A program made the position numbers and the translations under genes. The notes beneath the pieces are model-generated. The model had not been told where the DNA came from, did no database searches, and saw only the letters and a program-made list of their open reading frames with translations. Shown in pieces: positions 1 through 64,000 of a stretch of DNA of 64,000 nucleotides; position 1 is the stretch's first letter; every line of letters begins with the position of its first letter. The stretch comes from Phycisphaeraceae bacterium D3-23 (GTDB taxonomy: Bacteria; Planctomycetota; Phycisphaerae; Phycisphaerales; Phycisphaeraceae), in the NCBI GenBank assembly GCA_039555135.1, contig CP114179.1:248001-312000 (forward strand). The letters are read 5' to 3'.

Positions 1-1
1 G

Positions 2-1372
2 CTGCGCAAGCTCTCCCCACACGCCCGGCTCGTCGTCCTCGCCCAGCCCCACGAACAACAAGAGGCCGACGCCGCGCTCGACGCGGGCTTCGACCAATGC
101 CTCTACGAACCGGCGGAGGCGACCGAACTTCTCGCCGCGATTGAGGTCGCTGCAGCGGTGGATACGACCGCACCGGCGTCGCCGCACTTGACCAACGAAG
201 CGCTCGATGCGCCCGAGCCATCGCCCACTCAGACGCCCGCAGACGGGACCGCCTCGGCCGTCGCGCTCGAAGCGTTCCCGCCGGTCATCGGCGATGCAGG
301 GGAGTTGGATGATGCCTTCGACCTCCACGATGCCCCCGGTGCTTTTGGTGCAGACGACGGAACAACCGTCGATACGCCAGACCGCTCGGACGCCGACCGC
401 GACGCCGAGGTGCCATCAGGGCTGAATGGATCGCCCGATGCGTCCTCACACGCCGTGCCACAGGACAGCCGGCCCCCTGCGGAACCCGCCGGCCAACTGG
501 GTGATGTCGACCTGGTCGAGTCCGTCTTGCAAGGCTGTGGCGCACTACCACAACAGGCCGAGAAACTGCTCGTGCAGCAGTCCGGCATCGTGGGCGTCGC
601 GCTCGCGCAGTCGGCGTGCGAAGTTGCGCCCGGCCACGCCGTCGTCGCCGTGCAGTGCAGCGGCCAACAGCTCGGCCTGCTCCACGCCCCGCCGCCTACC
701 ACCGCGCAACAACTCGAGCCCTGGGCCGACTGGCTGGCGCGCTGGCTCGCGCTCGAGAAGCATGTCGCGCATCTCCACCAGCAGGCGATGACCGACGAGC
801 TTACCGGCGTCTGGAACCGCCGATACTTCCAACGCTTCCTTCAGGAACGCCTCGACGCCGCAGCACGTGAACGCCAGCAGGTCACCCTCCTCGTCTTCGA
901 CATCGACAATTTCAAGCAGTACAACGACAACTACGGCCACCCGGCGGGCGACGCCATCCTCCAAGAAACTGCCCGGCTGATCCAGTCGCTCGTCCGTGAC
1001 CACGACGTCGTCGCACGCATCGGCGGCGACGAGTTCGCCGTTGTCTTCTGGGACAAGGGCGAGCCCCGACACCTCGGCAGCCAGCACCCCGACAACGTCC
1101 TGGGCATCGCCCGACGTTTCCAGAAAGCCATCAGCGAACACAAGTTCCCCAAGCTCGGCACCGAGGCCGAGGGCACCCTTACCGTCAGCGGCGGGCTCGC
1201 CGGCTTCCCGTGGGACGGCCGCACGCCCGAAGAACTCATCGCCCAGGCCGACGCCATGGCCATCCAGTCCAAACGCAAAGGCAAGAACGCCGTCTGCTTC
1301 GGCCCAGGCTGCGCCCCTTTCAATAACGGGAACGGGAATGTTCAGGACACCGATGGCACCCCACACGCCTAA
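2..1372 (+). CDS. diguanylate cyclase, receiver-like plus GGDEF (5' end outside window)
   Basis: Makes the second messenger cyclic di-GMP from two GTP. The frame is open to the left edge; its first ~50 codons read like the end of a response-regulator receiver (LVVLAQPHEQQEADAAL..., then an alpha5-like helix). A long Ala/Asp/Pro-rich linker follows, then a GGDEF domain that begins near base 790 (TDELTGVWNRRYF). The catalytic motif RIGGDEF is intact. An RDHD sequence sits five residues before it, matching the RxxD product-inhibition site, so the enzyme is predicted active and feedback-inhibited. A GTG at 158 could be taken as a start, but the upstream frame continues as plausible protein, so I treat the gene as truncated by the window edge. 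Confidence 0.85.
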   Translation: MRKLSPHARLVVLAQPHEQQEADAALDAGFDQCLYEPAEATELLAAIEVAAAVDTTAPASPHLTNEALDAPEPSPTQTPADGTASAVALEAFPPVIGDAGELDDAFDLHDAPGAFGADDGTTVDTPDRSDADRDAEVPSGLNGSPDASSHAVPQDSRPPAEPAGQLGDVDLVESVLQGCGALPQQAEKLLVQQSGIVGVALAQSACEVAPGHAVVAVQCSGQQLGLLHAPPPTTAQQLEPWADWLARWLALEKHVAHLHQQAMTDELTGVWNRRYFQRFLQERLDAAARERQQVTLLVFDIDNFKQYNDNYGHPAGDAILQETARLIQSLVRDHDVVARIGGDEFAVVFWDKGEPRHLGSQHPDNVLGIARRFQKAISEHKFPKLGTEAEGTLTVSGGLAGFPWDGRTPEELIAQADAMAIQSKRKGKNAVCFGPGCAPFNNGNGNVQDTDGTPHA

Positions 1373-1429
1373 GCATGTGCAATAAACATCCTTGGTGCCA
1401 CTGCTGATCTGTATCGCGACCGCCGTGTG

Positions 1430-1810
1430 CTAATCGGCCTCGAACGCAAACCCCGCCTTGACCAGGTCCTTGACCGCCCTCTGCGCGGCCTCCTTTTCGC
1501 TGCAGATTTTGACGTGCCGGACCGCTTTGCCGGTGCCTTCGAGCAAGCCCTCGGGGTCGGCGAGCGATGCGCCCTGCATCAGTTGAAGGTTGACATGCGC
1601 CTTGTGCGGGATCACCGCGCAGACCATCTCCCCCATCTTCGGGCCGGTGCCAAAGGCCACGCACCGCCAGCCGGGCTTGACCGAGACATGCGCCTGCTTG
1701 GGCACGGCCTTCCGCACGGAGTCGATCAGCTTCAACGCGATCGCGCGGACTCTGTCCGTGCTCCCCGACAGCAGCGTGTCGACTTCGTCCTGCATGGGCA
1801 TACCCTCCAA
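1430..1810 (-). CDS. DUF1801 family protein
   Basis: A 126-residue protein of the DUF1801 (YdhG/iron-chaperone-like) family. The family signature is visible: a helical N-terminus (LLSGSTDRVRAIALKLIDSV), a conserved 'KPGWRCVAFG' strand and the segment 'ADPEGLLEGTGKAVRHVKI', which is nearly diagnostic. The C-terminal helices (EKEAAQRAVKDLVKAGF) complete the fold. No signal peptide or membrane segment, so cytoplasmic. The biochemical role of most members is unknown. It is a stand-alone gene downstream of recA on the same strand. Confidence 0.75.
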   Translation of the reverse strand: MEGMPMQDEVDTLLSGSTDRVRAIALKLIDSVRKAVPKQAHVSVKPGWRCVAFGTGPKMGEMVCAVIPHKAHVNLQLMQGASLADPEGLLEGTGKAVRHVKICSEKEAAQRAVKDLVKAGFAFEAD

Positions 1811-1898
1811 TGGGGCGACCAGACGCTTCGCGGACTCAGCGTCGGCATAGGCGCTGCTTGGAGCGTATGAATCAGCGCCGGACTCTCACATCAGTATC

Positions 1899-3104
1899 CT
1901 ACTTGTCCGCGTCGTCGTCGCTGTCGCCGTCTTGATCCGCCGCGTTGTCTGCTTCCTCGCCGTCTTTCTTGATGACGCCCATCGCTTCCAGGACCAGTTG
2001 GCGGATCTCGGCGAAGAGGTCTTCGTTCTCGCGGATGAAGGTCTTGGCGTTCTCCCGGCCCTGGCCCAGGCGGACCTCGCCGAAGCTGAACCATGCGCCG
2101 GACTTCTGCACAACGCCCTCCTCGACCGCGAGGTCGATCAGGTCGCCGCTGGCGCTGATGCCCTCGTCGAACATGATGTCGAACTCGGCCTGTCTGAACG
2201 GCGGCGCCACTTTATTTTTCACGACGCGTGCGCGGGTGCGGTTGCCGACCGCGCGGTCGCCGTCCTTGATGGAGGCGGTGCGTCGGATGTCGATGCGGAC
2301 GGACGAGTAGAACTTCAGCGCCCGGCCGCCGGGGGTGGTCTCGGGGTTGCCGAACATGACGCCGATCTTTTCGCGGATCTGGTTGATGAAGACGACGGTG
2401 CACTGGCTGCGGTTGATCGCGCCGGTGAGCTTGCGGAGGGCCTGCGACATGAGCCGGGCCTGGAGCCCGACGTGGCTGTCGCCCATCTCGCCCTCGATCT
2501 CGGCGCGGGGGATCAGCGCGGCGACCGAGTCGACGACGATCAGGTCCACCGCGTTGGAGCGGACCAGCATCTCGCAGATCTCGAGCCCCTGCTCGCCGGT
2601 GTCGGGCTGGCTGACTAGGAGGTCTTCGAGGTTGACGCCGAGCTTGCGGGCCCAGGACGGGTCCAGGGCGTGCTCGGCGTCGATGAACGCGGCCATGCCG
2701 CCCTCTTTCTGGGCGCTGGCGATGAGGTGGAGGCAGAGGGTGGTTTTGCCGGAGGACTCGGGGCCGAAGATCTCGACGACGCGTCCCTTGGGGATGCCCC
2801 GGCCGCCCAGGGCGAGGTCGAGCGAGATCGCGCCGGTGGAGATGCCGGGGAGGATCTTGGTCGGGTCGTCGTCGAGCTTCATGATCGACCCAGAGCCGAA
2901 GGCCTTGTCGATCTGCGACAGGGCCTGGTCCAGCGCCCGCCGGCGGGCGGGGTCGTCGGTGCCGGCCCCGGCGGGGACATCGGCGACGGTCTTGGTCAGG
3001 GTCTTGGACTTGGCTTTGGAACCGAATCGGGACATGGATTTCCCCTTTTTGGAGGCCCCGTTCGGGGTGGGAGTGGTCTGTTTGAGGGTGGTGGCGGATA
3101 CCAT
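1899..3104 (-). CDS. recA: recombinase RecA
   Basis: Forms ATP-dependent filaments on single-stranded DNA for homologous recombination and SOS coprotease activity. The 401-residue protein shows the Walker A motif GPESSGKTT, the segment [22 protein letters not shown], the loop [22 protein letters not shown] and an acidic C-terminal tail ([12 protein letters not shown]). It has an unusually long Lys/Ser/Thr-rich N-terminal extension of about 55 residues before the conserved core. The start is supported by AAGGAG eight bases upstream of the ATG. A second ATG ([11 protein letters not shown]) about 23 residues in is possible but lacks as good a ribosome site. Confidence 0.97.
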
Positions 3105-3155
3105 CGTAGCGTCTCCTTGGGCTGGCCCGTGTTCGGGTTTTGACTGGACATGCCT

Positions 3156-3183
3156 ACGATAGTGTTTGTTCGGTCGATGTCAA
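3156..3183 (-). promoter_or_regulatory. putative sigma-70 promoter of recA
   Basis: On the minus strand TTGACA (3183-3178) and TATCGT (3161-3156) are separated by 16 bp and lie about 50 bp upstream of the recA start. The -35 is perfect, the -10 matches four of six. I see no recognisable LexA operator overlapping it. Confidence 0.5.
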
Positions 3184-3192
3184 GGGGTGGGT

Positions 3193-4203
3193 TCAAATTT
3201 TATTTGTGGTTTGTTTGGGTCGCCTGTTCAGGAACATGAGGCCGAGCAGCCAGATAATGAAGCAGAGCAGGATGTAGGCGACACGCCAAGTGTTGGGTAT
3301 CGGTTCGAGGTGGGTGTAGTTGCGGTTCTGGCTCGCCTTGAAGTGGGACAGGGTGTGGCTGGGTTGGCGTGCCGCGAGCGCATCCATGAGCTGACTGAGT
3401 TCGTCGGCCTCCTGCGCCACGACCGGCAAGCCCACCCGTAACTGGTTGGACTTGAACCAATCTTTCACATCTTTGGATTGTGGTGTGCCGGTGTGTGAGA
3501 CCCACTGGCCGTTACCGTTCTGGTAGCGGAAGCTCTGCCCAGCGTAGTCCACCTCGAAGTCGCGCGGCCCGGGAGCGGGGCCGCCCACGGCATATAACCT
3601 GAGATTGAGATGCTCCAGTTGCATGTTGTAAGGTTGCTGGCTGAGGTCGAGATGTGTGTTGCTGCCGCCCGAGGAATAGCTGCTGCCGAAGTACGCTTGA
3701 CCCGTGCGCGGCCCGCTGTAGTCCGCGCTAAGCACGATCATCTGGTAGGTCGAGGCCTTCGGGGTCAGTTGAACATGGTATTGCCCGATCTCAGCACGTG
3801 GGAGTACACCGCTCAAGGCGTTGCCGAGGATCGCCCCGCCGAAGAATATCCCAACCGTCCACACAATCGGCAGCACACAGCCCGCCCCGCCGCGACGCAT
3901 CCCCGGCGTCACGATCCCCACCTCGCGCAGGTCGGCGCCGCACTCGGGGCACTCGAAGGTGTTGAGCCCGCGGGCCGGGTAGCCGCACTTACCGCAGGCG
4001 GGGATGTTGCGCGGCCGGGGGTTTCGGTGTTCACCGTCGGGCGTGAAGTCCGGCTGCTCGGTCGGCGGGGCCGAGAGTGTCTTGACCATGAACCACAGCA
4101 CCGCGCCGATGAACGCACAGAGCCCCAGGGCAAGCAGGAGAAACAAGATAGACCCAATCGCCATGACGCAGAGCCCCGTCAGGTAGAGACGACATCCTAA
4201 CAC
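3193..4203 (-). CDS. membrane protein with zinc-ribbon motif
   Basis: A 336-residue protein of unknown function. The N-terminus has a long hydrophobic stretch (ILFLLLALGLCAFIGAVLWF). It is followed by a treble-clef-like zinc ribbon with two CxxC pairs (CGKCGY ... CPECGADL), a layout often seen in planctomycete membrane proteins. A second hydrophobic segment (CVLPIVWTVGIFFGGAILGNAL), an extracytoplasmic region and a C-terminal membrane helix (AYILLCFIIWLLGLMFL) complete it. The chosen GTG start has GGGGAG five bases upstream; an ATG at 4164 is the alternative. Confidence 0.6.
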   Translation of the reverse strand: MLGCRLYLTGLCVMAIGSILFLLLALGLCAFIGAVLWFMVKTLSAPPTEQPDFTPDGEHRNPRPRNIPACGKCGYPARGLNTFECPECGADLREVGIVTPGMRRGGAGCVLPIVWTVGIFFGGAILGNALSGVLPRAEIGQYHVQLTPKASTYQMIVLSADYSGPRTGQAYFGSSYSSGGSNTHLDLSQQPYNMQLEHLNLRLYAVGGPAPGPRDFEVDYAGQSFRYQNGNGQWVSHTGTPQSKDVKDWFKSNQLRVGLPVVAQEADELSQLMDALAARQPSHTLSHFKASQNRNYTHLEPIPNTWRVAYILLCFIIWLLGLMFLNRRPKQTTNKI

Positions 4204-4293
4204 GCAAACTCCCCGCCGCGTGTGACGCGGCGGTTGCCAGGTTGATCCGGAGCTTCGCGGACTCAGCCCTCGGCTTGGGGTGGAAGGTAACGC

Positions 4294-5082
4294 TCAACTG
4301 CTCGCGCTGGTGTAGTAGCGCAGGGCGTAGCGCCAGAACCCGCGCGACACGATGAATAACACTGCGGCCGTCAGCACGGCCGCGCCGAGCACGCCCCAGG
4401 CGGCCTCGCCCATCAGGGCCTGCGCGGGGACGGTCGTCATGAACGCGACGGGGAGGATGAACGTGAAGAAGATGCGGTGCGCGGTCGGGTAGGCGGGGAT
4501 GGGGTAACGCCCGGCCTCGAGGAGCGCCTGCATGGCGATGGTGATGTTGTAGAGCTTGGTGAACCAGATGGTGAGGGTGGAGAGCAGGTATCCCAGGGCA
4601 TAAAGGATCGCGAGCCCAACCACGAGCGGGGGCAGCAGCATGGCGAAGTCGGCGACGCCCGCGGCGGGTTCGAGGCGAAGCCCGGCGAAGACGATGAGTG
4701 CGACCCCGAGGACGATGTTGGGCAGCCCCCACACCGAGAGCTTGCGGGTGCTGAGCCAGAACTGGCTGTCCATGGGCTTGAGGAGGATGAAGTCGAGCGT
4801 GCCGTCGCGGACGAGTTCGGAGATCTGCTGGCGGTTGGGGGAGAGGAGTGTTTGCGAGACGCCGTCGAGGACGGTGTAGACGCCGACGACGACGAGCGCG
4901 CGGTCGAACGGCCAGCCGTTCATGGTGTAGCCGGAGCGCATGAGGGACCAGAGGACGAACAGCGTCCCGGCCAGCGACGCGAGGGACGACATCGCGGCGA
5001 AGACGAAGTTGGACCGGTACTCCATCTCGGCGGCGAGGGAGGCGGACCAGAAGAGCTTCAAGGTGCGCAGGTAGCGTGTCAT
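4294..5082 (-). CDS. ABC-2 type transporter permease
   Basis: A 262-residue integral membrane permease with about six hydrophobic helices. It resembles the COG3694 family of uncharacterised exporter permeases; the conserved segments 'RDGTLDFILLKPMDSQFWLS' and 'AYPTAHRIFFTFILPVAF' are typical. It is the third gene of a trio after the ATPase (6132-7151) and the other permease (5226-6062), an order known for this exporter family. Substrate is unknown. It is separated from the second gene by a palindromic repeat element, so co-transcription would run through it. Confidence 0.8.
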   Translation of the reverse strand: MTRYLRTLKLFWSASLAAEMEYRSNFVFAAMSSLASLAGTLFVLWSLMRSGYTMNGWPFDRALVVVGVYTVLDGVSQTLLSPNRQQISELVRDGTLDFILLKPMDSQFWLSTRKLSVWGLPNIVLGVALIVFAGLRLEPAAGVADFAMLLPPLVVGLAILYALGYLLSTLTIWFTKLYNITIAMQALLEAGRYPIPAYPTAHRIFFTFILPVAFMTTVPAQALMGEAAWGVLGAAVLTAAVLFIVSRGFWRYALRYYTSASS

Positions 5083-5091
5083 GGGTTGCCT

Positions 5092-5222
5092 AATGCACGA
5101 ATGTCGAATGCGCGAATGACGAAAGAATGACCAATGACCAAGCCGAAATGTCCAATGCGGAAGGAGCAGTTCGTATCACATGGCTCCCCTTTCGACATTC
5201 GTGCATTCGTCCTTCGTGCATT
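5092..5222. repeat. palindromic element, family 1 (AATGTCGAATG type), copy 1
   Basis: Two imperfect inverted arms surround a unique centre. The left arm is built of words like AATGCACGAATGTCGAATG; the right arm reads the reverse complement (TTCGACATTCGTGCATTC). It fills the gap between the two ABC permease genes. Two other copies flank gatA. Confidence 0.8.
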
Positions 5223-5225
5223 TCC

Positions 5226-6062
5226 CTAAGCCCCCATCGCCGAGTAGTGCTTGAGCCCGCGTTTCCAGAGCCAGCGGTTGAGGATGAAGATCGCTACGCC
5301 CCACCCGGCCAAGGTCGCGAAGCCGCGGATCACAAACGCCGCGGTGATCTGCTCGGCCGGGGCCGCGACGAGTTGTGCGGGGAACCAGAGCATGTAGGGG
5401 AACGGGGTCCAGAGGATGACGGTCTGCACGTTCTCGGGGAGCAGGTGGATGGGGACGGTGAGGCCCGAGAGGAAGATGTAGGGCAGGTAGTTGATGCCGT
5501 CGAGGGCGGAGACGCGTTCGACCCAGAAGGCGCAAAGGGCGGTGGTGTACTGGATGATGAAGCGTAGGAGGAACGCGCCGTAGCTGGCGACGAGGGCAAT
5601 GAGGATGCGCCACCACGCGGGGAGCCATGCGCCGGGCTGGTCGGCGTTGCCCAGCAGCGCGTCGGGGACGATCACGAAACAAAGCACGACGAGCAACAGG
5701 CCGAAGGGCGCGCGTGCGCCGTGCTCGCCCAGGTGCATGAGGATGAAGCGGTAGATCGGGTCGATCGGGTGCAGGAGCATGGGCGAGAGCTTGCCGGAGA
5801 CGACGAGCCACTCGAAGTCGTGGATGACCCAGCAGATGGTGATCTGGCGGACGACGAACACGGCGATGAAGTACCGCGCCGCGTCCAGGGGTGTAAACCC
5901 CGCAAAGGAACCGCTGCCCGCCGCCTCGATCCAGACGCCCATCATGATGAGCGGGAGGGATGTTGCGATCGCCCACAGGAAGATCTCCGCGCGGTACTCG
6001 ACCATCAGCGCGTAGAACGCGGTGAGATAGACACGGAGGGTGCGGGGGGTGAGGGCGGTCAT
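5226..6062 (-). CDS. ABC-2 type transporter permease
   Basis: A 278-residue permease with about six membrane helices, related to the COG4587 family that pairs with COG4586 ATPases and COG3694 permeases. It begins MTALTPRTLRVYLTAFYALM. An upstream in-frame ATG at 6092 lies inside a repeat and is unlikely to be used. The segment 'GKLSPMLLHPIDPIYRFIL' corresponds to the 'dGtLd.lLlrPi' motif shared by both permeases, which suggests they form a heterodimeric pore driven by the neighbouring ATPase. Exported substrate unknown. Confidence 0.8.
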   Translation of the reverse strand: MTALTPRTLRVYLTAFYALMVEYRAEIFLWAIATSLPLIMMGVWIEAAGSGSFAGFTPLDAARYFIAVFVVRQITICWVIHDFEWLVVSGKLSPMLLHPIDPIYRFILMHLGEHGARAPFGLLLVVLCFVIVPDALLGNADQPGAWLPAWWRILIALVASYGAFLLRFIIQYTTALCAFWVERVSALDGINYLPYIFLSGLTVPIHLLPENVQTVILWTPFPYMLWFPAQLVAAPAEQITAAFVIRGFATLAGWGVAIFILNRWLWKRGLKHYSAMGA

Positions 6063-6075
6063 GGGCGATCCATTG

Positions 6076-6154
6076 AAACCACCGATGCACATCGATAGAC
6101 ACCGATGGGAACAGCTAGCATTGATCTGTGTTTATCTGTGCTCATCCGTGGCGA
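6076..6154. repeat. palindromic element, family 2 (ATAGACACCGATG type)
   Basis: Inverted arms ACCACCGATGCACATCGATA and its diverged reverse complement (ATCTGTGCTCATCCGTGGCG) flank a short centre. The right arm runs into the 3' end of the ATPase gene, so its last residues (ATDEHR) are encoded by the repeat. Confidence 0.7.
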
Positions 6155-7151
6155 CTTCTTCTTTCTTCTCTTCCTCTTCCCCCGACTCAAACAACCTCGC
6201 AATCACATCCTCGATCGGTGGGTCCGTCACGGTCAGGTCTTCGACCTGTAGTTCGCCGAGCAGCCGTCCCACTGTTTGGGTTAGCGCTTCGCGGTGGACG
6301 AGGAGGCGGGCGGTTCGGCCGTCGTTGGACTCGACGTCGCCATACGCTTGCAAGATAGCGTCTTCCACCGGGTCGGCCAGGTCGAGCTTGACCTCGCGCA
6401 GCGGGGCGAAGCGTTCGATCACGCCGTCGAGCGAGCCGTCGTAGAGGATCGCGCCCTTGTGGATCACGACGACGCGCTTGCACAGCGCGGTGATGTCGGC
6501 CATGTAGTGGCTCGTCAGCAGGATGCTCGCCTGGTGCTCGTCGTTGTACTCCTTGAGGAACTTGCGCACGGCCGTCTGCGCGTTGACGTCCAAACCCAGT
6601 GTCGGCTCGTCGAGGAACAACACCTTGGGGTGGTGCAGCAGTGCCGCGACGAGCTCGCACTTCATCCGCTGGCCCAGCGAGAGCTTGCGGACGGGCTGGG
6701 TGAGCTCTTCCTTGAGCCCGAGCAGCTCCGCAAACCCATCGATGCGTCGCTGGGCCTCTTTCTCCGGGATGCTGTAGACCGCGGCGTTGACCTGCAGCGA
6801 GTCCATCGGCGGCAGGTCCCAGATCATCTGCTGCTTGTTGCCCATCACCAGCGTGATCTGCCGGAGGTAGTCGGCCTTGCGTTTGAACGGTTCATAGCCC
6901 AGCACATCGACGCTGCCCGATGACGGGTGGATGAGGCCGGTGAGCATCTTGAGGGTGGTGGTTTTGCCCGCGCCGTTGGGGCCGAGGAACCCGACGATCT
7001 CGCCGGGCGCGATGTCGAAGGAGACATCCTTGACCGCGTGGATATCGCGGTGCTTGCGGTTGATGAAGTGCTTGGCGGTGCCGAACAGCCCCGGCTGCTT
7101 GTCGGCGACGTGGTAGGTCTTGCAGAGCGCGTTGACGGCGATCGCGGGCAT
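6132..7151 (-). CDS. ABC transporter ATP-binding protein
   Basis: The 339-residue ATPase of an ABC-2 exporter (COG4586-like). Walker A is GPNGAGKTT, the signature is LSLGQRMK, and Walker B is VLFLDEPTLGLD; the H-loop (LLTSHYM) is present. The start MPAIAVNALCKTYHV is chosen because the longer frame upstream has no homology-like sequence. It is the first gene of the exporter operon with the permeases at 5226-6062 and 4294-5082. The C-terminal 15 residues are Glu/Lys-rich and end within a palindromic repeat. Confidence 0.9.
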   Translation of the reverse strand: MPAIAVNALCKTYHVADKQPGLFGTAKHFINRKHRDIHAVKDVSFDIAPGEIVGFLGPNGAGKTTTLKMLTGLIHPSSGSVDVLGYEPFKRKADYLRQITLVMGNKQQMIWDLPPMDSLQVNAAVYSIPEKEAQRRIDGFAELLGLKEELTQPVRKLSLGQRMKCELVAALLHHPKVLFLDEPTLGLDVNAQTAVRKFLKEYNDEHQASILLTSHYMADITALCKRVVVIHKGAILYDGSLDGVIERFAPLREVKLDLADPVEDAILQAYGDVESNDGRTARLLVHREALTQTVGRLLGELQVEDLTVTDPPIEDVIARLFESGEEEEKKEEVATDEHR

Positions 7152-7195
7152 GGGGCGGATTCTAGCGGATCGCTCGCGGGCGTCGGTATGGCTTG

Positions 7196-7304
7196 GCGTA
7201 GGGTGGATACAGCGAGTCGGTGAACGATACCCAACGTGGGGACTCAAGTTTGTTGGCAGCGCGTGGTGGGTTGCGCTCGCGGACTCGCTCCACCCACCCT
7301 ACGC
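7196..7304. repeat. palindromic element, family 3 (GTAGGGTGG type), copy 1
   Basis: Left arm GCGTAGGGTGGATACAGCGA and right arm GACTCGCTCCACCCACCCTA are inverted relative to each other around a ~50-bp centre. It lies between the ABC ATPase and the FAD enzyme. A single arm of the same family is at 35860-35895. Confidence 0.75.
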
Positions 7305-7346
7305 ACGGAAGCCCGGCGTCCGTAGGCCGCCGGCCGCTCGAGCCCG

Positions 7347-8846
7347 TTACCCGCTCATTGCCTTGTACAGATTGCTGGGCTGAACGTCGGGGATCAGCAG
7401 CGCGTTGTAGTTGATGCGTTCCTCGGTGGTGTCATCCATCGCGAGGACGGCGGCGGCGGCACGGTAGCCGCTTCTTACGCCGCCTTCCATTGTGGTGGGC
7501 CAGCCGGTGCTGGCCCAGCCGCCGGCGATGATGAAGTTCTTGATGTCGCCGGTCGGGCGCGGTCGGACCTGCTTGCCGCCGGGGCGTGGGCTTGAGGCGG
7601 CGCGGGTCTCGCGGACGACGTGGGCCTCGACCACACTCACATCCTCGGTCAGCGAAGGCATGCACAGCCGCATCTCGGCGAAGGCGTCCTCGATGATCTG
7701 TTCGTCGCTGAGGTCGGCGTAGTCCTCGGCGTGGCCGACGATGGCGTGCAGGTGGTGCGTGCCGACGACATCGACGCCGCCGAGGGTCCACGCCGTACCG
7801 TCCTCGGATTCCCCGCGGGCCCGGCCCTTGTTGAACACCCAGCGGATCGGCCCGTCGGTAAACAGCAGGTGGCTCCGCGTCATCACGTCGTGGTGGTCGG
7901 GCGAGTCGACGAAGAAGTGGATCCCGATGACGGGCACGGCTTGGATATGCTCGAGCATCCGCAAGCGCTCGTCGTCGCGTTTCATCTCGGGCGTCGCGAG
8001 CGTTTCAACACGCTTGTACGGGATCGATGTGATGTAGGCGTCGGCGGTGATGATGCGATCGTCAGTGAGGTGGACATCGGTCACCATCTTCGTAGCCGGG
8101 TCATAGTCGATGCGGTCGACGCGGACGCCTTCGATGAGTTCGCCGCCGTGCTTGGCGATCACGTTGAGACAGCGTTCGTGGAACTCGTCCCGGCTGATGT
8201 TGGAGAAGCCGATCTGGTGTGCGGTGTTGGAATGGAGGAAGCCCTCCTGGATAATGCGGACGCCGTAGGCCGCGCTGATCTGTCGCGGGAGCTGGTTACA
8301 GGCCCCGGCGATGATGGCAGCCCAGAACTTGTCGACCGCGTGCTCGGGCTGGTCCATCGATAGCAGCCAGTCGCGGAAGCTCTCGTTGACCAGCCCCGCG
8401 CGGGCCTTCTTGCTGAGCTGCATGACCGAGAGGAAGCCGCGGAAGATGTTGCGTTTCTCGGCCCAGGTGAACCGCTTCATTTTCAGGAGCGACCGGGTCA
8501 GGTGGAACGGCGCGGGCAGGTCGTCGCCCGTGAGCTCGTCGATGATGCCGTCCTCGCCGGTCATGTAGAGGGTTTTTTGCCACTTGACGTCGCGGATGAC
8601 GCCCAGCCGGCGGTAGAGGTCGCACTGGTTGGTGCACAGCCGCATGAGGGCGTGCTGGGAGGCGTCGGTGGCTTCGTGGGACGATGTCGACTCGCCCAGG
8701 TGGACCGAGGACTCGACGATCGTGACCCGGTGGCCTGCGTCGGCGAGTTCGACGGCGGCGGCGACCCCGGCGTGGCCGTCCCCGATGATGAGGATGTGTT
8801 TGCGGGCGCTTCCGGCCGAAGGGTGCATTTCAGGATGATCGCTCAT
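7347..8846 (-). CDS. FAD-dependent amine oxidase / desaturase-like protein
   Basis: A 499-residue flavoprotein. The N-terminal Rossmann motif GDGHAGVAAAVELADAGHRV followed by the acidic residue of IVESS binds FAD. The following 'DASQHALMRLCTNQ' resembles the 'DNGQHvf...' segment of HpnE/hydroxysqualene dehydroxylase and carotenoid desaturases. A C-terminal FAD-contact stretch (NFIIAGGWASTGWPTTMEGGVRSG) matches the same superfamily. The natural substrate could be a hydroxysqualene or carotenoid precursor but no partner genes are adjacent. The start MSDHPEMH is preferred to an upstream ATG that lies near a repeat. Confidence 0.75.
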   Translation of the reverse strand: MSDHPEMHPSAGSARKHILIIGDGHAGVAAAVELADAGHRVTIVESSVHLGESTSSHEATDASQHALMRLCTNQCDLYRRLGVIRDVKWQKTLYMTGEDGIIDELTGDDLPAPFHLTRSLLKMKRFTWAEKRNIFRGFLSVMQLSKKARAGLVNESFRDWLLSMDQPEHAVDKFWAAIIAGACNQLPRQISAAYGVRIIQEGFLHSNTAHQIGFSNISRDEFHERCLNVIAKHGGELIEGVRVDRIDYDPATKMVTDVHLTDDRIITADAYITSIPYKRVETLATPEMKRDDERLRMLEHIQAVPVIGIHFFVDSPDHHDVMTRSHLLFTDGPIRWVFNKGRARGESEDGTAWTLGGVDVVGTHHLHAIVGHAEDYADLSDEQIIEDAFAEMRLCMPSLTEDVSVVEAHVVRETRAASSPRPGGKQVRPRPTGDIKNFIIAGGWASTGWPTTMEGGVRSGYRAAAAVLAMDDTTEERINYNALLIPDVQPSNLYKAMSG

Positions 8847-8890
8847 TCCACTATTGGACCTGACCCCAAGCGAGATTGCAAAGCGGAAGC

Positions 8891-8980
8891 GAGTGAACAG
8901 TGAATAGTCCACAGTAAACAGTGCCTACAGGCCGTGCGGTTGGGCTCGACTGTTCACTGTGGACGATTCACGGTTGACTC
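8891..8980. repeat. palindromic element, family 4 (GTGAACAGTGAAT type)
   Basis: Left arm GAGTGAACAGTGAATAGTCC and right arm CTGTTCACTGTGGACGATTC are diverged reverse complements. The element separates the divergent FAD enzyme and glycosyltransferase genes, so it lies in or beside both promoter regions. Confidence 0.75.
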
Positions 8981-9068
8981 CGGCTTGGCCGGTCTACCCA
9001 GCTTAACCCCCACCATGGAATCGACCGATAGGACCGCTACAGGCCCATGCCGGGCCTGGAGGGTCATG

Positions 9069-10211
9069 ATGCGCCTCGGACTCGACGCCCGAACCCTGTT
9101 TGCCGACCAACGCCGCGGGATCGGCAAGAGTCTGCTGCGCCTCTACAGCCACCTGGCCGACGCCCGGCCCGGCTGGGAGATCGTCGCGTACCACCGCTCG
9201 CCCGGCCCCCCGCCAAGCGACCTGCCCCGAAACTTCACGCCCCGCTTCATCGAGATGCGTGGCGATCGGCTGGACGCCTGGATGCAGGTCCGCCTGCCCG
9301 CTGCGGCGCGGATGGAGCGTCTCGACGCCCTGCACTGCCCGGCCAACCACTGCCCGCGATGGATGCCCGTGCCGACCCTCGTCACGATCCACGACCTCAT
9401 CCCGCTCGATATGCCCCAGGGCCGACCCGCACGCGAACTCAAACGTTTCGAGCTGTCGGTCGAACACGCCTGCCAGAAGGCGGCTGCGGTGGTGAGCCCG
9501 TCGCGTTTCGTGCGCGGGCGGCTCGTCGGCGAGCACGGGCTGGACCCGCGGCGCGGCGTCGTGGTCCCGTGGGGTCCGACGCTCGAAGAGAGCACCATCG
9601 ACATCGGCCGGGCCGAGAGTGTCGTCGCGTCGCTGGGCGTGTCCAGCCCGTACGTGCTGCACTTCGGCGCGAGCGAAGAACGCAAGAACACCCGCGGCGT
9701 GATCGAGGCCTGGGCGATGGTTCGGCCGCGCTACCGCCAGAACTGCCGATTGCTCATCGTCGGGCTCGACGACAAAAGCCGGCGTGACCTGGGCAAGCTG
9801 TGCGACCTGCTCGGGCTGGGCAAGAGCGTTGTGCTTCGGGGCTATGTGCCGGAGGCGGAGTTGCCGCTGCTGCTGAGCTGCGCGACGGTGCTGCTATACC
9901 CGAGCTTGTCCGAGGGGTTTGGCTTGCCGGTGCTGGAGGCCTTTGCCTCGGCGACACCGGTGATTACATCGGATACCACGAGCCTGCCCGAAGTCGCGGG
10001 GGACGCGGCGATGCTCGTCCCGCCGGGCCGGGCGACGGCGCTGGCCAGCGCGATGACGGCGCTGATCAAAGACCCGATGCGCCGCGCCGAGCTCGCGGGG
10101 CGTGGCACGAAACGATTGCGTGACTACGACTGGGATAAGTCCGCCGCGAACTTCGCCCGCGTCTGCGAGGCCGTGAGCAAGCGTCGCCGCAGCCGACGCA
10201 GTGCCGCCTGA
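9069..10211 (+). CDS. glycosyltransferase family 4 protein
   Basis: A 380-residue GT-B glycosyltransferase. The C-terminal half shows the family-4 nucleotide-sugar motif (SEGFGLPVLEAFASATPVIT, an E-x7-E arrangement) and the linker strand YVLHFGASEERKN. The N-terminal domain begins MRLGLDARTLF and contains the GIGKS loop expected for acceptor binding. The start at 9069 has GGAGGG five bases upstream. It is followed, 47 bp on, by another glycosyltransferase, suggesting joint work on a surface polysaccharide or glycolipid. Donor and acceptor cannot be told from sequence. Confidence 0.88.
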   Translation: MRLGLDARTLFADQRRGIGKSLLRLYSHLADARPGWEIVAYHRSPGPPPSDLPRNFTPRFIEMRGDRLDAWMQVRLPAAARMERLDALHCPANHCPRWMPVPTLVTIHDLIPLDMPQGRPARELKRFELSVEHACQKAAAVVSPSRFVRGRLVGEHGLDPRRGVVVPWGPTLEESTIDIGRAESVVASLGVSSPYVLHFGASEERKNTRGVIEAWAMVRPRYRQNCRLLIVGLDDKSRRDLGKLCDLLGLGKSVVLRGYVPEAELPLLLSCATVLLYPSLSEGFGLPVLEAFASATPVITSDTTSLPEVAGDAAMLVPPGRATALASAMTALIKDPMRRAELAGRGTKRLRDYDWDKSAANFARVCEAVSKRRRSRRSAA

Positions 10212-10258
10212 TCGATGGCCTGCTGTTTACTTTTCGACCTGAAGGGGAGGACCACCTT

Positions 10259-11572
10259 ATGCCGACACCGCAACACCAACTCGACGTACTCTTTGTCAGC
10301 GAGAACCCGCTCTGGCCCATGGACCAGGGCTACCGCGTCCACGGCGCGAACATGGCCAAGACCCTCGCCCAGCACGGGCTCAAGGTCGGCCTCGCGACCA
10401 TCAATACGGCCCAAGAAAAAACACCCGGGTGGATGCAGGAACTCTCGATCGACTGGCCCGCCGCCGGCGCGACCGACATCAAGCGCTTCGCGCTGGGCTG
10501 GTCGGGCAAGCTCATGGGGCTCCGCGACCGGCTCGCCGGGCACCAGGACCTGCACGCCCACCAGCTCGCAGGCGTCTTGCCGCTCGTCGAACAGACCCGT
10601 CCACGCGCGATCGTCGCGCTCGGGCCCCACGGCCCCGCGATCCTGCGCGGGCTCGCCTGGGCCTACCCCAAGCTCCCGCGCGTCTGGTACGCCGCCGACG
10701 AACCCGCCGGGTTCCAGCTTTCCATGCTCCGCCGCGAGGGCATCACCGCCCTGCCGCACCGCGCCCGGCTCGCGTCCGTCTTCGCGCTGATGCAGATCGC
10801 CTTCAACCGCGGCAACAAAGCGCACCGCGCCTCCGCCGTCATCGGCGTTAGCCCGCGCGACACCCGATGGCTGGGCCGGCTCGGCGGGTGCCAGGCCGCC
10901 AATATCCCCAACGGTGTCGATACCGACTACTTCCACCCCGACCACACGCTCCGCGTCCCGCGCACCTGCGTCTTCTGGGGCAACCTGTCGTTCGAGCCCA
11001 ACGTCGATGCCGTCCGCTGGTTCGCGATCAAGGTCTGGAAAAACGCCGTCTACCGCTGGCCCGACGCGACGTGGACGATCGTCGGCCGGTCGCCCAAGCC
11101 CGAGGTGTATGAGCTCGCCGACCTACCCGGTGTCGAAGTCGTCGCCAACGCCAGCGATATCCGCCCGCATGTGCTTTCGAGCGGCGCTGCCGTGATGCCG
11201 ATGCGCTGCGGCCGGGGGATCAAGAACAAGCTGCTCGAAGCCGCAGCGATGGGGATGCCGATCCTCGCGTCGCCCCGTGCGCAGACCGGGCTCGTCTTCG
11301 GCGCACAGCCGGCTCCGATGATGACCTGCAAGGGTGCATCGACCTGGGTCGACGCGCTCGACAAGGTCTGGCACGCCCCGGCCCGCGCCCGAGCGCTGGG
11401 CGAGGCCGCCCGCGAGTGGGTCCTCGAACGCCACACCTGGGGTGGCGCGGCGATGCAGATGCACGGGCTCCTCCAGAGCGTCGCGCCGAGCGAAGACATC
11501 TACCCGCCAACGCAGACGACACCGCATACGACGCGCGCCTCGCAGCCAACGAAACAACGCAAGGCCGCGTAA
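10259..11572 (+). CDS. glycosyltransferase (GT4-like)
   Basis: A 437-residue GT-B enzyme beginning with the typical strand LDVLFVSENPLWPMDQGYRV. The C-terminal domain has 'SCVFWGNLSFEPNVDAV'-like strands (here TCVFWGNLSFEPNVDAVRWF) and the donor-binding segment GRGIKNKLLEAAAMGMPIL. This pattern matches PF13692-type transferases of sugar polymer clusters. A good ribosome site (GGGGAGG) precedes the ATG. It lies in tandem with the preceding transferase and 21 bp ahead of a small membrane protein, and all three may be one operon. Confidence 0.85.
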   Translation: MPTPQHQLDVLFVSENPLWPMDQGYRVHGANMAKTLAQHGLKVGLATINTAQEKTPGWMQELSIDWPAAGATDIKRFALGWSGKLMGLRDRLAGHQDLHAHQLAGVLPLVEQTRPRAIVALGPHGPAILRGLAWAYPKLPRVWYAADEPAGFQLSMLRREGITALPHRARLASVFALMQIAFNRGNKAHRASAVIGVSPRDTRWLGRLGGCQAANIPNGVDTDYFHPDHTLRVPRTCVFWGNLSFEPNVDAVRWFAIKVWKNAVYRWPDATWTIVGRSPKPEVYELADLPGVEVVANASDIRPHVLSSGAAVMPMRCGRGIKNKLLEAAAMGMPILASPRAQTGLVFGAQPAPMMTCKGASTWVDALDKVWHAPARARALGEAAREWVLERHTWGGAAMQMHGLLQSVAPSEDIYPPTQTTPHTTRASQPTKQRKAA

Positions 11573-11593
11573 ACCAACACGAGGGGAAGACGC

Positions 11594-11980
11594 TTGGCTT
11601 TCGCCACCATGCATTTTGCGACCGGGATGGCTTTGGGCGGCGCGCTCGCGCTCGTCGGGGCGGCAGCGCTGCGCCGAAGGCCCACCGTGCTACCGATCGC
11701 CATGACACTGGGCGGCATCTGGGCGATGGTGCCTGACCTGCCACGCCTCTTCACCGAAGACTTCCCCAACGCGCCATTCGCCTCTGTGCTCGGCGCTAAA
11801 CCCTTCCGGCTCTGGCTCGAATCGCACGGCGACTGGTTCGCGCTGCACCGCATGCTCGACAACCAGCCCGCCGAGTTTGCCCTGCACGGCATGTTCCTCA
11901 TGGTCGTCTTCTATAACGCCGCTCTGCTGGGCCCAGCCATCCTGCGCTGGCGGCGACGCAGGCAGCCGCTCCCCGCCTGA
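11594..11980 (+). CDS. small membrane protein of unknown function
   Basis: A 128-residue protein with two or three hydrophobic segments (HFATGMALGGALALVGAAAL; VLPIAMTLGGIWAMVPDL; MFLMVVFYNAALLGPAIL) and a basic C-terminus. The start is a TTG preceded seven bases upstream by GAGGGG; an ATG at 11609 is the alternative. Conserved-looking His and Asp (MHFATG, MVPDLPRL) are reminiscent of YdjM-type membrane hydrolases, but it is far shorter, so I do not assign that function. It follows the two glycosyltransferases on the same strand. Confidence 0.55.
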   Translation: MAFATMHFATGMALGGALALVGAAALRRRPTVLPIAMTLGGIWAMVPDLPRLFTEDFPNAPFASVLGAKPFRLWLESHGDWFALHRMLDNQPAEFALHGMFLMVVFYNAALLGPAILRWRRRRQPLPA

Positions 11981-12164
11981 CTTCGGTGCAGGCCACACCG
12001 AAAACCCCCCATTAACCCGCAACGCGATCGGGTCGATAGAAACATCGGCAGGCCATCGCCTGCCATGCCGCCGCCGATCGTGCGTTCGCGGCATCTTGGG
12101 GACCCACCCAACCCAGCCACCCGACACCTGATGCGCGGCCGAGGCCCGCCTGTGAGGAATACCG

Positions 12165-12494
12165 ATGACCGAGCCAACACAGACCCTTCCGACCATGACC
12201 GAGCACTTCGAGACCTGGCGTTTCACCGCCGTCCCCTGCGAGGCTCAGCGGGTCTACCTCGTGCTTGATGACGGCATCGGCCCGAGCCGGTGGATCGAGA
12301 TGCAGCCCGTCGTCGGTAGGAAGGGCCACTGGGACGCCAGCGCGAACCTCAAGCCAGGGCACCACCGCGCCCGATACTTCACCGGCAATGACGGCGCATT
12401 CCTCAACTGCGGCAACTTCGGCCTGAGCGCCCAGCGCACCAGTGCCCCCTGCCCCGATGTCTTCCTCGAGCCCCTCGAAGCCCTCGCCGCCTAA
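12165..12494 (+). CDS. small protein with possible CBM48/E-set-like fold
   Basis: A 109-residue cytoplasmic protein. The order of elements (AQRVYLVLDD ... WIEMQPVVGRKGHWDAS ... LKPGHHRARYFTGNDG) resembles glycogen-binding E-set domains (CBM48/AMPK type), where a Trp and a 'L.pG.h.Yrf..dG' turn are typical. This is a pattern impression, not a demonstrated homology. It has no signal peptide. The 180 bp upstream hold no other gene I can support. Confidence 0.5.
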   Translation: MTEPTQTLPTMTEHFETWRFTAVPCEAQRVYLVLDDGIGPSRWIEMQPVVGRKGHWDASANLKPGHHRARYFTGNDGAFLNCGNFGLSAQRTSAPCPDVFLEPLEALAA

Positions 12495-12711
12495 CCCGTC
12501 AGGCAACCGCCATCCGCCCCCCGCGCCGAGGGCTGAGACCGCGCAGCCCGGGATCACCCATTCAAAACGCCACCACGAACACCCCACCCCTCTGATGCGT
12601 AATGCTGGCATCGGGGTGCTGTCTGCTGGTACATTGGTAGACGGCACCCGACAACATCCAGGGCCCCGGTTGCGTGGCCGGAGCCATACACCCCCAGCAT
12701 GGGATACCGCT

Positions 12712-13917
12712 ATGACTACCCGACGTCTCCTGTTATCCGCACTTACGATGGCCTGTGCCGGTGCCGCCGGCTTGGCCAGCGCCGTTGACTTCGCCGACCC
12801 CGTCCGTATGGAAGCCGGCGGCGAGCCGATCAAGGTCGAAGCGCCCGGCTACGCCGCGCCTTGCTGGGCCGATGTCGATAACGACGGTGACAAAGACCTC
12901 CTCGTGGGTCAGTTCAACAGCGGCAAGATCCACGTCTTCCGAAACCACGGCGACGGCACTCTCGCGGCAGGCGAGTTCCTCGAAGCCGAGGGCGAAGTCG
13001 CCATCGTCTCGGGCGTATGGTGATGCACCAGTTCAACGCCACAGTTAGTGGACCTGAACAACGACGGCTTCAACGACATCCTCTCGGGCAGCTACTCCTG
13101 GGACAACCGTGAACTCGGCATGGCCGGCACCTTCCAGGTGCTCTACGGCGAGGACGACGGCACGTTCAAGAAGCCGATCAACCTCACCGGCTCCGACGAC
13201 AACGTGCTCATCATCCCCGCGACACAAGAGAACGTCATCGAGAAGATCTGCACCCGCCCCACCGCGACCGACTGGGACGGCGACGGCAACACCGACCTCA
13301 TCGTCGGCAACTTCGCCGGCAGCTTCTATGTCTTCAAGGGTGATGCCGACGGCAACTTCTACCCCGAGCCCGAACAGGTCAAGGTCGATGGCGAGCCGCT
13401 CATGGTCCCGGGCATGCACAGCGACCCGTTCGTGATCGACTGGGACGGCGATGGTGATATGGACCTGCTCAGCGGCTCGGCCCAGGGCGGCGTCTTCTTC
13501 GCCGAAAACACCGCGGGTGCCGGCACGACACCAGAACTCAAGGCCTTCGAGCAGGTCATCGAGCCCGCCGGCTACGCACAGGCCGGGGCAGGCCCGACCC
13601 CCACCGCGCCCGCCGGCTCAACCCGCATCTGGATCGACGATGTCGACGGCGACGGCAAGTTCGACCTCCTGGTCGGCGACTCGGCCCGTGTCGTCAGCTA
13701 CCCCGAAGGCATGACCCAGGAAGAGTCCCAGGCCCGCCAGGCCGAGTGGGATGAAACGACCCAGCAAATCATCGCCGAGATGCAGGCACTCCAGGCCGAC
13801 CCACAAAGCGAGGCGTACCAGGAAGTCATGCAGCGCTACCAAGCCCACTACCAGAGCCGCTCCGAGTTCATCCTCGAAGAAAGCACCGGCTTCGTCTGGC
13901 TATACGTCCAGCAGTAG
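12712..13917 (+). CDS. secreted FG-GAP repeat protein with in-frame UGA (candidate selenoprotein)
   Basis: A 401-codon frame that is continuous except for a TGA at codon 104 (13021-13023). A signal peptide occupies residues 1-24 (MTTRRLLLSALTMACAGAAG...). Five FG-GAP/VCBS calcium-loop repeats follow, for example DVDNDGDKDLLVG, DLNNDGFNDILSG, DWDGDGNTDLIVG, DWDGDGDMDLLSG and DVDGDGKFDLLVG, then a Gln/Glu-rich helical tail. The repeats lie on both sides of the TGA in the same frame, with protein-like sequence directly after it (GVW-UGA-CTSSTPQLVDLN), so this is not a frameshift. A SECIS-like hairpin sits just downstream. Either UGA encodes selenocysteine or the gene carries a nonsense mutation; conventional callers would split it at 13023/13048. 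Function probably extracellular binding or structure. Confidence 0.7.
13021..13059 (+). promoter_or_regulatory. SECIS-like hairpin after in-frame UGA
   Basis: Seven bases after the TGA, GTTCA (13031-13035) pairs with TGAAC (13055-13059). After a 3x3 internal loop, CCAC pairs with GTGG around the loop AGTTA. The loop begins 19 nt after the UGA and has G as its second base, both within the known bacterial SECIS consensus. The stems are short, so this is suggestive rather than proven. Confidence 0.4.
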
Positions 13918-13947
13918 TCACAGCGATATTGCGAAATCAAACCCAAG

Positions 13948-13977
13948 GCCGGGCGACTTTAGTCGCCCGGCTTTTTT
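13948..13977 (+). terminator. rho-independent terminator of the FG-GAP gene
   Basis: GCCGGGCGACT and AGTCGCCCGGC form an 11-bp stem with a two-base loop, followed by TTTTTT, 30 bp after the FG-GAP stop codon. Confidence 0.85.
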
Positions 13978-13996
13978 ACGTACGGGTCCCACACCA

Positions 13997-14347
13997 TCAC
14001 ATCCCCGGCAGATTCAGCCCGCCGGTCACATCCCCCAGCGAGTCCTTCATCAACTCCTGCACCTTCAGCACCGCATCATTGAACGCCGCAGCCAGCAGCT
14101 CCTCAACCATCTCGCGGTCGGCGTCGCTACCCACACCCGCCAGCGCGCCGACCATCGCTGGGTCGATCGTCACCGACTGGACCTCGAACTTGCCGTTCAA
14201 GACGACCCGCACCGCGCCCGCGCCGGCCTCGCCCTGCGCGGTCTTGTGCGCGAGCGCTTCCTGCGCCTCTTCGAGCTTCGTCTTCATCTCACCGAGGTTC
14301 CCCATCATCCCCGCGAGTTCTTTAAGGTTCTTCAAGTTATCGAACAT
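13997..14347 (-). CDS. ybaB: YbaB/EbfC family nucleoid-associated protein
   Basis: A 116-residue small DNA-binding protein of the YbaB/EbfC family, which binds DNA as a dimer. It begins MFDNLKNLKELAGMMGNLGE, has the family's helical N-terminus, then the strand VRVVLNGKFEVQSVTIDPAM and a C-terminal helix (LLAAAFNDAVLKVQELMKDS). The start has AAGGAAG five bases upstream. In many bacteria ybaB follows dnaX and precedes recR; here an AsmA-like gene is inserted between dnaX and ybaB, and recR is not present downstream. Confidence 0.9.
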   Translation of the reverse strand: MFDNLKNLKELAGMMGNLGEMKTKLEEAQEALAHKTAQGEAGAGAVRVVLNGKFEVQSVTIDPAMVGALAGVGSDADREMVEELLAAAFNDAVLKVQELMKDSLGDVTGGLNLPGM

Positions 14348-14376
14348 CGGGCTTCCTTTAGTCGTCGGTAGCAATT

Positions 14377-16119
14377 CTAAAAATCATCATACGGGTCACG
14401 CGGCACAACGCGCGGCGTCGGGTCCGTCGGCTGCGACGTCTCGTCAGATTCCGCAGACGCCGCGCTGCCCGCGGACCCTGCGTCAGACTGCGCCACGACC
14501 GGAGGAGTCCAGGGCGGCAGCTCCTCGTCGTCATCCCCCGGGGCGCCGCGCAGCCCGCCGAACGCCACGGGCCGGATCGCAGGCGACTCGGCCGTGCCCG
14601 ACACGCGGTACGCCAACATCGAGTCGGTCAGCGCGCCGAATACGTCGCCGATCACCCCGAGCGTATCCTGCACCTTCTCCAGCGGGCCGGCATTGACCTG
14701 CACGTCCATCGACTGGTCGAAGAACACGTTGCCCCGCCCACGCACCGCGAACCAGCTCCCGACCAGCTCCATCTTGCTCAGGTAGGCGCGGTCGCCCCGC
14801 AGACGGAACGCGATCTCGGCGCGGTCGCGGCCGGCCGTCGCGTCCTCGGGCTTAGAGAGGTCCCCTGCCGACTCCATAAAGTCGATGATGTCTGAGATGA
14901 CCATGATGCGGGCGATGCGCCCCTGCCGGATCTCGAGCGTGCCCTCGCCGCGCAGCTCGGTCAATAGGAATGCCAACGGCCCGTTCGCGCTGAGCTGGAA
15001 GTCCGCGAGCCCCGCGTAGCGCGGCACGACTCCCTCGGCCGGGCGCAGCGTCTTCTCGATCGCCAGCCCGTTCCCGCCCAGCCGGAGGTCGAACGGGTAG
15101 CCCTCGGAGAGCCGAACCACCGCGTCGCCACGGATCTCGCCGTCGAAGATCTCACCCTCCAGACGGGTCAGCTCGACGACGCGTTCCTCCGACTCCGCCA
15201 CCAGCCGGAAACGCTCCGCCACGACGCGGTGCTCGCCGATCAAGGCATTGACCCCCGTCGCGGTCAGGTCGATATCGAGCGCCGAGTCCTGCCACGTCGC
15301 AAGGTCCAGCAGGCCCGACACACCCAGCACCACATCGCCCGTCAGGTCATAAGGCGCGATCAACGTCTGCACCGACTGGGGCAGGAACTGGTCGTGCTCG
15401 CGGTCGAGTTTCAGCTCAATGTCGACCGACGCGATCTGCAGCGTGAACGCGTCGATATCAAAGCCCGCCTCGATCGTCGCACCCAGCGCCGGCTTGCGGT
15501 TCAGATCGAGCGATAGCTGGTACACCCCGCCCGACTGCGCGTCGATGTTCAGGTCGGTCGTGATCTCATCGAACACCGTCGGCTGCGTCCCGGGGTCGCG
15601 CGTGTCCAGCACGACCTGCGCCTCGATCAGTGCCACGAGCTTGAGCTGCAGCACTTCACTCAGGGGCGGGGCCTCGGCGTCGGGCTCGGCTTTAACGAGC
15701 TGGCTAAACCCAATCAGCGGGCCGCCACCCTCCGGCGTCACCAGCCGGACGGTCGGCTTCTCCAGCGTCACACTCTCCACCACGATCGGCTTACCCATCC
15801 GCGGGAGCTCGCCCAGCGTGATGTGCATCGACTCGGCCTCGAAGATATTGACTTTTTTGCCCGGCGCGTCGGGGTCATCCGCGACCAGGCGGACACCGAG
15901 CAGGGTGACGCTGCGCGGGGCCTGGTAATCGACCTCGTCGAATTCGAGCTGCGGGATGAGGTAGCTGTTGAGCGTCGCCTTGACCTGCCTGCCGACCCAC
16001 GCCTCGAGCGGTGACTCGCCCACCCCGCCGATCATGTAGAAGACCACACCCCCGACCGCCGCGAGCAGAACAAAGAGGACGAGGACGGCCCAGAGCAATC
16101 GTTTTCCGGTCTTACGCAT
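14377..16119 (-). CDS. AsmA-like membrane-anchored protein
   Basis: A 580-residue protein with an N-terminal membrane anchor (LLWAVLVLFVLLAAVGGVVFYMI) and a long beta-rich periplasmic region. 'ALIEAQVVLDTRDPG' and 'LPRMGKPIVVESVTLEKPTV' resemble AsmA/DUF748-type sequences, which contribute to lipid transport or outer-membrane biogenesis in Gram-negative cells. The C-terminus is Ser/Ala/Pro-rich and probably disordered. The start MRKTGKRL at 16119 is favoured over a GTG at 16161 because the membrane anchor follows directly. It lies between dnaX and ybaB on the same strand, an unusual insertion into that pair. Confidence 0.65.
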   Translation of the reverse strand: MRKTGKRLLWAVLVLFVLLAAVGGVVFYMIGGVGESPLEAWVGRQVKATLNSYLIPQLEFDEVDYQAPRSVTLLGVRLVADDPDAPGKKVNIFEAESMHITLGELPRMGKPIVVESVTLEKPTVRLVTPEGGGPLIGFSQLVKAEPDAEAPPLSEVLQLKLVALIEAQVVLDTRDPGTQPTVFDEITTDLNIDAQSGGVYQLSLDLNRKPALGATIEAGFDIDAFTLQIASVDIELKLDREHDQFLPQSVQTLIAPYDLTGDVVLGVSGLLDLATWQDSALDIDLTATGVNALIGEHRVVAERFRLVAESEERVVELTRLEGEIFDGEIRGDAVVRLSEGYPFDLRLGGNGLAIEKTLRPAEGVVPRYAGLADFQLSANGPLAFLLTELRGEGTLEIRQGRIARIMVISDIIDFMESAGDLSKPEDATAGRDRAEIAFRLRGDRAYLSKMELVGSWFAVRGRGNVFFDQSMDVQVNAGPLEKVQDTLGVIGDVFGALTDSMLAYRVSGTAESPAIRPVAFGGLRGAPGDDDEELPPWTPPVVAQSDAGSAGSAASAESDETSQPTDPTPRVVPRDPYDDF

Positions 16120-16224
16120 AGCGGTATGGTAGGCGGGCGGGTGCGTCTGTGTTGATGACACGCGACGCCAGAACTCGTTGAGGCGCGGGTACCAAGGTTG
16201 AACCGCTTCTGCGGACCGACCGTT

Positions 16225-17973
16225 TCAGTTGCCTTCCGGCTTGTTCTGTTTACGGGTATCGACAAGCACGGCGTCGGGGAAGGCGTCGAGCACGTCGCGC
16301 ACGAGCGGGAGCCCCATCGCCTTTTGCCGGTCCAGCTGCGACGATGAGCCGGCACTGTCGGTGGGCTGCGCCGCGTTGGGGTTAGCGGGCTCGGTGAGCT
16401 CGACGCGGAAGCGTTTGGAGGTGAGCTTGGTGAGCTCCATCGCCAGCCGGTCGCGCTGGCGTTGCCCGGCAAACGCGGCGATGTCGCGTTGGCCGCTGCG
16501 CGGTTCGAGCAGGCAGACGCCCGACTCGGTATCGAGCTTGACCAGCTGGAGCTTATCGACCCAGGCGAATGATGAGGCCGAGGCGACGCGATCGTGCAGC
16601 GCTTTCCAGACGCCCTGTGGGTCGGACAGGTCGACGGCCGAGGTGATCGTCGGCTCGGGCGCTGCATCCGCTGATCGTGACGGTGCGGGATCGCCTTCAC
16701 GCGGGCGATCGGTGGCCTGCGATGGCTGGGTGCGGGCGGGCGGCGCGTAGTTGTCCTGTGACGGCGGGGCCGGGCTACCCGTTAGCTTTTTTTTTTCTTG
16801 CGCCGGGGGCAGGCCGCCCGCGAGCAGCGCCGCGACGTCCGCCATCTTCTCCGCCAGCGCCAGCCGAACCATCGTCGCATCCAGCAGCGCACGCGGGTTG
16901 GAAGAGCGTTTCCCGCTGCTGCTGAGCCCCTCGCACAGCGCGATCATATGGACCAGGCCCGGCGCATCGAATCGCTTCGCCTGCTCGGCGGCCTTGGTGC
17001 GCGCTTCGGGCGAGAGCTCGACGAGTTCGGAGTCTGCGCCGCAAGCCGCGATGAGCATCAGTTGGCGCAGGCGCTCAACCAGCACATCGATCACCTGCTC
17101 CTGGCCGATGCCCGAGGCGAGCAGCGTCTCGGTCTGGTCCAGCGTGTTGGCGATGTCGCCGTCGGCCAGCGCATCGACGAGCGCGACCACGCGCTCGCGC
17201 GGCGGGAGCCCGAGCATGTTCTCGAGAAGCGTGCCGGTCAGCGGGCGTTCTTCGGACGCGGCGAGCCGATCCATCAGCGACAGCGCATCGCGCATCGAGC
17301 CGTTGCCCAGCACCGCGACCTGGTAGAGCACCTCGTCCTCCGCCTCGATCTTCTCGCCCTTCAAGACGTTGGCCAGGTGCTGCTTGATCTGCGCCGTCGG
17401 GATGTTCTTAAAGTCGAACCGCTGGCAGCGCGAGTGGATCGTCGCGGGGATCTTGTGCGGCTCGGTCGTCGCGAGGATGAATTTCACGTGCGACGGCGGC
17501 TCCTCCATGATCTTCAGGAGCGCATTGAAAGCGTCCTTGGTGAGCTGGTGGACCTCGTCGATGATGTAGACCTTGTACCGCGCGTTGTCGGTCGGGCTGA
17601 GCCCGGCCTTGGCGATGATGTCCCGTGCGTCATCAATGCCGCGATTGCTCGCGCCGTCGAGCTCGATGACGTTGAGGTCGTCGCCGCGCATGATGGCGTC
17701 GGCCATGCGCTGCTGGACGTCGGGGGCGGGGTACTCGTGGTCGTCGTTGTCGGGCTTGGGCGCGTCTTCGACGGTATCAGGCGCGTTGAGCGCGCGGGCG
17801 AAGAGCCGGGCCATGGACGTCTTGCCCACCCCGCGGGTGCCGGTGAAGAGGTAGGCGTGGGCGACACGGCCCGAGCGGATGGCGTTTTTGAGGGTGTCGG
17901 CGATCGCGCCCTGGCCGACGACGTCGCCGAAGGCCTGGCTGCGGTAGCGTCGGGCTAGGACGGTGTAGGCCAT
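16225..17973 (-). CDS. dnaX: DNA polymerase III subunit tau/gamma
   Basis: The clamp-loader ATPase of the replisome, 582 residues for the full (tau) product. It begins MAYTVLARRYRSQAFGDVVG, with Walker A GTRGVGKTS, the segment YKVYIIDEVHQLTKDAFNAL and sensor regions ILATTEPHKIPATI. The usual four-cysteine zinc module after Walker A is absent: this stretch reads NAPDTVEDAPKPDNDD and has no cysteines. A run of ten A (16796-16787) within codons Glu-Lys-Lys-Lys (393-396) allows a -1 shift that ends at TAG 16775-16777, giving a gamma-like 399-residue product. A palindromic element and the SRP RNA gene lie upstream. Confidence 0.95.
   Translation of the reverse strand: MAYTVLARRYRSQAFGDVVGQGAIADTLKNAIRSGRVAHAYLFTGTRGVGKTSMARLFARALNAPDTVEDAPKPDNDDHEYPAPDVQQRMADAIMRGDDLNVIELDGASNRGIDDARDIIAKAGLSPTDNARYKVYIIDEVHQLTKDAFNALLKIMEEPPSHVKFILATTEPHKIPATIHSRCQRFDFKNIPTAQIKQHLANVLKGEKIEAEDEVLYQVAVLGNGSMRDALSLMDRLAASEERPLTGTLLENMLGLPPRERVVALVDALADGDIANTLDQTETLLASGIGQEQVIDVLVERLRQLMLIAACGADSELVELSPEARTKAAEQAKRFDAPGLVHMIALCEGLSSSGKRSSNPRALLDATMVRLALAEKMADVAALLAGGLPPAQEKKKLTGSPAPPSQDNYAPPARTQPSQATDRPREGDPAPSRSADAAPEPTITSAVDLSDPQGVWKALHDRVASASSFAWVDKLQLVKLDTESGVCLLEPRSGQRDIAAFAGQRQRDRLAMELTKLTSKRFRVELTEPANPNAAQPTDSAGSSSQLDRQKAMGLPLVRDVLDAFPDAVLVDTRKQNKPEGN
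16775..16797 (-). promoter_or_regulatory. dnaX slippery site with immediate -1 stop
   Basis: Minus strand GAAAAAAAAAAG followed, in the -1 frame, by GCT AAC GGG TAG. Slippage of ribosome or polymerase on the A run would add Ala-Asn-Gly and stop. A short stem (CGGG/CCCG) surrounds the stop. Confidence 0.65.
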
Positions 17974-17978
17974 GGGGA

Positions 17979-18054
17979 GGCGCTAGGGCCTAGGGCTTAG
18001 GGCCTAGGAAAGAGTAATTTCTCGACTCCGGCCTAGGCCCTAAGCCCTAGCGCC
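17979..18054. repeat. palindromic element, family 5 (CTAGGGCCTAGGGCTTAGGG type)
   Basis: Left arm GGCGCTAGGGCCTAGGGCTT and right arm GGCCTAGGCCCTAAGCCCTA are inverted around an AT-rich centre (AAAGAGTAATTTCTCG). It lies directly upstream of the dnaX start codon, so it would be in the dnaX leader. Confidence 0.75.
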
Positions 18055-18070
18055 TCACAACGCGAGATAC

Positions 18071-18197
18071 GCCCCGCAGACAGACGGCCAGGACACCAAC
18101 GGCACCGGGCGGACATCCCTTAGGGCTGCTCCGATCAAGGCCTGACCCGGTTCGCGAGCCCACCCGTGCATCGGGCCCAGCCGCCTGTCTGCGAGGC
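18071..18197 (-). ncRNA. ffs: signal recognition particle RNA (4.5S)
   Basis: The RNA scaffold of the signal recognition particle. The minus strand has the conserved SRP core: GGGTCAGGCC at 18148-18139, a short loop, then GGAGCAGCCC at 18132-18123, matching GUCAGG...GCAGCC of bacterial SRP RNA. The ends pair: GCCTCGCAGACAG (18197-18185) with CTGTCTGCGGGGC (18083-18071), then CGGCTGGG with CCTGGCCG. Promoter elements TTGCCC-N17-TATCCT lie upstream, so transcription may begin near 18240 and the mature 5' end is uncertain. It sits immediately upstream of dnaX, a neighbour also seen in other bacteria. Confidence 0.85.
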
Positions 18198-18247
18198 GAG
18201 GCGGGCGTTTGGATCGGGTCGATCCGCCGCGTCCGCCTAGCCGGGCG

Positions 18248-18276
18248 AGGATACCCCAAGCCGCCCACTCGGGCAA
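18248..18276 (-). promoter_or_regulatory. putative promoter of the SRP RNA
   Basis: TTGCCC (18276-18271) and TATCCT (18253-18248) with a 17-bp spacer on the minus strand, about 50 bp before the paired 5' end of the SRP RNA. Confidence 0.55.
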
Positions 18277-18372
18277 ACGGGTTGGCCCTACCGCCAGCGA
18301 GCGCGTATGCTTGGGGAGAAGTCCCCAGCTTCTCATTCTTCCGGCATCCCTTTTATACGTTTGGGGCACACA

Positions 18373-19788
18373 ATGCGGCACAACATGATCCTCTTTATCC
18401 TCCGGGGGCTCGTCGTCGTCATCGTTGCGGCGATCAGCGTCGGCTACCTCCTGGCCAACCAGGAAAGCGGCGGCATCGGATTCCAGCAGTTCATGCTCCT
18501 GCTCATCCTCGCGATGGCGGGCGCGGGGGCCGTCATCGCCGCCGACGCCCTCTCCCCCAAGAAAAAACTCTCCGCGATCTCCGGCGTCTTCCTCGGCCTC
18601 ATCGCCGGGCTCGTCGTCCTGCTCCCGCTGGCCTACATCGTGGACCTCATCGGCGTACTGACCGAGCCCCCCGACCCGCCCGCCATCATCACCCTGGCCG
18701 AACTCCAGAGCCAGGCACGCAACGAGACCTTCAGTGCCGTCGATATCGCCCTGCTCACCCCCGAGCAGCTCGATGCCCTTACCCAGCAAGCCCGCACCAA
18801 CGCACGCGGCGAGTTCGAGCTAAGGCAACGCAACCGCAACGAAGACCTCGCCGCGATCCAGACCCAGAAAAACCTCCTGCTCGGCGTCAAGGTCATCCTC
18901 GGCGTCATCACCTGCTACATCTGCATCTCGCTGGTCCTCCAGACCAAGGACGACTTCCGCTTCATCATCCCCTACGTCGAGTTCGCTAAGCAGGTCCGCG
19001 GCAACCGGCCCGTGATCCTCGACACCTCCGTCATCGTCGACGGGCGGGTGCTCGACATCATCGACACCCAGGTCATGCAGGGCGTCATCATCGTCCCGCG
19101 CTTCGTGCTCGATGAGCTCCAGACCATCGCGGACTCGGCGGACAAGATGAAACGCGCACGCGGCCGGCGGGGGCTCGACATCCTGCAGAAGCTCCAGGGC
19201 AACGAGAAGGCCGAGGTCCACGTCGAGGACCGCGACGCCGAGGGCGTCAATGTCGACCAGAAGCTCATCGACCTGTCCGCGCAGATGCAGGGCCGGCTGA
19301 TGACCAACGACTTCAACCTCAACAAGATCGCGACCCTCCGCGGCGTCGATGTCATCAACCTCAACGACCTGGCCAAGGCGCTGCGCCCGGTCGTGCTGCC
19401 CGGCGAACACCTCACGGTCAAGCTCGTCAAGCCCGGCGAGTCATCGACGCAGGGCGTGGGCTACCTCGAAGACGGCACGATGGTCGTCGTCGAGAACGGC
19501 CGAACGCATCTGGATCACCTGGTCGACCTTGTTGTGACGAGTACGCTGCAGACCAGCGCGGGCAGGATGATTTTCGGAAAATTCGCGCACGAGGAAGACG
19601 AGAAGCAAGCCGCCACCGGCCAGCCCAAGCCCAGATCGACCGAGGAAGGTGCGATGCCCTCGAACAGCCCGGCCAAGCCCGCCGCAAAGCCGGTGCCCGA
19701 CAAGCCCAAGCCCGCCGCCGGCGATTCTGCCCCCCCGCCGCAACGCCCGCGCGGGACCAGCTCGCGTCGGAATCCGCGGCGCGGGTAG
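18373..19788 (+). CDS. PIN and TRAM domain membrane protein (YacL-like)
   Basis: A 471-residue protein. Four membrane helices occupy roughly residues 5-195 (e.g. MILFILRGLVVVIVAAISVG and LLLGVKVILGVITCYICISL). A PIN nuclease-like domain follows (VILDTSVIVDGRVLDIID ... RRGLDILQKLQ ... MTNDFNLNKIA), with the acidic residues of PIN active sites. A TRAM RNA-binding domain (VKLVKPGESSTQGVGYLEDG) comes next. The C-terminus is Pro/Lys-rich and disordered. YacL-type proteins are widespread in bacteria; the RNA target is unknown. The ATG at 18373 is preferred since the first helix begins there. Confidence 0.88.
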   Translation: MRHNMILFILRGLVVVIVAAISVGYLLANQESGGIGFQQFMLLLILAMAGAGAVIAADALSPKKKLSAISGVFLGLIAGLVVLLPLAYIVDLIGVLTEPPDPPAIITLAELQSQARNETFSAVDIALLTPEQLDALTQQARTNARGEFELRQRNRNEDLAAIQTQKNLLLGVKVILGVITCYICISLVLQTKDDFRFIIPYVEFAKQVRGNRPVILDTSVIVDGRVLDIIDTQVMQGVIIVPRFVLDELQTIADSADKMKRARGRRGLDILQKLQGNEKAEVHVEDRDAEGVNVDQKLIDLSAQMQGRLMTNDFNLNKIATLRGVDVINLNDLAKALRPVVLPGEHLTVKLVKPGESSTQGVGYLEDGTMVVVENGRTHLDHLVDLVVTSTLQTSAGRMIFGKFAHEEDEKQAATGQPKPRSTEEGAMPSNSPAKPAAKPVPDKPKPAAGDSAPPPQRPRGTSSRRNPRRG

Positions 19789-19810
19789 CGAAATGCCAAA
19801 CCGCCCCCAG

Positions 19811-19883
19811 TAGCCCGCAGCTAATAGCTGCGCGGGGGGAACCTAAGGGCGCAAAGAAACCGCGTAGCTATGAGCTGCGGGCT
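19811..19883. repeat. REP-like palindrome beside the RAYT gene
   Basis: TAGCCCGCAGCTAATAGCTG and its inverted partner (CGTAGCTATGAGCTGCGGGC) lie just upstream of the transposase gene. Two hairpins of opposite orientation form one REP-type unit. Confidence 0.8.
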
Positions 19884-19909
19884 GAAAAGCGAGCAACGAG
19901 GAGTGCGTG

Positions 19910-20392
19910 ATGCCCGTCTACCTCTTCACCTTTCACGCCTATGGCAGCTGGATGCCCGATCATCAACGCGGTTACACACATCGTCAGGGCGGAGTCCGTG
20001 TCGCTGACTCCGAGATGGCCGCACAGTACCGCGCTCGGCAAAAACAGACCGTGATCGCGTTCGAAGAAAACCATCAACTAGCCGTCATCGACGAGTTACA
20101 AGCCGCAGCGCAGCACCAGCGGTTCATCCTCTACGCTATTGCAACAGACCCCACCCATATCCATGTCCTATGTGGATGGGAGGATGCACGAGGATGGGCA
20201 AAACTGCGGAATGGAATCCGCGAATCCATCACACGCATGCTCAACAGGGCGTACACTCGCAGGCGCTGGCTTGCCGAAAACGCCAGCCGCAAGCGCGTAA
20301 AAGAGGAAGAGCATTTCGATCACCTACGTGCAAACTACTTACCTGGCCACCGCGGGCTGAAGTGGGACCCCAAAAGCGGTGTGTATCGATAA
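19910..20392 (+). CDS. REP-associated tyrosine transposase (RAYT)
   Basis: A 160-residue single-domain protein of the Y1/HUH superfamily. The metal-binding motif is seen in ATDPTHIHVLCGW (H-x-H), and the C-terminal helix HFDHLRANYLPGH offers the tyrosine that would form the DNA link. The opening MPVYLFTFHAYGSWMPD is typical of this small planctomycete subgroup. A strong ribosome site (GAGGAG) precedes the ATG. REP-like palindromes flank the gene on both sides and occur elsewhere in the window, fitting the view that RAYTs mobilise REP sequences. Confidence 0.8.
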   Translation: MPVYLFTFHAYGSWMPDHQRGYTHRQGGVRVADSEMAAQYRARQKQTVIAFEENHQLAVIDELQAAAQHQRFILYAIATDPTHIHVLCGWEDARGWAKLRNGIRESITRMLNRAYTRRRWLAENASRKRVKEEEHFDHLRANYLPGHRGLKWDPKSGVYR

Positions 20393-20423
20393 CGCAGAGT
20401 CAAGCGCATTCGCAGTACCCTGA

Positions 20424-20494
20424 TAGCCCGCAGCTAACAGCTGCGCGGTGACTTATCGCACTAGGTTTCCTCCGCGCAGCTGTTAGCTGCGGGC
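20424..20494. repeat. REP-like palindrome downstream of the RAYT gene
   Basis: GCCCGCAGCTAACAGCTGCG faces CGCGCAGCTGTTAGCTGCGG, nearly perfect inverted copies. It lies between the transposase and sucD. Confidence 0.85.
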
Positions 20495-20524
20495 GATTGG
20501 GGGTGCTTATCTATCCCGAACACT

Positions 20525-21457
20525 TCAAACCGCCGCGGCCTCGACACCCAGTGCCTTCGCCATCGTCTTGCCCAGGTCGGCGGGTGACATGCTGATGTGG
20601 CAGCCCGCATCCTTGAGCGCATCAATCTTCGACGCGGCGGTGCCTTCGCCCCCGGAGATGATTGCCCCGGCGTGGCCCATCCGGCGGCCGGGCGGCGCGG
20701 TCTGGCCCGCGATGAAGACGGTGACGGGCTTGGTGACGTTCGTCTTGATGTAGTCGGCCGCGGCCTCTTCGTCGGTGCCGCCGATCTCGCCGATCATCAC
20801 GATGCCGTCGGTCTCGGGGTCGTCCTGGAACATCGCAAGCAGGTCGATGAAGTTGAGCCCGCGTACCGGGTCGCCGCCGATGCCGATGCAGGTGGTCTGG
20901 CCCATGCCGTGGTTGCCCGTCTGCCACACGGCCTCGTAGGTGAGTGTGCCCGAGCGCGAGATGATCCCGACGCTCTTGCCGGACTTGCTCTCGCTCGCCG
21001 GGGTATGGATGTAGCCGGGCATGATCCCGATCTTGCATCCCTGGCCGGGGGCACCGGGCGTGATGATGCCCGGGCAGTTGGGGCCCAGCAGCGTGACGCC
21101 GTCGTACCTGGGCTGCGCGAGCTGTTTAGTGACGCGCATCATGTCGAGCACGGGGACATGCTCGGTGATGCAGACGACCATCGCGATGCCCGCGTCGGCC
21201 GCTTCGAGAACAGCGTCGGCCGCGAACGGCGGGGGCACAAAGATCATCGTCGCGTTCGCGCCAGTGGCATCCACGGCCTCGGCGACGGTGTTGAAGATCG
21301 GCAAGCCGTTCTCGTCCTTCTGCCCGCCCTTGCCGGGCGTGACGCCGCCGACCATCTGCGTGCCGTAGTCGAGGCAGCCCTTGGTGTGGAACGCCCCGGC
21401 CGAGCCGGTGATGCCCTGGCAGATGACCTTGGTGTTTTTGTCGACGAGGATGCTCAT
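20525..21457 (-). CDS. sucD: succinyl-CoA synthetase alpha subunit
   Basis: Catalyses the citric-cycle step from succinyl-CoA to succinate with nucleotide triphosphate formation. The 310-residue subunit shows the CoA-binding N-terminus ([16 protein letters not shown]), the GPNCPGI motif ([20 protein letters not shown]) and the phosphohistidine loop [16 protein letters not shown]. Length is normal. The beta subunit gene sucC, usually adjacent, is not within the window, so the pair is split. Its neighbours are queF upstream and a RAYT downstream. Confidence 0.95.
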
Positions 21458-21574
21458 AGAGGATGCCGTTTCTTCGTGGGTTTCACAGGGAACAAGGGCG
21501 GATACGATAGCAGGCGCTACGCAGCTTTGCTCACACGATCTTCGTGGAGCAAAGCCGGCGGGAACGCGAGGCGC

Positions 21575-22006
21575 TTAGAACCCCGGCGGCCGGCCGCCGC
21601 CGGGGGGGTCGTAGTCCTCGTCGTCGTCGTAGCCGTCTTCGAGCGGGGCGCTGCCGGGCACCTGGCCGACCTCGACGCGGATGACCGAGCGGATCCCGCC
21701 CCGGCCGGTCCAGTCGGTCTGGATCAGCATCCATCGCGGCTGCATCACGGCCTGGAGGTCGTCGGCGATCCGATTCGTCACGGCCTCGTAGAAGATGCCC
21801 TCGTTGCGGAAGCTCTGGAAGTACAGCTTGAGCGACTTGAGCTCGACGCAGGTCTGGTCCGGGACGAACTGCACCGTCACCTGGGCGAAGTCGGGGTGGC
21901 CGGTCTTGGGGCAGACGCTGGTGAACTCCTCGGCGATATGCTCGATGACATAGTCGCGCCCCGGGTTGGGGTTCTCGAAGCACTCAAGCAGGGTGGTGTC
22001 AGGCAT
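21575..22006 (-). CDS. queF: 7-cyano-7-deazaguanine reductase (QueF)
   Basis: Reduces preQ0 to preQ1 with NADPH in queuosine biosynthesis. The 143-residue unimodular (YkvM-type) enzyme has the catalytic cysteine in FTSVCPKTGHPDFA, with the general-acid aspartate in the same loop. The QueF motif 'ELKSLKLYFQSFRNEGIFYE' is present. The start MPDTTLLECFENP is favoured over an ATG eight codons upstream. The C-terminus is Asp/Gly-rich (DGYDDDEDYDPPGGG). No preQ1 riboswitch is recognisable upstream, and other queuosine genes are not nearby. Confidence 0.93.
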   Translation of the reverse strand: MPDTTLLECFENPNPGRDYVIEHIAEEFTSVCPKTGHPDFAQVTVQFVPDQTCVELKSLKLYFQSFRNEGIFYEAVTNRIADDLQAVMQPRWMLIQTDWTGRGGIRSVIRVEVGQVPGSAPLEDGYDDDEDYDPPGGGRPPGF

Positions 22007-22035
22007 GGGTCGGGTTCGCGTGGGAGGCACCCCTC

Positions 22036-22065
22036 AAAAAAGGCCGGCCGACTTCAGTCGGCCGG
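22036..22065 (-). terminator. rho-independent terminator
   Basis: On the minus strand CCGGCCGACT and AGTCGGCCGG form a stem followed by TTTTTTG, between the frameshifted zinc-ribbon gene and queF. It should end the upstream transcript. Confidence 0.8.
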
Positions 22066-22107
22066 GCACGAATCGGGATGTTGTTTACCAAAGGTTCAGT
22101 CGTCGGG

Positions 22108-22884
22108 TCAGATCTTCGTCAGGGTCTGCGCGGCGGTGTCGAGCAGCGCGAGGTCTTCGGGCCGGGACGCGTCGAAGTGGGCTTCGATCGTGACCTGCGA
22201 CGCGCCGTCGAAGAGGACGTAGTAGACCTTGCGGACGCTGCTGCCGGGGTGCTCGGGCAGGAGCACGCGGTGCAGGGTCATCGTGCCCGCCGAGAGCTGG
22301 CTGTACTCGTAGCCCACAGGCAGCGCGACGGCGGTGCTGTTGACGAAGGCACGCTCGGGGCCGCCCTCGGACTCGGGCGACATGATCGGCGTGGACATCG
22401 TGCGCTGGGCCCGGCCTTCGAGCTTGGTCACCTTCATCTGCAGCCAGAGCCCGTTGTCGTTGGGGAACCAGCGGGCGGAGACCCGGTTGATCGATGCGAC
22501 GCTGAGCCCTTCGGGCGGGACGATGCCGTAGGGCTGGTGCAGCGGGGTGATGGTCGCGCGGGCGGCGTTGCTGCCCTCGAAGCTCGAAAGCTCGGGGAAG
22601 CCCTCCCACTCGCCGGCGGTCAGGTCGCCGTAGGGAGCGCTGTCGCCATCGTAGGCGACGCTGATGAAGCGGTCGTTCATCCACATCTGGTACGTCGCAT
22701 CCTCGCGGGCATAGGCGCGGGCCTCACGCGAGGTCATCAGCCGGCTGGAGCGGATGATGTACTCCATGTCCGCGATCGGCGCTTTGTAGCGCGACGAGGC
22801 CTCGCCGACAAACGTGATGCGCAGGTCGTTGACGAAGCCCGTGTAGAGCAGAACGGTGGTATTTTTTTCTTCGTTGGTCAGCAC
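22108..22884 (-). CDS. C-terminal part of a frameshifted secreted zinc-ribbon protein
   Basis: This 258-residue frame is the continuation of the next gene upstream. Read back past its ATG the frame gives HPFARVVLTNEEKN, which continues smoothly from the other half's VEFGTLFG if one extra G is restored in the GGGG run at 22904-22907 (minus strand). It carries a beta-rich domain (VKVTKLEGRAQ-like strands, VYYVLFDGASQVTIEAHFD). I recognise no family. If the frameshift is real only the N-terminal half is made; if it is an assembly error, the two are one protein of about 610 residues. Confidence 0.6.
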   Translation of the reverse strand: MLTNEEKNTTVLLYTGFVNDLRITFVGEASSRYKAPIADMEYIIRSSRLMTSREARAYAREDATYQMWMNDRFISVAYDGDSAPYGDLTAGEWEGFPELSSFEGSNAARATITPLHQPYGIVPPEGLSVASINRVSARWFPNDNGLWLQMKVTKLEGRAQRTMSTPIMSPESEGGPERAFVNSTAVALPVGYEYSQLSAGTMTLHRVLLPEHPGSSVRKVYYVLFDGASQVTIEAHFDASRPEDLALLDTAAQTLTKI

Positions 22885-23945
22885 GACCCGGGCGAACGGG
22901 TGGCCCCGAACAGCGTGCCGAACTCGACGCGGTCGTAGGTGTTCTTCTTGATGTAGATCGTTTCGATGTCGAAGATGTTGAACGCCATGGGCGATCCTTC
23001 GGACGACGCGGTCATGCCGTTAGTGATCGCATTGAGGATGAAGAAAGAGGCCATATCGGATTCGGCCGCGTCGCGCAGGTCTTCGAGCTTGCCCTTGTCG
23101 ATGCCCAACGCCGAACCGATGTTCTCGACTTCACTGATCGCAGGCCAGTCCGCGTGCTGCGGTGCCCGGCTGATGATCACGCCCATCTCGATATCGACCG
23201 ACGACTCCACGGGCCCGGCCCCGAAGAACGCCGTCTCCAGCACCTCTTCACCAAACGCCTCCATCAGTGTCTCGCGCAGGTCGCTGTCGCTGGAAACCGC
23301 TTCGCTCATCTCGATCCTGCCGCTTTCCCAGTCGCCGGGCAGGTTGAGCACCATGCCGCGGAAGTCGACGCTCTGCGAGACGTTGGCGACCTTGTCGGGG
23401 ATGTCGAGCGACCAGTCCATGACGCCGGCCAGCGCGGGGCCCGGCGCGTCGATCACGCTGCCGGTCGAGGCATTGGCGTCTTCATCGGGGTCTTCGTCGG
23501 GGTCTTCATCGGGGTCGTTCGAGTTGCCGCGATCGCGCCCGCGTCCCCGGCCTCGATCCGATGTGCCGTTGTCGGTGTTATCGGCGACGGGCGTGCCGGC
23601 GGGTGGGTCTGCGGGCGGGTCGCCATTGCCGCCGGTGAGCACGACGATCAGCACGACGCCGAGGATGAGCACCAGCACCCCGCCGCCGATCCCCGCGAGC
23701 AACATCGGGCTGGGCCCGCCGCGCCGCGAACCGGTCGGGGCGAAGACCGAGCCGGCCTGCAGCGGCGGCGCGGCAACGACATCGTCATCGAACGACGAGA
23801 GCGACCCGCCCCCGCCGCCTTCGCTCTGCGTCGGCACGGTCATGCTCGCGTTGCACGACTTGCAGGTCGCCTGCTTGCCGGCCGCCTTCTCGGGCACCTT
23901 GTACTGGGTGTTGCATGACGGGCAAGTAAACTGGATCATCGACAT
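22878..23945 (-). CDS. N-terminal part of frameshifted zinc-ribbon membrane protein
   Basis: Starts MSMIQFTCPSCNTQYKVP and holds an MJ0042-type zinc ribbon (CPSCN ... CKSCNAS), a Ser/Gly linker, a single membrane helix (MLLAGIGGGVLVLILGVVLI), then a low-complexity Arg/Gly and acidic stretch with DPDE repeats (NDPDEDPDEDPDEDANAS). A soluble domain follows. The reading frame ends after VEFGTLFGATRSPGSC, which looks out of frame. The protein would have a cytoplasmic ribbon and an exported body. A longer start at 24089 would overlap the divergent gatC and adds no recognisable domain. Confidence 0.6.
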   Translation of the reverse strand: MSMIQFTCPSCNTQYKVPEKAAGKQATCKSCNASMTVPTQSEGGGGGSLSSFDDDVVAAPPLQAGSVFAPTGSRRGGPSPMLLAGIGGGVLVLILGVVLIVVLTGGNGDPPADPPAGTPVADNTDNGTSDRGRGRGRDRGNSNDPDEDPDEDPDEDANASTGSVIDAPGPALAGVMDWSLDIPDKVANVSQSVDFRGMVLNLPGDWESGRIEMSEAVSSDSDLRETLMEAFGEEVLETAFFGAGPVESSVDIEMGVIISRAPQHADWPAISEVENIGSALGIDKGKLEDLRDAAESDMASFFILNAITNGMTASSEGSPMAFNIFDIETIYIKKNTYDRVEFGTLFGATRSPGSC

Positions 23946-24082
23946 AAGTTGGGCTCCGGAGGCCGGACGCGGTACGCCGGCGCAGATGCTCGTGCAGGGG
24001 GTCTTGGATTTTAGCAGGTATCGCACCCCGCACCAAGCCGCCACCGCTGGCCCGGAATACCCCCCGCCGCTATCCTCTGCCC

Positions 24083-24394
24083 ATGCCACAGCCCGCCATC
24101 TCCGAAGACGACGTCCGCCACGCCGCCAAGCTCAGCCGCCTCGCGCTCACCGACGGCCAGGTCCACCAATACACCGACCAGCTCGCCAATATCCTCGGCT
24201 ACATCCAGAAGCTCAACGAGCTCGATATCGCAGGCATCGAGCCCATGCCTCACGCCCTGGACCAGCACAACGTCCTCCGCGACGACAACGAGACGCCCGG
24301 CCTGGACCCCGACGACGCCCTGGCCAACGCCCCCGACCGCGAGGGCCCGTTCTTCAAGGTCCCCAAGGTCCTGGGCGACGGCGGCGGGGCCTAG
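24083..24394 (+). CDS. gatC: Asp-tRNA(Asn)/Glu-tRNA(Gln) amidotransferase subunit C
   Basis: The small subunit of the GatCAB amidotransferase that converts misacylated Glu-tRNA(Gln) and Asp-tRNA(Asn). The 103-residue protein begins ISEDDVRHAAKLSRLALTD and contains the family segment LNELDIAGIEPMPHA and the C-terminal NAPDREGPFFKVPKVLG. TATCCT at 24071-24076 ends six bases before the ATG, so the mRNA may be leaderless. gatA follows 106 bp downstream with a palindromic element between them. Confidence 0.95.
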   Translation: MPQPAISEDDVRHAAKLSRLALTDGQVHQYTDQLANILGYIQKLNELDIAGIEPMPHALDQHNVLRDDNETPGLDPDDALANAPDREGPFFKVPKVLGDGGGA

Positions 24395-24400
24395 CTTCGC

Positions 24401-24494
24401 AAATGACGAATGCCCGAATGGCGAATGTCGAAACGCCGTCCGGAGCATCTCCAATCCCGCTTTTCGACATTCGTGCATTCGACATTCGTGCATT
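24401..24494. repeat. palindromic element, family 1, copy 2
   Basis: Fills the gap between gatC and gatA. Left arm AAATGACGAATGCCCGAATG, right arm TTTTCGACATTCGTGCATTC. It lies in the path of any gatCA transcript and could fold into a long hairpin. Confidence 0.8.
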
Positions 24495-24499
24495 TCCCC

Positions 24500-25993
24500 A
24501 TGGACCCCACCCAAACCACCCTCATCGAACTCCGCGACGCGATCGCCGGCAAGCAATGCTCGGCCCAGGAAGCCACCCGCGCCTACCTCGACCGGATCGA
24601 CACCCACAACGAATCGCTCAACGCCTTCCGCGACCGCATGACCGACTACGCCCTGGACCGCGCCAAAGCCGTGGACGAAGGCCGAGTCACCGGCAAGCTC
24701 GCCGGCGTGCCGATCGCGATCAAGGACTGTATGTGCCACACCGAGGGCACGACCGCCTGCTCGTCGAGGATGCTCGAGCACTACCGCTCGCCGTTCGTCG
24801 CGACCGCCGTGCGCAAGCTCGAAGACGAGGGCGCGGTGATCCTCGGCAAGACGAACATGGACGAATTCGCCATGGGCTCATCCACCGAGAACTCCGCCTT
24901 CGGCGTGTCGCGCAACCCGTGGGACATGAGCCGCGTACCGGGCGGGTCGTCGGGCGGGTCCACTGCGGCGATGGCCGCCGACCTCGCGGCCGGGGCGCTG
25001 GGCTCCGACACCGGCGGGTCGATCCGCCAGCCCGCGGCGATCACCGGGCTCGTCGGGTTCAAGCCGACCTACGGCCGGATCTCCCGCAGCGGGCTCATCG
25101 CGTTCGCCAGCTCGCTCGACCAGATCGGGCCCGTCACCCACACCCTCGCCGACAGCGCGCTGCTGTGCCAGGTCATGTTCGGCAAGGACCCGCTCGACTC
25201 GACCAGCGCGGACGTCGCAGTTGATGACGACTTGTACGACGTCGATGGCGATGTCGTAATCGAAGCGATCGACGGCAAGCTCCGCATCGGCATCGCGTCA
25301 CAGTACCTCGACGAGAGCGCGAACCACCCGGCCGTCACCGCCGCGTTCAACGAAGCGCTCGAGGTCTACAAAGCCCAAGGCGCGGAGATCGTCGAGATCG
25401 ACCTGCCCCACACCGAGTACGGCATCCCGTGCTACTACATCGTCGCCACCGCCGAGTGCTCCTCTAACCTCGCCCGCTACGACGGCGTGCACTACGGCCA
25501 CCGCACGAGCGTCCCCGCGCCCCAAGGCGACAACGCCATCCAGCACATGATGTCCCACTCCCGCGCCGAGGGCTTCGGCGACGAGGTCAAACGCCGCATC
25601 ATGCTCGGCACCTACGCCCTGTCGTCCGGGTACTACGACGCCTACTACGACCGCGCGCTCAAGACCCGACGCCTCATCGCACGCGACTTCAACGAGGCGT
25701 TCGACAAGTGCGACGCGATCCTCTGCCCCACCACCACGGGACCGGCGTTCAAGATCGGCGACAAGGCCGACGACCCCCTCGCCATGTACATGAACGACAT
25801 CTACACCGTCACCACCAACCTCGCGGGCATCGCCGGCGTCTCCGTCCCCGCTGGGTTCGCCGAGGAAGACGGCAGGAAGCTCCCCGTCGGTGTCCAGCTC
25901 ATCGCCAACGCATTCGACGAAAAACGCCTCCTCCGCATCGCCCGCCTCTACGAACGCGAGACCGAGCACTGGAAACAACGGCCGGCACTGTAG
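24500..25993 (+). CDS. gatA: Asp-tRNA(Asn)/Glu-tRNA(Gln) amidotransferase subunit A
   Basis: The 497-residue glutaminase/amidase subunit of GatCAB. The Ser-cisSer-Lys triad is visible: Lys in VPIAIKDCMC, and the serines in PGGSSGGSTAAMAA and GSDTGGSIRQPA. The start MDPTQTTLIELRDAI is chosen because upstream codons belong to the repeat. gatB is not in the window. Family-1 palindromes flank the gene on both sides. Confidence 0.97.
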   Translation: MDPTQTTLIELRDAIAGKQCSAQEATRAYLDRIDTHNESLNAFRDRMTDYALDRAKAVDEGRVTGKLAGVPIAIKDCMCHTEGTTACSSRMLEHYRSPFVATAVRKLEDEGAVILGKTNMDEFAMGSSTENSAFGVSRNPWDMSRVPGGSSGGSTAAMAADLAAGALGSDTGGSIRQPAAITGLVGFKPTYGRISRSGLIAFASSLDQIGPVTHTLADSALLCQVMFGKDPLDSTSADVAVDDDLYDVDGDVVIEAIDGKLRIGIASQYLDESANHPAVTAAFNEALEVYKAQGAEIVEIDLPHTEYGIPCYYIVATAECSSNLARYDGVHYGHRTSVPAPQGDNAIQHMMSHSRAEGFGDEVKRRIMLGTYALSSGYYDAYYDRALKTRRLIARDFNEAFDKCDAILCPTTTGPAFKIGDKADDPLAMYMNDIYTVTTNLAGIAGVSVPAGFAEEDGRKLPVGVQLIANAFDEKRLLRIARLYERETEHWKQRPAL

Positions 25994-26139
25994 AAATGCA
26001 CGAAACCAGAATGCCCGAATGTCGAAGGAAATCCAAATGACAAATGGCTCAATCGTGACGACTTGCTAAGCCGAAATATCCTTGGGATTTTATCATTGGG
26101 CATTCTTTCGGCATTCGATCATTCGACATTCGTGCATTC
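25993..26139. repeat. palindromic element, family 1, copy 3
   Basis: Arms GAAATGCACGAAACCAGAAT and ATTCGACATTCGTGCATTCA surround a ~95-bp centre with a second inner palindrome. Sits between gatA and the ROK kinase gene. Confidence 0.75.
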
Positions 26140-26182
26140 AGACCGCCCCCGCATCCAGCCACTCCATTAGGACTCTACCCCC

Positions 26183-27154
26183 ATGCCCAAATCCTCCCGC
26201 TACCTCGGCATCGACCTCGGCGGCACGAACATCCAGGCCGCCGTCTATGAGCCGGGCAAGAAAGGCGAAGGCGAGGTCGTCGTCCGCGACAGCACGAAGA
26301 CCCACGCGACCGAGGGGTCCAAGGCCGTCATCGACCGCATCGTCAAGCTCTGCGACAAGCTGCTCGACAAGGCCGAGATGAAACGCAAGGACATCGCGGG
26401 ACTGGGCATCGGCGCGCCCGGCGCGATCGACATCGACAAGGGCATCGTCCTCCGCGCACCCAACCTCGACTGGAGCGACTTCCCGCTGGCCAAGGTGCTG
26501 GGTAAGGAGTTCGACTTTCCGGTCGTGGTGGACAACGACGTCAACGTCGGCGCCTGGGGCGAGTACAGCGCCGGGGCCGGCAAGGACTTCGGCGACCAGA
26601 TGGCGATCTTCGTCGGCACGGGCATCGGCGCGGGGCTCGTCCTCAACGGTAAGCTCTACCACGGCCCGCGCTTCACGGCGGGCGAGATCGGCCACACCGT
26701 CATCGAGGGCTCGGGGATCCTCGGCCGCCGCACCGTCGAGAACATGGCCAGCCGATCCAACATGGTCCGCCGACTCACCGTGCTGATCCAGAGCAACCGC
26801 CCGTCGATCGTGCCCGACCTGGTCGAGGGCGACCTCACCCGCATCCGCTCCAAGATCCTCGCGCAGGCGCAGAAGGAAGGCGACGAGCTCACGCTCGAGG
26901 TGATTGCCGACGCCGCCCGCTACGTCGGTATGGCGATCGCCAGCGCCGTCACCCTGCTCTCGCTCGACTGCGTCGTCGTCGGCGGCGGCGCGACCGAGGC
27001 GCTGGGCAAGCCCTGGATGAAACAGGTCAACCAAGCCTTCAAGCGACATGTTTTCCCCGAAGAATTACGCGACGTCCCCGTCATCGCCGGTACTCTCGAC
27101 GATAACGCGGGCCCGATCGGCGCGGCCTTGCTTGCCCAGCAAAAGATCGATTAG
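26183..27154 (+). CDS. ROK family sugar kinase (glucokinase-like)
   Basis: A 323-residue sugar kinase. The phosphate-1 loop GIDLGGTNIQAAVYEP, the catalytic-Asp region VVVDNDVNVGAWGEY and the adenosine motif GTGIGAGLVLNG are intact, followed by FTAGEIGHTVIEGSG. The ROK zinc-binding cysteine cluster is replaced by ILGRRTVENMASRSN, so no zinc is expected. It could be a glucokinase feeding the Pgi encoded at 34212-35816, but the sugar is not proven by sequence. Confidence 0.85.
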   Translation: MPKSSRYLGIDLGGTNIQAAVYEPGKKGEGEVVVRDSTKTHATEGSKAVIDRIVKLCDKLLDKAEMKRKDIAGLGIGAPGAIDIDKGIVLRAPNLDWSDFPLAKVLGKEFDFPVVVDNDVNVGAWGEYSAGAGKDFGDQMAIFVGTGIGAGLVLNGKLYHGPRFTAGEIGHTVIEGSGILGRRTVENMASRSNMVRRLTVLIQSNRPSIVPDLVEGDLTRIRSKILAQAQKEGDELTLEVIADAARYVGMAIASAVTLLSLDCVVVGGGATEALGKPWMKQVNQAFKRHVFPEELRDVPVIAGTLDDNAGPIGAALLAQQKID

Positions 27155-27333
27155 GACTAAGCAGAGCCCTCCAGCTTGCCTCAGCCACAGCGTGACAAGC
27201 CCGGATGTGCAATTTTTGTCAAAATAGAGAAAATTTTGCTTGCCTCCCACCCCGCGAGGCGTCAAAATCACTATGCTAAACGTAGGCATAGAGCCGTGCC
27301 CTATCCGTCTAACATTGCTTTCTCCCCTCCGCC

Positions 27334-27365
27334 CCGTTGTCGCTTCGGCGACAGCGGGGTTTTGT
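27334..27365 (+). terminator. rho-independent terminator
   Basis: CCCCGTTGTCGC TTCG GCGACAGCGGGG followed by TTTTG, a long stem with a UUCG loop. It is 180 bp after the ROK kinase stop, with an AT-rich stretch at 27205-27290 in between that holds no gene I can support. Confidence 0.85.
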
Positions 27366-27451
27366 GTTGAGCGACAACACCCCGCATACGCACCATAAAA
27401 AACAACGTGCGCAACTCCTCGGCCTTGTGAATTCAGGAATAGGACCGGCCG

Positions 27452-27862
27452 TCAGCTACGGTCGACCTTCGGCCCCGCCTCGACCCACACCTGCCGCGCG
27501 CGCGGGCCATCAAACTCGCAGAGCCAGATCCCCTGCCACCGGCCCAACTGCATGTCGCGGTTGCGGACCTTCACACGCACGCTGCTGCCCATCATCGACG
27601 CCTTGACGTGTGCGGCGCTGTTGCCCTCGCCGTGCTTATCAAAGTCTTCGTTCCAAGGCACCATCTTTTCCAACCGCTTGAGCATGTCGTGGACCACGTC
27701 CGGGTCGGCGTTCTCGTTGATCGTGATGCCCGCCGTCGTATGTGGCACAAACACCTCGACCCAGCCGTCCATCACGCCGTCCTCCTGGATCGCCTCACGC
27801 ACCGCGTGGGTGATCTCTACCATCTGGTTGTGCTGCTGGGTGTCGAAAGTCAATCTGTTCAT
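27452..27862 (-). CDS. YjbQ family protein (UPF0047)
   Basis: A 136-residue YjbQ/UPF0047 protein. The family fingerprint is clear: 'VFVPHTTAGITINENADPDVVHDM', 'NSAAHVKASMMGSSVRV' and the C-terminal 'LGRWQGIWLCEFDGPRAR'. Metal-binding His residues lie in the HTTA and AHVKA segments. Some members have weak thiamine-phosphate synthase activity, but the physiological role is unsettled. Cytoplasmic and monocistronic. Confidence 0.88.
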   Translation of the reverse strand: MNRLTFDTQQHNQMVEITHAVREAIQEDGVMDGWVEVFVPHTTAGITINENADPDVVHDMLKRLEKMVPWNEDFDKHGEGNSAAHVKASMMGSSVRVKVRNRDMQLGRWQGIWLCEFDGPRARQVWVEAGPKVDRS

Positions 27863-27894
27863 CGTGTCGTGCTCGGGTTAGTTTCGTCATCGGT

Positions 27895-28362
27895 CTAAGG
27901 TAGTCTACCAAGCCGGTCCAGTTCGTCGATCAGGACTAGGTTGTAAGATGCTGCATAGGCACGTGCAAACACGATGTACCTACGGTGCGAATCACTTTCG
28001 ATGGCGTCGGAAACTCCCTCCATGATTCGGGTGCCACACATCGCATAAAGTGCATCGGCGTTGTATCTAGTGCTTTGCCAATCGAATCCTGGCGAGTATG
28101 GCATGCCCGCACCATGTAGCTCCCAGAGTCTAAAGTCACCCCGCCCGACCGCGTGTTGGGCTTCCGACTGCGCATCGAGATTTTTCAACCGAACGATCTC
28201 ATCAAGCCAATGCTGATCTTGAAGCGAAGCCGCTGTTTCGTTGCTCTCATTGAGCCAACTTGAAGCAGCCCAACCTGCCCAGAGAAGTAAGAAAATGGAT
28301 GCAGCAATCCCAATTCCCAGGAAGTAGATGAGGGGTGTGTTGCGTCGATCGCTGCTCACCAC
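27895..28362 (-). CDS. hypothetical single-pass membrane protein
   Basis: A 155-residue protein I do not recognise. One N-terminal membrane helix (LIYFLGIGIAASIFLLLWAG) is followed by a helical soluble domain (WLDEIVRLKNLDAQSEAQHA ... RRYIVFARAYAASYNLVLID). The helix suggests a membrane-tethered, mostly extracytoplasmic protein. Base composition is a little lower in GC than its neighbours. Confidence 0.5.
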   Translation of the reverse strand: MVSSDRRNTPLIYFLGIGIAASIFLLLWAGWAASSWLNESNETAASLQDQHWLDEIVRLKNLDAQSEAQHAVGRGDFRLWELHGAGMPYSPGFDWQSTRYNADALYAMCGTRIMEGVSDAIESDSHRRYIVFARAYAASYNLVLIDELDRLGRLP

Positions 28363-28412
28363 AATACAGCTCCATGCGAGGACAAGCGGACCTCATATTG
28401 CAACGCCCCGCC

Positions 28413-29555
28413 CTACTCCAGGTTCCCGCGGTCGAACTCCTGGCGCATGATGCTGGGCAGCAGGTAGTTCGCCCCGCGATATGTCTGCACCTGGCCGGTG
28501 ATGACCAGCGGGAGGTGGTCCCCGAACTCGTAGAGTGTCGCCTCGACTTCTTCGAGCAGCTTGCAGGCCTGCAGGATCATCGGCGGCTCGGGCGCGGCTG
28601 CGCCATCTGCGTCGAATACAAAGAGTGCGTGCGCCCCATCACCCGACCGGACGATCCGCCCCGTGCGTTGAACGACAAACACGCCCTCTTCCAACAGCTC
28701 TGCAGGCACCTGCCCCGGCGCGGTACCCAGCACCGCGGGCGCAACCGCGGAGCCGCCACGCGGCACATCGGGCAGGCGTATGTCGGGGTCGCCGTTGCGG
28801 CCTTGGCCATCGCCGGCACCTTCTGCGCCCAGCGGCCCGCCGCCGCGCTGGCCCAGGAGCTGTTCGAGTTCTTCCTCGGGCGAGAGCGGGTCGGTCTCAT
28901 CAATATCTTCTTCGCTGGGCGCATCCACGACCGGCTCGGCCTCGGTGACCGCTGGCGTGTCTTCATCTTCAGCTGGCGCTGTCGCGTTCTCCAGCATCGG
29001 CCGAGGCGGTGCGGTGATCATCAGGTAGTTCACCCCGCGGTAGGTGTGGACCTGACCCGAGACCGTGAAACCGACCGCAGCGTCACGCTTCTTGACCAGC
29101 TCTTGCATCGACTCTAATGCGCGGTTGGGCGCGACCACCAACGCGATCGACACCTCGTCCAGCGCCTCGTCGGCATCCAGCACGAACACCGCGTAGCCGC
29201 GCTGGTCGGCGGTCAGCAGCCGGCCCGTCCGGTTACGCAGAAACTCGCCCTCGCGCCGCAGCGTCGGCAACGGCTGGCCCGGCGCGATCCCGAGTACGCG
29301 GGGGTCGACCTCCAGCCGGGTGGCGGGGATACCGAGGATGCCATCGACGAGTGGGTTGCCGTCCGCATCGCGCGGCGTCACGGGCTCGCCCACCGCGCGG
29401 TCGGGCGACAATGGGTCGCCCGCCGGCGGATCACCCAGCGTCACCACGTTCGCGGGCGCTTCATCGACCGCCTCGTCGGCGGGCTGCGCCGGCGCGGCCA
29501 GCGGGCAGCCCAGCAGGGCTAAGATCAGCAGCGATGGGCGGATTGAGTCTTGCAT
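28413..29555 (-). CDS. lipoprotein with tandem duplicated domain
   Basis: A 380-residue putative lipoprotein; the signal peptide ends in the lipobox ALLGC (Cys17). Two copies of a ~105-residue domain are visible. Copy 1 runs from VLGIAPGQPLP to VHTYRGVNYLMIT; copy 2 from VLGTAPGQVPA to VQTYRGANYLLPS. Both contain a 'RTGR' strand, a VFVLDAD/LFVFDAD strand and a final 'V.TYRG.NYL' segment. A linker of acidic and Gly-rich sequence (about residues 190-260) joins them. The function is unknown. Confidence 0.65.
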   Translation of the reverse strand: MQDSIRPSLLILALLGCPLAAPAQPADEAVDEAPANVVTLGDPPAGDPLSPDRAVGEPVTPRDADGNPLVDGILGIPATRLEVDPRVLGIAPGQPLPTLRREGEFLRNRTGRLLTADQRGYAVFVLDADEALDEVSIALVVAPNRALESMQELVKKRDAAVGFTVSGQVHTYRGVNYLMITAPPRPMLENATAPAEDEDTPAVTEAEPVVDAPSEEDIDETDPLSPEEELEQLLGQRGGGPLGAEGAGDGQGRNGDPDIRLPDVPRGGSAVAPAVLGTAPGQVPAELLEEGVFVVQRTGRIVRSGDGAHALFVFDADGAAAPEPPMILQACKLLEEVEATLYEFGDHLPLVITGQVQTYRGANYLLPSIMRQEFDRGNLE

Positions 29556-29682
29556 GGTTGGGCTCCGTGCGGGTCAGCGCACCATAGCCCTTCCATCGCC
29601 CGTTGGCCAGTGGTTGGGCGAGAAAACGTGGTTGGATGTACCGAGAACCCAAATCCGGAAGGTGCCGCACAACGCCTTTACT

Positions 29683-29759
29683 AGCCCGCAGCGAACCGAT
29701 GCGCGGGGGTGAGTCGGCCCTATTAGCTTTTTCCCGCGCAGCTGTTAGCTGCGGGCTAT
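29683..29759. repeat. REP-like palindrome, solitary copy
   Basis: AGCCCGCAGCGAACCGATGC (diverged arm) and CCGCGCAGCTGTTAGCTGCG with GGGCTA. Same core as the elements around the RAYT gene, here next to the isomerase-like gene and overlapping its stop by a few bases. Confidence 0.75.
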
Positions 29760-30619
29760 TCGGCGCGTCGTCCCGCCTCTGCGATCAACGCTTGCACCGC
29801 CTCGGCGGCGACCTGGAAGATGTCTCCGCGCGAGAGCTTGGCGAGGGCCGGGTCGCCTTGGCCGTGGACGTTCGTCGCGCGCACGGCCTCGGACATGTAC
29901 AGGTGCGGCTCGAGCGTGCAGGGCCCCGACCAGCCCGAAGCGACCGCCTGGGCCAGGATCGCCGGGCAGCACGTATCGCCTTGCCCCATCGGGACGTGGT
30001 CGCCGCTTCGCGTCTGGTCTTTGAAGTGCAGCGCGTCTGTCACCGGGCCAAGCTGCTTCCAGGTCGCCATCGGCTCGGCCCCGGTGCGCAGATAGTTCGC
30101 AAAGTCGTAGATCAAGCCAAACGACGCGTCGTCGCGCAGCGCCGCCAGCTTTAGCACATCGTCGGGGTGGTCGCCGAAGACATCGGTCTCGTTCTCGTGG
30201 TAGAGCTTGAGCCCCAGCACAGACGCGCGGCCGCGGAGTGCCGCCAGCCGGTCGAGCGTCAGCCGTTCGCGCTCGCTGGTTTCGCGCTGCGACTTATCGT
30301 AGAAGCTGAACATCCGCACGGCATTCGCCTCGAACACTTCTTGCAATTGCGCGAGGTGGTCAAGCCGATCCAGTTCGATCTGTAGGTCGTCGTCGAGGTC
30401 GGTCTTGCCGATCGGCGAGCCGTACATACCAACCCGAATGCCGGCGTTATCAAGCTGCGCCTTGAGTGCATTGGCATCCTCCACCGGCAGGTCGCAGATG
30501 TTGACGCCGGCGACGCTGCGCAGGTCGATGTGGCCGATCCCCGCACGCTGGAGCGCGGCGATCTGGGCATCGCCTGCATCGGCGGCTTCGTCGGCAAAGG
30601 CGCTCAGGGTCAGCGTCAT
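29756..30619 (-). CDS. sugar phosphate isomerase/epimerase-like TIM barrel protein
   Basis: A 287-residue xylose-isomerase-like TIM-barrel (AP endonuclease 2 superfamily). It starts LTLSAFADEAADAGDAQIAAL; metal-ligand type residues appear in KLYHENETDVFG, GLIYDFANYL, ALHFKDQ and CTLEPHL. Such proteins isomerise or epimerise sugars or cyclic polyols. The substrate cannot be inferred; no sugar operon surrounds it. The 3' end abuts a REP palindrome. Confidence 0.75.
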   Translation of the reverse strand: MTLTLSAFADEAADAGDAQIAALQRAGIGHIDLRSVAGVNICDLPVEDANALKAQLDNAGIRVGMYGSPIGKTDLDDDLQIELDRLDHLAQLQEVFEANAVRMFSFYDKSQRETSERERLTLDRLAALRGRASVLGLKLYHENETDVFGDHPDDVLKLAALRDDASFGLIYDFANYLRTGAEPMATWKQLGPVTDALHFKDQTRSGDHVPMGQGDTCCPAILAQAVASGWSGPCTLEPHLYMSEAVRATNVHGQGDPALAKLSRGDIFQVAAEAVQALIAEAGRRAE

Positions 30620-30651
30620 GGCGTCAGTACTCGGAGGCTACGTCGGCCGGC

Positions 30652-31281
30652 CTACTCTTCGACGGCGTCTTCAACACCCTCGGCCGCGTCTTCAACCACG
30701 TCCTCGACGCCATCTGCCGCGTCGGGGATCGGCTGTGCGCTGCTGGCGGAGCCCGGGGCGAATTGCGGGGCGCGGTCGCGTCGCCAACCGGGGGCGACGA
30801 CGTTGGGAGAGACAGTGTCGACATCGAACGCGTAGGGGCGCAGGGCGGTAACGACCCAGCCGTCGAAAAAGTCCCACGCCATCTCGACAGCTACCAGTTC
30901 GCGCGCCCGGGTCATGCCCGGGCGAATGATATCGACCGCGCCCGTCCCGCCACCGGCGCGGATCTTGACGACCTCGACCAGTGTGTACTCACCCGACGGG
31001 GTCTGGCCGTCGAGGAAGACGTTGTCGGGCAATTCGGCGACGACGGTGATCGCGGTGAGCTCGCTGGTCCCTTCGGGGAATCGGACCGCAACATCGCCGG
31101 GGATGTTCGCCTCGGTGAGTACGGCCGCAAGTGCCCGCTTTTCCATGATGACGGCCGTCGAGCTGTTGGCGTCGTTAAACGCGATATCGCCTGTCACGGC
31201 GGGCACGTTGATGTAGTTGGGGCTGTTGCAGCCGGCGAGCAGCATGGCGACGAAGACAAGCGGGAGCATCAAGCGGTTCAT
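30652..31281 (-). CDS. hypothetical lipoprotein
   Basis: A 209-residue lipoprotein: MNRLMLPLVFVAMLLAGC contains a strong lipobox with Cys18. AGGAAA lies upstream of the ATG. The body has no family I recognise. The C-terminus is a run of acidic repeats of the type ADGVEDVVEDAAEGVEDAVE, predicted helical or disordered. It lies in tandem with the metallophosphoesterase on the same strand, 140 bp downstream. Confidence 0.65.
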   Translation of the reverse strand: MNRLMLPLVFVAMLLAGCNSPNYINVPAVTGDIAFNDANSSTAVIMEKRALAAVLTEANIPGDVAVRFPEGTSELTAITVVAELPDNVFLDGQTPSGEYTLVEVVKIRAGGGTGAVDIIRPGMTRARELVAVEMAWDFFDGWVVTALRPYAFDVDTVSPNVVAPGWRRDRAPQFAPGSASSAQPIPDAADGVEDVVEDAAEGVEDAVEE

Positions 31282-31421
31282 AGCGTTCGTTTCCTGATCG
31301 TTTGGCGGTCGAGCCGGGATTGTAGCAAGGATCGTGGGCGCGGCGGGGTGGTGCGGTGCCTGTGGAATCGAGAGAGACACCCACGGATGGAATCCGTAGG
31401 CTTCGTTTGATTCCTTGCGGA

Positions 31422-32399
31422 TCAATCCAGCGCGTGGCGGCGGACGACGAGCGCGGCCGTCGGGTCGTTGGGGAGGACGAGTTCGCCAAAGCCCTGGCCG
31501 TGCGGGAACTCGGGGCTGACCATGCACGGGGCCCCGGCGTTGATGCAGGTGAACGGGACACCGCCGGAACGGTCCCCGAAGTCGCCCGCGGCGTCGAGGC
31601 CGGCTGCAACTTCTTCCGGGGGCGGGCCGGTCGCGGGCTGGACGAACCAGGGGTGGTGGATATGGCCATGGATGTAGACGACGCGGGCGCCACGCTGCGT
31701 ATGCTTTTCGAGCATCGTGCGCAGGGCCGGGCCGTCGGCGAGCTTGTGCGACGCGTGCTCGTGGATGCCGGGCGGGACGACGCAGGGATAGTGACAGAGC
31801 ACGACGAGCCCGCGCGACGGGTCGCGCTGTTCGAGCGTTGTCGCGATCGCTTCGAGCTGCACCCGGCCCAGCCGACCGACGGCGTCCTTGATGCGCGGGA
31901 TGGCGGCGTCGAGCGCAAGCAGGTCCCAGCCGACGTTGATGGGCTGCGTGTGCGGGAACGCGGCGGGCACCCAGCCGGGCAGGATGCGCTGCATGCGATT
32001 GGAACGCGCCGCGTGGAACGTGTACTTGTCGTGGTTGCCGGGTACGGCGACGATCGGCACACACTCGGCGAGGGGTTCGAGGAACCGCTTGGCCGTTTCA
32101 AACTCGCCGCGCAGCGCGGTCGTCGTCAGGTCGCCCGAGCAGAGTACGAGGTCGGGCTGGAGGCCGATGGCTTTCTCGACGAGCTCTTGCAGCCGGTGGT
32201 GTTGGAAGGCCTTGCGTCGGTTGAGCCAGAGGTTGGTTTGGCCGAGGATGCGCTTGGACGCCATATGCCACGGCGCAGGCCAGAGGGAGAAGAGGTGGAG
32301 GTCGCCGAGGAGGAGAAGGCGTGTGGCTTCGATGGCGGATGGCATATGGCGGATGGCGGATGGATCGGGAGATGGCGGATGATTTGCTTCAGCAGACAT
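31422..32399 (-). CDS. calcineurin-like metallophosphoesterase
   Basis: A 325-residue metallophosphoesterase. All core motifs are visible: LLLLGDLHLF (D-x-H), LCSGDLTTT (GD), VAVPGNHDKY (GNHD), VLCHYPCV (H) and VYIHGHIHHPW (GH-x-H). Such enzymes hydrolyse phosphate esters with two metals; the substrate is unknown. The start at 32399 has GGGGAG just upstream. The first ~24 residues (HPPSPDPSAIRHMPSAIEA) are encoded by a family-6 palindromic element. The gene overlaps the end of dus by 11 bases. Confidence 0.85.
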   Translation of the reverse strand: MSAEANHPPSPDPSAIRHMPSAIEATRLLLLGDLHLFSLWPAPWHMASKRILGQTNLWLNRRKAFQHHRLQELVEKAIGLQPDLVLCSGDLTTTALRGEFETAKRFLEPLAECVPIVAVPGNHDKYTFHAARSNRMQRILPGWVPAAFPHTQPINVGWDLLALDAAIPRIKDAVGRLGRVQLEAIATTLEQRDPSRGLVVLCHYPCVVPPGIHEHASHKLADGPALRTMLEKHTQRGARVVYIHGHIHHPWFVQPATGPPPEEVAAGLDAAGDFGDRSGGVPFTCINAGAPCMVSPEFPHGQGFGELVLPNDPTAALVVRRHALD

Positions 32400-32464
32400 C
32401 GCTCCCCTTTCGCGGCGTGCTTGTTGGATTCAATCCGCCATCCGAAATCGCCCATCCGCTATCG
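32331..32464. repeat. palindromic element, family 6 (GGCGGATGGCGGATGG type), copy 1
   Basis: GATGGCGGATGGCATATGGC and CAATCCGCCATCCGAAATCG with flanking words form the inverted arms. The element covers the 5' end of the metallophosphoesterase gene and the 3' end of dus, so it encodes parts of both proteins. Confidence 0.8.
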
Positions 32465-33639
32465 CTTGCCTCGTCGATCCCGCAAGTCACATACTCCGCC
32501 TCTTCGGGGATCGTTCGCTCGTACGGCGCACCCGGCCCGTCGTCCGCATAGAAATCTGACAACACACCGCGCCAGTCGTCGAGCGAGCGGACCTTGATGA
32601 AGCGTTGTTTGATCGCCACGCCGTCGGGGTGGTGGCGCGAAAACTTGATGCCGAACTTGCGCATCATTTTCCCGGCCTGGTGTTCACCGTGGAGCTGCAC
32701 GCTCAGTTCGAAGTGCTCGCGCAGGACGTCGCGCTGCTGGTGGATCGTCGGGCTGCGCCGCGCGGCTTCCGTGTCGCCGCGCATGATCGCTCGGGCCTGC
32801 TCGAAGATCCACGGGTTGCCGATGCACCCGCGCGCGACCGAGACCCAGTGGACGCCCGTCTGCTCGATCATGCGGAAGATGTCGGCGGCTTCCCAGATGT
32901 CGCCCGAGCCGCCGAGTGTGAATGGCGGATGGGCGATGGCGGATGGCGGATGGGTTGAGTCAAGCGGTGCCTTGGATGTCTTGGTCCATCCGCCATCCGC
33001 CATCCGCAATCCGAAATGGCTGACGATCTGCCGAAGCTCGTCCCAGCTCCCCGGCCCGAGGTACTTCTGCTGGACCGTCCGGCTGTGCACCGTCGCGCCG
33101 CTGTAGCCCAGGTCGATCACGGCCCGCAGGATCTTCTCGAACGACGCGAAGCTCTCGGGGGCGTCGTCGTAGCTTCGCCGAAGCTTTACCGTCAGCGGGA
33201 CGTCCTGCCCCACCGCGTCGGCGACGGCCTCGAGAATCCCGATCGCCTCATCCGGCACGCTCAGCAAGTGCCCACCGCGCGCCTTCTTCTTGATCTTCTT
33301 GACCGGGCAGGCGAGGTTGACGTCGACGACGTCGTAGCCCAGGTCGACCAGGATCTTGGCGCCTTGGGCGATCTCGTCGGCGTGGCTGCCCATGAGTTGG
33401 CCACACAAGGGGGCGGATCGGCCGTGGTCACCCGCCATCAGCCGGGCGTGGTCGAGGCCTTTGCCGCCCTGGATCAGGAAGTGGTCGAGCATGGCCTCGG
33501 TGATGCAGTAGGGGCAGCCGTGGCGGCGCGCGACCACCCGCATCGCGGCGTCGGAATAGCCCGCGAGGCCTGCCTGGTAGAACGGCGCATCGATCTGAAT
33601 CGGATCGTATCGCCGGCCCGGTTTGCCCAAGGTCAACAT
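32389..33639 (-). CDS. dus: tRNA-dihydrouridine synthase with in-frame repeat insertion
   Basis: An FMN enzyme reducing uridines in tRNA to dihydrouridine; 416 residues from the leaderless ATG. Motifs: APFYQAGLAGYSDAAMRVVA, the conserved DVNLACPVKKIKKKARGG with its catalytic cysteine, and SVARGCIGNPWIFEQ. About residues 205-240, between 'QIVSHFG' and 'LGGSGDIWE', there is an extra 33-residue segment (MADGGWTKTSKAPLD... PPSAIAHPP) not expected in the family; it is encoded by a family-6 palindrome. The C-terminus (SGWAISDGGLNPT) is encoded by the other copy. The TIM-barrel would carry the insert as a surface loop. The exact Dus class is not assigned. Confidence 0.88.
   Translation of the reverse strand: MLTLGKPGRRYDPIQIDAPFYQAGLAGYSDAAMRVVARRHGCPYCITEAMLDHFLIQGGKGLDHARLMAGDHGRSAPLCGQLMGSHADEIAQGAKILVDLGYDVVDVNLACPVKKIKKKARGGHLLSVPDEAIGILEAVADAVGQDVPLTVKLRRSYDDAPESFASFEKILRAVIDLGYSGATVHSRTVQQKYLGPGSWDELRQIVSHFGLRMADGGWTKTSKAPLDSTHPPSAIAHPPFTLGGSGDIWEAADIFRMIEQTGVHWVSVARGCIGNPWIFEQARAIMRGDTEAARRSPTIHQQRDVLREHFELSVQLHGEHQAGKMMRKFGIKFSRHHPDGVAIKQRFIKVRSLDDWRGVLSDFYADDGPGAPYERTIPEEAEYVTCGIDEASDSGWAISDGGLNPTSTPRKGSDVC
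32921..33015. repeat. palindromic element, family 6, copy 2, inside dus
   Basis: Arms AATGGCGGATGGGCGATGGC and CCATCCGCCATCCGCCATCC (inverted) flank a unique centre. The insertion preserves the dus frame and is read through as protein. Confidence 0.85.
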
Positions 33640-33660
33640 GCCGGTCATTATAGACGCCAC
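33640..33660. promoter_or_regulatory. overlapping divergent promoters for leaderless mRNAs
   Basis: The 21 bp between the dus and lipoprotein start codons carry overlapping -10 boxes: TATAAT on the minus strand (33652-33647), seven bases before the dus ATG, and TATAGA on the plus strand (33649-33654), six bases before the lipoprotein ATG. Neither gene has a ribosome site, so both messages should be leaderless. Confidence 0.5.
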
Positions 33661-34149
33661 ATGCACAGCACCCTCCGACGACTGACCGCGACGCTGCTCC
33701 TGGCCCTGATCCTGCTTCCGGGGACGGGCTGTTCGACCTACCGCGACGCCTCGGCCGGGATCGATGAGATCAACCGGCTCTCGGCACTCGACTATCCCGC
33801 GGACGTGCCCTACGGCCCGGACCTCGACATCCTCTTGGTTCGAAGCAACGCCGACATCCGTCTGGTCAACCGAACGCCCCACCACTACAACGGGATGGTG
33901 CTCTGGCTCAACCAGCAGTACGCCGCCCAAGCAGGGTCCATCAAGATCGGCACCGACAACGTCCACACGCTCACCGACTTCATCAACCGCCACCGCGAGC
34001 CCTACCCCGTGGGCACCATCCTCAACCCTGACAAGACCGACCCGCTCGTGCTGGCCGAGCTCTACAACCCGGCGACGGGCGTCAAGCACCGCCTGCTCGT
34101 CCGGCCCGGCAACGAAGAAAGCATCCTGCCCTTCGAGGCACTCGAATAG
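33661..34149 (+). CDS. hypothetical lipoprotein
   Basis: A 162-residue putative lipoprotein; the signal peptide [20 protein letters not shown] ends near GTGC (Cys24). The mature part has an immunoglobulin-like look: [38 protein letters not shown] and [20 protein letters not shown]. No known family. No ribosome site is visible and the -10 is six bases before the ATG. Transcribed divergently from dus and just ahead of pgi (62 bp). Confidence 0.65.
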
Positions 34150-34211
34150 CAACGCACCCGACTCACGGACCCGCACTCACCGACATCTCTCTTTCCAAGG
34201 ACGCAACCGCG

Positions 34212-35816
34212 ATGGACCGCAACAAACTCTGGCGTCGTTATCAGCAATACCTCTGCGACTGCCCGGACGTTGGGCTGTCGCTCGACATCTCCCGGATACC
34301 GTTCACGCCGGCCTTTATGAAGAAGATGGCCCGGCCGATCGCGCTGGCCTACGACGCGATGGCGGGGATCGAGGCCGGCGAAATCGCCAACCCCGACGAG
34401 GGGCGGATGGTCGGCCACTACTGGCTGCGCAACCCGCGGCTCGCGCCGACCGACGCCATCGCCAAGCAGATCCGCAAGGCGCTTCGAGACATCAAGCAGT
34501 TCGCCGACGATGTCCACGCCGGACGCAAAGGCCCGAAGCGCGGCAAGAAGTTCACCGATGTCCTGCAGGTCGGCATCGGCGGCTCGGCGCTGGGCCCGCA
34601 GCTCGTCGCCGACTGCCTGGGCACTGCGAAGGACAAACTCAACGTCCACTTCATGGATAACTCCGACCCCGACGGCATCCAGCGCACGCTCACGCAGCTC
34701 AAAACCAAACTCAAGTCCACCGTCGTCCTCGTCGTCTCCAAGTCCGGCGGCACGCCCGAGACGCGCAACGGCATGCTCGAGACCAAAGCCGCCTTCGAGA
34801 ACGCCGGGCTCGACTTCGCCAAGCACGCCGTGGCCGTGACCGGCGACGGGTCGAAGCTCGACAAGTTCGCGAAGAAAGACAAGTGGCTCGCGCGTTTCCC
34901 CATGTGGGACTGGGTCGGCGGGCGCACCAGCGTCATGAGCGCGGTGGGCCTGTTGCCCGCGGCGCTGCAGGGCATCGACATCGAGGCATTCCTCGGCGGC
35001 GCGGACGCCATGGACCACTGCACCCGTGGTCACGAAACCCAAACCAACCCCGCAGGACTTCTCGCGCTCATGTGGTACCACCAGACCAAGGGCAAGGGCG
35101 GCACCGGCGGCAAGTCCATGGTCGTCCTGCCCTATAAAGACCGCCTGCTCCTGATGTCGCGCTACCTCCAGCAGCTCGTGATGGAGTCGCTGGGCAAAGA
35201 GCACGACCTGGATGGCAAGGCCGTCAACCAGGGCATCGCCGTCTACGGCAACAAGGGCTCCACCGACCAGCACGCCTACGTCCAGCAGCTCCGCGACGGG
35301 CTCAACAACTTCTTCGCGACGTTTATCGTCGTGCTCAAGGACGACGCGATGCCCGGCCGTCGGCGGAAACCCACCGACCCGATCGAGGTCGAGCCCGGCG
35401 TGACCAGCGGCGACTACCTTTCGGGGTTCTGGCAGGGCACGCGCGAGGCGCTCTACGACTCGGGCCGGGCGAGCTTGACGATCACGCTCGACCAGCTCGA
35501 TGCGCGTTCGCTGGGCGCGTTGATCGCGCTCTACGAGCGGGCCGTGGGGCTTTACGCCGAGCTGATTAATGTCAACGCCTACCACCAGCCCGGCGTCGAG
35601 GCGGGCAAGAAGGCGGCGGGCGATGTGCTCGACATCCAGAAGGCGGTGCTCAAGGCCCTCAAGAAACACCCGGGCCGGCTGCACAACTGCGACGAACTCG
35701 CGAATACGATCGGCAAAAGCGACCGCGTCGAAACCGTCTACCACATCCTCAACTACCACGCCGCCAACCACCGCGCCGTCGAACGCGACGGCGACCACTT
35801 CATCTACCACGGGTAG
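34212..35816 (+). CDS. pgi: glucose-6-phosphate isomerase
   Basis: Interconverts glucose-6-phosphate and fructose-6-phosphate. The 534-residue enzyme shows the PGI SIS fold: [52 protein letters not shown] and the active-site His/Glu segment [17 protein letters not shown]. The length is normal for the bacterial single-chain form. The ribosome site is weak (AAGGA...). A likely partner is the ROK kinase at 26183-27154 which would supply glucose-6-phosphate. Confidence 0.95.
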
Positions 35817-35859
35817 GCGCATACAAAACATCGCGGCATCGAAAGCTGCAACCGCGTTC

Positions 35860-35895
35860 CGTAGGGTGGGTGGAGCGAGTCCGCGAGCGATACTC
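35860..35895. repeat. single arm of family 3 palindromic element
   Basis: CGTAGGGTGGGTGGAGCGAG and CCGCGAGCGATAC match one arm of the element at 7196-7304. No second arm is recognised nearby. Confidence 0.6.
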
Positions 35896-35978
35896 ACTAC
35901 GCGCTACCCGTTACGCCCGGTATCGGGTGCCACACAGCGGCCCCGCTCGGGATGGCTGCTGTATGCGCAAGGTCAATC

Positions 35979-36054
35979 GCCCGCAGCAAACCTGCTGCGC
36001 GGGTGTTTGTCATTTCGTAAATCCCAATCCCCGCGCAGCAGGTTTGCTGCGGGC
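35979..36054. repeat. REP-like palindrome (variant loop) within a larger inverted repeat
   Basis: GCCCGCAGCAAACCTGCTGC and CGCGCAGCAGGTTTGCTGCG share the outer bases of the RAYT-linked REPs but differ in the core. It is nested between GGGTGCCACACA (35927-35938) and TGTGTGGCACCC (36108-36119), a further inverted pair. The whole 35817-36123 gap between pgi and the HEAT gene is thus made of repeats. Confidence 0.75.
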
Positions 36055-36123
36055 TATTGATCGTGTTTTTTACGTGCTTCACACCGCAGCCCTGCGGACA
36101 GGGCAGTTGTGTGGCACCCAAAA

Positions 36124-38256
36124 TCACGGCCCCAACAACCGATCAAACCAGAACGGATTCCCGCGGGCCGGCAGGTCGCGCATCGGCCAGCCCTCGGGGT
36201 AATACGTCGGCTCAGCGGCGGGCTCATCGGCCACCGGCCCGTCCGACGGATCAGTGCCGTCCACCAAGTCGCCCTCCCCATTGATCGGCGGACGTGGCAC
36301 GATGACGCCGGGCACCTCAACCTCCGTCTCCGGCGGCGGGACACGCCGATAGCTCATCGCGAAGGGGGCGCTATCACTCAGCGCCTCGATCCGCGGCGGG
36401 AAGCTCTGGTCCAGCGCCGCGCCCAGCGACAGCGCCGAAGCGACCCGCCAACGCACACTCGCCGACCGCGAGGCGGTGAGCATCTTCGGTACCGCGTCAT
36501 ACGTCCCCGTCCACAGCGTCGTGCGGCCGACCTCGATGCTTAGCCACGGGTCGCGCCCCCAAGCGCCCTCGAGCGTCAGTCGTGATGCGTCTGCGCCAGA
36601 ATCCCCCAACACGCCGAGTGCCTGCAGCGCCGCACGTCGCCCGAGCAGATCGTCAATCTCACCGATCGAGCCACGCCGGTTCACATACCGCAACACCGGG
36701 TCGGCCACGCGCTCGTCGCCCAGCATGGCCAGCGCGAGTAGGCCATAGCCCAGCACCACTTCGTCGCCACCCTGCAGCCGACCCAGTTCCTCGGTCAACA
36801 CCGGGACGTACTGCGGGTCGGCCGTCAGCCCTAGCGCCAGCGCACACGCCGCGCGGTAGCCCATCGGCTCGTCCATGTCCGCGATCGCCCGTGCCAGGCG
36901 TTGACCAAACCGACGCTTCAGCCGGTCGAGCTGGATCCCCCGCAAGTGTTCGCGCGGCCAGGCGTCGTAGAGCGCCGTCCCCTCCGTCTCGCGACGGATC
37001 AATAGGCCGATCGCGATCGCGGTGTAGCTGCGTACGTCGTTTTCAGATTGACGTTCGAGCAGGTCCGCCGCCGTCAGGTCCGCGCCCTCTTCGTGCGGCT
37101 CGGCCTCGTCGGCGGGGATGATCGTGTAGCCCCGCAGCAGGTCGTACAGCCGATCCAAATCCTCGGGCCCGGCATCACTGTGCAGCGCAAACGCGATCGC
37201 ATCGACCCCGCGGTTGAAGTCCAACACCCCCGCGCGGTTGCCCGCCATCGCCCGGCGAAGCAGCGTCTCGCGCAGCTCCAGCCGGTCACGCAGCGACTCG
37301 GGCGGCGGCAGCACCGCCAATGTCTGCAGCGCCGCGAGCCGCGTCTCCATCGAGAGCCGTGTCGGCGACGAGCCGTGCGATGTCCCGTCCGGCTGAGCAC
37401 GGATCGCGGCGTAGCCCGGCAGCTCGCGCACCGACGGGTAGTAACGCAGCACCTGCACCAGCCAGTCCGTCCCCCCGCTGCGCTCGACAAAGCCCCGGCT
37501 CAGTAACACCTGCGACAGCACGAACGGGCTGGCGATGTTCTCCATCGCCCACCGATACATCGCATCGCGCCGCTGCGGGTCGATCGCGGCGTCGTGCCGT
37601 GTCACCGCCCACACCGCCATACGTTTGACCTCGGCCGATGTCTCGATATCCGTCAACAAAGCCGACAGCGCCGACAGATGGCCCTCCGCCAGTGCCGGCA
37701 GTAAACCGATCCCCCCCACACGCGATACCTGCTCACGCTCGGGTAACGCGATCGGCTCAGCCAACTTCGCCCGCGCACGCTCCGTATCCAGCAGCCCCAG
37801 CGCCACCCAGCACGCACACCGCACCGACTCGTCCGGGTCATCGATCAGCCAGCCCGACGCCCACCGGTCTTCGGGAACCGGCTCGTCGGGCCAGCCCAGG
37901 ATCGCGTCCTCCAACGGCGTATGCCCGATCCGCGCCAGCGCAATCACCGCCTGCTCACGCACCCGCGCATCGGTGTCGTCCAGCATCGGCAACAGCGCAT
38001 CGATCGCGTCCCCGCGGAAACGCCGCGTCGGCGGGCTGTTGACCGGCAACTCGCGCTCGGCGACCGACTCGCGCAGATACGTTTGGCCGTGCGCCTCCCA
38101 CCAGTACACCCACGAAAACGCGTAGTCGAACACCCCCGCCGCGTCCGCGCCGCGGTCGATCCGCAGGTCCAACGGCTGCGCCGCCGCACCCCACCCCATC
38201 ACCAGCAGCCCCACTGCCAGCACCGCAATCCATTGCCTGTGCATCCGCTTGCGCAT
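36124..38256 (-). CDS. exported HEAT-repeat protein
   Basis: A 710-residue secreted protein. Signal peptide: MHRQWIAVLAVGLLVMGWGAAAQ. The body is a series of HEAT-like helical pairs (for example IDALLPMLDDTDARVREQAV and ALARIGHTPLEDAILGWPDE; later YVPVLTEELGRLQGGDEVVL and LALAMLGDERVADPVLRYVN). Such solenoids mediate protein-protein contacts. The C-terminal tail has Pro-rich segments. The start overlaps the stop of the SIMPL gene (TAGTGATG), so the two are translationally coupled. No enzymatic role is implied. Confidence 0.7.
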   Translation of the reverse strand: MRKRMHRQWIAVLAVGLLVMGWGAAAQPLDLRIDRGADAAGVFDYAFSWVYWWEAHGQTYLRESVAERELPVNSPPTRRFRGDAIDALLPMLDDTDARVREQAVIALARIGHTPLEDAILGWPDEPVPEDRWASGWLIDDPDESVRCACWVALGLLDTERARAKLAEPIALPEREQVSRVGGIGLLPALAEGHLSALSALLTDIETSAEVKRMAVWAVTRHDAAIDPQRRDAMYRWAMENIASPFVLSQVLLSRGFVERSGGTDWLVQVLRYYPSVRELPGYAAIRAQPDGTSHGSSPTRLSMETRLAALQTLAVLPPPESLRDRLELRETLLRRAMAGNRAGVLDFNRGVDAIAFALHSDAGPEDLDRLYDLLRGYTIIPADEAEPHEEGADLTAADLLERQSENDVRSYTAIAIGLLIRRETEGTALYDAWPREHLRGIQLDRLKRRFGQRLARAIADMDEPMGYRAACALALGLTADPQYVPVLTEELGRLQGGDEVVLGYGLLALAMLGDERVADPVLRYVNRRGSIGEIDDLLGRRAALQALGVLGDSGADASRLTLEGAWGRDPWLSIEVGRTTLWTGTYDAVPKMLTASRSASVRWRVASALSLGAALDQSFPPRIEALSDSAPFAMSYRRVPPPETEVEVPGVIVPRPPINGEGDLVDGTDPSDGPVADEPAAEPTYYPEGWPMRDLPARGNPFWFDRLLGP

Positions 38257-38258
38257 CA

Positions 38259-39002
38259 CTACTCCGGCTGAACCAGCTCAAACACGATCTCCACCCGCGA
38301 GATCACACTGATCGCGCCCCGGCGGAAACCGACCTCATCCCCGCCGTTCCCAAACCGCGCGCCCGCGTTCGTGTTGCTCAGCGCGTTGTTCAGGTCGTAG
38401 CCCGCCGTCCGCGTGCTCGACTCGACGATCTCCAGGGGCCGCCCCACCACCACGCCCAACGCCTCCGCCATCTCTTCGGCCTTGGCCCGTGCGATACGCA
38501 CCGCGTCGACCCGCGCTTCGCGTTTCATCGCCCGCACCTGCGTCGCGTTGTAGTCCATATGAAAGTCCACCCGCGCCGTCGCCAGCTTTGTGAGCAACTC
38601 GTCGAAGTCGTCAAAGTCACGCAGCAGGAGCACCACCGACCGCCGAAGTTCGTAGTGCCGAAACGCCCCGCGCTCGCCCCGGGGGCCGCGCTCGTAGACC
38701 CGCTCGACCGAGACGGGCCCGACGATAATGTCGTCCGCATCGATATCAACATCGTCCGCGACCTCCAGGATCGCGTCGTACCGCTCGTCGTTCCGCGCCT
38801 TCGCAGCCATCGGGTCGATGTGCGTATCCTCGATCGTGATGTGCCACTCAATAAAGTCCGGAGAGGCCTCCAACTCGGCTGCGCCGGAAACGGAAATCGT
38901 CGCCAGCGTGTCCTCCGTCCACTGCCGGCCTTGCGCGGAGGCGGAGGCGCCAATCAACAGCAAGACACAAAACGCTGCACAGCTGCGGGTCCATCCTGGC
39001 AT
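38259..39002 (-). CDS. SIMPL domain-containing secreted protein (DUF541)
   Basis: A 247-residue protein with signal peptide (CAAFCVLLLIGASASAQG) and a DUF541/SIMPL domain. Family traits: 'ISVSGAAELEASPDFIEWHI', 'MKREARVDAVRIARAKAEEMAEALG' and the ending 'VISRVEIVFELVQ'. SIMPL proteins are periplasmic or outer-membrane-associated; their function is mostly unknown. AAAGGA lies 6 bases before the ATG. It is followed by the HEAT-repeat gene, and both are exported, so they may act together at the cell surface. Confidence 0.8.
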   Translation of the reverse strand: MPGWTRSCAAFCVLLLIGASASAQGRQWTEDTLATISVSGAAELEASPDFIEWHITIEDTHIDPMAAKARNDERYDAILEVADDVDIDADDIIVGPVSVERVYERGPRGERGAFRHYELRRSVVLLLRDFDDFDELLTKLATARVDFHMDYNATQVRAMKREARVDAVRIARAKAEEMAEALGVVVGRPLEIVESSTRTAGYDLNNALSNTNAGARFGNGGDEVGFRRGAISVISRVEIVFELVQPE

Positions 39003-39176
39003 CGCCGATCCTTTCGTAGGAGGTCCGGGTGACGCCCGGCTTCCGATAATCATCGGCGCACACCGGACCCCCGTCAACACAATTCGCAAGACGCCCCGAT
39101 ATCGATAAGTAGAAACCGATCTACATCCGCGTGAAGCCCACGAATCCCATACGTGGGTGCCCCCCGAAAGCCCCCC

Positions 39177-39992
39177 ATGACCCAGGCCCTGAGCCCGCCC
39201 AACACGCCCCGCCCCGACGCCGCTGTGCTCGATCGCGAACGGGCCTTCTTCGACAAGCACTACGCCGACGAGGCCGACGCCGGGATCGCGCCGCTCACCG
39301 ACTTCGACAAGCTCCGCTACACCGACCCGCCCGCCGACACCATCTTCCCGCGCGAATACTACTACCACCTGCTCGCGCCGCTCAAGGGCAAACGCGTCCT
39401 CGAGATCGCCGCAGGCAACGGCATCGACGCCGCCATCCTCACGCACAACGGCGCACAACTCGCCGCCTACGACCTCTCGCACAACTCGATCGATATGGTC
39501 AACCAGCGCTGCCGCGTCAACAACACAGCCGACCGATTGCGCACCCAGGTCACGGGCGACTTCCAATATGCCTTCCCCGGCGAGACCTTCGACCACATCG
39601 TCGGCTACGCCGCCCTCCACCACCTGCCCGACCTCGCCTCGCTCTCGCAGCAGGTGTACGACCGCCTCAACCCCGGCGGCTGTGCCGTCTTCGCCGAGCC
39701 GGTCCTCAACTCTAAGCTTCTGGGCCTCGCCCGACGCTGCGTTCCGCTGGGCATCGACGACATGACGGATGACGAACGCCCCATGACCGACCGCGACCTC
39801 GCCGACTTCGCCAGCCCCTTCGACCGCGTCCAGAGGCGATACTTCCAAGTCACCAGCCGCGTCTGGCGCCTATGGCCCAACCGGTGGGGGCTCGCCGTCG
39901 CGTTGCATAAACTAGACCACGGCCTCATGAAGCTCCCCGGCATGTCCCGTCTCGCAACGGTCTGCGTCACCGCCATGCATCGCGACCGCTGA
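39177..39992 (+). CDS. class I SAM-dependent methyltransferase
   Basis: A 271-residue methyltransferase. SAM-binding motif I is RVLEIAAGNGIDAAILTHNG, motif II-like AYDLSHNSIDMV, then the post-motif FDHIVGYAALHHLPDLASL, followed by LNPGGCAVFAEP. These are features of the UbiE/Coq5-like (Methyltransf_11/25) group. The substrate is unknown. No clear ribosome site precedes the ATG, and a GTG 24 bases upstream is possible. Confidence 0.8.
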   Translation: MTQALSPPNTPRPDAAVLDRERAFFDKHYADEADAGIAPLTDFDKLRYTDPPADTIFPREYYYHLLAPLKGKRVLEIAAGNGIDAAILTHNGAQLAAYDLSHNSIDMVNQRCRVNNTADRLRTQVTGDFQYAFPGETFDHIVGYAALHHLPDLASLSQQVYDRLNPGGCAVFAEPVLNSKLLGLARRCVPLGIDDMTDDERPMTDRDLADFASPFDRVQRRYFQVTSRVWRLWPNRWGLAVALHKLDHGLMKLPGMSRLATVCVTAMHRDR

Positions 39993-40071
39993 AAGTGTTT
40001 CGACGACGCTGAATCCAACCCCAACGCATTCGCGAATAGCACTCCGGAAACCCCTCCCCGGAGCAATCGAC

Positions 40072-40758
40072 ATGCGTCACTTCACACCCCTCGCCCTCGC
40101 CGCCACCCTGCTCGTCAATGCTACCGCCTCGGCGGAGGATGAGCCCGCCCCCGATCTGGCGCAAGACACCGCCGAAGCTGGCCAAGCCCCCGACTTCGAA
40201 ATCATCATGGAGTCCCCGCAGCCCGAGGGCTGGCCCGAGCCTGGGCCCGCATTCGAGATCGCCGTCAAGCACTACCCCGCCTACCGCGCGGCCGTGAAAG
40301 AAGGCGGCAACGGGTTCTGGCCGCTGTTCCGACACATCTCCGACCGAGACATCCCCATGACCGCACCCGTCGAGATGGAAATGGAAGTTGACAAAGGCCG
40401 ATACCGCATGACCAGCATGGCCTTCCTCTACCAGTCCCTCGATGTGGGGGAAACCGGCGAAGTCGAAAACGGCGTCGAGGTCATTGATTACCCCGCACTC
40501 AGCGTCGTCAGCTTCGGCAGCAACGGCAACTACAACCAAGACACGATCGACGAGATCCTCGACGAGATCGATGCCTACCTCGACACTGTCAGCGAGGACT
40601 GGCAGCCCACCGGCCAGATGCGCGTCATGGGCTACAACAGCCCGATGATCCGGGCCGACCGCCGCTACTATGAAGTCCAAGTGGTGATCGAGGCGGTGGA
40701 AGATCGCGATGAGGCAGAGCCCGCCGAAACACCCGCCGATGCAGCAGATCAGGGCTAA
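40072..40758 (+). CDS. exported SOUL domain heme-binding-like protein
   Basis: A 228-residue exported protein: signal peptide MRHFTPLALAATLLVNATAS. It has a SOUL/HEBP domain whose marks are EIAVKHYPAYRAA, DIPMTAPVEMEM, MRVMGYNSPM and RRYYEVQVVIEA. SOUL proteins bind heme or related tetrapyrroles in some organisms. The usual binding residues are not certain here. It lies just upstream of the tRNA-Thr cluster. Confidence 0.8.
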   Translation: MRHFTPLALAATLLVNATASAEDEPAPDLAQDTAEAGQAPDFEIIMESPQPEGWPEPGPAFEIAVKHYPAYRAAVKEGGNGFWPLFRHISDRDIPMTAPVEMEMEVDKGRYRMTSMAFLYQSLDVGETGEVENGVEVIDYPALSVVSFGSNGNYNQDTIDEILDEIDAYLDTVSEDWQPTGQMRVMGYNSPMIRADRRYYEVQVVIEAVEDRDEAEPAETPADAADQG

Positions 40759-40840
40759 CACCGCGCCTCCCTCAACCCCCAAAATCTCCTGACCCCCGCT
40801 TGGCACCCCGAGCGGGGGTCGTCTACAATGCCCGGCTATC

Positions 40841-40912
40841 GCCACCGTAGCTCAGTGGTAGAGCAGAGCTTTCGTAAAGCTCAGGTCGCTGGTTCAAATC
40901 CAGTCGGTGGCT
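40841..40912 (+). tRNA. tRNA-Thr (CGT)
   Basis: Cloverleaf with acceptor GCCACCG/CGGTGGC, anticodon stem GAGCT/AGCTC and loop TTCGTAA giving anticodon CGU, and the T-arm CTGGTTCAAATCCAG. Confidence 0.95.
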
Positions 40913-40939
40913 TGCCCCCTCGCCTCGACAACACCCCCC

Positions 40940-41012
40940 GCCACCGTAGCTCAATTGGCAGAGCAGCGGTTTTGTAAACCGCAGGTTACCGGTTCGATTC
41001 CGGTCGGTGGCT
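40940..41012 (+). tRNA. tRNA-Thr (TGT), integration site of a mobile element
   Basis: Acceptor GCCACCG/CGGTGGC, anticodon stem GCGGT/ACCGC with loop TTTGTAA (anticodon UGU), T-arm CCGGTTCGATTCCGG. The 3' half is duplicated at 50192-50237, so the integrated element keeps the tRNA intact. Confidence 0.95.
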
Positions 41013-41013
41013 T
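40968..41013 (+). other. attL, 46-bp core in tRNA-Thr 3' half
   Basis: Identical to 50192-50237, from the anticodon stem through the last base after the tRNA. The direct repeat marks the left boundary of the integrated element. Confidence 0.9.
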
Positions 41014-41021
41014 GAGTGGAA

Positions 41022-41046
41022 AACCCCGCAAAACGCGGGGTTTTTT
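41022..41046 (+). terminator. rho-independent terminator downstream of tRNA-Thr
   Basis: AACCCCGC AAAAC GCGGGGTT with TTTT, nine bases inside the element. It would end the tRNA transcript before the integrase. Confidence 0.85.
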
Positions 41047-41115
41047 CATGCCCGCGTGCAGCGTTGCCCGCCCGAGGTATGCTGGTTGTGTACTTTCCCG
41101 CGACACTTACACGTT

Positions 41116-42309
41116 ATGGCAAAGACCCAGACCAAGCCGCCCCGTAAGAACGCCGCCCCCGGCAAGCCGCACCCATCCTTCGAGTTGACCCCGCACCCAT
41201 CGGGCAGGTGGCGGAAGATTCACAAGGGTGTGGCCTACTACTTCGGCAGCATCGACGACCACGTTGCCGCCCACAAGAAGTTCCTCCACGACTGGCCATT
41301 CATCGTCGCCGGCAAGGTGCCGCCCCCCATGCAGGGCGACAACGCGAAGCCCGAGGACTACACATCCCTCCGCGACGCGATCAATATCTTCCTCGACGAC
41401 ATCGAAGAACGACACGAGCAGGGCGAGGTCAAGCACCGCTACCGCCGCGACCTGGAACACACCGCCCGGCTGATTCTCAAAGCCGTGGACCCCGCGCGCG
41501 ACTTCGAGACGATCGTGGCCGCCGACTTCAAAGCCATGCGGGCCGAGTTTGCCAAGGGGCGGTCGCTACAGACCCTGAAGAACCACATCGTCCGATCGCG
41601 GTCCATCTTCAAGTGGCTGGTCGATGATGGCGTCCGCAACGCCCCGCTTCAATACGGCCGACAGTTCAGCGTGCCACGCGCTCGCGCGGTTCGCATCGAG
41701 CGACGCCGCAAGGGCGACCGGGCATTCACCCGCGACGAGATACACGCCCTCCTCGACGCAAAGCCCAACGTGCATCTTCGGGCACAGATCATGCTCGCCC
41801 TCAATTGCGGGTACGGCCCCGAGGACTGCGCCGACCTGCACCTTGACGACGTTGACCACGGGATGCTCGAAGTCGCGCGGACCAAGACGGGGTTCTGTCG
41901 GCGGGCCGTGTTGTGGAGCGAAACGCTCAAGGCCCTCGACGACTCGCTGGCGAAGCGGCCGACCCCCACCGCCGACGACGCCAAGGAAGCATTCTTCATC
42001 ACGACCAAGGGACGCCGCGTGCAGCACGGCAAGACCTACGCCATCGTGCAGGCGTTCAAGCGGCTCAAGGACCGTGCAGGCGTTGGAGAGGACGGGCAGG
42101 GGCTCTATGCGTGCAGGCACAGCTACCGCACCTGTACGGACGAGCTGGTCGACCGTGGAGCTGTTGACCTAACGATGGGATGGGCACCGGACAAGGACAT
42201 GAGGAACACATACGTCTCGCCCATGAGCGTGAAGCGTGCCCGGCTCAAGGCCGTGGCCGACCACGTACACGACTGGCTGTTCGAGAAGGAGGACGCCGGC
42301 GACGACTAG
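41116..42309 (+). CDS. tyrosine recombinase / integrase
   Basis: A 397-residue integrase likely responsible for insertion in tRNA-Thr. An N-terminal arm-binding-like region is followed by a SAM-like core-binding domain (LRDAINIFLDDIEERHEQG ... LKNHIVRSRSIFKWLVDDG) and the catalytic domain. The C-terminal signature RHSYRT (about residues 334-339) and the nucleophile Tyr366 (RNTYVSPM) are visible. The box-I arginine is not: the region reads LNCGYGPEDCADLHLDD, a variant I recognise from planctomycete integrases. A basic N-terminus (AKTQTKPPRKN) is present. The gene is adjacent to attL. Confidence 0.88.
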   Translation: MAKTQTKPPRKNAAPGKPHPSFELTPHPSGRWRKIHKGVAYYFGSIDDHVAAHKKFLHDWPFIVAGKVPPPMQGDNAKPEDYTSLRDAINIFLDDIEERHEQGEVKHRYRRDLEHTARLILKAVDPARDFETIVAADFKAMRAEFAKGRSLQTLKNHIVRSRSIFKWLVDDGVRNAPLQYGRQFSVPRARAVRIERRRKGDRAFTRDEIHALLDAKPNVHLRAQIMLALNCGYGPEDCADLHLDDVDHGMLEVARTKTGFCRRAVLWSETLKALDDSLAKRPTPTADDAKEAFFITTKGRRVQHGKTYAIVQAFKRLKDRAGVGEDGQGLYACRHSYRTCTDELVDRGAVDLTMGWAPDKDMRNTYVSPMSVKRARLKAVADHVHDWLFEKEDAGDD

Positions 42310-42431
42310 GCCCCAGCCCGGCCGCATGAACATCACCGTGTGTCCGCCTGGACACAAAGCGAGCCCGCCGAGTGTGTGGCACCTGGCGAGCTCTAACCAA
42401 CACTGCGACCACTTTTTCAGGAACAATCGCA

Positions 42432-42872
42432 ATGCAAGCTATCTCTCATTCTACCAGCATCACCCCCATCTCCCCCACGGCCGACATCATGGCCGACCCG
42501 TTACACAACCTGTCCACACCGAGCCGCACGGAGCAACGCCGCGCCGAGGTAGACCGCGCCGTCGCCGAGATTGTCGAAGCGGCCGAGGCCGTCGGGTGGG
42601 TCGTCGAAGGCGACAGGACGTTCTCGAACGGCGCGTCGAGATACCTGGATATGAAGCTCACCAACGGCGTCGCCATCACGCTGCGGGTCGCCGACCACTG
42701 CCCGAGCCGGGCGCTTGGCGTCGCCGGCGACAGGCCCATGCTCATCAGCATCATCGGCATCCCCGGCGGGCTCTCACACGCAAAGGCCTGGCTCAATCGC
42801 ATGGCCGCGCAGGTCAACCGTGTGCGTCGTGGTGAGACGCACAAGGCCCGGCTGCGCGTATCGGCCGCGTGA
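42432..42872 (+). CDS. hypothetical protein of the integrated element
   Basis: A 146-residue protein, no family recognised. The N-terminal ~30 residues are Ser/Thr/Ile-rich and disordered; then a helix (RAEVDRAVAEIVEAAEAVGW), a beta segment (LDMKLTNGVAITLRVADHCP) and a C-terminal basic helix (AKAWLNRMAAQVNRVRRGET). CAGGAA lies nine bases before the ATG. The following 450 bp carry no gene I can support; they end in a terminator hairpin at 43231-43265. Confidence 0.55.
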   Translation: MQAISHSTSITPISPTADIMADPLHNLSTPSRTEQRRAEVDRAVAEIVEAAEAVGWVVEGDRTFSNGASRYLDMKLTNGVAITLRVADHCPSRALGVAGDRPMLISIIGIPGGLSHAKAWLNRMAAQVNRVRRGETHKARLRVSAA

Positions 42873-43230
42873 CACCACCTCCGTCTCGGCCAGCGCCGGG
42901 GCGGGGGATTGTGGACGGCCTGTGGAAGAGAAGTCGCGTAGAGTCGCATCGGTTGACGCGCCACAAATGCCGCTGAAAAGCAGGTATCTTCGGGCCAATT
43001 CCACTACATCGGCCCGCGACTATGACCTACCCCACTAAATCTAGTGTAAGCCACTTGCACCCGGCAGCTCTGCCCGATAGAGTATATCCAGCGTCAGCCG
43101 AACCCCTCACCTTGCCCGGGTGGGGGCAGGCGAATCGCGACTTGGGCGTGCAGGCCCGTTTCGGTCTGCACTATCACGCCCCTGTTGCGAGTCCCCGGCA
43201 ATGCGAATCAAGACCCAACTCAAAAACAAA

Positions 43231-43265
43231 CCCCGCCACGGCCGAAGCCGTGGGCGGGGCTTTTT
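43231..43265 (+). terminator. hairpin terminator in intergenic region
   Basis: CCCCGCCACGGC CGAA GCCGTGGGCGGGG, one bulged base, then TTTTT. It may end a short transcript from the 43000-43230 region or the upstream gene. Confidence 0.7.
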
Positions 43266-43325
43266 CGTGTCCGTCGCGCCAACGACGGACGGTTATTCAC
43301 CCTGTCCCTGGTATTGGAAACACAG

Positions 43326-43610
43326 ATGAACCCCTCAACACTAACCGTCCCTGACTCCGGCTGCAAGCTTGTCGATAGGCAAGCCCTTATCCGCCTCCTA
43401 GGCGGCGGTGAAGACCTCGCCGACAAGTTCATCGGGGCCCACCTCGACCACTTCACGGACTTGAACAAGGGGGCCAGCCGTCGCCGCCTGGTCATCAGCC
43501 GCGCCAAGCTCGACCGGATCCTGCTCGGCGACCTCGACCCCCTCGAGCAGGCCCTGGCCGACCCCAAGCCCAAGGCCAAGGTCCGCAAGCCGCGTCGTCA
43601 ACATATCTAA
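43326..43610 (+). CDS. small DNA-binding protein, possible excisionase
   Basis: A 94-residue protein. It begins MNPSTLTVPDSGCKLVDRQA, then a compact helical body (LIRLLGGGEDLADKFIGAHL) and a basic C-terminus (KPKAKVRKPRRQH). The order 'ALIRLLGGG...RRLVISRAKLDRIL' resembles excisionase/MerR-like winged helices in layout, and the position near the integrase fits a recombination directionality factor. This is inference, with no diagnostic motif. Confidence 0.5.
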   Translation: MNPSTLTVPDSGCKLVDRQALIRLLGGGEDLADKFIGAHLDHFTDLNKGASRRRLVISRAKLDRILLGDLDPLEQALADPKPKAKVRKPRRQHI

Positions 43611-43665
43611 ACCACCCCGCCGGCTCCGCTTTGGAGAAGGTACGCCGCGCGCGGAGCTGGTCTAA

Positions 43666-43709
43666 ACAAAAAAACACCCCCGTGCTGTGTTGTGGCAGCG
43701 CACGGGGGC
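43666..43709 (-). terminator. strong hairpin with minus-strand T tract
   Basis: GCCCCCGTGC and its partner GCACGGGGGT close a 15-nt loop and, on the minus strand, are followed by GTTTTTTTGTTT. The orientation is opposite to all genes of the element, so it could protect it from antisense transcription or act on the plus strand as a hairpin only. Confidence 0.55.
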
Positions 43710-43723
43710 GAAAGCTGTAGACC

Positions 43724-43978
43724 ATGATTGTATCGACCAACCCTCAAAACATCAATGATGCTCCGCCGCGCCCGCCGCTAATCGAGTTCAAGTTTGGACC
43801 CTTGCACGGGACGCGCATGCGTATCGTCGGCGAGCCCGACGAGCTCACGTTTATCGCCCACGGCAAGCGGTGTGTGTACTGCCGCGTAACCACCGACGAC
43901 GGGCCGGTCTACCACGACCGCGACGACTGGTACGACTTCGATACCGAGCCGTACAGCGAGACCGGGGGGGGGGTATGA
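43724..43978 (+). CDS. small hypothetical protein
   Basis: An 84-residue acidic protein (FKFGPLHGTRMRIVGEPDEL, then YHDRDDWYDFDTEPYSETGG). Its stop overlaps the start of the primase/helicase gene (ATGA), showing translational coupling and supporting its reality. No known family. No cysteine motif beyond a lone CVYC pair. Confidence 0.6.
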   Translation: MIVSTNPQNINDAPPRPPLIEFKFGPLHGTRMRIVGEPDELTFIAHGKRCVYCRVTTDDGPVYHDRDDWYDFDTEPYSETGGGV

Positions 43979-45927
43979 GCTACGACCTGTCCGACTTCCT
44001 CGCTGTTGTGTTCGAGCCCGACGACCTGATCGAGCTTCGCGCGTTCCCCGCATCCGGCGACGGCAAGGCAACCCATCAGTCATGGCGAACCGTCGAAGAG
44101 CTGGCGTCGATGAACGGCGAGCTTGAACGCATCAACGCACGCGATAGCGTCTACTTCGGAGCGAACCCGAGGCCCAAGCGGGGCGACTCGACAAACGACA
44201 CGATCCGAGATTGTCGCTGCCTGTTCGCTGACTTCGACGGCGGGACCACATGGGAAGAGGCCGAGCATCGCATCGACAACGCCGGGCTACCCGCACCGTC
44301 GGCCGTGGTCCGCACCGGGGGCGGGGTTCACTGCTGGTGGCGTCTCACCGACGCGACCGACCCCGCGACATTCAAGGCGACCGTGCAGGGGCTGATCGCC
44401 ACACTCGGTTCGGACAAGGCACCGAACGCGCCCGCCCAAGTGATGCGTCTGCCTGGCACGATCAACCGTAAGCCCGAGCGCAACAACGCCCGCTGCGAGA
44501 TCGTCTATTGCAACGACGATCGGCACGACCTGGGCGAGATCGCGGCGCTGCTGAAGATGCCCGAGCCCGACGCCGAGCCCGCCGAACCGCTGGCCGAGGG
44601 TGAGCGGCGACCGCTGCCCGGATGGATCGCGGGGCACATCGTCAACGGCGCGGGCGAAGGTGAACGCAACGGCACCGCGTTCAAGGTCGCGGCCGCGCTC
44701 AGGGGCAACGGCTGGACCCGCGACGACGCCAAGCGGCTAGTCGTCCAGTACGCCGCCGCGTGTCGGCCTGCACTGCCCGAGGCCGAGGCGCTGGCCACCC
44801 TGGCGTCGGCGTGGTCTCAGGACCGCAAGCCGACCCGCAACAACGACGACCCGTTCGCGGCGATGCCTGCACATGAAGCGGCGGGGATGATCGGGGCGGG
44901 GTTCGGGCCCATGGGCCCGGCGTCCGAGCGCCAGCCGCGCCCATTCACCATCGGCAAGCTGATCGAGGCCCACCCCAAGCTATCCACCCCCGTCATCGAC
45001 GGCATACTCCGCGCGGGCGAGACCGGCAACATCATCGCCGCATCAAAGGTCGGCAAGTCCTGGCTCATGTACGACCTGCTGGTGAGTCTCGCCACCGGGC
45101 GGCGCTGGCTCGATACGTTCGAGTGTGTCGCGGGTCGCGTCCTGCTGATCGACAACGAGCTGCACCCCCAGACCATCGCCAACCGTCTGCCCAAGGTCGC
45201 GGCCGCGATGGGCGTCCCGATGGAGGACTTGGCCGAATCGATCGACGTGCTACCGCTGCGAGGCAAGGGCATCACGCTTGACCACCTGGCCGCGTTCATC
45301 AACAAGATCGAGCCGGGCACCTATGCCGCGATCGTGCTGGATGCGTGGTATCGATTCATTCCCAAGGGGCTTAGCGAAAACAGTAACGCCGACATCATGG
45401 GGCTCTACAACTTGCTGGACCAGTACGCCGCGTCCACCGGGGCCGCGATCGTTGCCGTGCATCACGCCAGCAAGGGAGCTCAGGGCGACAAGGCCGTCAC
45501 CGATGTCGGGGCCGGGGCCGGGGCACAGAGCCGAGCAGCGGACGCACACATCGTTCTACGTCCACACGAGGAGGACGGCTGTGTCGTGTTGGAAGCGGCG
45601 GTGCGGTCGTACGCACCGATCGAGCCGGTGGGGCTCCGCTGGGAGTTCCCGCGATGGCACCGGGCCGACCTGGACACCGGGGCGCTGAAGGACCGCAAGA
45701 CGAAGCTGGAGCATCGACGCGAGCAGAGCGACGCCGAGGGCACCGAGAAGATCGTCGCGGCACTGCGGACCGGGCCGCTGACCCCCCGCAAGATTCGGGA
45801 CGCCACCGGGCTATCAAAGAGCCGGGCCGACCGCCTGCTGTCGCGGATGAATGCCGGGCAGGTTGTGGTGTTCGAGGAGCTAAAGGTGCGAGGCCAAGCC
45901 ACCCGGGAGTACCGCCTTGCTGACTAA
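43975..45927 (+). CDS. primase/helicase-like replication protein (RepA-type ATPase)
   Basis: A 650-residue replication protein. Residues ~70-180 look like a primase-polymerase domain (RDCRCLFADFDGG ... PSAVVRTGGGVHCWWRL, with the acidic FADFD and the Trp/Arg strand of that fold). A Zn-less linker is followed by a RecA-like AAA_25/RepA helicase core: Walker A AASKVGKSW at about residues 353-361, then VLLIDNELHPQ and VAVHHASKGAQG (Walker B, H-loop). The C-terminus has a helix-turn-helix (PRKIRDATGLSKSRADRLLS). The element should replicate or prime itself in a helper-like manner. Iteron-like repeats follow directly. Confidence 0.75.
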   Translation: MSYDLSDFLAVVFEPDDLIELRAFPASGDGKATHQSWRTVEELASMNGELERINARDSVYFGANPRPKRGDSTNDTIRDCRCLFADFDGGTTWEEAEHRIDNAGLPAPSAVVRTGGGVHCWWRLTDATDPATFKATVQGLIATLGSDKAPNAPAQVMRLPGTINRKPERNNARCEIVYCNDDRHDLGEIAALLKMPEPDAEPAEPLAEGERRPLPGWIAGHIVNGAGEGERNGTAFKVAAALRGNGWTRDDAKRLVVQYAAACRPALPEAEALATLASAWSQDRKPTRNNDDPFAAMPAHEAAGMIGAGFGPMGPASERQPRPFTIGKLIEAHPKLSTPVIDGILRAGETGNIIAASKVGKSWLMYDLLVSLATGRRWLDTFECVAGRVLLIDNELHPQTIANRLPKVAAAMGVPMEDLAESIDVLPLRGKGITLDHLAAFINKIEPGTYAAIVLDAWYRFIPKGLSENSNADIMGLYNLLDQYAASTGAAIVAVHHASKGAQGDKAVTDVGAGAGAQSRAADAHIVLRPHEEDGCVVLEAAVRSYAPIEPVGLRWEFPRWHRADLDTGALKDRKTKLEHRREQSDAEGTEKIVAALRTGPLTPRKIRDATGLSKSRADRLLSRMNAGQVVVFEELKVRGQATREYRLAD

Positions 45928-45934
45928 CTTTCAC

Positions 45935-46022
45935 TCGGTCACTTGGTCGGTCACTTGGTCGGTGTACCGAGTCACTTGGGTGGTGTACGCCCTTAAGGGG
46001 CGGGCGTACCACCTACCAAGTC
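45935..46022 (+). other. candidate iteron-type origin
   Basis: Two perfect tandem copies of TCGGTCACTTGG (45935-45946 and 45947-45958) with a partial third GTCACTTGG at 45971-45979. They are followed by an inverted repeat GGTGGTGTACGCCC (45979-45992) and GGGCGTACCACC (46002-46013). They lie directly downstream of the primase/helicase gene, as is typical for iterons of Rep-type systems. The stretch 45928-46159 holds no gene. Confidence 0.4.
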
Positions 46023-46159
46023 GAATCGACCGGACCGAGTGGCGCAAACACAACGGACCCCCCCCCCGACAAGGTACTTTTTTAGTGTTAGCAGACACAT
46101 ACCAAAGGGAACAGACGTTTTTACCGACTGAGTTACTTTCATCCCGCCACAAGAACCCC

Positions 46160-46396
46160 ATGACCGACCGCCCCCCCATCGTCGCCATCACCTACCCCCG
46201 CTGCCCCTCGTGTAACCACCGGCTCGACCGCGACACGATGCGGCGGTACGGCAAGCGTCACGACCCCAGCCGGCTGCTTGATTACTGGTACGGCGTGTGC
46301 CTCACCTGCGGCTGCAAGGTCCGCGTGTTCGAGGTCGCGGAGGATTCCTGCGACAGGAAACCCGCCGGGCTCGACGCTGGCACAATGCCCGCATGA
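46160..46396 (+). CDS. small zinc-ribbon protein
   Basis: A 78-residue protein with a four-cysteine zinc ribbon: CPSCN near residue 14 and CLTCGC near 51. A basic segment lies between (DTMRRYGKRHD). Zinc ribbons of this size bind nucleic acid or other proteins. The stop overlaps the next start (ATGA). The start used is MTDRPPIVAITY; the frame upstream continues open but has no plausible protein. Confidence 0.55.
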   Translation: MTDRPPIVAITYPRCPSCNHRLDRDTMRRYGKRHDPSRLLDYWYGVCLTCGCKVRVFEVAEDSCDRKPAGLDAGTMPA

Positions 46397-46779
46397 CCTA
46401 CACCGAAATCCTCATCGCCGCGTCCCGCCCCGATGCTCCGGCGTCGTCTGTTGCGGACCTGTTCACGATGGCACAGGCCGAGGCCATCACGCCCGCCGAT
46501 GCCGTCGCCGACCGCCGGGCGTTGCAGGCCGTGTTCGCGGCCCCAGCGGCCGCCGACATCGACGCGGCCGACAAAGCCGACGCCGACGCCGCTGAAGTCG
46601 TGCGGGCCGCGAGAGCGGCAGCAGACGCCGCGACGCGAAAGCTGGAAGACGCCGAGGCGGCATACGTCGCCGCGCACAAGACCTCGACCGAGATGCACCA
46701 CCGAGACGCCGACGCCGGCCGCGCGATGCAGCGTCCCGCCGTCGCCGCCGCCATCAAGATCATGGAGACCGCGAAATGA
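46393..46779 (+). CDS. Ala/Asp-rich coiled-coil protein
   Basis: A 128-residue protein in the row of overlapping tiny genes. The body is a long Ala-rich helix (EVVRAARAAADAATRKLEDA) and may form a coiled coil, as in small phage head or tail proteins. Its start overlaps the preceding stop, and its stop overlaps the next start. No known family. Confidence 0.6.
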   Translation: MTYTEILIAASRPDAPASSVADLFTMAQAEAITPADAVADRRALQAVFAAPAAADIDAADKADADAAEVVRAARAAADAATRKLEDAEAAYVAAHKTSTEMHHRDADAGRAMQRPAVAAAIKIMETAK

Positions 46780-47302
46780 AACCGATTGACCAAGCCAAAC
46801 TTCCGATGACGATGCTGGACGCCGGCACGACGTTTGCCACCACCGAGCACGCCGAGCACTACGCCGCCGCCGTCGCCCTGGTCGCGTGCTACTACGACAC
46901 CCGCAGCTTCGCGGAGTGGCAGGCGCTGACATCCTGGGCGTTGAGTACGCGCATGGGGCCGACCCTGGGCGGCTCCGCATCGCCGTGGATGCAACGTGTA
47001 AGCAGGTCGAGGAGGTGGTCGCCGCCGAGCAGCACGTCAAAAACCACGGCAAGCGCGTGGACAAAGAGCTGCCCAAGAAAATCGCCGGCATCGACTCGGA
47101 CATCCACAAGCTCGAACAGACCGTCGCCGAGTTGCAGGACGCCATCGCCGCGAAGCGTAAAGAGCTGACCGCCGCCGAGGCCGAGGTGCAGCACCTGGCC
47201 GACGCCCGTGCGCTGGTCGCCGCCGTCGAGGCCGAGTCCGGGCACAGCATGAAGCGCGCGGTCTGGCAGGCGGTGAAGACCGGAAAACACGGTCTCGAAT
47301 AA
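46776..47302 (+). pseudogene. frameshifted coiled-coil protein of the element
   Basis: The N-terminal part is in one frame (MKPIDQAKLPMTMLDAGTTF ... FAEWQALTS). After about 46930 protein-like sequence continues in the -1 frame: ILGVEYAHGADPGRLRIAVD, then a coiled coil (KIAGIDSDIHKLEQTVAELQ), ending at 47302. The original frame instead becomes Ser/Pro/Arg-rich noise and stops at 47168. Joined, the protein would be about 175 residues. No slippery heptamer is evident, so mutation or sequencing error is more likely than programmed shifting. The start overlaps the previous stop (ATGA). Confidence 0.5.
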
Positions 47303-47339
47303 AACTCATGGCGGGGGCCTCAAGGGTGGGCCTCCTACG

Positions 47340-47377
47340 CCCGGCGGGCGTTCTTTGTCGTCCGCCCGCCGGGTTTT
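47340..47377 (+). terminator. terminator-like hairpin
   Basis: CCCGGCGGGCG and CGCCCGCCGGG form a stem over 12 bases, followed by TTTTAC. It lies between the coiled-coil gene and the next small gene. Confidence 0.5.
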
Positions 47378-47393
47378 ACAACACGAGGTTCCT

Positions 47394-47645
47394 ATGCCAA
47401 CTTTCCAAGAATACATCTCTGGCCGCGTCCGCTTCGAGCAGCCCAAGGTGTCCGAACCGCCGGAGCGCCGCCCGGCACAGCGCCAAGCGCTGACACAGGC
47501 CGACTTCAACGCCGCGTTGTCCTATGCGTTCGGGCTCACGAACACGAAGCCCCGCGTGATGCTGTTCGACGCCGACCCCGCCCGCGTGCGTGGGTTCGTG
47601 TCGCGGTGGATGGCGCAGCACAACCTCAAGCTGGTCAAGCGATAA
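47394..47645 (+). CDS. small hypothetical protein of the element
   Basis: An 83-residue protein (MPTFQEYISGRVRFEQPKVS ... SYAFGLTNTKPRVMLFDADP). The C-terminus is helical and basic (SRWMAQHNLKLVKR). Plausible phage-type minor protein, family unknown. CACGAGG upstream acts as ribosome site. Confidence 0.5.
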   Translation: MPTFQEYISGRVRFEQPKVSEPPERRPAQRQALTQADFNAALSYAFGLTNTKPRVMLFDADPARVRGFVSRWMAQHNLKLVKR

Positions 47646-47717
47646 CGCGCCGTGTTGGCGCGCCCCCGTCGGGGTTCCTGGTGATGTCCCGGCGGGATTT
47701 ACTTCTAGAGGTTCATC

Positions 47718-47828
47718 ATGCAGCCCACCACGAAACCGCCCAAGATTCCGAAGACCAAGCACGGCCGCGAGCAAGCGGCAGATGCCATCGAGACCGGGCA
47801 TATCAAAGTGAAAGCGCCTAAGCGATGA
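47718..47828 (+). CDS. 36-residue peptide gene
   Basis: A 36-codon frame starting MQPTTKPPKIPKTKHGREQA and ending KVKAPKR. It has GAGG seven bases before its ATG, and its stop overlaps the following start by ATGA, the same coupling used in this gene row. Highly basic. Function unknown; too small to place in a family. Confidence 0.45.
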   Translation: MQPTTKPPKIPKTKHGREQAADAIETGHIKVKAPKR

Positions 47829-48055
47829 GCGGCCTAAACAACATCAAGCGCCGAGCGGTTGACCCCGCCGACATGAGCGAAAAGGTGGGCTTGGCGTTCC
47901 AGCGTGAGCTGGGCGAGGGCTTCGGCCTGCTGGCGTTCGCCGCCGGGTTGTCACTGGGCGAGGCCATCGCCATGCGTGAGGCAAGCCCGGACGCTGTGGG
48001 CATGCTGGACCGTTACTACACACAGGTGCTGAACACGGAGCCGACCGATGCCTAG
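47825..48055 (+). CDS. small hypothetical protein before tape measure
   Basis: A 76-residue helical protein (GLNNIKRRAVDPADMSEKVG ... GFGLLAFAAGLSLGEAIAMR). Overlaps the tape-measure start by eight bases. In phages the gene before the tape measure often encodes a tail assembly chaperone; the position fits but the sequence does not show it. Confidence 0.55.
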   Translation: MSGLNNIKRRAVDPADMSEKVGLAFQRELGEGFGLLAFAAGLSLGEAIAMREASPDAVGMLDRYYTQVLNTEPTDA

Positions 48056-48551
48056 CGGCCGCGACATCCGAGCCGGCGGCGCGTTTGTTGAGTTCTCGCT
48101 TCGGCGCAAGGGCTTAGAGCGGTCGCTGCGTAACGTCGCCAAGCGCATCCAGCGATTCGGGTCCAGCATCAACCGGGTCGGGCTGCGGGTCGCTGCCCTG
48201 GGCACGGCGCTCACCGCCCCGTTCCTGATTGCAACCAAGGTCTTCGCGTCCACCGGAGACGCGCTCGACAAGATGGCCCGCCGCACGGGGTTCACCGTCG
48301 AGGCCCTGTCCGAGCTCGACTTCGCAGCGCAGCAGAGCGGCACGTCGCTCGCCGCATTACAGACGGGCATCCGGCAGTTGCAGAAGAACATCATCGACCT
48401 GGGCCGGGGCCTGGCGACCCAGCGCAATGCGTTCGACGCGATGGGGCTCACCTTCGAGCAGTTGAAAGACCTTAGCCCCGAGCAGCAGTTCGAGGCCGTC
48501 GCCGCCGCCATCGGCCGCATCGAAGACCCGACCGAACGCCCGCGCGTGTGA
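48048..48551 (+). CDS. phage tail tape measure protein, N-terminal part (frame broken)
   Basis: The first 167 residues of a TP901-type tape measure: RSLRNVAKRIQRFGSSINRV, GFTVEALSELDFAAQQSGTS, LSPEQQFEAVAAAIGRIEDP. It ends early in ERPRV. The expected continuation (...RVMQVFGRSGQELIPLL) is in the +2 frame from 48539, so adding one base near 48538 restores a single protein of about 673 residues. Programmed frameshifting is not suggested by any slippery site here. Confidence 0.75.
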   Translation: MPSGRDIRAGGAFVEFSLRRKGLERSLRNVAKRIQRFGSSINRVGLRVAALGTALTAPFLIATKVFASTGDALDKMARRTGFTVEALSELDFAAQQSGTSLAALQTGIRQLQKNIIDLGRGLATQRNAFDAMGLTFEQLKDLSPEQQFEAVAAAIGRIEDPTERPRV

Positions 48552-50068
48552 TGCAGGTCTTCGGCCGAAGTGGTCAAGAGCTTATTCCGCTGCTCGCGGA
48601 CGGGGCCAAGGGCATCGACGCCCTGCGGGCCGAGGCGAAGCGGCTGGGCCTGACCATCAGCGACGAGACGGCACGCAAGGCCGCGAAGCTGACCGACGCC
48701 ATCGGCAAGTTGAAGCTGCAAGCGAAGGTCGCCGCCATCAACATCGGGGCGGCGCTCGCGCCCTCGCTCATCAAGGTGTTCAACCTGCTCACGAAGGCGG
48801 GCAAGGCCGCTATCGACTTCACCAAAAAATACGGCAAGGTCATCGCCATCACGGCCGCTGTTGCCGGCGGCGTGCTGGCCCTGGGCGGCGCGCTTACGAC
48901 GCTGGGCGTGGGGGTGGGCCTGCTCGGCTTCGCGCTGGCGGGCATCGTCTCAGGGCTCGCCGTGGTGGCGTCGGCACTGGCGTCGATCGCGGTGCCGGCG
49001 ACAATCGCCATTGCCCTGGTCGGCGGGCTGGGCGTCGCGCTGTTCAAGTTCACCAACGTGTTTCACGACACGGCCGGGTTCATCAAACGCGAGCTGGGCG
49101 TCCTGGTCAATGTCGCCAAGCAGACCATCAACGGCATCCGCGACGCGGTGGCCGGCGCCGACATCCTGCTCGCTGTCCGCATCCTGTGGGTCAACTTGCA
49201 GATCGCGTTTCTGCAAGGCACGCAAGGGCTGCGCGAGAAGTGGATCGACTTCAAGACGGGGTTCCTCAAGGCCAGCGAGGAAGCGGGCGCGGGCGCTGTC
49301 GGCGTGTTCAACAACCTGTTTGCGGCCCTGCAAAACATCTCGATACGCATCGTCGGGGCGTTCGGTCTAGCGTGGGTGAATCTTCTTGCTGGCGCGGAAA
49401 AAGTTTTCAACGAGATCGTCCATCTTGCAAAGCGTGAGGCGGTGGCTATTCGCGTCGCGTTTGATCCACGATTCTCGCGGGCGGACGGGCAGGCGGCGAA
49501 AGATCAACTCGCGCTCGACTACAACACTGCGCAGAGAATTGCCGGCGACACGCGGCAGTCGAGAGTTGCCGCTTTGGATCAAGCGCAGGCGGCGTTGCTG
49601 AACCACATCGAAGACGAGCGGGTCGCGCGAGAAGATGCAATCTCGCAGGCCCTGGCGAGCGAACTCGCGGCGATTCAAACCGCCGCCGATGCGGACAAGG
49701 CACGCATTCAGGGCCGCATTGACGCACTACGCGCCGAGCGGCAGGAACTAGAACAGCAGGCAGCCGGAGCCCGCCTAGTCGCCCAAGCGATCGAGCGCGC
49801 CCGAGACTTATTGCGGGGAGGCAACGGCCCCGGGTTTGGCCCTGAGATTGATGGCCTGGGCGATGGTATCGCGGCCCAGGTTCAGGCCGCGTCTATCGCG
49901 GCGCGCGGCGTCACGTCGTCGTTCAGCATTCGATCACTCGATAGCGGCGGCGGCAACGGGCTCAACGCCAACGTCAAGGGCATCGCCGCCGAGGTGAAGC
50001 AGATAGGCCGGGACATGAAGGACGTAGCCATCGCGGCGCGTGGGTCGTCGGGGTTGGCGATTGTGTAG
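48548..50068 (+). CDS. phage tail tape measure protein, C-terminal part
   Basis: The remaining ~505 residues: FGRSGQELIPLLADGAKGID matches the family motif. Long hydrophobic helices follow (AITAAVAGGVLALGGALTTL, GVGLLGFALAGIVSGLAVVA), then an alpha-helical rod with coiled-coil segments (LDQAQAALLNHIEDERVARE). Tape measures set phage tail length; at about 673 residues the tail would be short (order 100 nm by the usual rule of ~1.5 angstrom per residue). It is the last gene before attR and the only tail gene in the element. Confidence 0.8.
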   Translation: MMQVFGRSGQELIPLLADGAKGIDALRAEAKRLGLTISDETARKAAKLTDAIGKLKLQAKVAAINIGAALAPSLIKVFNLLTKAGKAAIDFTKKYGKVIAITAAVAGGVLALGGALTTLGVGVGLLGFALAGIVSGLAVVASALASIAVPATIAIALVGGLGVALFKFTNVFHDTAGFIKRELGVLVNVAKQTINGIRDAVAGADILLAVRILWVNLQIAFLQGTQGLREKWIDFKTGFLKASEEAGAGAVGVFNNLFAALQNISIRIVGAFGLAWVNLLAGAEKVFNEIVHLAKREAVAIRVAFDPRFSRADGQAAKDQLALDYNTAQRIAGDTRQSRVAALDQAQAALLNHIEDERVAREDAISQALASELAAIQTAADADKARIQGRIDALRAERQELEQQAAGARLVAQAIERARDLLRGGNGPGFGPEIDGLGDGIAAQVQAASIAARGVTSSFSIRSLDSGGGNGLNANVKGIAAEVKQIGRDMKDVAIAARGSSGLAIV

Positions 50069-50130
50069 GGGTGTGGAAAACAAAGTGTCGGCGACACTTT
50101 CAGCCACCCCCTAACCCCGATTGCGTCCGA

Positions 50131-50664
50131 TTACGGCGGGTAACGAAAATACGAAAACACCTTATATACAGTGGTTTTCGTGTTGCCCGATGGTTTTGTA
50201 AACCGCAGGTTACCGGTTCGATTCCGGTCGGTGGCTTTCTCGTTTTCCCCCGCATCAAGCCGCACCTCTTCGCATTTTTTCGATTTTTTCAAGGGTGTTT
50301 CGTCATCGGCATGACTCGCCTCCGGCGCGTTGGCCGACGCATCGGCTCGCATGCTTTCGCACCGAATCGCGTCGCGGTTGCTACCAATACTGCTACCATT
50401 TTTTGGGTGGGTTTGACCCGTTGTGCCGGTGGCTTCAAGCTGCGTACCCGTAGTCGGCATCAGCCTATCGAAGGCGGCGGTGGCACCGGCCTGCTCACCC
50501 GGGAACAGGTGGCCGTAGGTGTCCATCGTCAGCGTGATGGAGCTGTGCCGCATCACCGACTTGGCGACGTTGAAGTGTGCCCCACTGGCGGCTAGCCAAG
50601 CCCCGCAGGTGTGACGGAGGGAGTGAAAGTCGCGGCGTTCACCCTCGGCGTTGATGCCCTTCAC
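50131..50664 (-). pseudogene. C-terminal remnant of a tyrosine integrase
   Basis: Minus-strand fragment with the catalytic C-terminus of a tyrosine recombinase: DFHSLRHTCGAWLAASG (H-x-L-R-H-T) and the nucleophile region TLTMDTYGHLFPGEQ. The frame is open upstream to the IS630 boundary at 50708 but the N-terminal half is missing, so the gene was probably cut by or lost near the IS. The 3' end reads through the attR copy. It belongs to an older element in the same tRNA site. Confidence 0.8.
50192..50237 (+). other. attR, 46-bp direct repeat of tRNA-Thr 3' half
   Basis: A perfect 46-bp copy of 40968-41013. It bounds the integrated element on the right. Confidence 0.9.
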
Positions 50665-50706
50665 AAAGTCGGATTGCTCGCGCCTCTGGCGTTCGGCGGG
50701 GTCGAC

Positions 50707-51735
50707 TAGTGCAGCTGCCGCTTTTCCTGGCCATCTGTCATGATGTTGTTTTCTGGCATGGAGGCCTTGGCGATGACGTATTCGATGGATCTGCGTGAAC
50801 GTGTGGTGTCGGCGGTCGAAGGGGGTGAGGCGATCGCGTCGGTGGCGCGGCGGTTTAGCGTGTCGCGGCCGACGGTGCGGGACTGGCGGGACCGGTCGCG
50901 TGGGGGTGCGTTGATGCCGGGCAAGCCCGGGCCCACCTCGCCGACGAAGCTGACGGCGGCGGACGACGCGGTGATGCGAGAGGCGGTCGCGGGCCGGCCG
51001 GGGATCACGGCCAACGAGCTGCGTCCGCTGTTGAGCGTGCCGGTGGTCGAGTCGACGGTGTGTCGTCGGCTCAAGAAGCTGGGGCTGTCGCTCAAAAAAA
51101 GTCGTTGATTGCGGCGGAGCAGATGCGTGAAGACATCGTCGCGCGTCGGCGCAATTTTAGGTTAGCGCGTCTGTTCGCCGAGCGCGAGCGTTTCGTTTTC
51201 CTCGATGAATCCGGCGCGAAGACGAACATGACCCGGCTGTACGGCCGGTCGGCGGTGGGCGAGCGTTGCGTCGATCATACGCCGGCGGGGCATTGGTAGA
51301 CGGTGACGATGCTGAGCGCGATCCGCCACGGAGGTGTGGTCGAAGACGCGACGGTGGTGGAGGATCGTGCGATGAACGGGCCGACGTTTTTGGCGTATGT
51401 GGAAGAGGATTTGGTGCCGGCGTTGCGTGCAGGCGACATCGTGGTGATGGACAACCTTGCGGCGCACCGGGTGAAGGGTGTGCGTGAAGCGATCGAAAGC
51501 GCGGGGTGTGACCTGTGGTATCTGCCGGCGTACTCGCCGGATCTGGCGCCCCACTGGACGCTCCGATCGAGAAGCTGTGGAGCAAGGTGAAGTGTTGGCT
51601 GCGTCGCGTGTCGGCCCCGACGGTCGAGGCGCTGTACGACGCGATCGCGGATGCGTTGCGGGCGGTCGGGCCCGACGAATGCGCCCACTACTTCGCGGCG
51701 TGCGGGTATGGAGATTCTTGAGGCAAAGTGCTCTA
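50707..51735 (+). mobile_element. IS630-family insertion sequence, decayed
   Basis: The ends carry TA dinucleotides (50707-50708 and 51734-51735), the usual target duplication. The left end reads GTGCAGCTGCCGC; the right end, on the minus strand, GAGCACTTTGCCTC, an imperfect inverted pair. It encloses the broken transposase and abuts the integrase remnant. Boundaries are inferred. Confidence 0.65.
50773..51721 (+). pseudogene. IS630-family transposase pseudogene
   Basis: The reading frame is split by three lesions. First, an A7 run at 51094-51100 shifts the frame after LGLSLKK (KKKSLIAAEQ expected). Second, an in-frame TAG at 51297-51299 (AGHW-stop-TVTML). Third, a frame change near 51550. 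The catalytic D, D and E are recognisable: RFVFLDESGAKTN, DIVVMDNLAAHR and APIEKLWSKVK. The N-terminus has the helix-turn-helix SVARRFSVSRPTVRDWRDR. IS630 members sometimes use frameshifting at A runs, but the nonsense codon shows inactivation. Confidence 0.85.
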
Positions 51736-51880
51736 GATCGAGTTGGACGCCGCTGGACGGGTTGTGGACCGGCCCCGTAGCTGGCCTGTACTGCGGATCA
51801 AGCGCGTTCCGGCAGCGTCTTATGATGAGACGAGCGATGTTTCGTGTGGCGGGCCGGGCCGCCGGAAGTAGACTAAAGGA

Positions 51881-53002
51881 ATGCGGAAGATGTGGCTGAA
51901 ACGAGTTCCTTCATCGGATGAGCAAGGTACCGCTCGGGCCGAGGTCGATGCGCTGCTGGCGCACGCGGTGGAGCGTGGCGCGTCGGACCTGCACTTGGAG
52001 CCGATGGCTCAGGGATACGAACTGCGTCACCGGATCGATGGGGTCTTGTCCACGATCCGAGCGCTCTCCACCGAGGAAGGCGGGTCGCTGGTGAACCGCT
52101 TGATGGTGGCGGCTCAGCTCTTGACCTACCGACGCGGCGTCCCGCAGGAAGGACGGCTGACGGTCGAGCTCGACGGCATGGAGGCGGCCCGCGACAAGCT
52201 GGACCTTCGGCTCTCCGTGATGCCCACCACGTGCGGGCTGCGCGCGGTGCTGCGACTCCCGGCCGAGCTGATCCAGCCGCGTTCGATCGAAGCGCTCGGC
52301 CTGCCGGACGCGGTGTTGGCGGGGCTTGAGCGATTCATCGGCTGCGAGAGTGGGATGCTGATCCTCTGTGGCCCGGCCGGCTCGGGGAAGACGACGACGA
52401 CCTATGCCCTGCTCGAAGCGATCGCGCAGCGCTGTCCGGGGCAGAGCATCCTGTCGCTGGAAGACCCGGTCGAGCGGGAGCTGGCCGGGGTGACACAGGT
52501 GGAGGTGCAGCCGTTTGGCGAGCTGACGTTCGAGAAGGTGCTGCGGAGCATGCTGCGGCAGGACCCGCAGGTTTTGGCGATCGGCGAAGTGCGCGACGCG
52601 GAGACGGCGAAGATCGCGGTCGGCGCGGCGCTGACCGGGCACCGTCTGGCGACGACGCTGCACGCGTCGGCGCCGCAGCGTGCGCTGGTCCGGCTGGTCG
52701 AGATGGGCGTTGAGCCGTACCAGGTGGCCAGCGCGGTGGCGGGCGTGGTCTCGCTACGGTTGCTTCGTCGGTTGTCGCAGACGGGGGACGGCTACGCGGG
52801 CCGGGTGCCGGTGGCGGAGTATCTGGCGGTGGATGGCGCGGTGCGTGAAGCGCTGCTGGGCCGGGCGGATGCCGACACCCTGCGCGCCGCGGCGTCGTCC
52901 CAGCCGGGGTGGTCGACGATGCGAGACCACGCGGCCCGGCTGGTCGCCGAGGGCGTGACGGACCTCACCGAGGTCGAGCGCGTGCTGGGGCGCGGTGCGT
53001 GA
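51881..53002 (+). CDS. GspE/PilB-type secretion ATPase (short form)
   Basis: A 373-residue type II secretion/type IV pilus assembly ATPase. Walker A GPAGSGKTTTTYALLEA, Asp box ILSLEDPVE, Walker B-like VLAIGEVRDAETAK and His box GHRLATTLHAS are intact. The N2 domain is present (ASDLHLEPMAQGYELRHRID), but the N1 domain and the C-terminal CxxC zinc segment of standard GspE are missing. It drives assembly of the pseudopilus with the GspF- and pilin-like genes downstream. Either ATG 51881 or 51890 may start it. Confidence 0.88.
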   Translation: MRKMWLKRVPSSDEQGTARAEVDALLAHAVERGASDLHLEPMAQGYELRHRIDGVLSTIRALSTEEGGSLVNRLMVAAQLLTYRRGVPQEGRLTVELDGMEAARDKLDLRLSVMPTTCGLRAVLRLPAELIQPRSIEALGLPDAVLAGLERFIGCESGMLILCGPAGSGKTTTTYALLEAIAQRCPGQSILSLEDPVERELAGVTQVEVQPFGELTFEKVLRSMLRQDPQVLAIGEVRDAETAKIAVGAALTGHRLATTLHASAPQRALVRLVEMGVEPYQVASAVAGVVSLRLLRRLSQTGDGYAGRVPVAEYLAVDGAVREALLGRADADTLRAAASSQPGWSTMRDHAARLVAEGVTDLTEVERVLGRGA

Positions 53003-53129
53003 ATCAATGCGGAGTGGCCTGCGTCGTATAGATTAGGGGGAGGTCGCGCTACCTCATATGCCTTGATGCCGACGTACTCCGAGCGATTTCAAGGTGTGGC
53101 TTCGACAGACGTCCCGCTTCCCTCACACG

Positions 53130-54308
53130 ATGCCTGCACTGACTCCTACGCCCGACGCCGACCTGCTCGCCCGTTTCCGGGAGGGCGAGCCCGACGCGTT
53201 CAATCAGATCGTGGTGCGGTATGGGGGGCTGGTTTTTTCCTGCTGTCTGCGGGTGACTGGCGATGCGCACCGGGCCGAGGACTTGGCACAGGAAACCTTC
53301 TTCCGCCTGAGCCAGCGGCCCGATCAGGTCAGCCGTTCGCTGCCTGCCTGGCTGCACACGGTTGCGACCCGGGTCTCGATCGACGCCTTGCGCCGGGCCA
53401 AGACGCGGAAGCGGCACGAGCGCTCCGCCGGGCACGAAGCGGGTCGGCACGCCTTCTCCGAGTCGGCACCGCCGGGTGTCATGGGGCGGCCCGACGAGGC
53501 CTCGTGGTCGGAGATCGCACCGAAGCTGGACGCCGCATTAGGGGAGTTGCCCGAGCCATCACGCGACATCCTCGTGCGGCACTTCCTGATGGGCGTGCCC
53601 CAGCGGACGCTGGCAGGCGAGTTGGGTGTGTCGCAGGCGACCGTCTCGCGCCGGGTGAACCTTGCGCTCGAGCAGCTTCGCAAGCGGCTGGGGCAGCGCG
53701 GCGTTTCGATGGGTGCGCCGGCGGTGTTGGCGATGCAGCTCGGCCTCGCGCCTGCCCACGCAGCGCCGGCCCAACTCGTGCAGTCGGCCGGGGGCATGTC
53801 GCTTATGCAGACCCTCGCGCCCGTGGCAGGCCCGGCCGCTGCGCCGCTCGCTTTCAAAATCGCGCTGTGCGCCGTCCCCGTGGCGCTGGTCGGCGCGGCG
53901 GCTTTCATGCTCGTCCAGTGGGCGGCGATCAAGCCCCAGGGGCCCGCCGCCCCGACACGCGCACAGGTCCAACAGCGACAGATCGACTTGATGGAGTACG
54001 ACGCCGGCCACGCTTCTCACGAAGACCCCGAGCCACACCCCAATACGCAATCTCTCGCCCGCTTCGATACCCTGATCCTGCCCGCGACCGACGAACACGG
54101 CGCATTCCTGACCACAACACTGGTCGCGATCCAGCGCCCTGCCGGCAACTCAGAGGCAGAACTCCAGGCGGTTTTTGCCGATGGCCATGTTGAAACCCTC
54201 ACGCAGCGCGAAGCCGCGCGGCTTATCGAGCAGCAGACCGGCCGCACCCTCGCCGAGCTGCTCGCAGAACCGCACGTCGCCCCCGCCGCAACCCGTCCTT
54301 CACCCTGA
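53130..54308 (+). CDS. ECF-type sigma factor with membrane-anchored C-terminal extension
   Basis: A 392-residue protein. Residues ~1-190 are a sigma-70 family ECF factor: region 2 (DAFNQIVVRYGGLVFSCCLR, AEDLAQETFFRL) and region 4 (EPSRDILVRHFLMGVPQRTL, LGVSQATVSRRVNLALEQLR). A membrane helix follows (FKIALCAVPVALVGAAAFML), then an extracytoplasmic domain ending in LQAVFADGHVETLTQREAA, a segment like the 'FADGHV' strand of planctomycete DUF1559/pseudopilin-type proteins. It sits inside the secretion operon between the ATPase and GspF genes, so its activity may respond to the apparatus. No anti-sigma gene is adjacent. Confidence 0.85.
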   Translation: MPALTPTPDADLLARFREGEPDAFNQIVVRYGGLVFSCCLRVTGDAHRAEDLAQETFFRLSQRPDQVSRSLPAWLHTVATRVSIDALRRAKTRKRHERSAGHEAGRHAFSESAPPGVMGRPDEASWSEIAPKLDAALGELPEPSRDILVRHFLMGVPQRTLAGELGVSQATVSRRVNLALEQLRKRLGQRGVSMGAPAVLAMQLGLAPAHAAPAQLVQSAGGMSLMQTLAPVAGPAAAPLAFKIALCAVPVALVGAAAFMLVQWAAIKPQGPAAPTRAQVQQRQIDLMEYDAGHASHEDPEPHPNTQSLARFDTLILPATDEHGAFLTTTLVAIQRPAGNSEAELQAVFADGHVETLTQREAARLIEQQTGRTLAELLAEPHVAPAATRPSP

Positions 54309-54347
54309 ACTTGGTGTTTCGCGCGTCCTCTCTCCCCGGGAAACCAC

Positions 54348-55685
54348 ATGGGCCTTGATCAAGAAGACAACGCGTTCTCAGAGCAACCGGCCTCACCCGG
54401 CCCTCCCCGACATGAGGCCGATGCCCCAAAGCATCCTCCGATCCCGGAGGCGGACGAAGCGGTGCCGCACGCCACGAGCTACCGCTTCACGGCACAGACG
54501 GTCGGCGAGGAGGTCGGTACAGCCCATCGGTTATCCGCCAGGCCGGTGAGCGGCGCGATCGATGCGGACAATGCGGACGCGGCGCAGTCGTCGCTCGCGG
54601 CGATGGGGTTGCGGGTCGTGTCGCTGGAGCCGTCGGCCGGGGGTGGGCGATCGTGCGCGGTGCGTGGTTCGGACTTCGTCGCGTTTAACCAGCAGCTCGC
54701 ACACCTGACCGAGGCGGGCCTCCCGATGGAGCAGGGGCTGTCGCTGATTGCGCAAGACCTGAAGCGGGGTCGGCTCAAGAACACGATCGAGCAGGTGGCG
54801 GACGAGCTGCGTTCGGGCAAGGACCTCGCCGCGGCGTTCGCCGCGCACAAGGGGGCGTTCCCGCCGCTGTACGGCGCAATCCTTGAGGCGGGGGTGAAGA
54901 CGGGCAATCTCCCGTCGGTCCTCATGGGGCTTGGCCAACACCTTGAGCTGCTGCAGCGCCTGCGATCGGCGGTGTGGCGGGCGGCGGCCTACCCACTCGT
55001 GGTGCTGGTCGGGGTCTTGACGATGCTGGGGATCCTGGGCGCGGTGCTCGTCCCGCAGTTCAAAGAGATCTTCGACGATTTTGATACCACCCTGCCGCTG
55101 ATCACGGAGGTGATCTTTGCATTGGCGGACGCGATGCCGTATCTGGTCGGCGGCCTGCTGGTGCTGGCGGTGCTGCTGGCGGTGGGTGCCTCGGCGCTAC
55201 GCACGGCGGGGAAGGGGCAGGCGCTGCTGGACGCGATCCTCTGGTTGCCGCTCATCGGGCCGGCCATCCGAAAGAACCTGCTCAGCCGGTGGTGCGATGC
55301 GCTACGCCTGGCGCTGCATGCGGGGCTGGACCTGCCCGCGTCGCTCAGGCTTGCGGCGGGGACCGTCGGGTCGCGCCCGCTGACCCGCGACACCGACACC
55401 CTAATCGCCACCCTCGAAGCCGGCCAGCCGATCCACCTGGCGGATAACATCGGCTTCATACCGCCCGCCGTGCCGGCCGCGATCGAGCTCGCCGCGCACG
55501 CCGACGACCTGCCCGGCATGCTCCACAATCTCGCGGCGATGTACCATCAACAGGCCGAGGCCCGGGTCGCCGCGCTCCAGATGGTGCTGGGCCCGTTGAT
55601 GCTCATCCTGGTCGCGGCGATCATCGGCATCACCATCTGGGCCTTGTTTATGCCCCTGGTCAAGCTCATGCAGGCGGTGATGTGA
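54348..55685 (+). CDS. type II secretion inner membrane protein GspF-like
   Basis: A 445-residue platform protein. It has two T2SSF domains, each with a helix bundle before a membrane helix; typical segments: FVAFNQQLAHLTEAGLPMEQ, LEAGVKTGNLPSVLMGLGQH, VVLVGVLTMLGILGAVLVPQ, FKEIFDDFDTTLPLITEVIF, and NLLSRWCDALRLALHAGLDL. The N-terminal ~90 residues are Pro/Glu-rich and probably disordered. It likely binds the ATPase. The stop overlaps the next gene (TGATG). Confidence 0.88.
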   Translation: MGLDQEDNAFSEQPASPGPPRHEADAPKHPPIPEADEAVPHATSYRFTAQTVGEEVGTAHRLSARPVSGAIDADNADAAQSSLAAMGLRVVSLEPSAGGGRSCAVRGSDFVAFNQQLAHLTEAGLPMEQGLSLIAQDLKRGRLKNTIEQVADELRSGKDLAAAFAAHKGAFPPLYGAILEAGVKTGNLPSVLMGLGQHLELLQRLRSAVWRAAAYPLVVLVGVLTMLGILGAVLVPQFKEIFDDFDTTLPLITEVIFALADAMPYLVGGLLVLAVLLAVGASALRTAGKGQALLDAILWLPLIGPAIRKNLLSRWCDALRLALHAGLDLPASLRLAAGTVGSRPLTRDTDTLIATLEAGQPIHLADNIGFIPPAVPAAIELAAHADDLPGMLHNLAAMYHQQAEARVAALQMVLGPLMLILVAAIIGITIWALFMPLVKLMQAVM

Positions 55686-57076
55686 TGCACGAACAGGACC
55701 CCCATCAGGCCAAGCCAAACGGCGCGCCGCACGCGCACCCCGGCGTGACGCATGAGCCGGCCTCTGCAACACACGCGACGCCGCGACCCCAAGCGCCACA
55801 CAAGCGTTTCTCCCCGCCCGGCGTGTCGCCGATCCTCCTGCTGGTTCATTTGCTCAATGTGTCGGTGATGGGTATCCCGGCCGTGGTCTTCATCGGCTTA
55901 CTGGTCATCGGGTTCGGCATTGTGCTCGGGCCGTTCTTCTCGGTGCTGATGCTCTTCGCGCTGCTCATGGCGCTGGTGATGCTGTCGGCGGCGGTGCGCC
56001 GGATCAAGCAGGAACGCAGCGCGACGATCCTGGGCTATCTCGAAGTGGCGACGCGGCTGAATCTGCCCCTGCCCGAGTTTCTTGATGCGCTCTGGCGCGG
56101 CGAGGGCACGGCCGTCGGAAAGCGCGCCGCAGGGATGAGCCACACCCTGCGCATGGGGGGCGGGCTGGGCGAAGGGCTATTCCTCCACGTCCCCGAGTTG
56201 CCGGCTCACCGCGCCGCCGCCGTCTGGCGCGGAGAGCAGGCGGGCCGAATGCGAGAGGCCGTCGCCTACGTCGTCGATGCCACCCGCCGTGACCACCGCG
56301 AGACACGATCAGCCAATACCGACGCCGCCCTGCAGTATGCCCTGACGGTGATGATCATCATGCTCGGGCTGATGGGGCTGATGAGCGCACTGATCATCCC
56401 GAAGTACATCGAGATCTTCAACGACTTCGAGACCGAGCTGCCCTGGCTCACGCGCGCACTCTTTGAGCAGTCGAGTGTCTTCGCGCCGCTACTGGTCCTG
56501 ATCGCCTCGGGAGCGCTGCTGGTCATTGTTGGGTGGGCGGTCTTCGGTATCTTTCTGAGCCCGGAAAAAGTATCGGGCGCGCTTCGACGGATCTTCGAGC
56601 CGGTGTGGTGGCGCGTCCCGGTGCTGTCGGCTTCGGGGCGGTACCGGGCCTTGGCGGATGCCTGCTTCCTGATCGAGCAGGCCATGCGCGCGGGCCTGCC
56701 GCTGCCCGACGCGATCGAGCTCGCCGCGCACCCCGCAGGGAGTGTCGTGCTCGACGCCCGGCTGCGCCGCTTCGCCCGCGGCCTCCGCGATGGCGAACCG
56801 CTCCCCGACGCCGCACGCGCCGCGAAGCTCCCCGCCCTGGTCACCGGCATGCTCGGCACGGCCAACGCCGCGCAGCAGCCGGCCGAGACCTTCGCCTACC
56901 TCCGCCGCTACTACACCCACCGCGTCAGCCCCGCCGAGATGTTGATCCGGGCTGCGGCCCTGCCCGTCATGACCCTGCTCGCCGCCACCGGCGTCGCGCT
57001 CTTCGTCTTCGCCTTGATGCTACCGCTGGTCGCGCTCATGGAAACCGCGATCGAAAACACGGGATACGCAGGATGA
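55685..57076 (+). CDS. second GspF-like secretion membrane protein
   Basis: A 463-residue GspF-type protein with a His/Pro-rich N-terminus, then membrane helices (MGIPAVVFIGLLVIGFGIVL; FSVLMLFALLMALVMLSAAV), a T2SSF domain (YALTVMIIMLGLMGLMSALI, PKYIEIFNDFETELPWLTRA) and a further one (RYRALADACFLIEQAMRAGL). Two tandem GspF paralogues in one operon are unusual and could form a heteromeric platform. Start ATG overlaps the previous stop by one base; the stop overlaps the next start (ATGA). Confidence 0.85.
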   Translation: MHEQDPHQAKPNGAPHAHPGVTHEPASATHATPRPQAPHKRFSPPGVSPILLLVHLLNVSVMGIPAVVFIGLLVIGFGIVLGPFFSVLMLFALLMALVMLSAAVRRIKQERSATILGYLEVATRLNLPLPEFLDALWRGEGTAVGKRAAGMSHTLRMGGGLGEGLFLHVPELPAHRAAAVWRGEQAGRMREAVAYVVDATRRDHRETRSANTDAALQYALTVMIIMLGLMGLMSALIIPKYIEIFNDFETELPWLTRALFEQSSVFAPLLVLIASGALLVIVGWAVFGIFLSPEKVSGALRRIFEPVWWRVPVLSASGRYRALADACFLIEQAMRAGLPLPDAIELAAHPAGSVVLDARLRRFARGLRDGEPLPDAARAAKLPALVTGMLGTANAAQQPAETFAYLRRYYTHRVSPAEMLIRAAALPVMTLLAATGVALFVFALMLPLVALMETAIENTGYAG

Positions 57077-57477
57077 AAACTATACGACCACCCCACCCAC
57101 GCGACGCACGACACCGCCGACGATGCCGCGGCATCTTTATCACCGACGCCGTGGTCGGGCTGTCGATCCTCGCAGCCCTGATTACGATCGCCGCCATCAC
57201 GCTGGGCCACGACCAGCGTGCCACGCGTGCCGCCACGGAGCACCGCCAGCTGACCGCGACAGCCGAAGAAGCCCTGCTCGCCCTACGGCTCGGCCAGACG
57301 CCCGAGACACCCGAGCTGCCCGTGGAGCTCATACTCGAGCAGGTGACCATGGACGATGCGCCGCCCGGCAAGGCATGGGTCCGCGCGACCGCGTCCCGGG
57401 GCGGGCAGTCCGTCTCGCTCCTCACGCTCGCGCCGGTCGACGCCCTGCCGGCCCCCCAGCCCGGAGGTGATGAATGA
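57073..57477 (+). CDS. pseudopilin-like protein (minor)
   Basis: A 134-residue protein with a pilin-like N-terminus after a basic leader: RRCRGIFITDAVVGLSILAA, where G|I would be the prepilin cleavage point. Position 5 of the mature protein is Asp, not the usual Glu. One hydrophobic helix follows (VVGLSILAALITIAAITLGH), then a soluble domain. Translational coupling (ATGA) with the GspF gene. It resembles a minor pseudopilin (GspI/H type) in place and size. Confidence 0.7.
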   Translation: MKTIRPPHPRDARHRRRCRGIFITDAVVGLSILAALITIAAITLGHDQRATRAATEHRQLTATAEEALLALRLGQTPETPELPVELILEQVTMDDAPPGKAWVRATASRGGQSVSLLTLAPVDALPAPQPGGDE

Positions 57478-58043
57478 GACGCCCCCCGGAACCATCCACA
57501 ACTCACCGTTCGACCGGCCTCCACAACAAGCCGGGCAAGGAAGTGTCGCCGCCCCGTGGCCCGCAGAACGGCGCCGCAGCCAGGCGATGCCGGGCGTTTT
57601 CGCTGATACACATGCTGATGGTGTTCCCGCTGCTGGCCGTCTTTATGATCGCCGGCTCAAAGCTGTTCCTGCTCAACAACACCGCGCTCCAGCAGGCCAG
57701 CGCGAACCACCTGCGACTCAGCACAACCGACGCGGCAGTGCATCGCTTACGGCTCGACTGCCTCACCGCAGGCGATGCCGACGTGGCAGACGACGGCAAG
57801 CTCACCCTTGCGATCCCCGGGGTAGGGGATGTCACCTGGCAAACAGACAACGCAGACGATCTGATGCGCATCGTCGAAAACCCCGCCCAAGCGATCGTAT
57901 TGAAACGGGAGTACGCCGAACTGGGCGACGCACGTTTTGAGCGCGTGTCGGGCGGGGTCGTGTTCATGCTCGATGGCGAGCGATACCCCTGCCCGCTGGG
58001 CGGCGCGACAGCGCAGGCCTTATCGAACGGAGAACAGCCGTGA
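57474..58043 (+). CDS. pseudopilin-like protein (GspJ-like position)
   Basis: A 189-residue protein with a long basic leader, then a pilin-type helix RAFSLIHMLMVFPLLAVFMI; A|F would be the cleavage site and the fifth mature residue is His instead of Glu. The soluble domain has strands such as VHRLRLDCLTAGDADVADDG and GGVVFMLDGERYPCP. Overlaps both neighbours by four bases. Assigned by position and helix only. Confidence 0.65.
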   Translation: MRRPPEPSTTHRSTGLHNKPGKEVSPPRGPQNGAAARRCRAFSLIHMLMVFPLLAVFMIAGSKLFLLNNTALQQASANHLRLSTTDAAVHRLRLDCLTAGDADVADDGKLTLAIPGVGDVTWQTDNADDLMRIVENPAQAIVLKREYAELGDARFERVSGGVVFMLDGERYPCPLGGATAQALSNGEQP

Positions 58044-58471
58044 TACGAAGACCAAACACACACAGCGCACGGCGGCGGCTCCGCCGACGATCGGGATTCG
58101 CGAGCTTCGTCGCCGTCGCTTTGATGGGGACCACCGCGATCGCGCTCACCGCCATCGCCGGCGTCACCGTCCGCCAGATGCAGCGCTCCAATCACGCCGC
58201 GGTCGACGCCCAACTCCGGTTGATGCTCATGGATGGCCGAGCGTACCTCACCGACCCACCCACAGAGACCGACGGCGTCCGTGAGCAATACATCGTGTTA
58301 CCCGACCCAGACGAGGCCATCGGTTCGATCCTGATCGAGGAGTCTGTCGCCCCCAGCGTTCCCGCCACCGCCACGATCACAGCCACACTGCGTCAACGCA
58401 CTGCCACCGCCACACTCACCTACAACCGGGACGCTCAACGCTGGACAATCAACCATACCGCCTTGCCATAA
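58040..58471 (+). CDS. pseudopilin-like protein (third)
   Basis: A 143-residue protein; after a strongly basic leader (ARRRLRRRSG) comes a hydrophobic helix FASFVAVALMGTTAIALTAI preceded by Gly, resembling a prepilin cleavage site without Glu5. The soluble part is Thr-rich (ATATITATLRQRTATATLTY). Last gene of the operon. The 200 bp that follow hold no gene I can support. Confidence 0.6.
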   Translation: MIRRPNTHSARRRLRRRSGFASFVAVALMGTTAIALTAIAGVTVRQMQRSNHAAVDAQLRLMLMDGRAYLTDPPTETDGVREQYIVLPDPDEAIGSILIEESVAPSVPATATITATLRQRTATATLTYNRDAQRWTINHTALP

Positions 58472-58682
58472 GGCGTACTTGCAATACCCCCATACATCCT
58501 CAGCCCACTCCGGCCGATCCACAATTGGGTTGCGGATACCCCGCAGTTCCTCAACCTGGTAACTGCGGCGTCGCTCGAAGTCGTCGGGCGGATCATCGGC
58601 ATGCTCGCGCAGCAGCGTGGGCGCATGCCGTGTAGCGGTCGGCTATCGACCAAATCCTGTCTGTGGTTTCAATGAGTCGGCA

Positions 58683-59166
58683 TCAATCAGGTAGTCGGAT
58701 CAAACGGATCGAACGGATGTCCATCAGTGCGGTGTGGTTGACTTCGTCTGTCTTCACGGTCAGCTCGAATTCGGCTTCATCACTCAACTCGACTTCGCCG
58801 GCGTCAAATGGATTCAACGGGGCAGTATCAGTTTGGATGTTTGGAGATAGTGATGAACAAGTCGCTACGTCAGGTATTCTTCTTCTCACTCCTACCCTGC
58901 GCCTCAGCCCCAGCGATGGTGACCTCCATCACATACGAGACTCGAGCGGTTTCAGGTTGAACTGCCCCCTGAAAACCAGTCCAGAGCTTATGGGAAGATT
59001 CCATGTTTGTGGACGCATACAGGAAAGGCAGACCGATTACAGCTCGAACCCGACACACCCCGGAGCAGGTCGTCGCAGAGCTGCTTTGTTTGGCTACCAG
59101 TTTTCTATACATGATCTTCATCATCGCCCCCGTCTGGTTGGCCTGGCTACAGGGCGTCCGCATCAT
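58683..59166 (-). pseudogene. decayed secreted-protein fragment
   Basis: Two minus-strand frames join across a shift near 58880: upstream ...YASTNMESSHKLWTGFQGAV..., downstream RRIPDVATCSSLSPNIQTDT and EAEFELTVKTDEVNHTALMD. The second piece has regular third-position G/C use and looks coding. Base composition is lower in GC than around it. No family recognised; possibly a broken gene acquired with the neighbouring giant protein. Confidence 0.35.
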
Positions 59167-59197
59167 AGAAGATGTCGGGCGGGACGCGGCATCGACC

Positions 59198-62100
59198 TTA
59201 CTTGATTCGCTTGCCGGTCATTGCACAGGCGGGCTGTGGCGCGGGGCGTATCGACATCGCGTCGTACCGAGGCTTGGGCCTGACCGCCGTCGCGCGGGAT
59301 TCGGTGGTGACGGCCGGTGACACCAATAGCGCACTTGGCGAGAGCGGCCGAGTCAGGGCTAGGGCGTCCAGCATGATAGCGTTGGCCGAGCGCGACTGGA
59401 GGGCTGATGTTTCCGGTTGTGACCGTGCTGAGGTGGAGGCGATGCCCGGCTCAGTGCGACGCGCCGGCGCAGCGGGACCCGGGTCACGCGGCGGTCGTTG
59501 GCGAGAGGGTTCCATGGCAGATGCCGGTCTCGTGGGAGTTGCGAGGGCGTTGCCACTGCCGTTCGTGTCGTCAACGCCGTCGTCGTTATCTGTGGGTATT
59601 TCGCCGTTACTGGTGGGGGCCGCTGGCGGGGTGCCGGACCCGAAGTTGTCGATGACGATGGTGAGGTCGGAGCTGTTGACCGTGCCATCGCCGTTGAGGT
59701 CGGCGGCGGTGGCTTGGGGTGATGAACCTGCGGCGTCGCCCCAGAGGGCGAGGAGTGCGTCGAGGTCGGCGGCACCGACGAAGCCGTCGCCGGTGATGTC
59801 GCCTGGGACGCCGAGAGCTTCTTCGCTGCCGGGGGTGCCGTGGGTTGTTGTGGATGCGGCCCAGTTGTTGCCGTCGTTGTAGTCGGCTTCGGTGTCGCGG
59901 ACGACAAGTGATGGGCCGTCGCCGTCGGGGGTGGTGGGCCAGTCTTCTTCGCCACTTCCGGGGGTGCCGGTGCCGTCTTCGAAGGTGAAGGCGATGATGG
60001 CGTTGCCGAGTTTGTTGTCGTTGAGGGAGAGGGGCTCGCCGCCGTTGGAGAGGTTGCCGGTGTAGCTGCCGAGGATATTGATGCCTGTGCCGTATCGCTC
60101 CTGAAAGGCGGCGGGGTCGCTGACGAAGACGCCGCGCTGCCCTGGCGCGAGCTCGGCGAAGTCGGCGACGGTCATGGTCAGGCCGGCCCCGAACGAGACG
60201 CCCTTGAAGTCGATGGTGTCGGCGGAGATGTTGAGGACTTCGATGAACTCGAACTGGTCGCCGTCGGTATAGCCAGCGAGTTCTTCGGCGGCGCTTGGGC
60301 CCAGCGGATTGTAGTGCAGTTCGGTGATCCGGGTGTTGGTCGCGTCGGCCTGTCGCGTGCCGACGAAGAAGTCAGCCCGGGCGAGTCCGCTCCAACTCGT
60401 CCCCAGGCGCGCCCGGGCGGTGAGGGTTTGCGATTGACTGAGGGTGATCGGCGGGTCGGTGGCGGTCTGGCCGAGGAGTTCGAGGTCGAAGCTGATGTCG
60501 GAGCTGTTGCCGACGTTTTGGTGGATCTCGACGGCGATGGTGTTGAGGCCGGCGACGAGGTCGCGGGTGTCGATGATGTAGTCGTAGAAGAGGGTGGACT
60601 CGGCGTTGTCGCTGACGCTGCTGGCGGCGAAGGTGGTGTGGGTGATGGTGTTGTCGCCGAGGGAGCCGGGCATGTTGCTGCGGACGACTTCCTTGCCGTT
60701 GATGTAGACGGAGGCGCCGTCGTCGCGGAGGAGGTTGAGGACGACGGCGGTGAAGGCGGCGGGGTCGGTGACGTTGAAGGTCGATCGGAAGTAGGTGGTG
60801 ATGTGTTTGTTTTCGCTGTCAGGGCCGAAGGAGACGGTGGTGTTTTCGTCGCCGTCGCCGTAGCCGAGCTGTGCGTCGCCGGTGTCCCAGGTGGTGTCGT
60901 TGAACCCTGCGTTGCGCCATGCGGTGCCCTGATCGCTGCCGTCGTCGAGGTAGCGCCAGGATGAGCCGGCGTCGATGAGTTGGGTGGTGATGGCGGTGCC
61001 GTCGTAGAACTGGGCCCCGGGGTTGATGTTGCCGTCGGCGAGGCGGGGGTCGTCGCCGTTGGTGGTGTAGTAGATCGCGCCGGCGGGGGCGGTCATGGAG
61101 AGGCCGTAGCCGGGGTCGACCTCGCCGCCGTTCTGGCTGAACACGGGGGGGACGGTGAACTGGGCGTCCAGCGCGGCGACGCGGGCGGAGAGCCAGATCT
61201 TGACCTGGTCGATTTCATTGGGGAGGTCGGTGACGCCGTCGCGGAGGATGGCGTCGATGCCGATCTCGGCGAAGTAGTTGTCGAAGATGGCGAACATGTT
61301 CGACTCGGTCAGGACGCTCTGCCGCCACATCTGCCAGCGGTCCTGGTACTGCTGGATGAAGGCGGGGTCCTGGAACAGCCGCGCGTACCAGAGGCGGTCG
61401 GCGCGGTGGAGCAGGTCCGTCTCGGCGGAGCCCTCGAACGAGCCGAGGTCGTGGTCCCAAGGCGGGCCCATGGTGAGCTTGCCGCCGTTGTTGGGGTCGG
61501 GGTTGTAGACCCACATCGAGAGGAGCAGGCCGTCCTGGTTCTTCGAGAGGTTGTGGAGGATGTAGTAGTCGATGAAGTTTTCGACGTCGATGTATTTTGC
61601 GTAGCCCTCGACGGGGTCGTTCCACGCGGCGGCGGTGCGGCCGTAGAGGACATCTTCCATCTCCTGGAACCACGCGCCGATGGCGTTGCGCTGGGTCTGG
61701 TTGATGGCGTAGCCGTTGGGGTGTTCGTAGTTCAGGTAGGCGTTGTATTGGCGGGGGATGTCGTCGGCGATGCCTTCACTGTTGGGCGATGTTTGCAGGA
61801 CACCGTCGGGGCCAGCGGTGTGGAAGCTGGGCTGGGCTGTGTCGGACGGCAGCCCTTCGGGGATCGCGTCCTGCCGGTTGATCGACAGCAGGAAACCGCC
61901 CTCGGTGCCCTCGTCGTTGAACGCTTCGAAGTCGATGCGGCCTTCGGTGCGTTTGACCTTCTCGGTCCAGACGTAGAGCCCGACGTAGTCGTCCATCGTC
62001 ACGTCGCCGCCGTCGGTGTTGATGAATGCCTCGACGTACTGCACCTGCGGGGCCCACAGCCCCATCTGATTGGCCAACGCGAACATGAACTGGTTGTTCA

Positions 62101-63274
62101 TCAGGGTCTGGTCATTGGACGCGTTGGGTGCATAGAGGACCCAGTCAGATTCGCCGGGCATGCCGAAGACATCGACATCCTGGTCGTCGCCGTTCTCGCC
62201 CCAGGTCTCGAGGGAGTAGCCGGGTTTGGGGAATGTGGTCGAGAACGCGCCGCGCTCGCGGATGCCGGACAAGCTGTGCAGGTCGACATCGCCGGTGAAT
62301 GTTGCGTCGCCGCTACCGTTACCGAACACGGTGACCGCAGACGCCTGGCGGGGGACCTGGACGATCCCGCCGCCGGTCTGGTTCCAGCCCTTGCCGGGGA
62401 TTTCGCCGCCGCCGAAGTTTTCGATGAGGAGGATCGGGAGCCGCGAGGCGAAGGCCAGGACATCCGCGCCGAGGCGCGAGTAGCTCATCGTCGTCACTCG
62501 GCCGTCGGCCATGCCTGACTCTCGGATCAGCGCGCGGACCTGCGTCGTCGAACCGATCGTGATCGGGCCGGAGTACACCGGCGAAGCGCTGTTAGGGACC
62601 GAGCCGTCGAGGGTGTAACTGATAGTCTGGCCTGCGCCTGCGCCGGATAGCGTGAGCTGGAACGAGCCCGTGAAGACATTGGCGGCGTGCGAGAACGAGA
62701 CGCTCTCCTGCACCGATACTGCGCCATTTGCCTGGCCCGGTGTAGGTGTCGCAAGAAATCCTGGGTCGCCCGGGTTATCAAACGCAAGGCCGTATGACAC
62801 ATCAGCCGACTGCGTCGGGAACGTGGGGGCGTATTCGTGGGCGATCGTATTGCCATCGGGCTCGATGAGCGCGAGATACTCGCCGCCCGAGCTGAGCTTG
62901 AAATTGGTGTGCAGCTCGCTGCCTGCTATTGCACGGTCCTCGCCTGACGCGAAGACCACTAGGTATTCACCGGCTGAGAGTGATACCCCGGGTAGTGCCC
63001 ACCGCTCTAAATCTGACGCGTCATCCGTGAGAAACCAGCCCGTGAGATCGAGCGCGGTATCGCCGGCGTTGTACAACTCGAGCCAGTCGCTGTGGTTCCC
63101 GTCTTCATCCACAAGCCCGTTGTCATTTACCGCGAGTAACTCATTGACAAGTGGCACCGCAGTGAACAACAGTCGCGGTTCCAGCGCCTCGACCGGGCGA
63201 TAGAACAACGTAGCCGCTGCTGGCGCATGACTGTTTCTAGCGGTGGCTAAACCTGGCAATTCTGTTCCCTCCAT
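59198..63274 (-). CDS. giant secreted CotH-kinase-like/lamin-tail/dockerin protein
   Basis: A 1358-residue extracellular protein. Near residues 31-37 is LEPRLLF, the planctomycete-type export-linked motif. A lamin-tail domain follows (VNELLAVNDNGLVDEDGNHS, WLELYNAGDTALDLTGW), then a chitobiase-like Ig segment (ISYTLDGSVPNSASPVYSGP), a CotH-type kinase domain (about 300-640: ETWGENGDDQDVDVFG, NQFMFALANQMGLWAPQVQY, GPPWDHDLGSFEG), and Ig/lectin-like modules. Another lamin-tail segment precedes a dockerin (GDITGDGFVGAADLDALLAL and AADLNGDGTVNSSDLTIVID), which would bind a cohesin. The last ~150 residues are Ser/Pro/Arg-rich and unusual for a dockerin end, so the stop may be displaced. Confidence 0.85.
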   Translation of the reverse strand: MEGTELPGLATARNSHAPAAATLFYRPVEALEPRLLFTAVPLVNELLAVNDNGLVDEDGNHSDWLELYNAGDTALDLTGWFLTDDASDLERWALPGVSLSAGEYLVVFASGEDRAIAGSELHTNFKLSSGGEYLALIEPDGNTIAHEYAPTFPTQSADVSYGLAFDNPGDPGFLATPTPGQANGAVSVQESVSFSHAANVFTGSFQLTLSGAGAGQTISYTLDGSVPNSASPVYSGPITIGSTTQVRALIRESGMADGRVTTMSYSRLGADVLAFASRLPILLIENFGGGEIPGKGWNQTGGGIVQVPRQASAVTVFGNGSGDATFTGDVDLHSLSGIRERGAFSTTFPKPGYSLETWGENGDDQDVDVFGMPGESDWVLYAPNASNDQTLMNNQFMFALANQMGLWAPQVQYVEAFINTDGGDVTMDDYVGLYVWTEKVKRTEGRIDFEAFNDEGTEGGFLLSINRQDAIPEGLPSDTAQPSFHTAGPDGVLQTSPNSEGIADDIPRQYNAYLNYEHPNGYAINQTQRNAIGAWFQEMEDVLYGRTAAAWNDPVEGYAKYIDVENFIDYYILHNLSKNQDGLLLSMWVYNPDPNNGGKLTMGPPWDHDLGSFEGSAETDLLHRADRLWYARLFQDPAFIQQYQDRWQMWRQSVLTESNMFAIFDNYFAEIGIDAILRDGVTDLPNEIDQVKIWLSARVAALDAQFTVPPVFSQNGGEVDPGYGLSMTAPAGAIYYTTNGDDPRLADGNINPGAQFYDGTAITTQLIDAGSSWRYLDDGSDQGTAWRNAGFNDTTWDTGDAQLGYGDGDENTTVSFGPDSENKHITTYFRSTFNVTDPAAFTAVVLNLLRDDGASVYINGKEVVRSNMPGSLGDNTITHTTFAASSVSDNAESTLFYDYIIDTRDLVAGLNTIAVEIHQNVGNSSDISFDLELLGQTATDPPITLSQSQTLTARARLGTSWSGLARADFFVGTRQADATNTRITELHYNPLGPSAAEELAGYTDGDQFEFIEVLNISADTIDFKGVSFGAGLTMTVADFAELAPGQRGVFVSDPAAFQERYGTGINILGSYTGNLSNGGEPLSLNDNKLGNAIIAFTFEDGTGTPGSGEEDWPTTPDGDGPSLVVRDTEADYNDGNNWAASTTTHGTPGSEEALGVPGDITGDGFVGAADLDALLALWGDAAGSSPQATAADLNGDGTVNSSDLTIVIDNFGSGTPPAAPTSNGEIPTDNDDGVDDTNGSGNALATPTRPASAMEPSRQRPPRDPGPAAPARRTEPGIASTSARSQPETSALQSRSANAIMLDALALTRPLSPSALLVSPAVTTESRATAVRPKPRYDAMSIRPAPQPACAMTGKRIK

Positions 63275-63277
63275 ACC

Positions 63278-63883
63278 TTGCGAGTAGTCCACACACGCGG
63301 ATCCAGTATAGCTGACCCCTCGGGAAATCGGGAATCCTTTCCGACCAATGAACGGCGGCAACTCGGTACTGCGGTGCAGTACGGCTTTGAGCTCGTTGCC
63401 GGTCAGGTCGGGGGTTTCGCGGGTCGGCAGGCGGCTAGGGCGAGCAGTCAAAGAGAGTCTGCGCAACGGATCAGCATCGGGCAGGCCACCCACGGCAGCC
63501 GCGTCACAGCGGTGAACCTCTATCTCGCGACAGAACCGGGGATCCCGTCCTCCAAGCTAACTGATGGGTCGGGTTCACGGCTACTACTCTCGGGGGGCGC
63601 GGCGATCGGGGCGGCTGGAGCGACAGGTACACAGACTTACGCAATCGCATCCTCGGACAACGAGATCGACGGAGCGCTTCTTCTGGGTGCAGATGCTGTC
63701 GCGGGCTCTATGGGTTACCTCAACCTTACAGGCGACGGGCAGATTGGCAGCGACGATCTCGCGGTTATCCAAGCCAACTGGGGTGGCGGCACCCCAGTTG
63801 GCGTGATCCCCGAGCCAACCTCGCAGGCGATACTAGGCCTCGGCGGCTTCGCATTGAGACGACGCCGGCGATCGCCCCCATAG
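63278..63883 (+). pseudogene. PEP-CTERM protein fragment
   Basis: Only the C-terminal half reads as protein: a dockerin-like turn LTGDGQIGSDDLAVIQANWG followed by the PEP-CTERM sorting signal VIPEPTSQAILGLGGFALRR and a terminal basic cluster. The exosortase/archaeosortase-type signal marks surface proteins of this lineage. Upstream sequence (to 63278) overlaps the 5' leader of the CotH gene and is not protein-like; no signal peptide is visible. Most likely a truncated gene. 63884-64000 holds nothing I can support. Confidence 0.6.
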
Positions 63884-64000
63884 GCTTACCGAGCTCGCCC
63901 CACTGCACGACGAACAACGTGGCGGTCCCGCGACCGTCCTCGAGACGCGCGAGCGCACGCATGTGGCCACGGTGGTGGGTGGATCTGGATGCGGCTTCTT

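Follow-up and report, generated by a model that had tools for sequence, protein, structure and literature searches.

Does the in-frame TGA of an FG-GAP protein gene in Phycisphaeraceae bacterium D3-23 end the protein, or does it encode selenocysteine (Sec)? The gene lies in the window, by which we mean the whole stretch of 64,000 nucleotides that was analyzed. Its reading frame (positions 12712–13917, plus strand, frame 1) runs through 103 codons to a TGA at 13021–13023, continues with a TGC (Cys) at 13024–13026, and stays open until a TAG at 13915–13917. Read through, it encodes a protein of 401 residues with Sec at position 104, which is predicted to be a secreted five-bladed FG-GAP propeller. 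We conclude, with a probability of about 96%, that the gene encodes a genuine selenoprotein in which UGA codon 104 is decoded as Sec. This reading, proposed by the initial annotation, is supported by the sel genes of the host, by relatives with UGA or Cys at the site, by covariation in the stem of the hairpin that follows, and by a constraint on a wobble base.

The initial annotation had described FG-GAP repeats that continue in one frame on both sides of codon 104 and a Cys directly after the UGA, and translation and Pfam searches confirmed these features. Curated cutoffs are exceeded by FG-GAP_3 (PF13517; 81 bits) and FG-GAP (53.1 bits), and the PF13517 matches form four stretches lying on either side of the TGA. 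DxDxDGxxD repeats, which in FG-GAP proteins are calcium-binding loops, occur at residues 54–62, 114–122, 187–195, 243–251, and 310–318 (five loops); the calcium-type loop of blade 1 (residues 54–62) spans positions 12871–12897 and corresponds to conserved columns in a family alignment of 54 rows (A5). The N-terminal stretch (residues 1–24, positions 12712–12783), for which model confidence is low, looks by eye like an export signal, and we infer that the protein is exported. A terminator-like hairpin followed by T6 (13948–13977; picked out by eye and unscored) appears to end a single-gene unit.

Decoding of UGA as Sec depends on the selenium machinery of the host, and the initial annotation had suggested a search of the genome for selA, selB, selC, and selD. 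All four are present in the assembly, a single contig of 4,619,879 bases (4.62 Mb), so D3-23 is not a genome without sel genes. The selA (E = 6e-135), selB (360.6 bits; cutoff 242), selD (360.8 bits; cutoff 125), and tRNA-Sec (65.3 bits; cutoff 47) matches are clustered within C1:3621249–3629622. Among 14 control genomes, the cutoff was passed by selA in two, by tRNA-Sec in five, by selB in two, and by selD in two; because five of the 14 controls pass, tRNA-Sec is the match with the lowest specificity and is not decisive alone. The selD gene (L018:1438–1665) has an in-frame TGA of its own, in the context YADCGGUAGKL (CGGU), which provides independent evidence that UGA is read as Sec in the D3-23 genome.

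Folding reproduced the hairpin reported by the initial annotation at 13031–13059, with its loop starting 19 nt past the UGA and G at loop position two. The lower stem pairs 13031–13035 with 13055–13059, and a 4-bp upper stem (13039–13042/13048–13051) encloses the 5-nt loop AGUUA (13043–13047), the whole having a folding energy of −10.6 kcal/mol. Published bacterial SECIS (bSECIS) limits comprise a loop of 3 to 9 nt, a stem of 4 to 16 bp, G in the first two loop positions, a distance of 16 to 37 nt from the UGA, and a minimum free energy of −7.5 or lower (PMC13188914, legend of its Fig. 2), and the window hairpin falls within all of them. Shuffled sequences folded as well as the native one in 7 of 200 cases for a 38-nt fragment and in 8 of 200 for 45 nt, rising to 36 of 200 (61 nt) and 74 of 200 (101 nt) for longer fragments. 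The window contains 1549 TGA triplets when both strands and the TGA of codon 104 are counted; 426 of them (27.5%) satisfy a loose SECIS-like test, 206 (13.3%) satisfy it and also reach −10.6 kcal/mol, and seven (0.45%) have an identical loop geometry. Because more than a quarter of these triplets pass the loose test, the hairpin by itself is weak evidence, and we rejected it as stand-alone proof of Sec, a longer fragment also folding no better than shuffles. The geometry given by the initial annotation is correct; taken alone, the hairpin is only mildly unusual, and the case for it rests on covariation and on the wobble constraint. Judged by the aligned relatives, the comparison described below lifts the hairpin far above chance.

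The initial annotation had also proposed aligning homologues at residue 104, and in the family members read the site carries a TGA or a Cys codon. The nearest relatives in public genomes, from 76% down to about 25% identity, share this TGA with a Cys codon after it, two from Verrucomicrobia have Cys-Cys instead, and a paralogue in the same genome has a TGA in the same column (C1:690963–691238, minus strand). This paralogue (G000:C1:690342–691238, minus strand; L021–L023) belongs to another subfamily, with the motif NWUCTSLRPQ, and is 31% identical to the window copy in alignment A1. At the loci examined, Cys follows the TGA in all 63 family matches at the site. Removal of six duplicates leaves 57 distinct sequences, and 55 were used for pair counts after L036 and L057, which have a shifted hairpin, were set aside. 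Nine relatives (L033, L035, L108, and L134–L139) have Cys-Cys at the site. These nine were chosen from 16 Cys-Cys matches, the remainder being a second pair in each of L134–L139 (six matches) and one out-of-frame match in L088. In A5, which omits 13 of the 66 family genes (mostly cut, overlong, or divergent) and serves the tree and the structural model, the Sec column (read as Cys) and the Cys column are invariant, as are calcium-type loop residues and a few Pro and Gly residues. The finding that only Sec or Cys occurs at the site is partly built into the sampling, because the search profile (A2) had Cys in that column. Ordinary FG-GAP proteins carry other residues at the aligned site, and neither a UGA-Cys nor a Cys-Cys pair was seen among them.

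The second Cys-Cys pair of L134–L139, which come from six genomes of one genus, lies before blade 4 (HCCPVVADW or similar), and none of the Sec forms in A5 showed it. Some loci hold two copies of the gene, in tandem at L027:1609–4302 and approximately 3 kb apart at L149:1447–6997, and genome G416 has four UGA matches among those listed.

Selection on the RNA was examined in a gap-free 45-nt alignment (A4) of the 55 distinct UGA sequences. The family stem (columns 16–22/28–34) is paired in 86.8% of cells, compared with 27 to 43% when the partners are slid by one to three columns. Three measures beat shuffled alignments, namely paired cells (0 of 500 shuffles as good), cells changed on both sides (1 of 500), and a covariation score (5 of 500); the other two of the five, pairs changed on both sides (465 of 500) and further pair types (185 of 500), do not, and all covariation counts refer to sequences rather than to independent events. 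Pairs 19–31, 20–30, and 22–28 are kept in 55 of 55 sequences. Pair 21–29, the sole covarying inner pair, is A-U in 39, G-C in nine, G-U in five, and unpaired in two. The outer pairs 16–34 and 17–33 are formed in 31 and 34 of the 55 sequences, respectively; in the window copy, positions 16–18 of the family stem are unpaired, and a separate lower stem is present instead. The G-C form of pair 21–29 accompanies the replacement of GUG (Val) by GCG (Ala), which distinguishes nine genes from 46. In these genes, a protein change is matched to an RNA change, and the RNA structure seems tied to the residue change.

The strongest single test of RNA selection is the wobble position that closes the stem. 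Position 30 is G in all 55 Sec genes and in none of the nine Cys genes (p = 3.6e-11), whereas elsewhere among the repeats of the Sec genes the equivalent position is G in 28 of 72 cases (p = 3e-15 versus the Sec site); both p values treat related genes as independent. The hairpin of the Sec genes was not found in the three Cys forms that were folded. Folded singly, L107 and L118 gave good hairpins and L021 a moderate one (42 of 200 shuffles equal), and L068 folded no better than shuffles. The WOR-3 members L036 and L057 keep the UGA-Cys pair with a hairpin that seems to be shifted by one base, and the minimum-energy fold of L036 differs from the stem proposed for it. Based on these patterns of conservation, the comparison shows selection on UGA codon 104 as a sense codon and on the hairpin that follows it as RNA.

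The protein downstream of the UGA is conserved as well. Compared with the nearest relative (L024, from genome G371, a bin of Phycisphaerae [Planctomycetota] in the same genus), the gene has a dN/dS of 0.10 upstream of the UGA and 0.28 downstream of it (dN 0.17, dS 0.61). The comparison with L026, at high divergence, gives 0.46 and 0.63, and for L025 the synonymous count is saturated. Judged by these substitution rates, the region downstream of the UGA is under purifying selection.

A survey of the phylum with an 85-residue profile gave a match at 1e-6 in 152 of 392 genomes. Where the listed matches contain a stop, it is always a single TGA, with no TAA or TAG among the matches listed, and at least 93 of the 392 genomes, that of D3-23 included, have a UGA homologue. 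The stop-free listed matches better than 1e-20 come from G217, G210, G267, G414, G379, G328, and G418, and all seven have Cys-Cys. SelA exceeded its curated cutoff in 90 of the 93 listed UGA genomes and in 149 of the 299 others (Fisher p = 2.6e-19), where the 299 may include some genomes with a UGA gene, 93 being a lower bound, and where part of the SelA calls (those beyond the matches listed) were judged to be over the cutoff from the genome E-value. The three UGA genomes without SelA over the cutoff are all 77 to 82% complete, and two of them have SelB over its cutoff. The six Cys genomes that belong to a single genus show only weak SelA-family matches (E = 3e-10 to 8e-13). In a named collection, SelA was strong (E < 1e-60) in 12 of 12 UGA genomes and absent in two of two Cys genomes. 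Among 15 control genomes, hand-picked from other FG-GAP loci, SelA was strong in two and weaker but over the Pfam cutoff in four. UGA genomes differed from the 15 controls and two Cys genomes combined with p = 1.8e-6 for strong SelA and p = 3.9e-4 when weak matches were counted. The two surveys share at least two genomes, G371 (the source of L024) and G059 (the source of L029 and L037). Genome G217 has SelA, although the copy listed for it is of the Cys type. One selA match counted among the 90 (G355:C70:13854–15215) has two internal stops, one TGA and one TAA, and represents either a decaying gene or an assembly error.

These results bear on the readings in which no Sec is made. A plain nonsense mutation, which the initial annotation had named as the alternative, a pseudogene, or a sequencing error would account for a lone in-frame stop, at which a mechanical list of open reading frames splits the gene in two. 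Against all of these stand the recurrence of the UGA, which 57 distinct sequences and at least 93 of the 392 genomes surveyed in the phylum share, its exclusive use as internal stop among the matches listed, and the purifying selection past it; with an identical TGA in dozens of genomes, a base-call error is not credible. We therefore regard the nonsense mutation as excluded by the conserved UGA together with the conserved downstream frame, and give this group of explanations a negligible probability. Recoding without Sec exists in other systems, and UGA might instead be read through as another amino acid or serve as a deliberate truncation point. Against this speak the Cys found at the site in the nine family members without UGA, the use of TGA as terminal stop codon in 21 of the 66 family genes, and the tie between the UGA family and SelA. 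Truncation would moreover leave 103 N-terminal residues, which in the structural model amount to approximately one blade of five, and we consider these possibilities very improbable.

Sec forms make up the large majority of the family. On a quick tree built from 54 of the 67 family genes (the window gene plus 66), with support given as SH-aLRT and no bootstrap, three switches between Sec and Cys are required, and the starred branches by themselves impose three. UGA relatives extend beyond the phylum to Lentisphaerota (L025), WOR-3/Caldifarciminota (L036 and L057), and two unclassified bins. The window copy clusters with L025, from a Lentisphaerales bin, and with the copy from its own genus (98*; window and L025 alone, 82), and its position in the tree beside L025 suggests transfer or a mis-binned contig.

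The AlphaFold2 model based on the 54 aligned rows (pLDDT 91.8, pTM 0.89) has strands that repeat as five blade-like groups, the last of which contains a helical hairpin (residues 336–385, positions 13717–13866). The prediction of a five-bladed propeller is thus a confident one. Whole-chain comparison gave GH62 and GH43 five-bladed enzymes as top matches (Z up to 19.8, 264 residues, 3.5 Å), and Foldseek gave FG-GAP lectins (E = 4e-8, TM-score 0.36). We considered and rejected assigning a function from these matches, be it that of the lectins, for which the TM-score is low, or that of the glycosidases. The model does not have a thioredoxin fold, consisting mostly of β blades with a helical insert, and the motif is UC rather than UxxC or CxxU. 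In propellers, the position before the first, inner strand of a blade lies at the mouth of the central pocket. The Sec-Cys pair directly precedes the first (inner) strand of blade 2 and, by this general layout, would lie at the mouth of the pocket. At the equivalent site of the other blades (n = 54), His is common in blade 1 (32 sequences) and blade 4 (22), Cys in blade 3 (18), and Arg or Lys in blade 5; in none of these blades is a residue conserved throughout at that site.

The window gene stands alone, with glycosyltransferases upstream and YbaB and DnaX encoded downstream on the other strand. At 36 loci, a part of the family loci, no Pfam family occurred in more than two of 100 flanking ORFs. 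These 100 were taken from 112, the 12 left out being six of L036 (up to 239 residues), three of L025, two of L127, and one of L125. As no Pfam family recurs more often than this near the gene, the neighborhood gives no clue to function. Between ybaB and dnaX, the window contains an open frame of 594 residues (14377–16161, minus strand) with no Pfam match at 0.001, possibly a non-gene or an unnamed gene.

What would such a protein do? If decoding follows the established bacterial route, SelB carrying Sec-tRNA would bind the hairpin and insert Sec at codon 104, and translation would go on past the UGA to yield the 401-residue protein. The exported protein would fold as a five-bladed propeller held by five calcium-type loops, with the adjacent Sec and Cys before the inner strand of blade 2, probably at the mouth of the central pocket. 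There, outside the cytoplasm, the selenol could attack an oxidized substrate (a peroxide or a disulfide-like compound), and the neighboring Cys could resolve the intermediate as a selenenyl-sulfide. An extracytoplasmic redox site formed by Sec and Cys is in our view the likeliest function, a guess to which we give roughly even odds.

Two other functions, both with Sec inserted, deserve consideration. The Sec-Cys pair may be a ligand for a metal or organometal (copper, mercury, or nickel) in a protein for sensing or scavenging or in a copper-type oxidase. Several families with adjacent CU bear metal or organometal names (SaoL, HgcA, MbdU, and CopZ-like), and the Sec of SaoB, SaoC, and UXX-star may bind metals, according to PMC13188914. 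His is also common at the matching sites of blades 1 (32 of 54) and 4 (22 of 54), as is Cys in blade 3 (18 of 54), but these residues are not family-wide, and the Sec-Cys pair alone is conserved. A neighborhood of metal genes is likewise missing among the flanking ORFs, where Pfam recurrence is at most two of 100 and a single Ni-SOD occurs once. Metal binding, which stays close to the redox function because of the metal-linked names of several CU families, is a serious candidate that we nevertheless think somewhat less than probable. Alternatively, the pair might have a structural role, or it might be a lock, under redox control, on some other pocket activity such as the sugar binding or hydrolysis known from other five-bladed propellers. 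The closest shapes are indeed those of the GH62 and GH43 enzymes, and FG-GAP lectins come first in Foldseek. A likeness of fold shows no function, however, the glycosidase comparison concerns overall shape, and the use of Sec for a purely structural bond would presumably be costly; we find this reading unlikely.

The family apparently represents a large, undescribed group of secreted propeller selenoproteins spread over many Planctomycetes-type bacteria. Planctomycetes are known to have sel genes and selenoproteins, as stated in the available part of PMC4807772. Table 1 of PMC13188914 (May 2026) contains 119 prokaryotic selenoprotein families or subfamilies, none of which, compared by name only, is an FG-GAP, VCBS, or propeller entry; most characterized selenoproteins are thioredoxin-like in fold, according to the same source. 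None of the nine new families, as presented in the available part of PMC12013277, is of the FG-GAP propeller kind, and no FG-GAP propeller selenoprotein was seen in the available part of PMC9312934. NCBIfam release 20 contains no fitting model, its sole match reaching 15.5 bits against a cutoff of 999. A literature search by title and abstract found no family of FG-GAP or propeller selenoproteins, its scope lying outside the candidates in table S9 of PMC4807772, most subscription papers, and preprints.

Whether the family amounts to a new class of selenoenzyme is a question on which we are evenly divided. Such a class would comprise secreted, calcium-stabilized five-bladed propellers whose only family-wide chemistry outside the calcium-type loops is the Sec-Cys pair of the pocket, occurring, often in multiple copies, in other phyla and in about one-quarter of the Planctomycetota genomes sampled (at least 93 of 392), with a SECIS element powerful enough to have influenced the protein sequence. 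Should the family be real, FG-GAP genes in many Planctomycetota are shortened or misread where annotation treats UGA as a stop, and the use of selenium outside the cytoplasm has an extent that the sources searched do not record. The family also supplies dozens of natural SECIS elements together with Cys forms that serve as matched controls, so that what SelB of Planctomycetota requires of its RNA can be tested directly, and experiments could cleanly decide between redox and metal chemistry of the Sec-Cys pair.

The closest known systems share parts of this design. Ordinary FG-GAP proteins (PF13517 and PF01839) have repeats over the cutoffs and DxDxDGxxD loops in common with the window protein, whose family differs from the ordinary relatives examined in its UGA-Cys or Cys-Cys pair, its predicted closure by five blades, and its inserted helical hairpin. 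The fungal FG-GAP lectins of the PVL type (2bwm and 4up4) are the best Foldseek match (E = 4e-8), with a TM-score of just 0.36; these lectins are seven-bladed and are not known to contain Sec. The GH62 and GH43 five-bladed glycosidases (5b6s and 4o8o), which are not known to contain Sec either, resemble the protein in whole-chain shape (Z = 19.8) at 11% identity over 264 residues. SELENBP1 is a propeller that binds selenium and is not known to encode Sec. Likened to the window family by description, SELENBP1/methanethiol oxidase combines thiol and copper chemistry, as described in the available part of PMC10362175. The nearest parallel to the motif itself is found in the CopZ-like (GxUC/CU), HgcA (CU), SaoL (CU), and KCU-star (CU) families of Table 1 in PMC13188914, in which, as in the window family, an encoded Sec stands beside a Cys. 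Several of these Sec-Cys and Cys-Sec families are named for metals or organometals, whereas the window family would place the pair in a secreted FG-GAP propeller instead.
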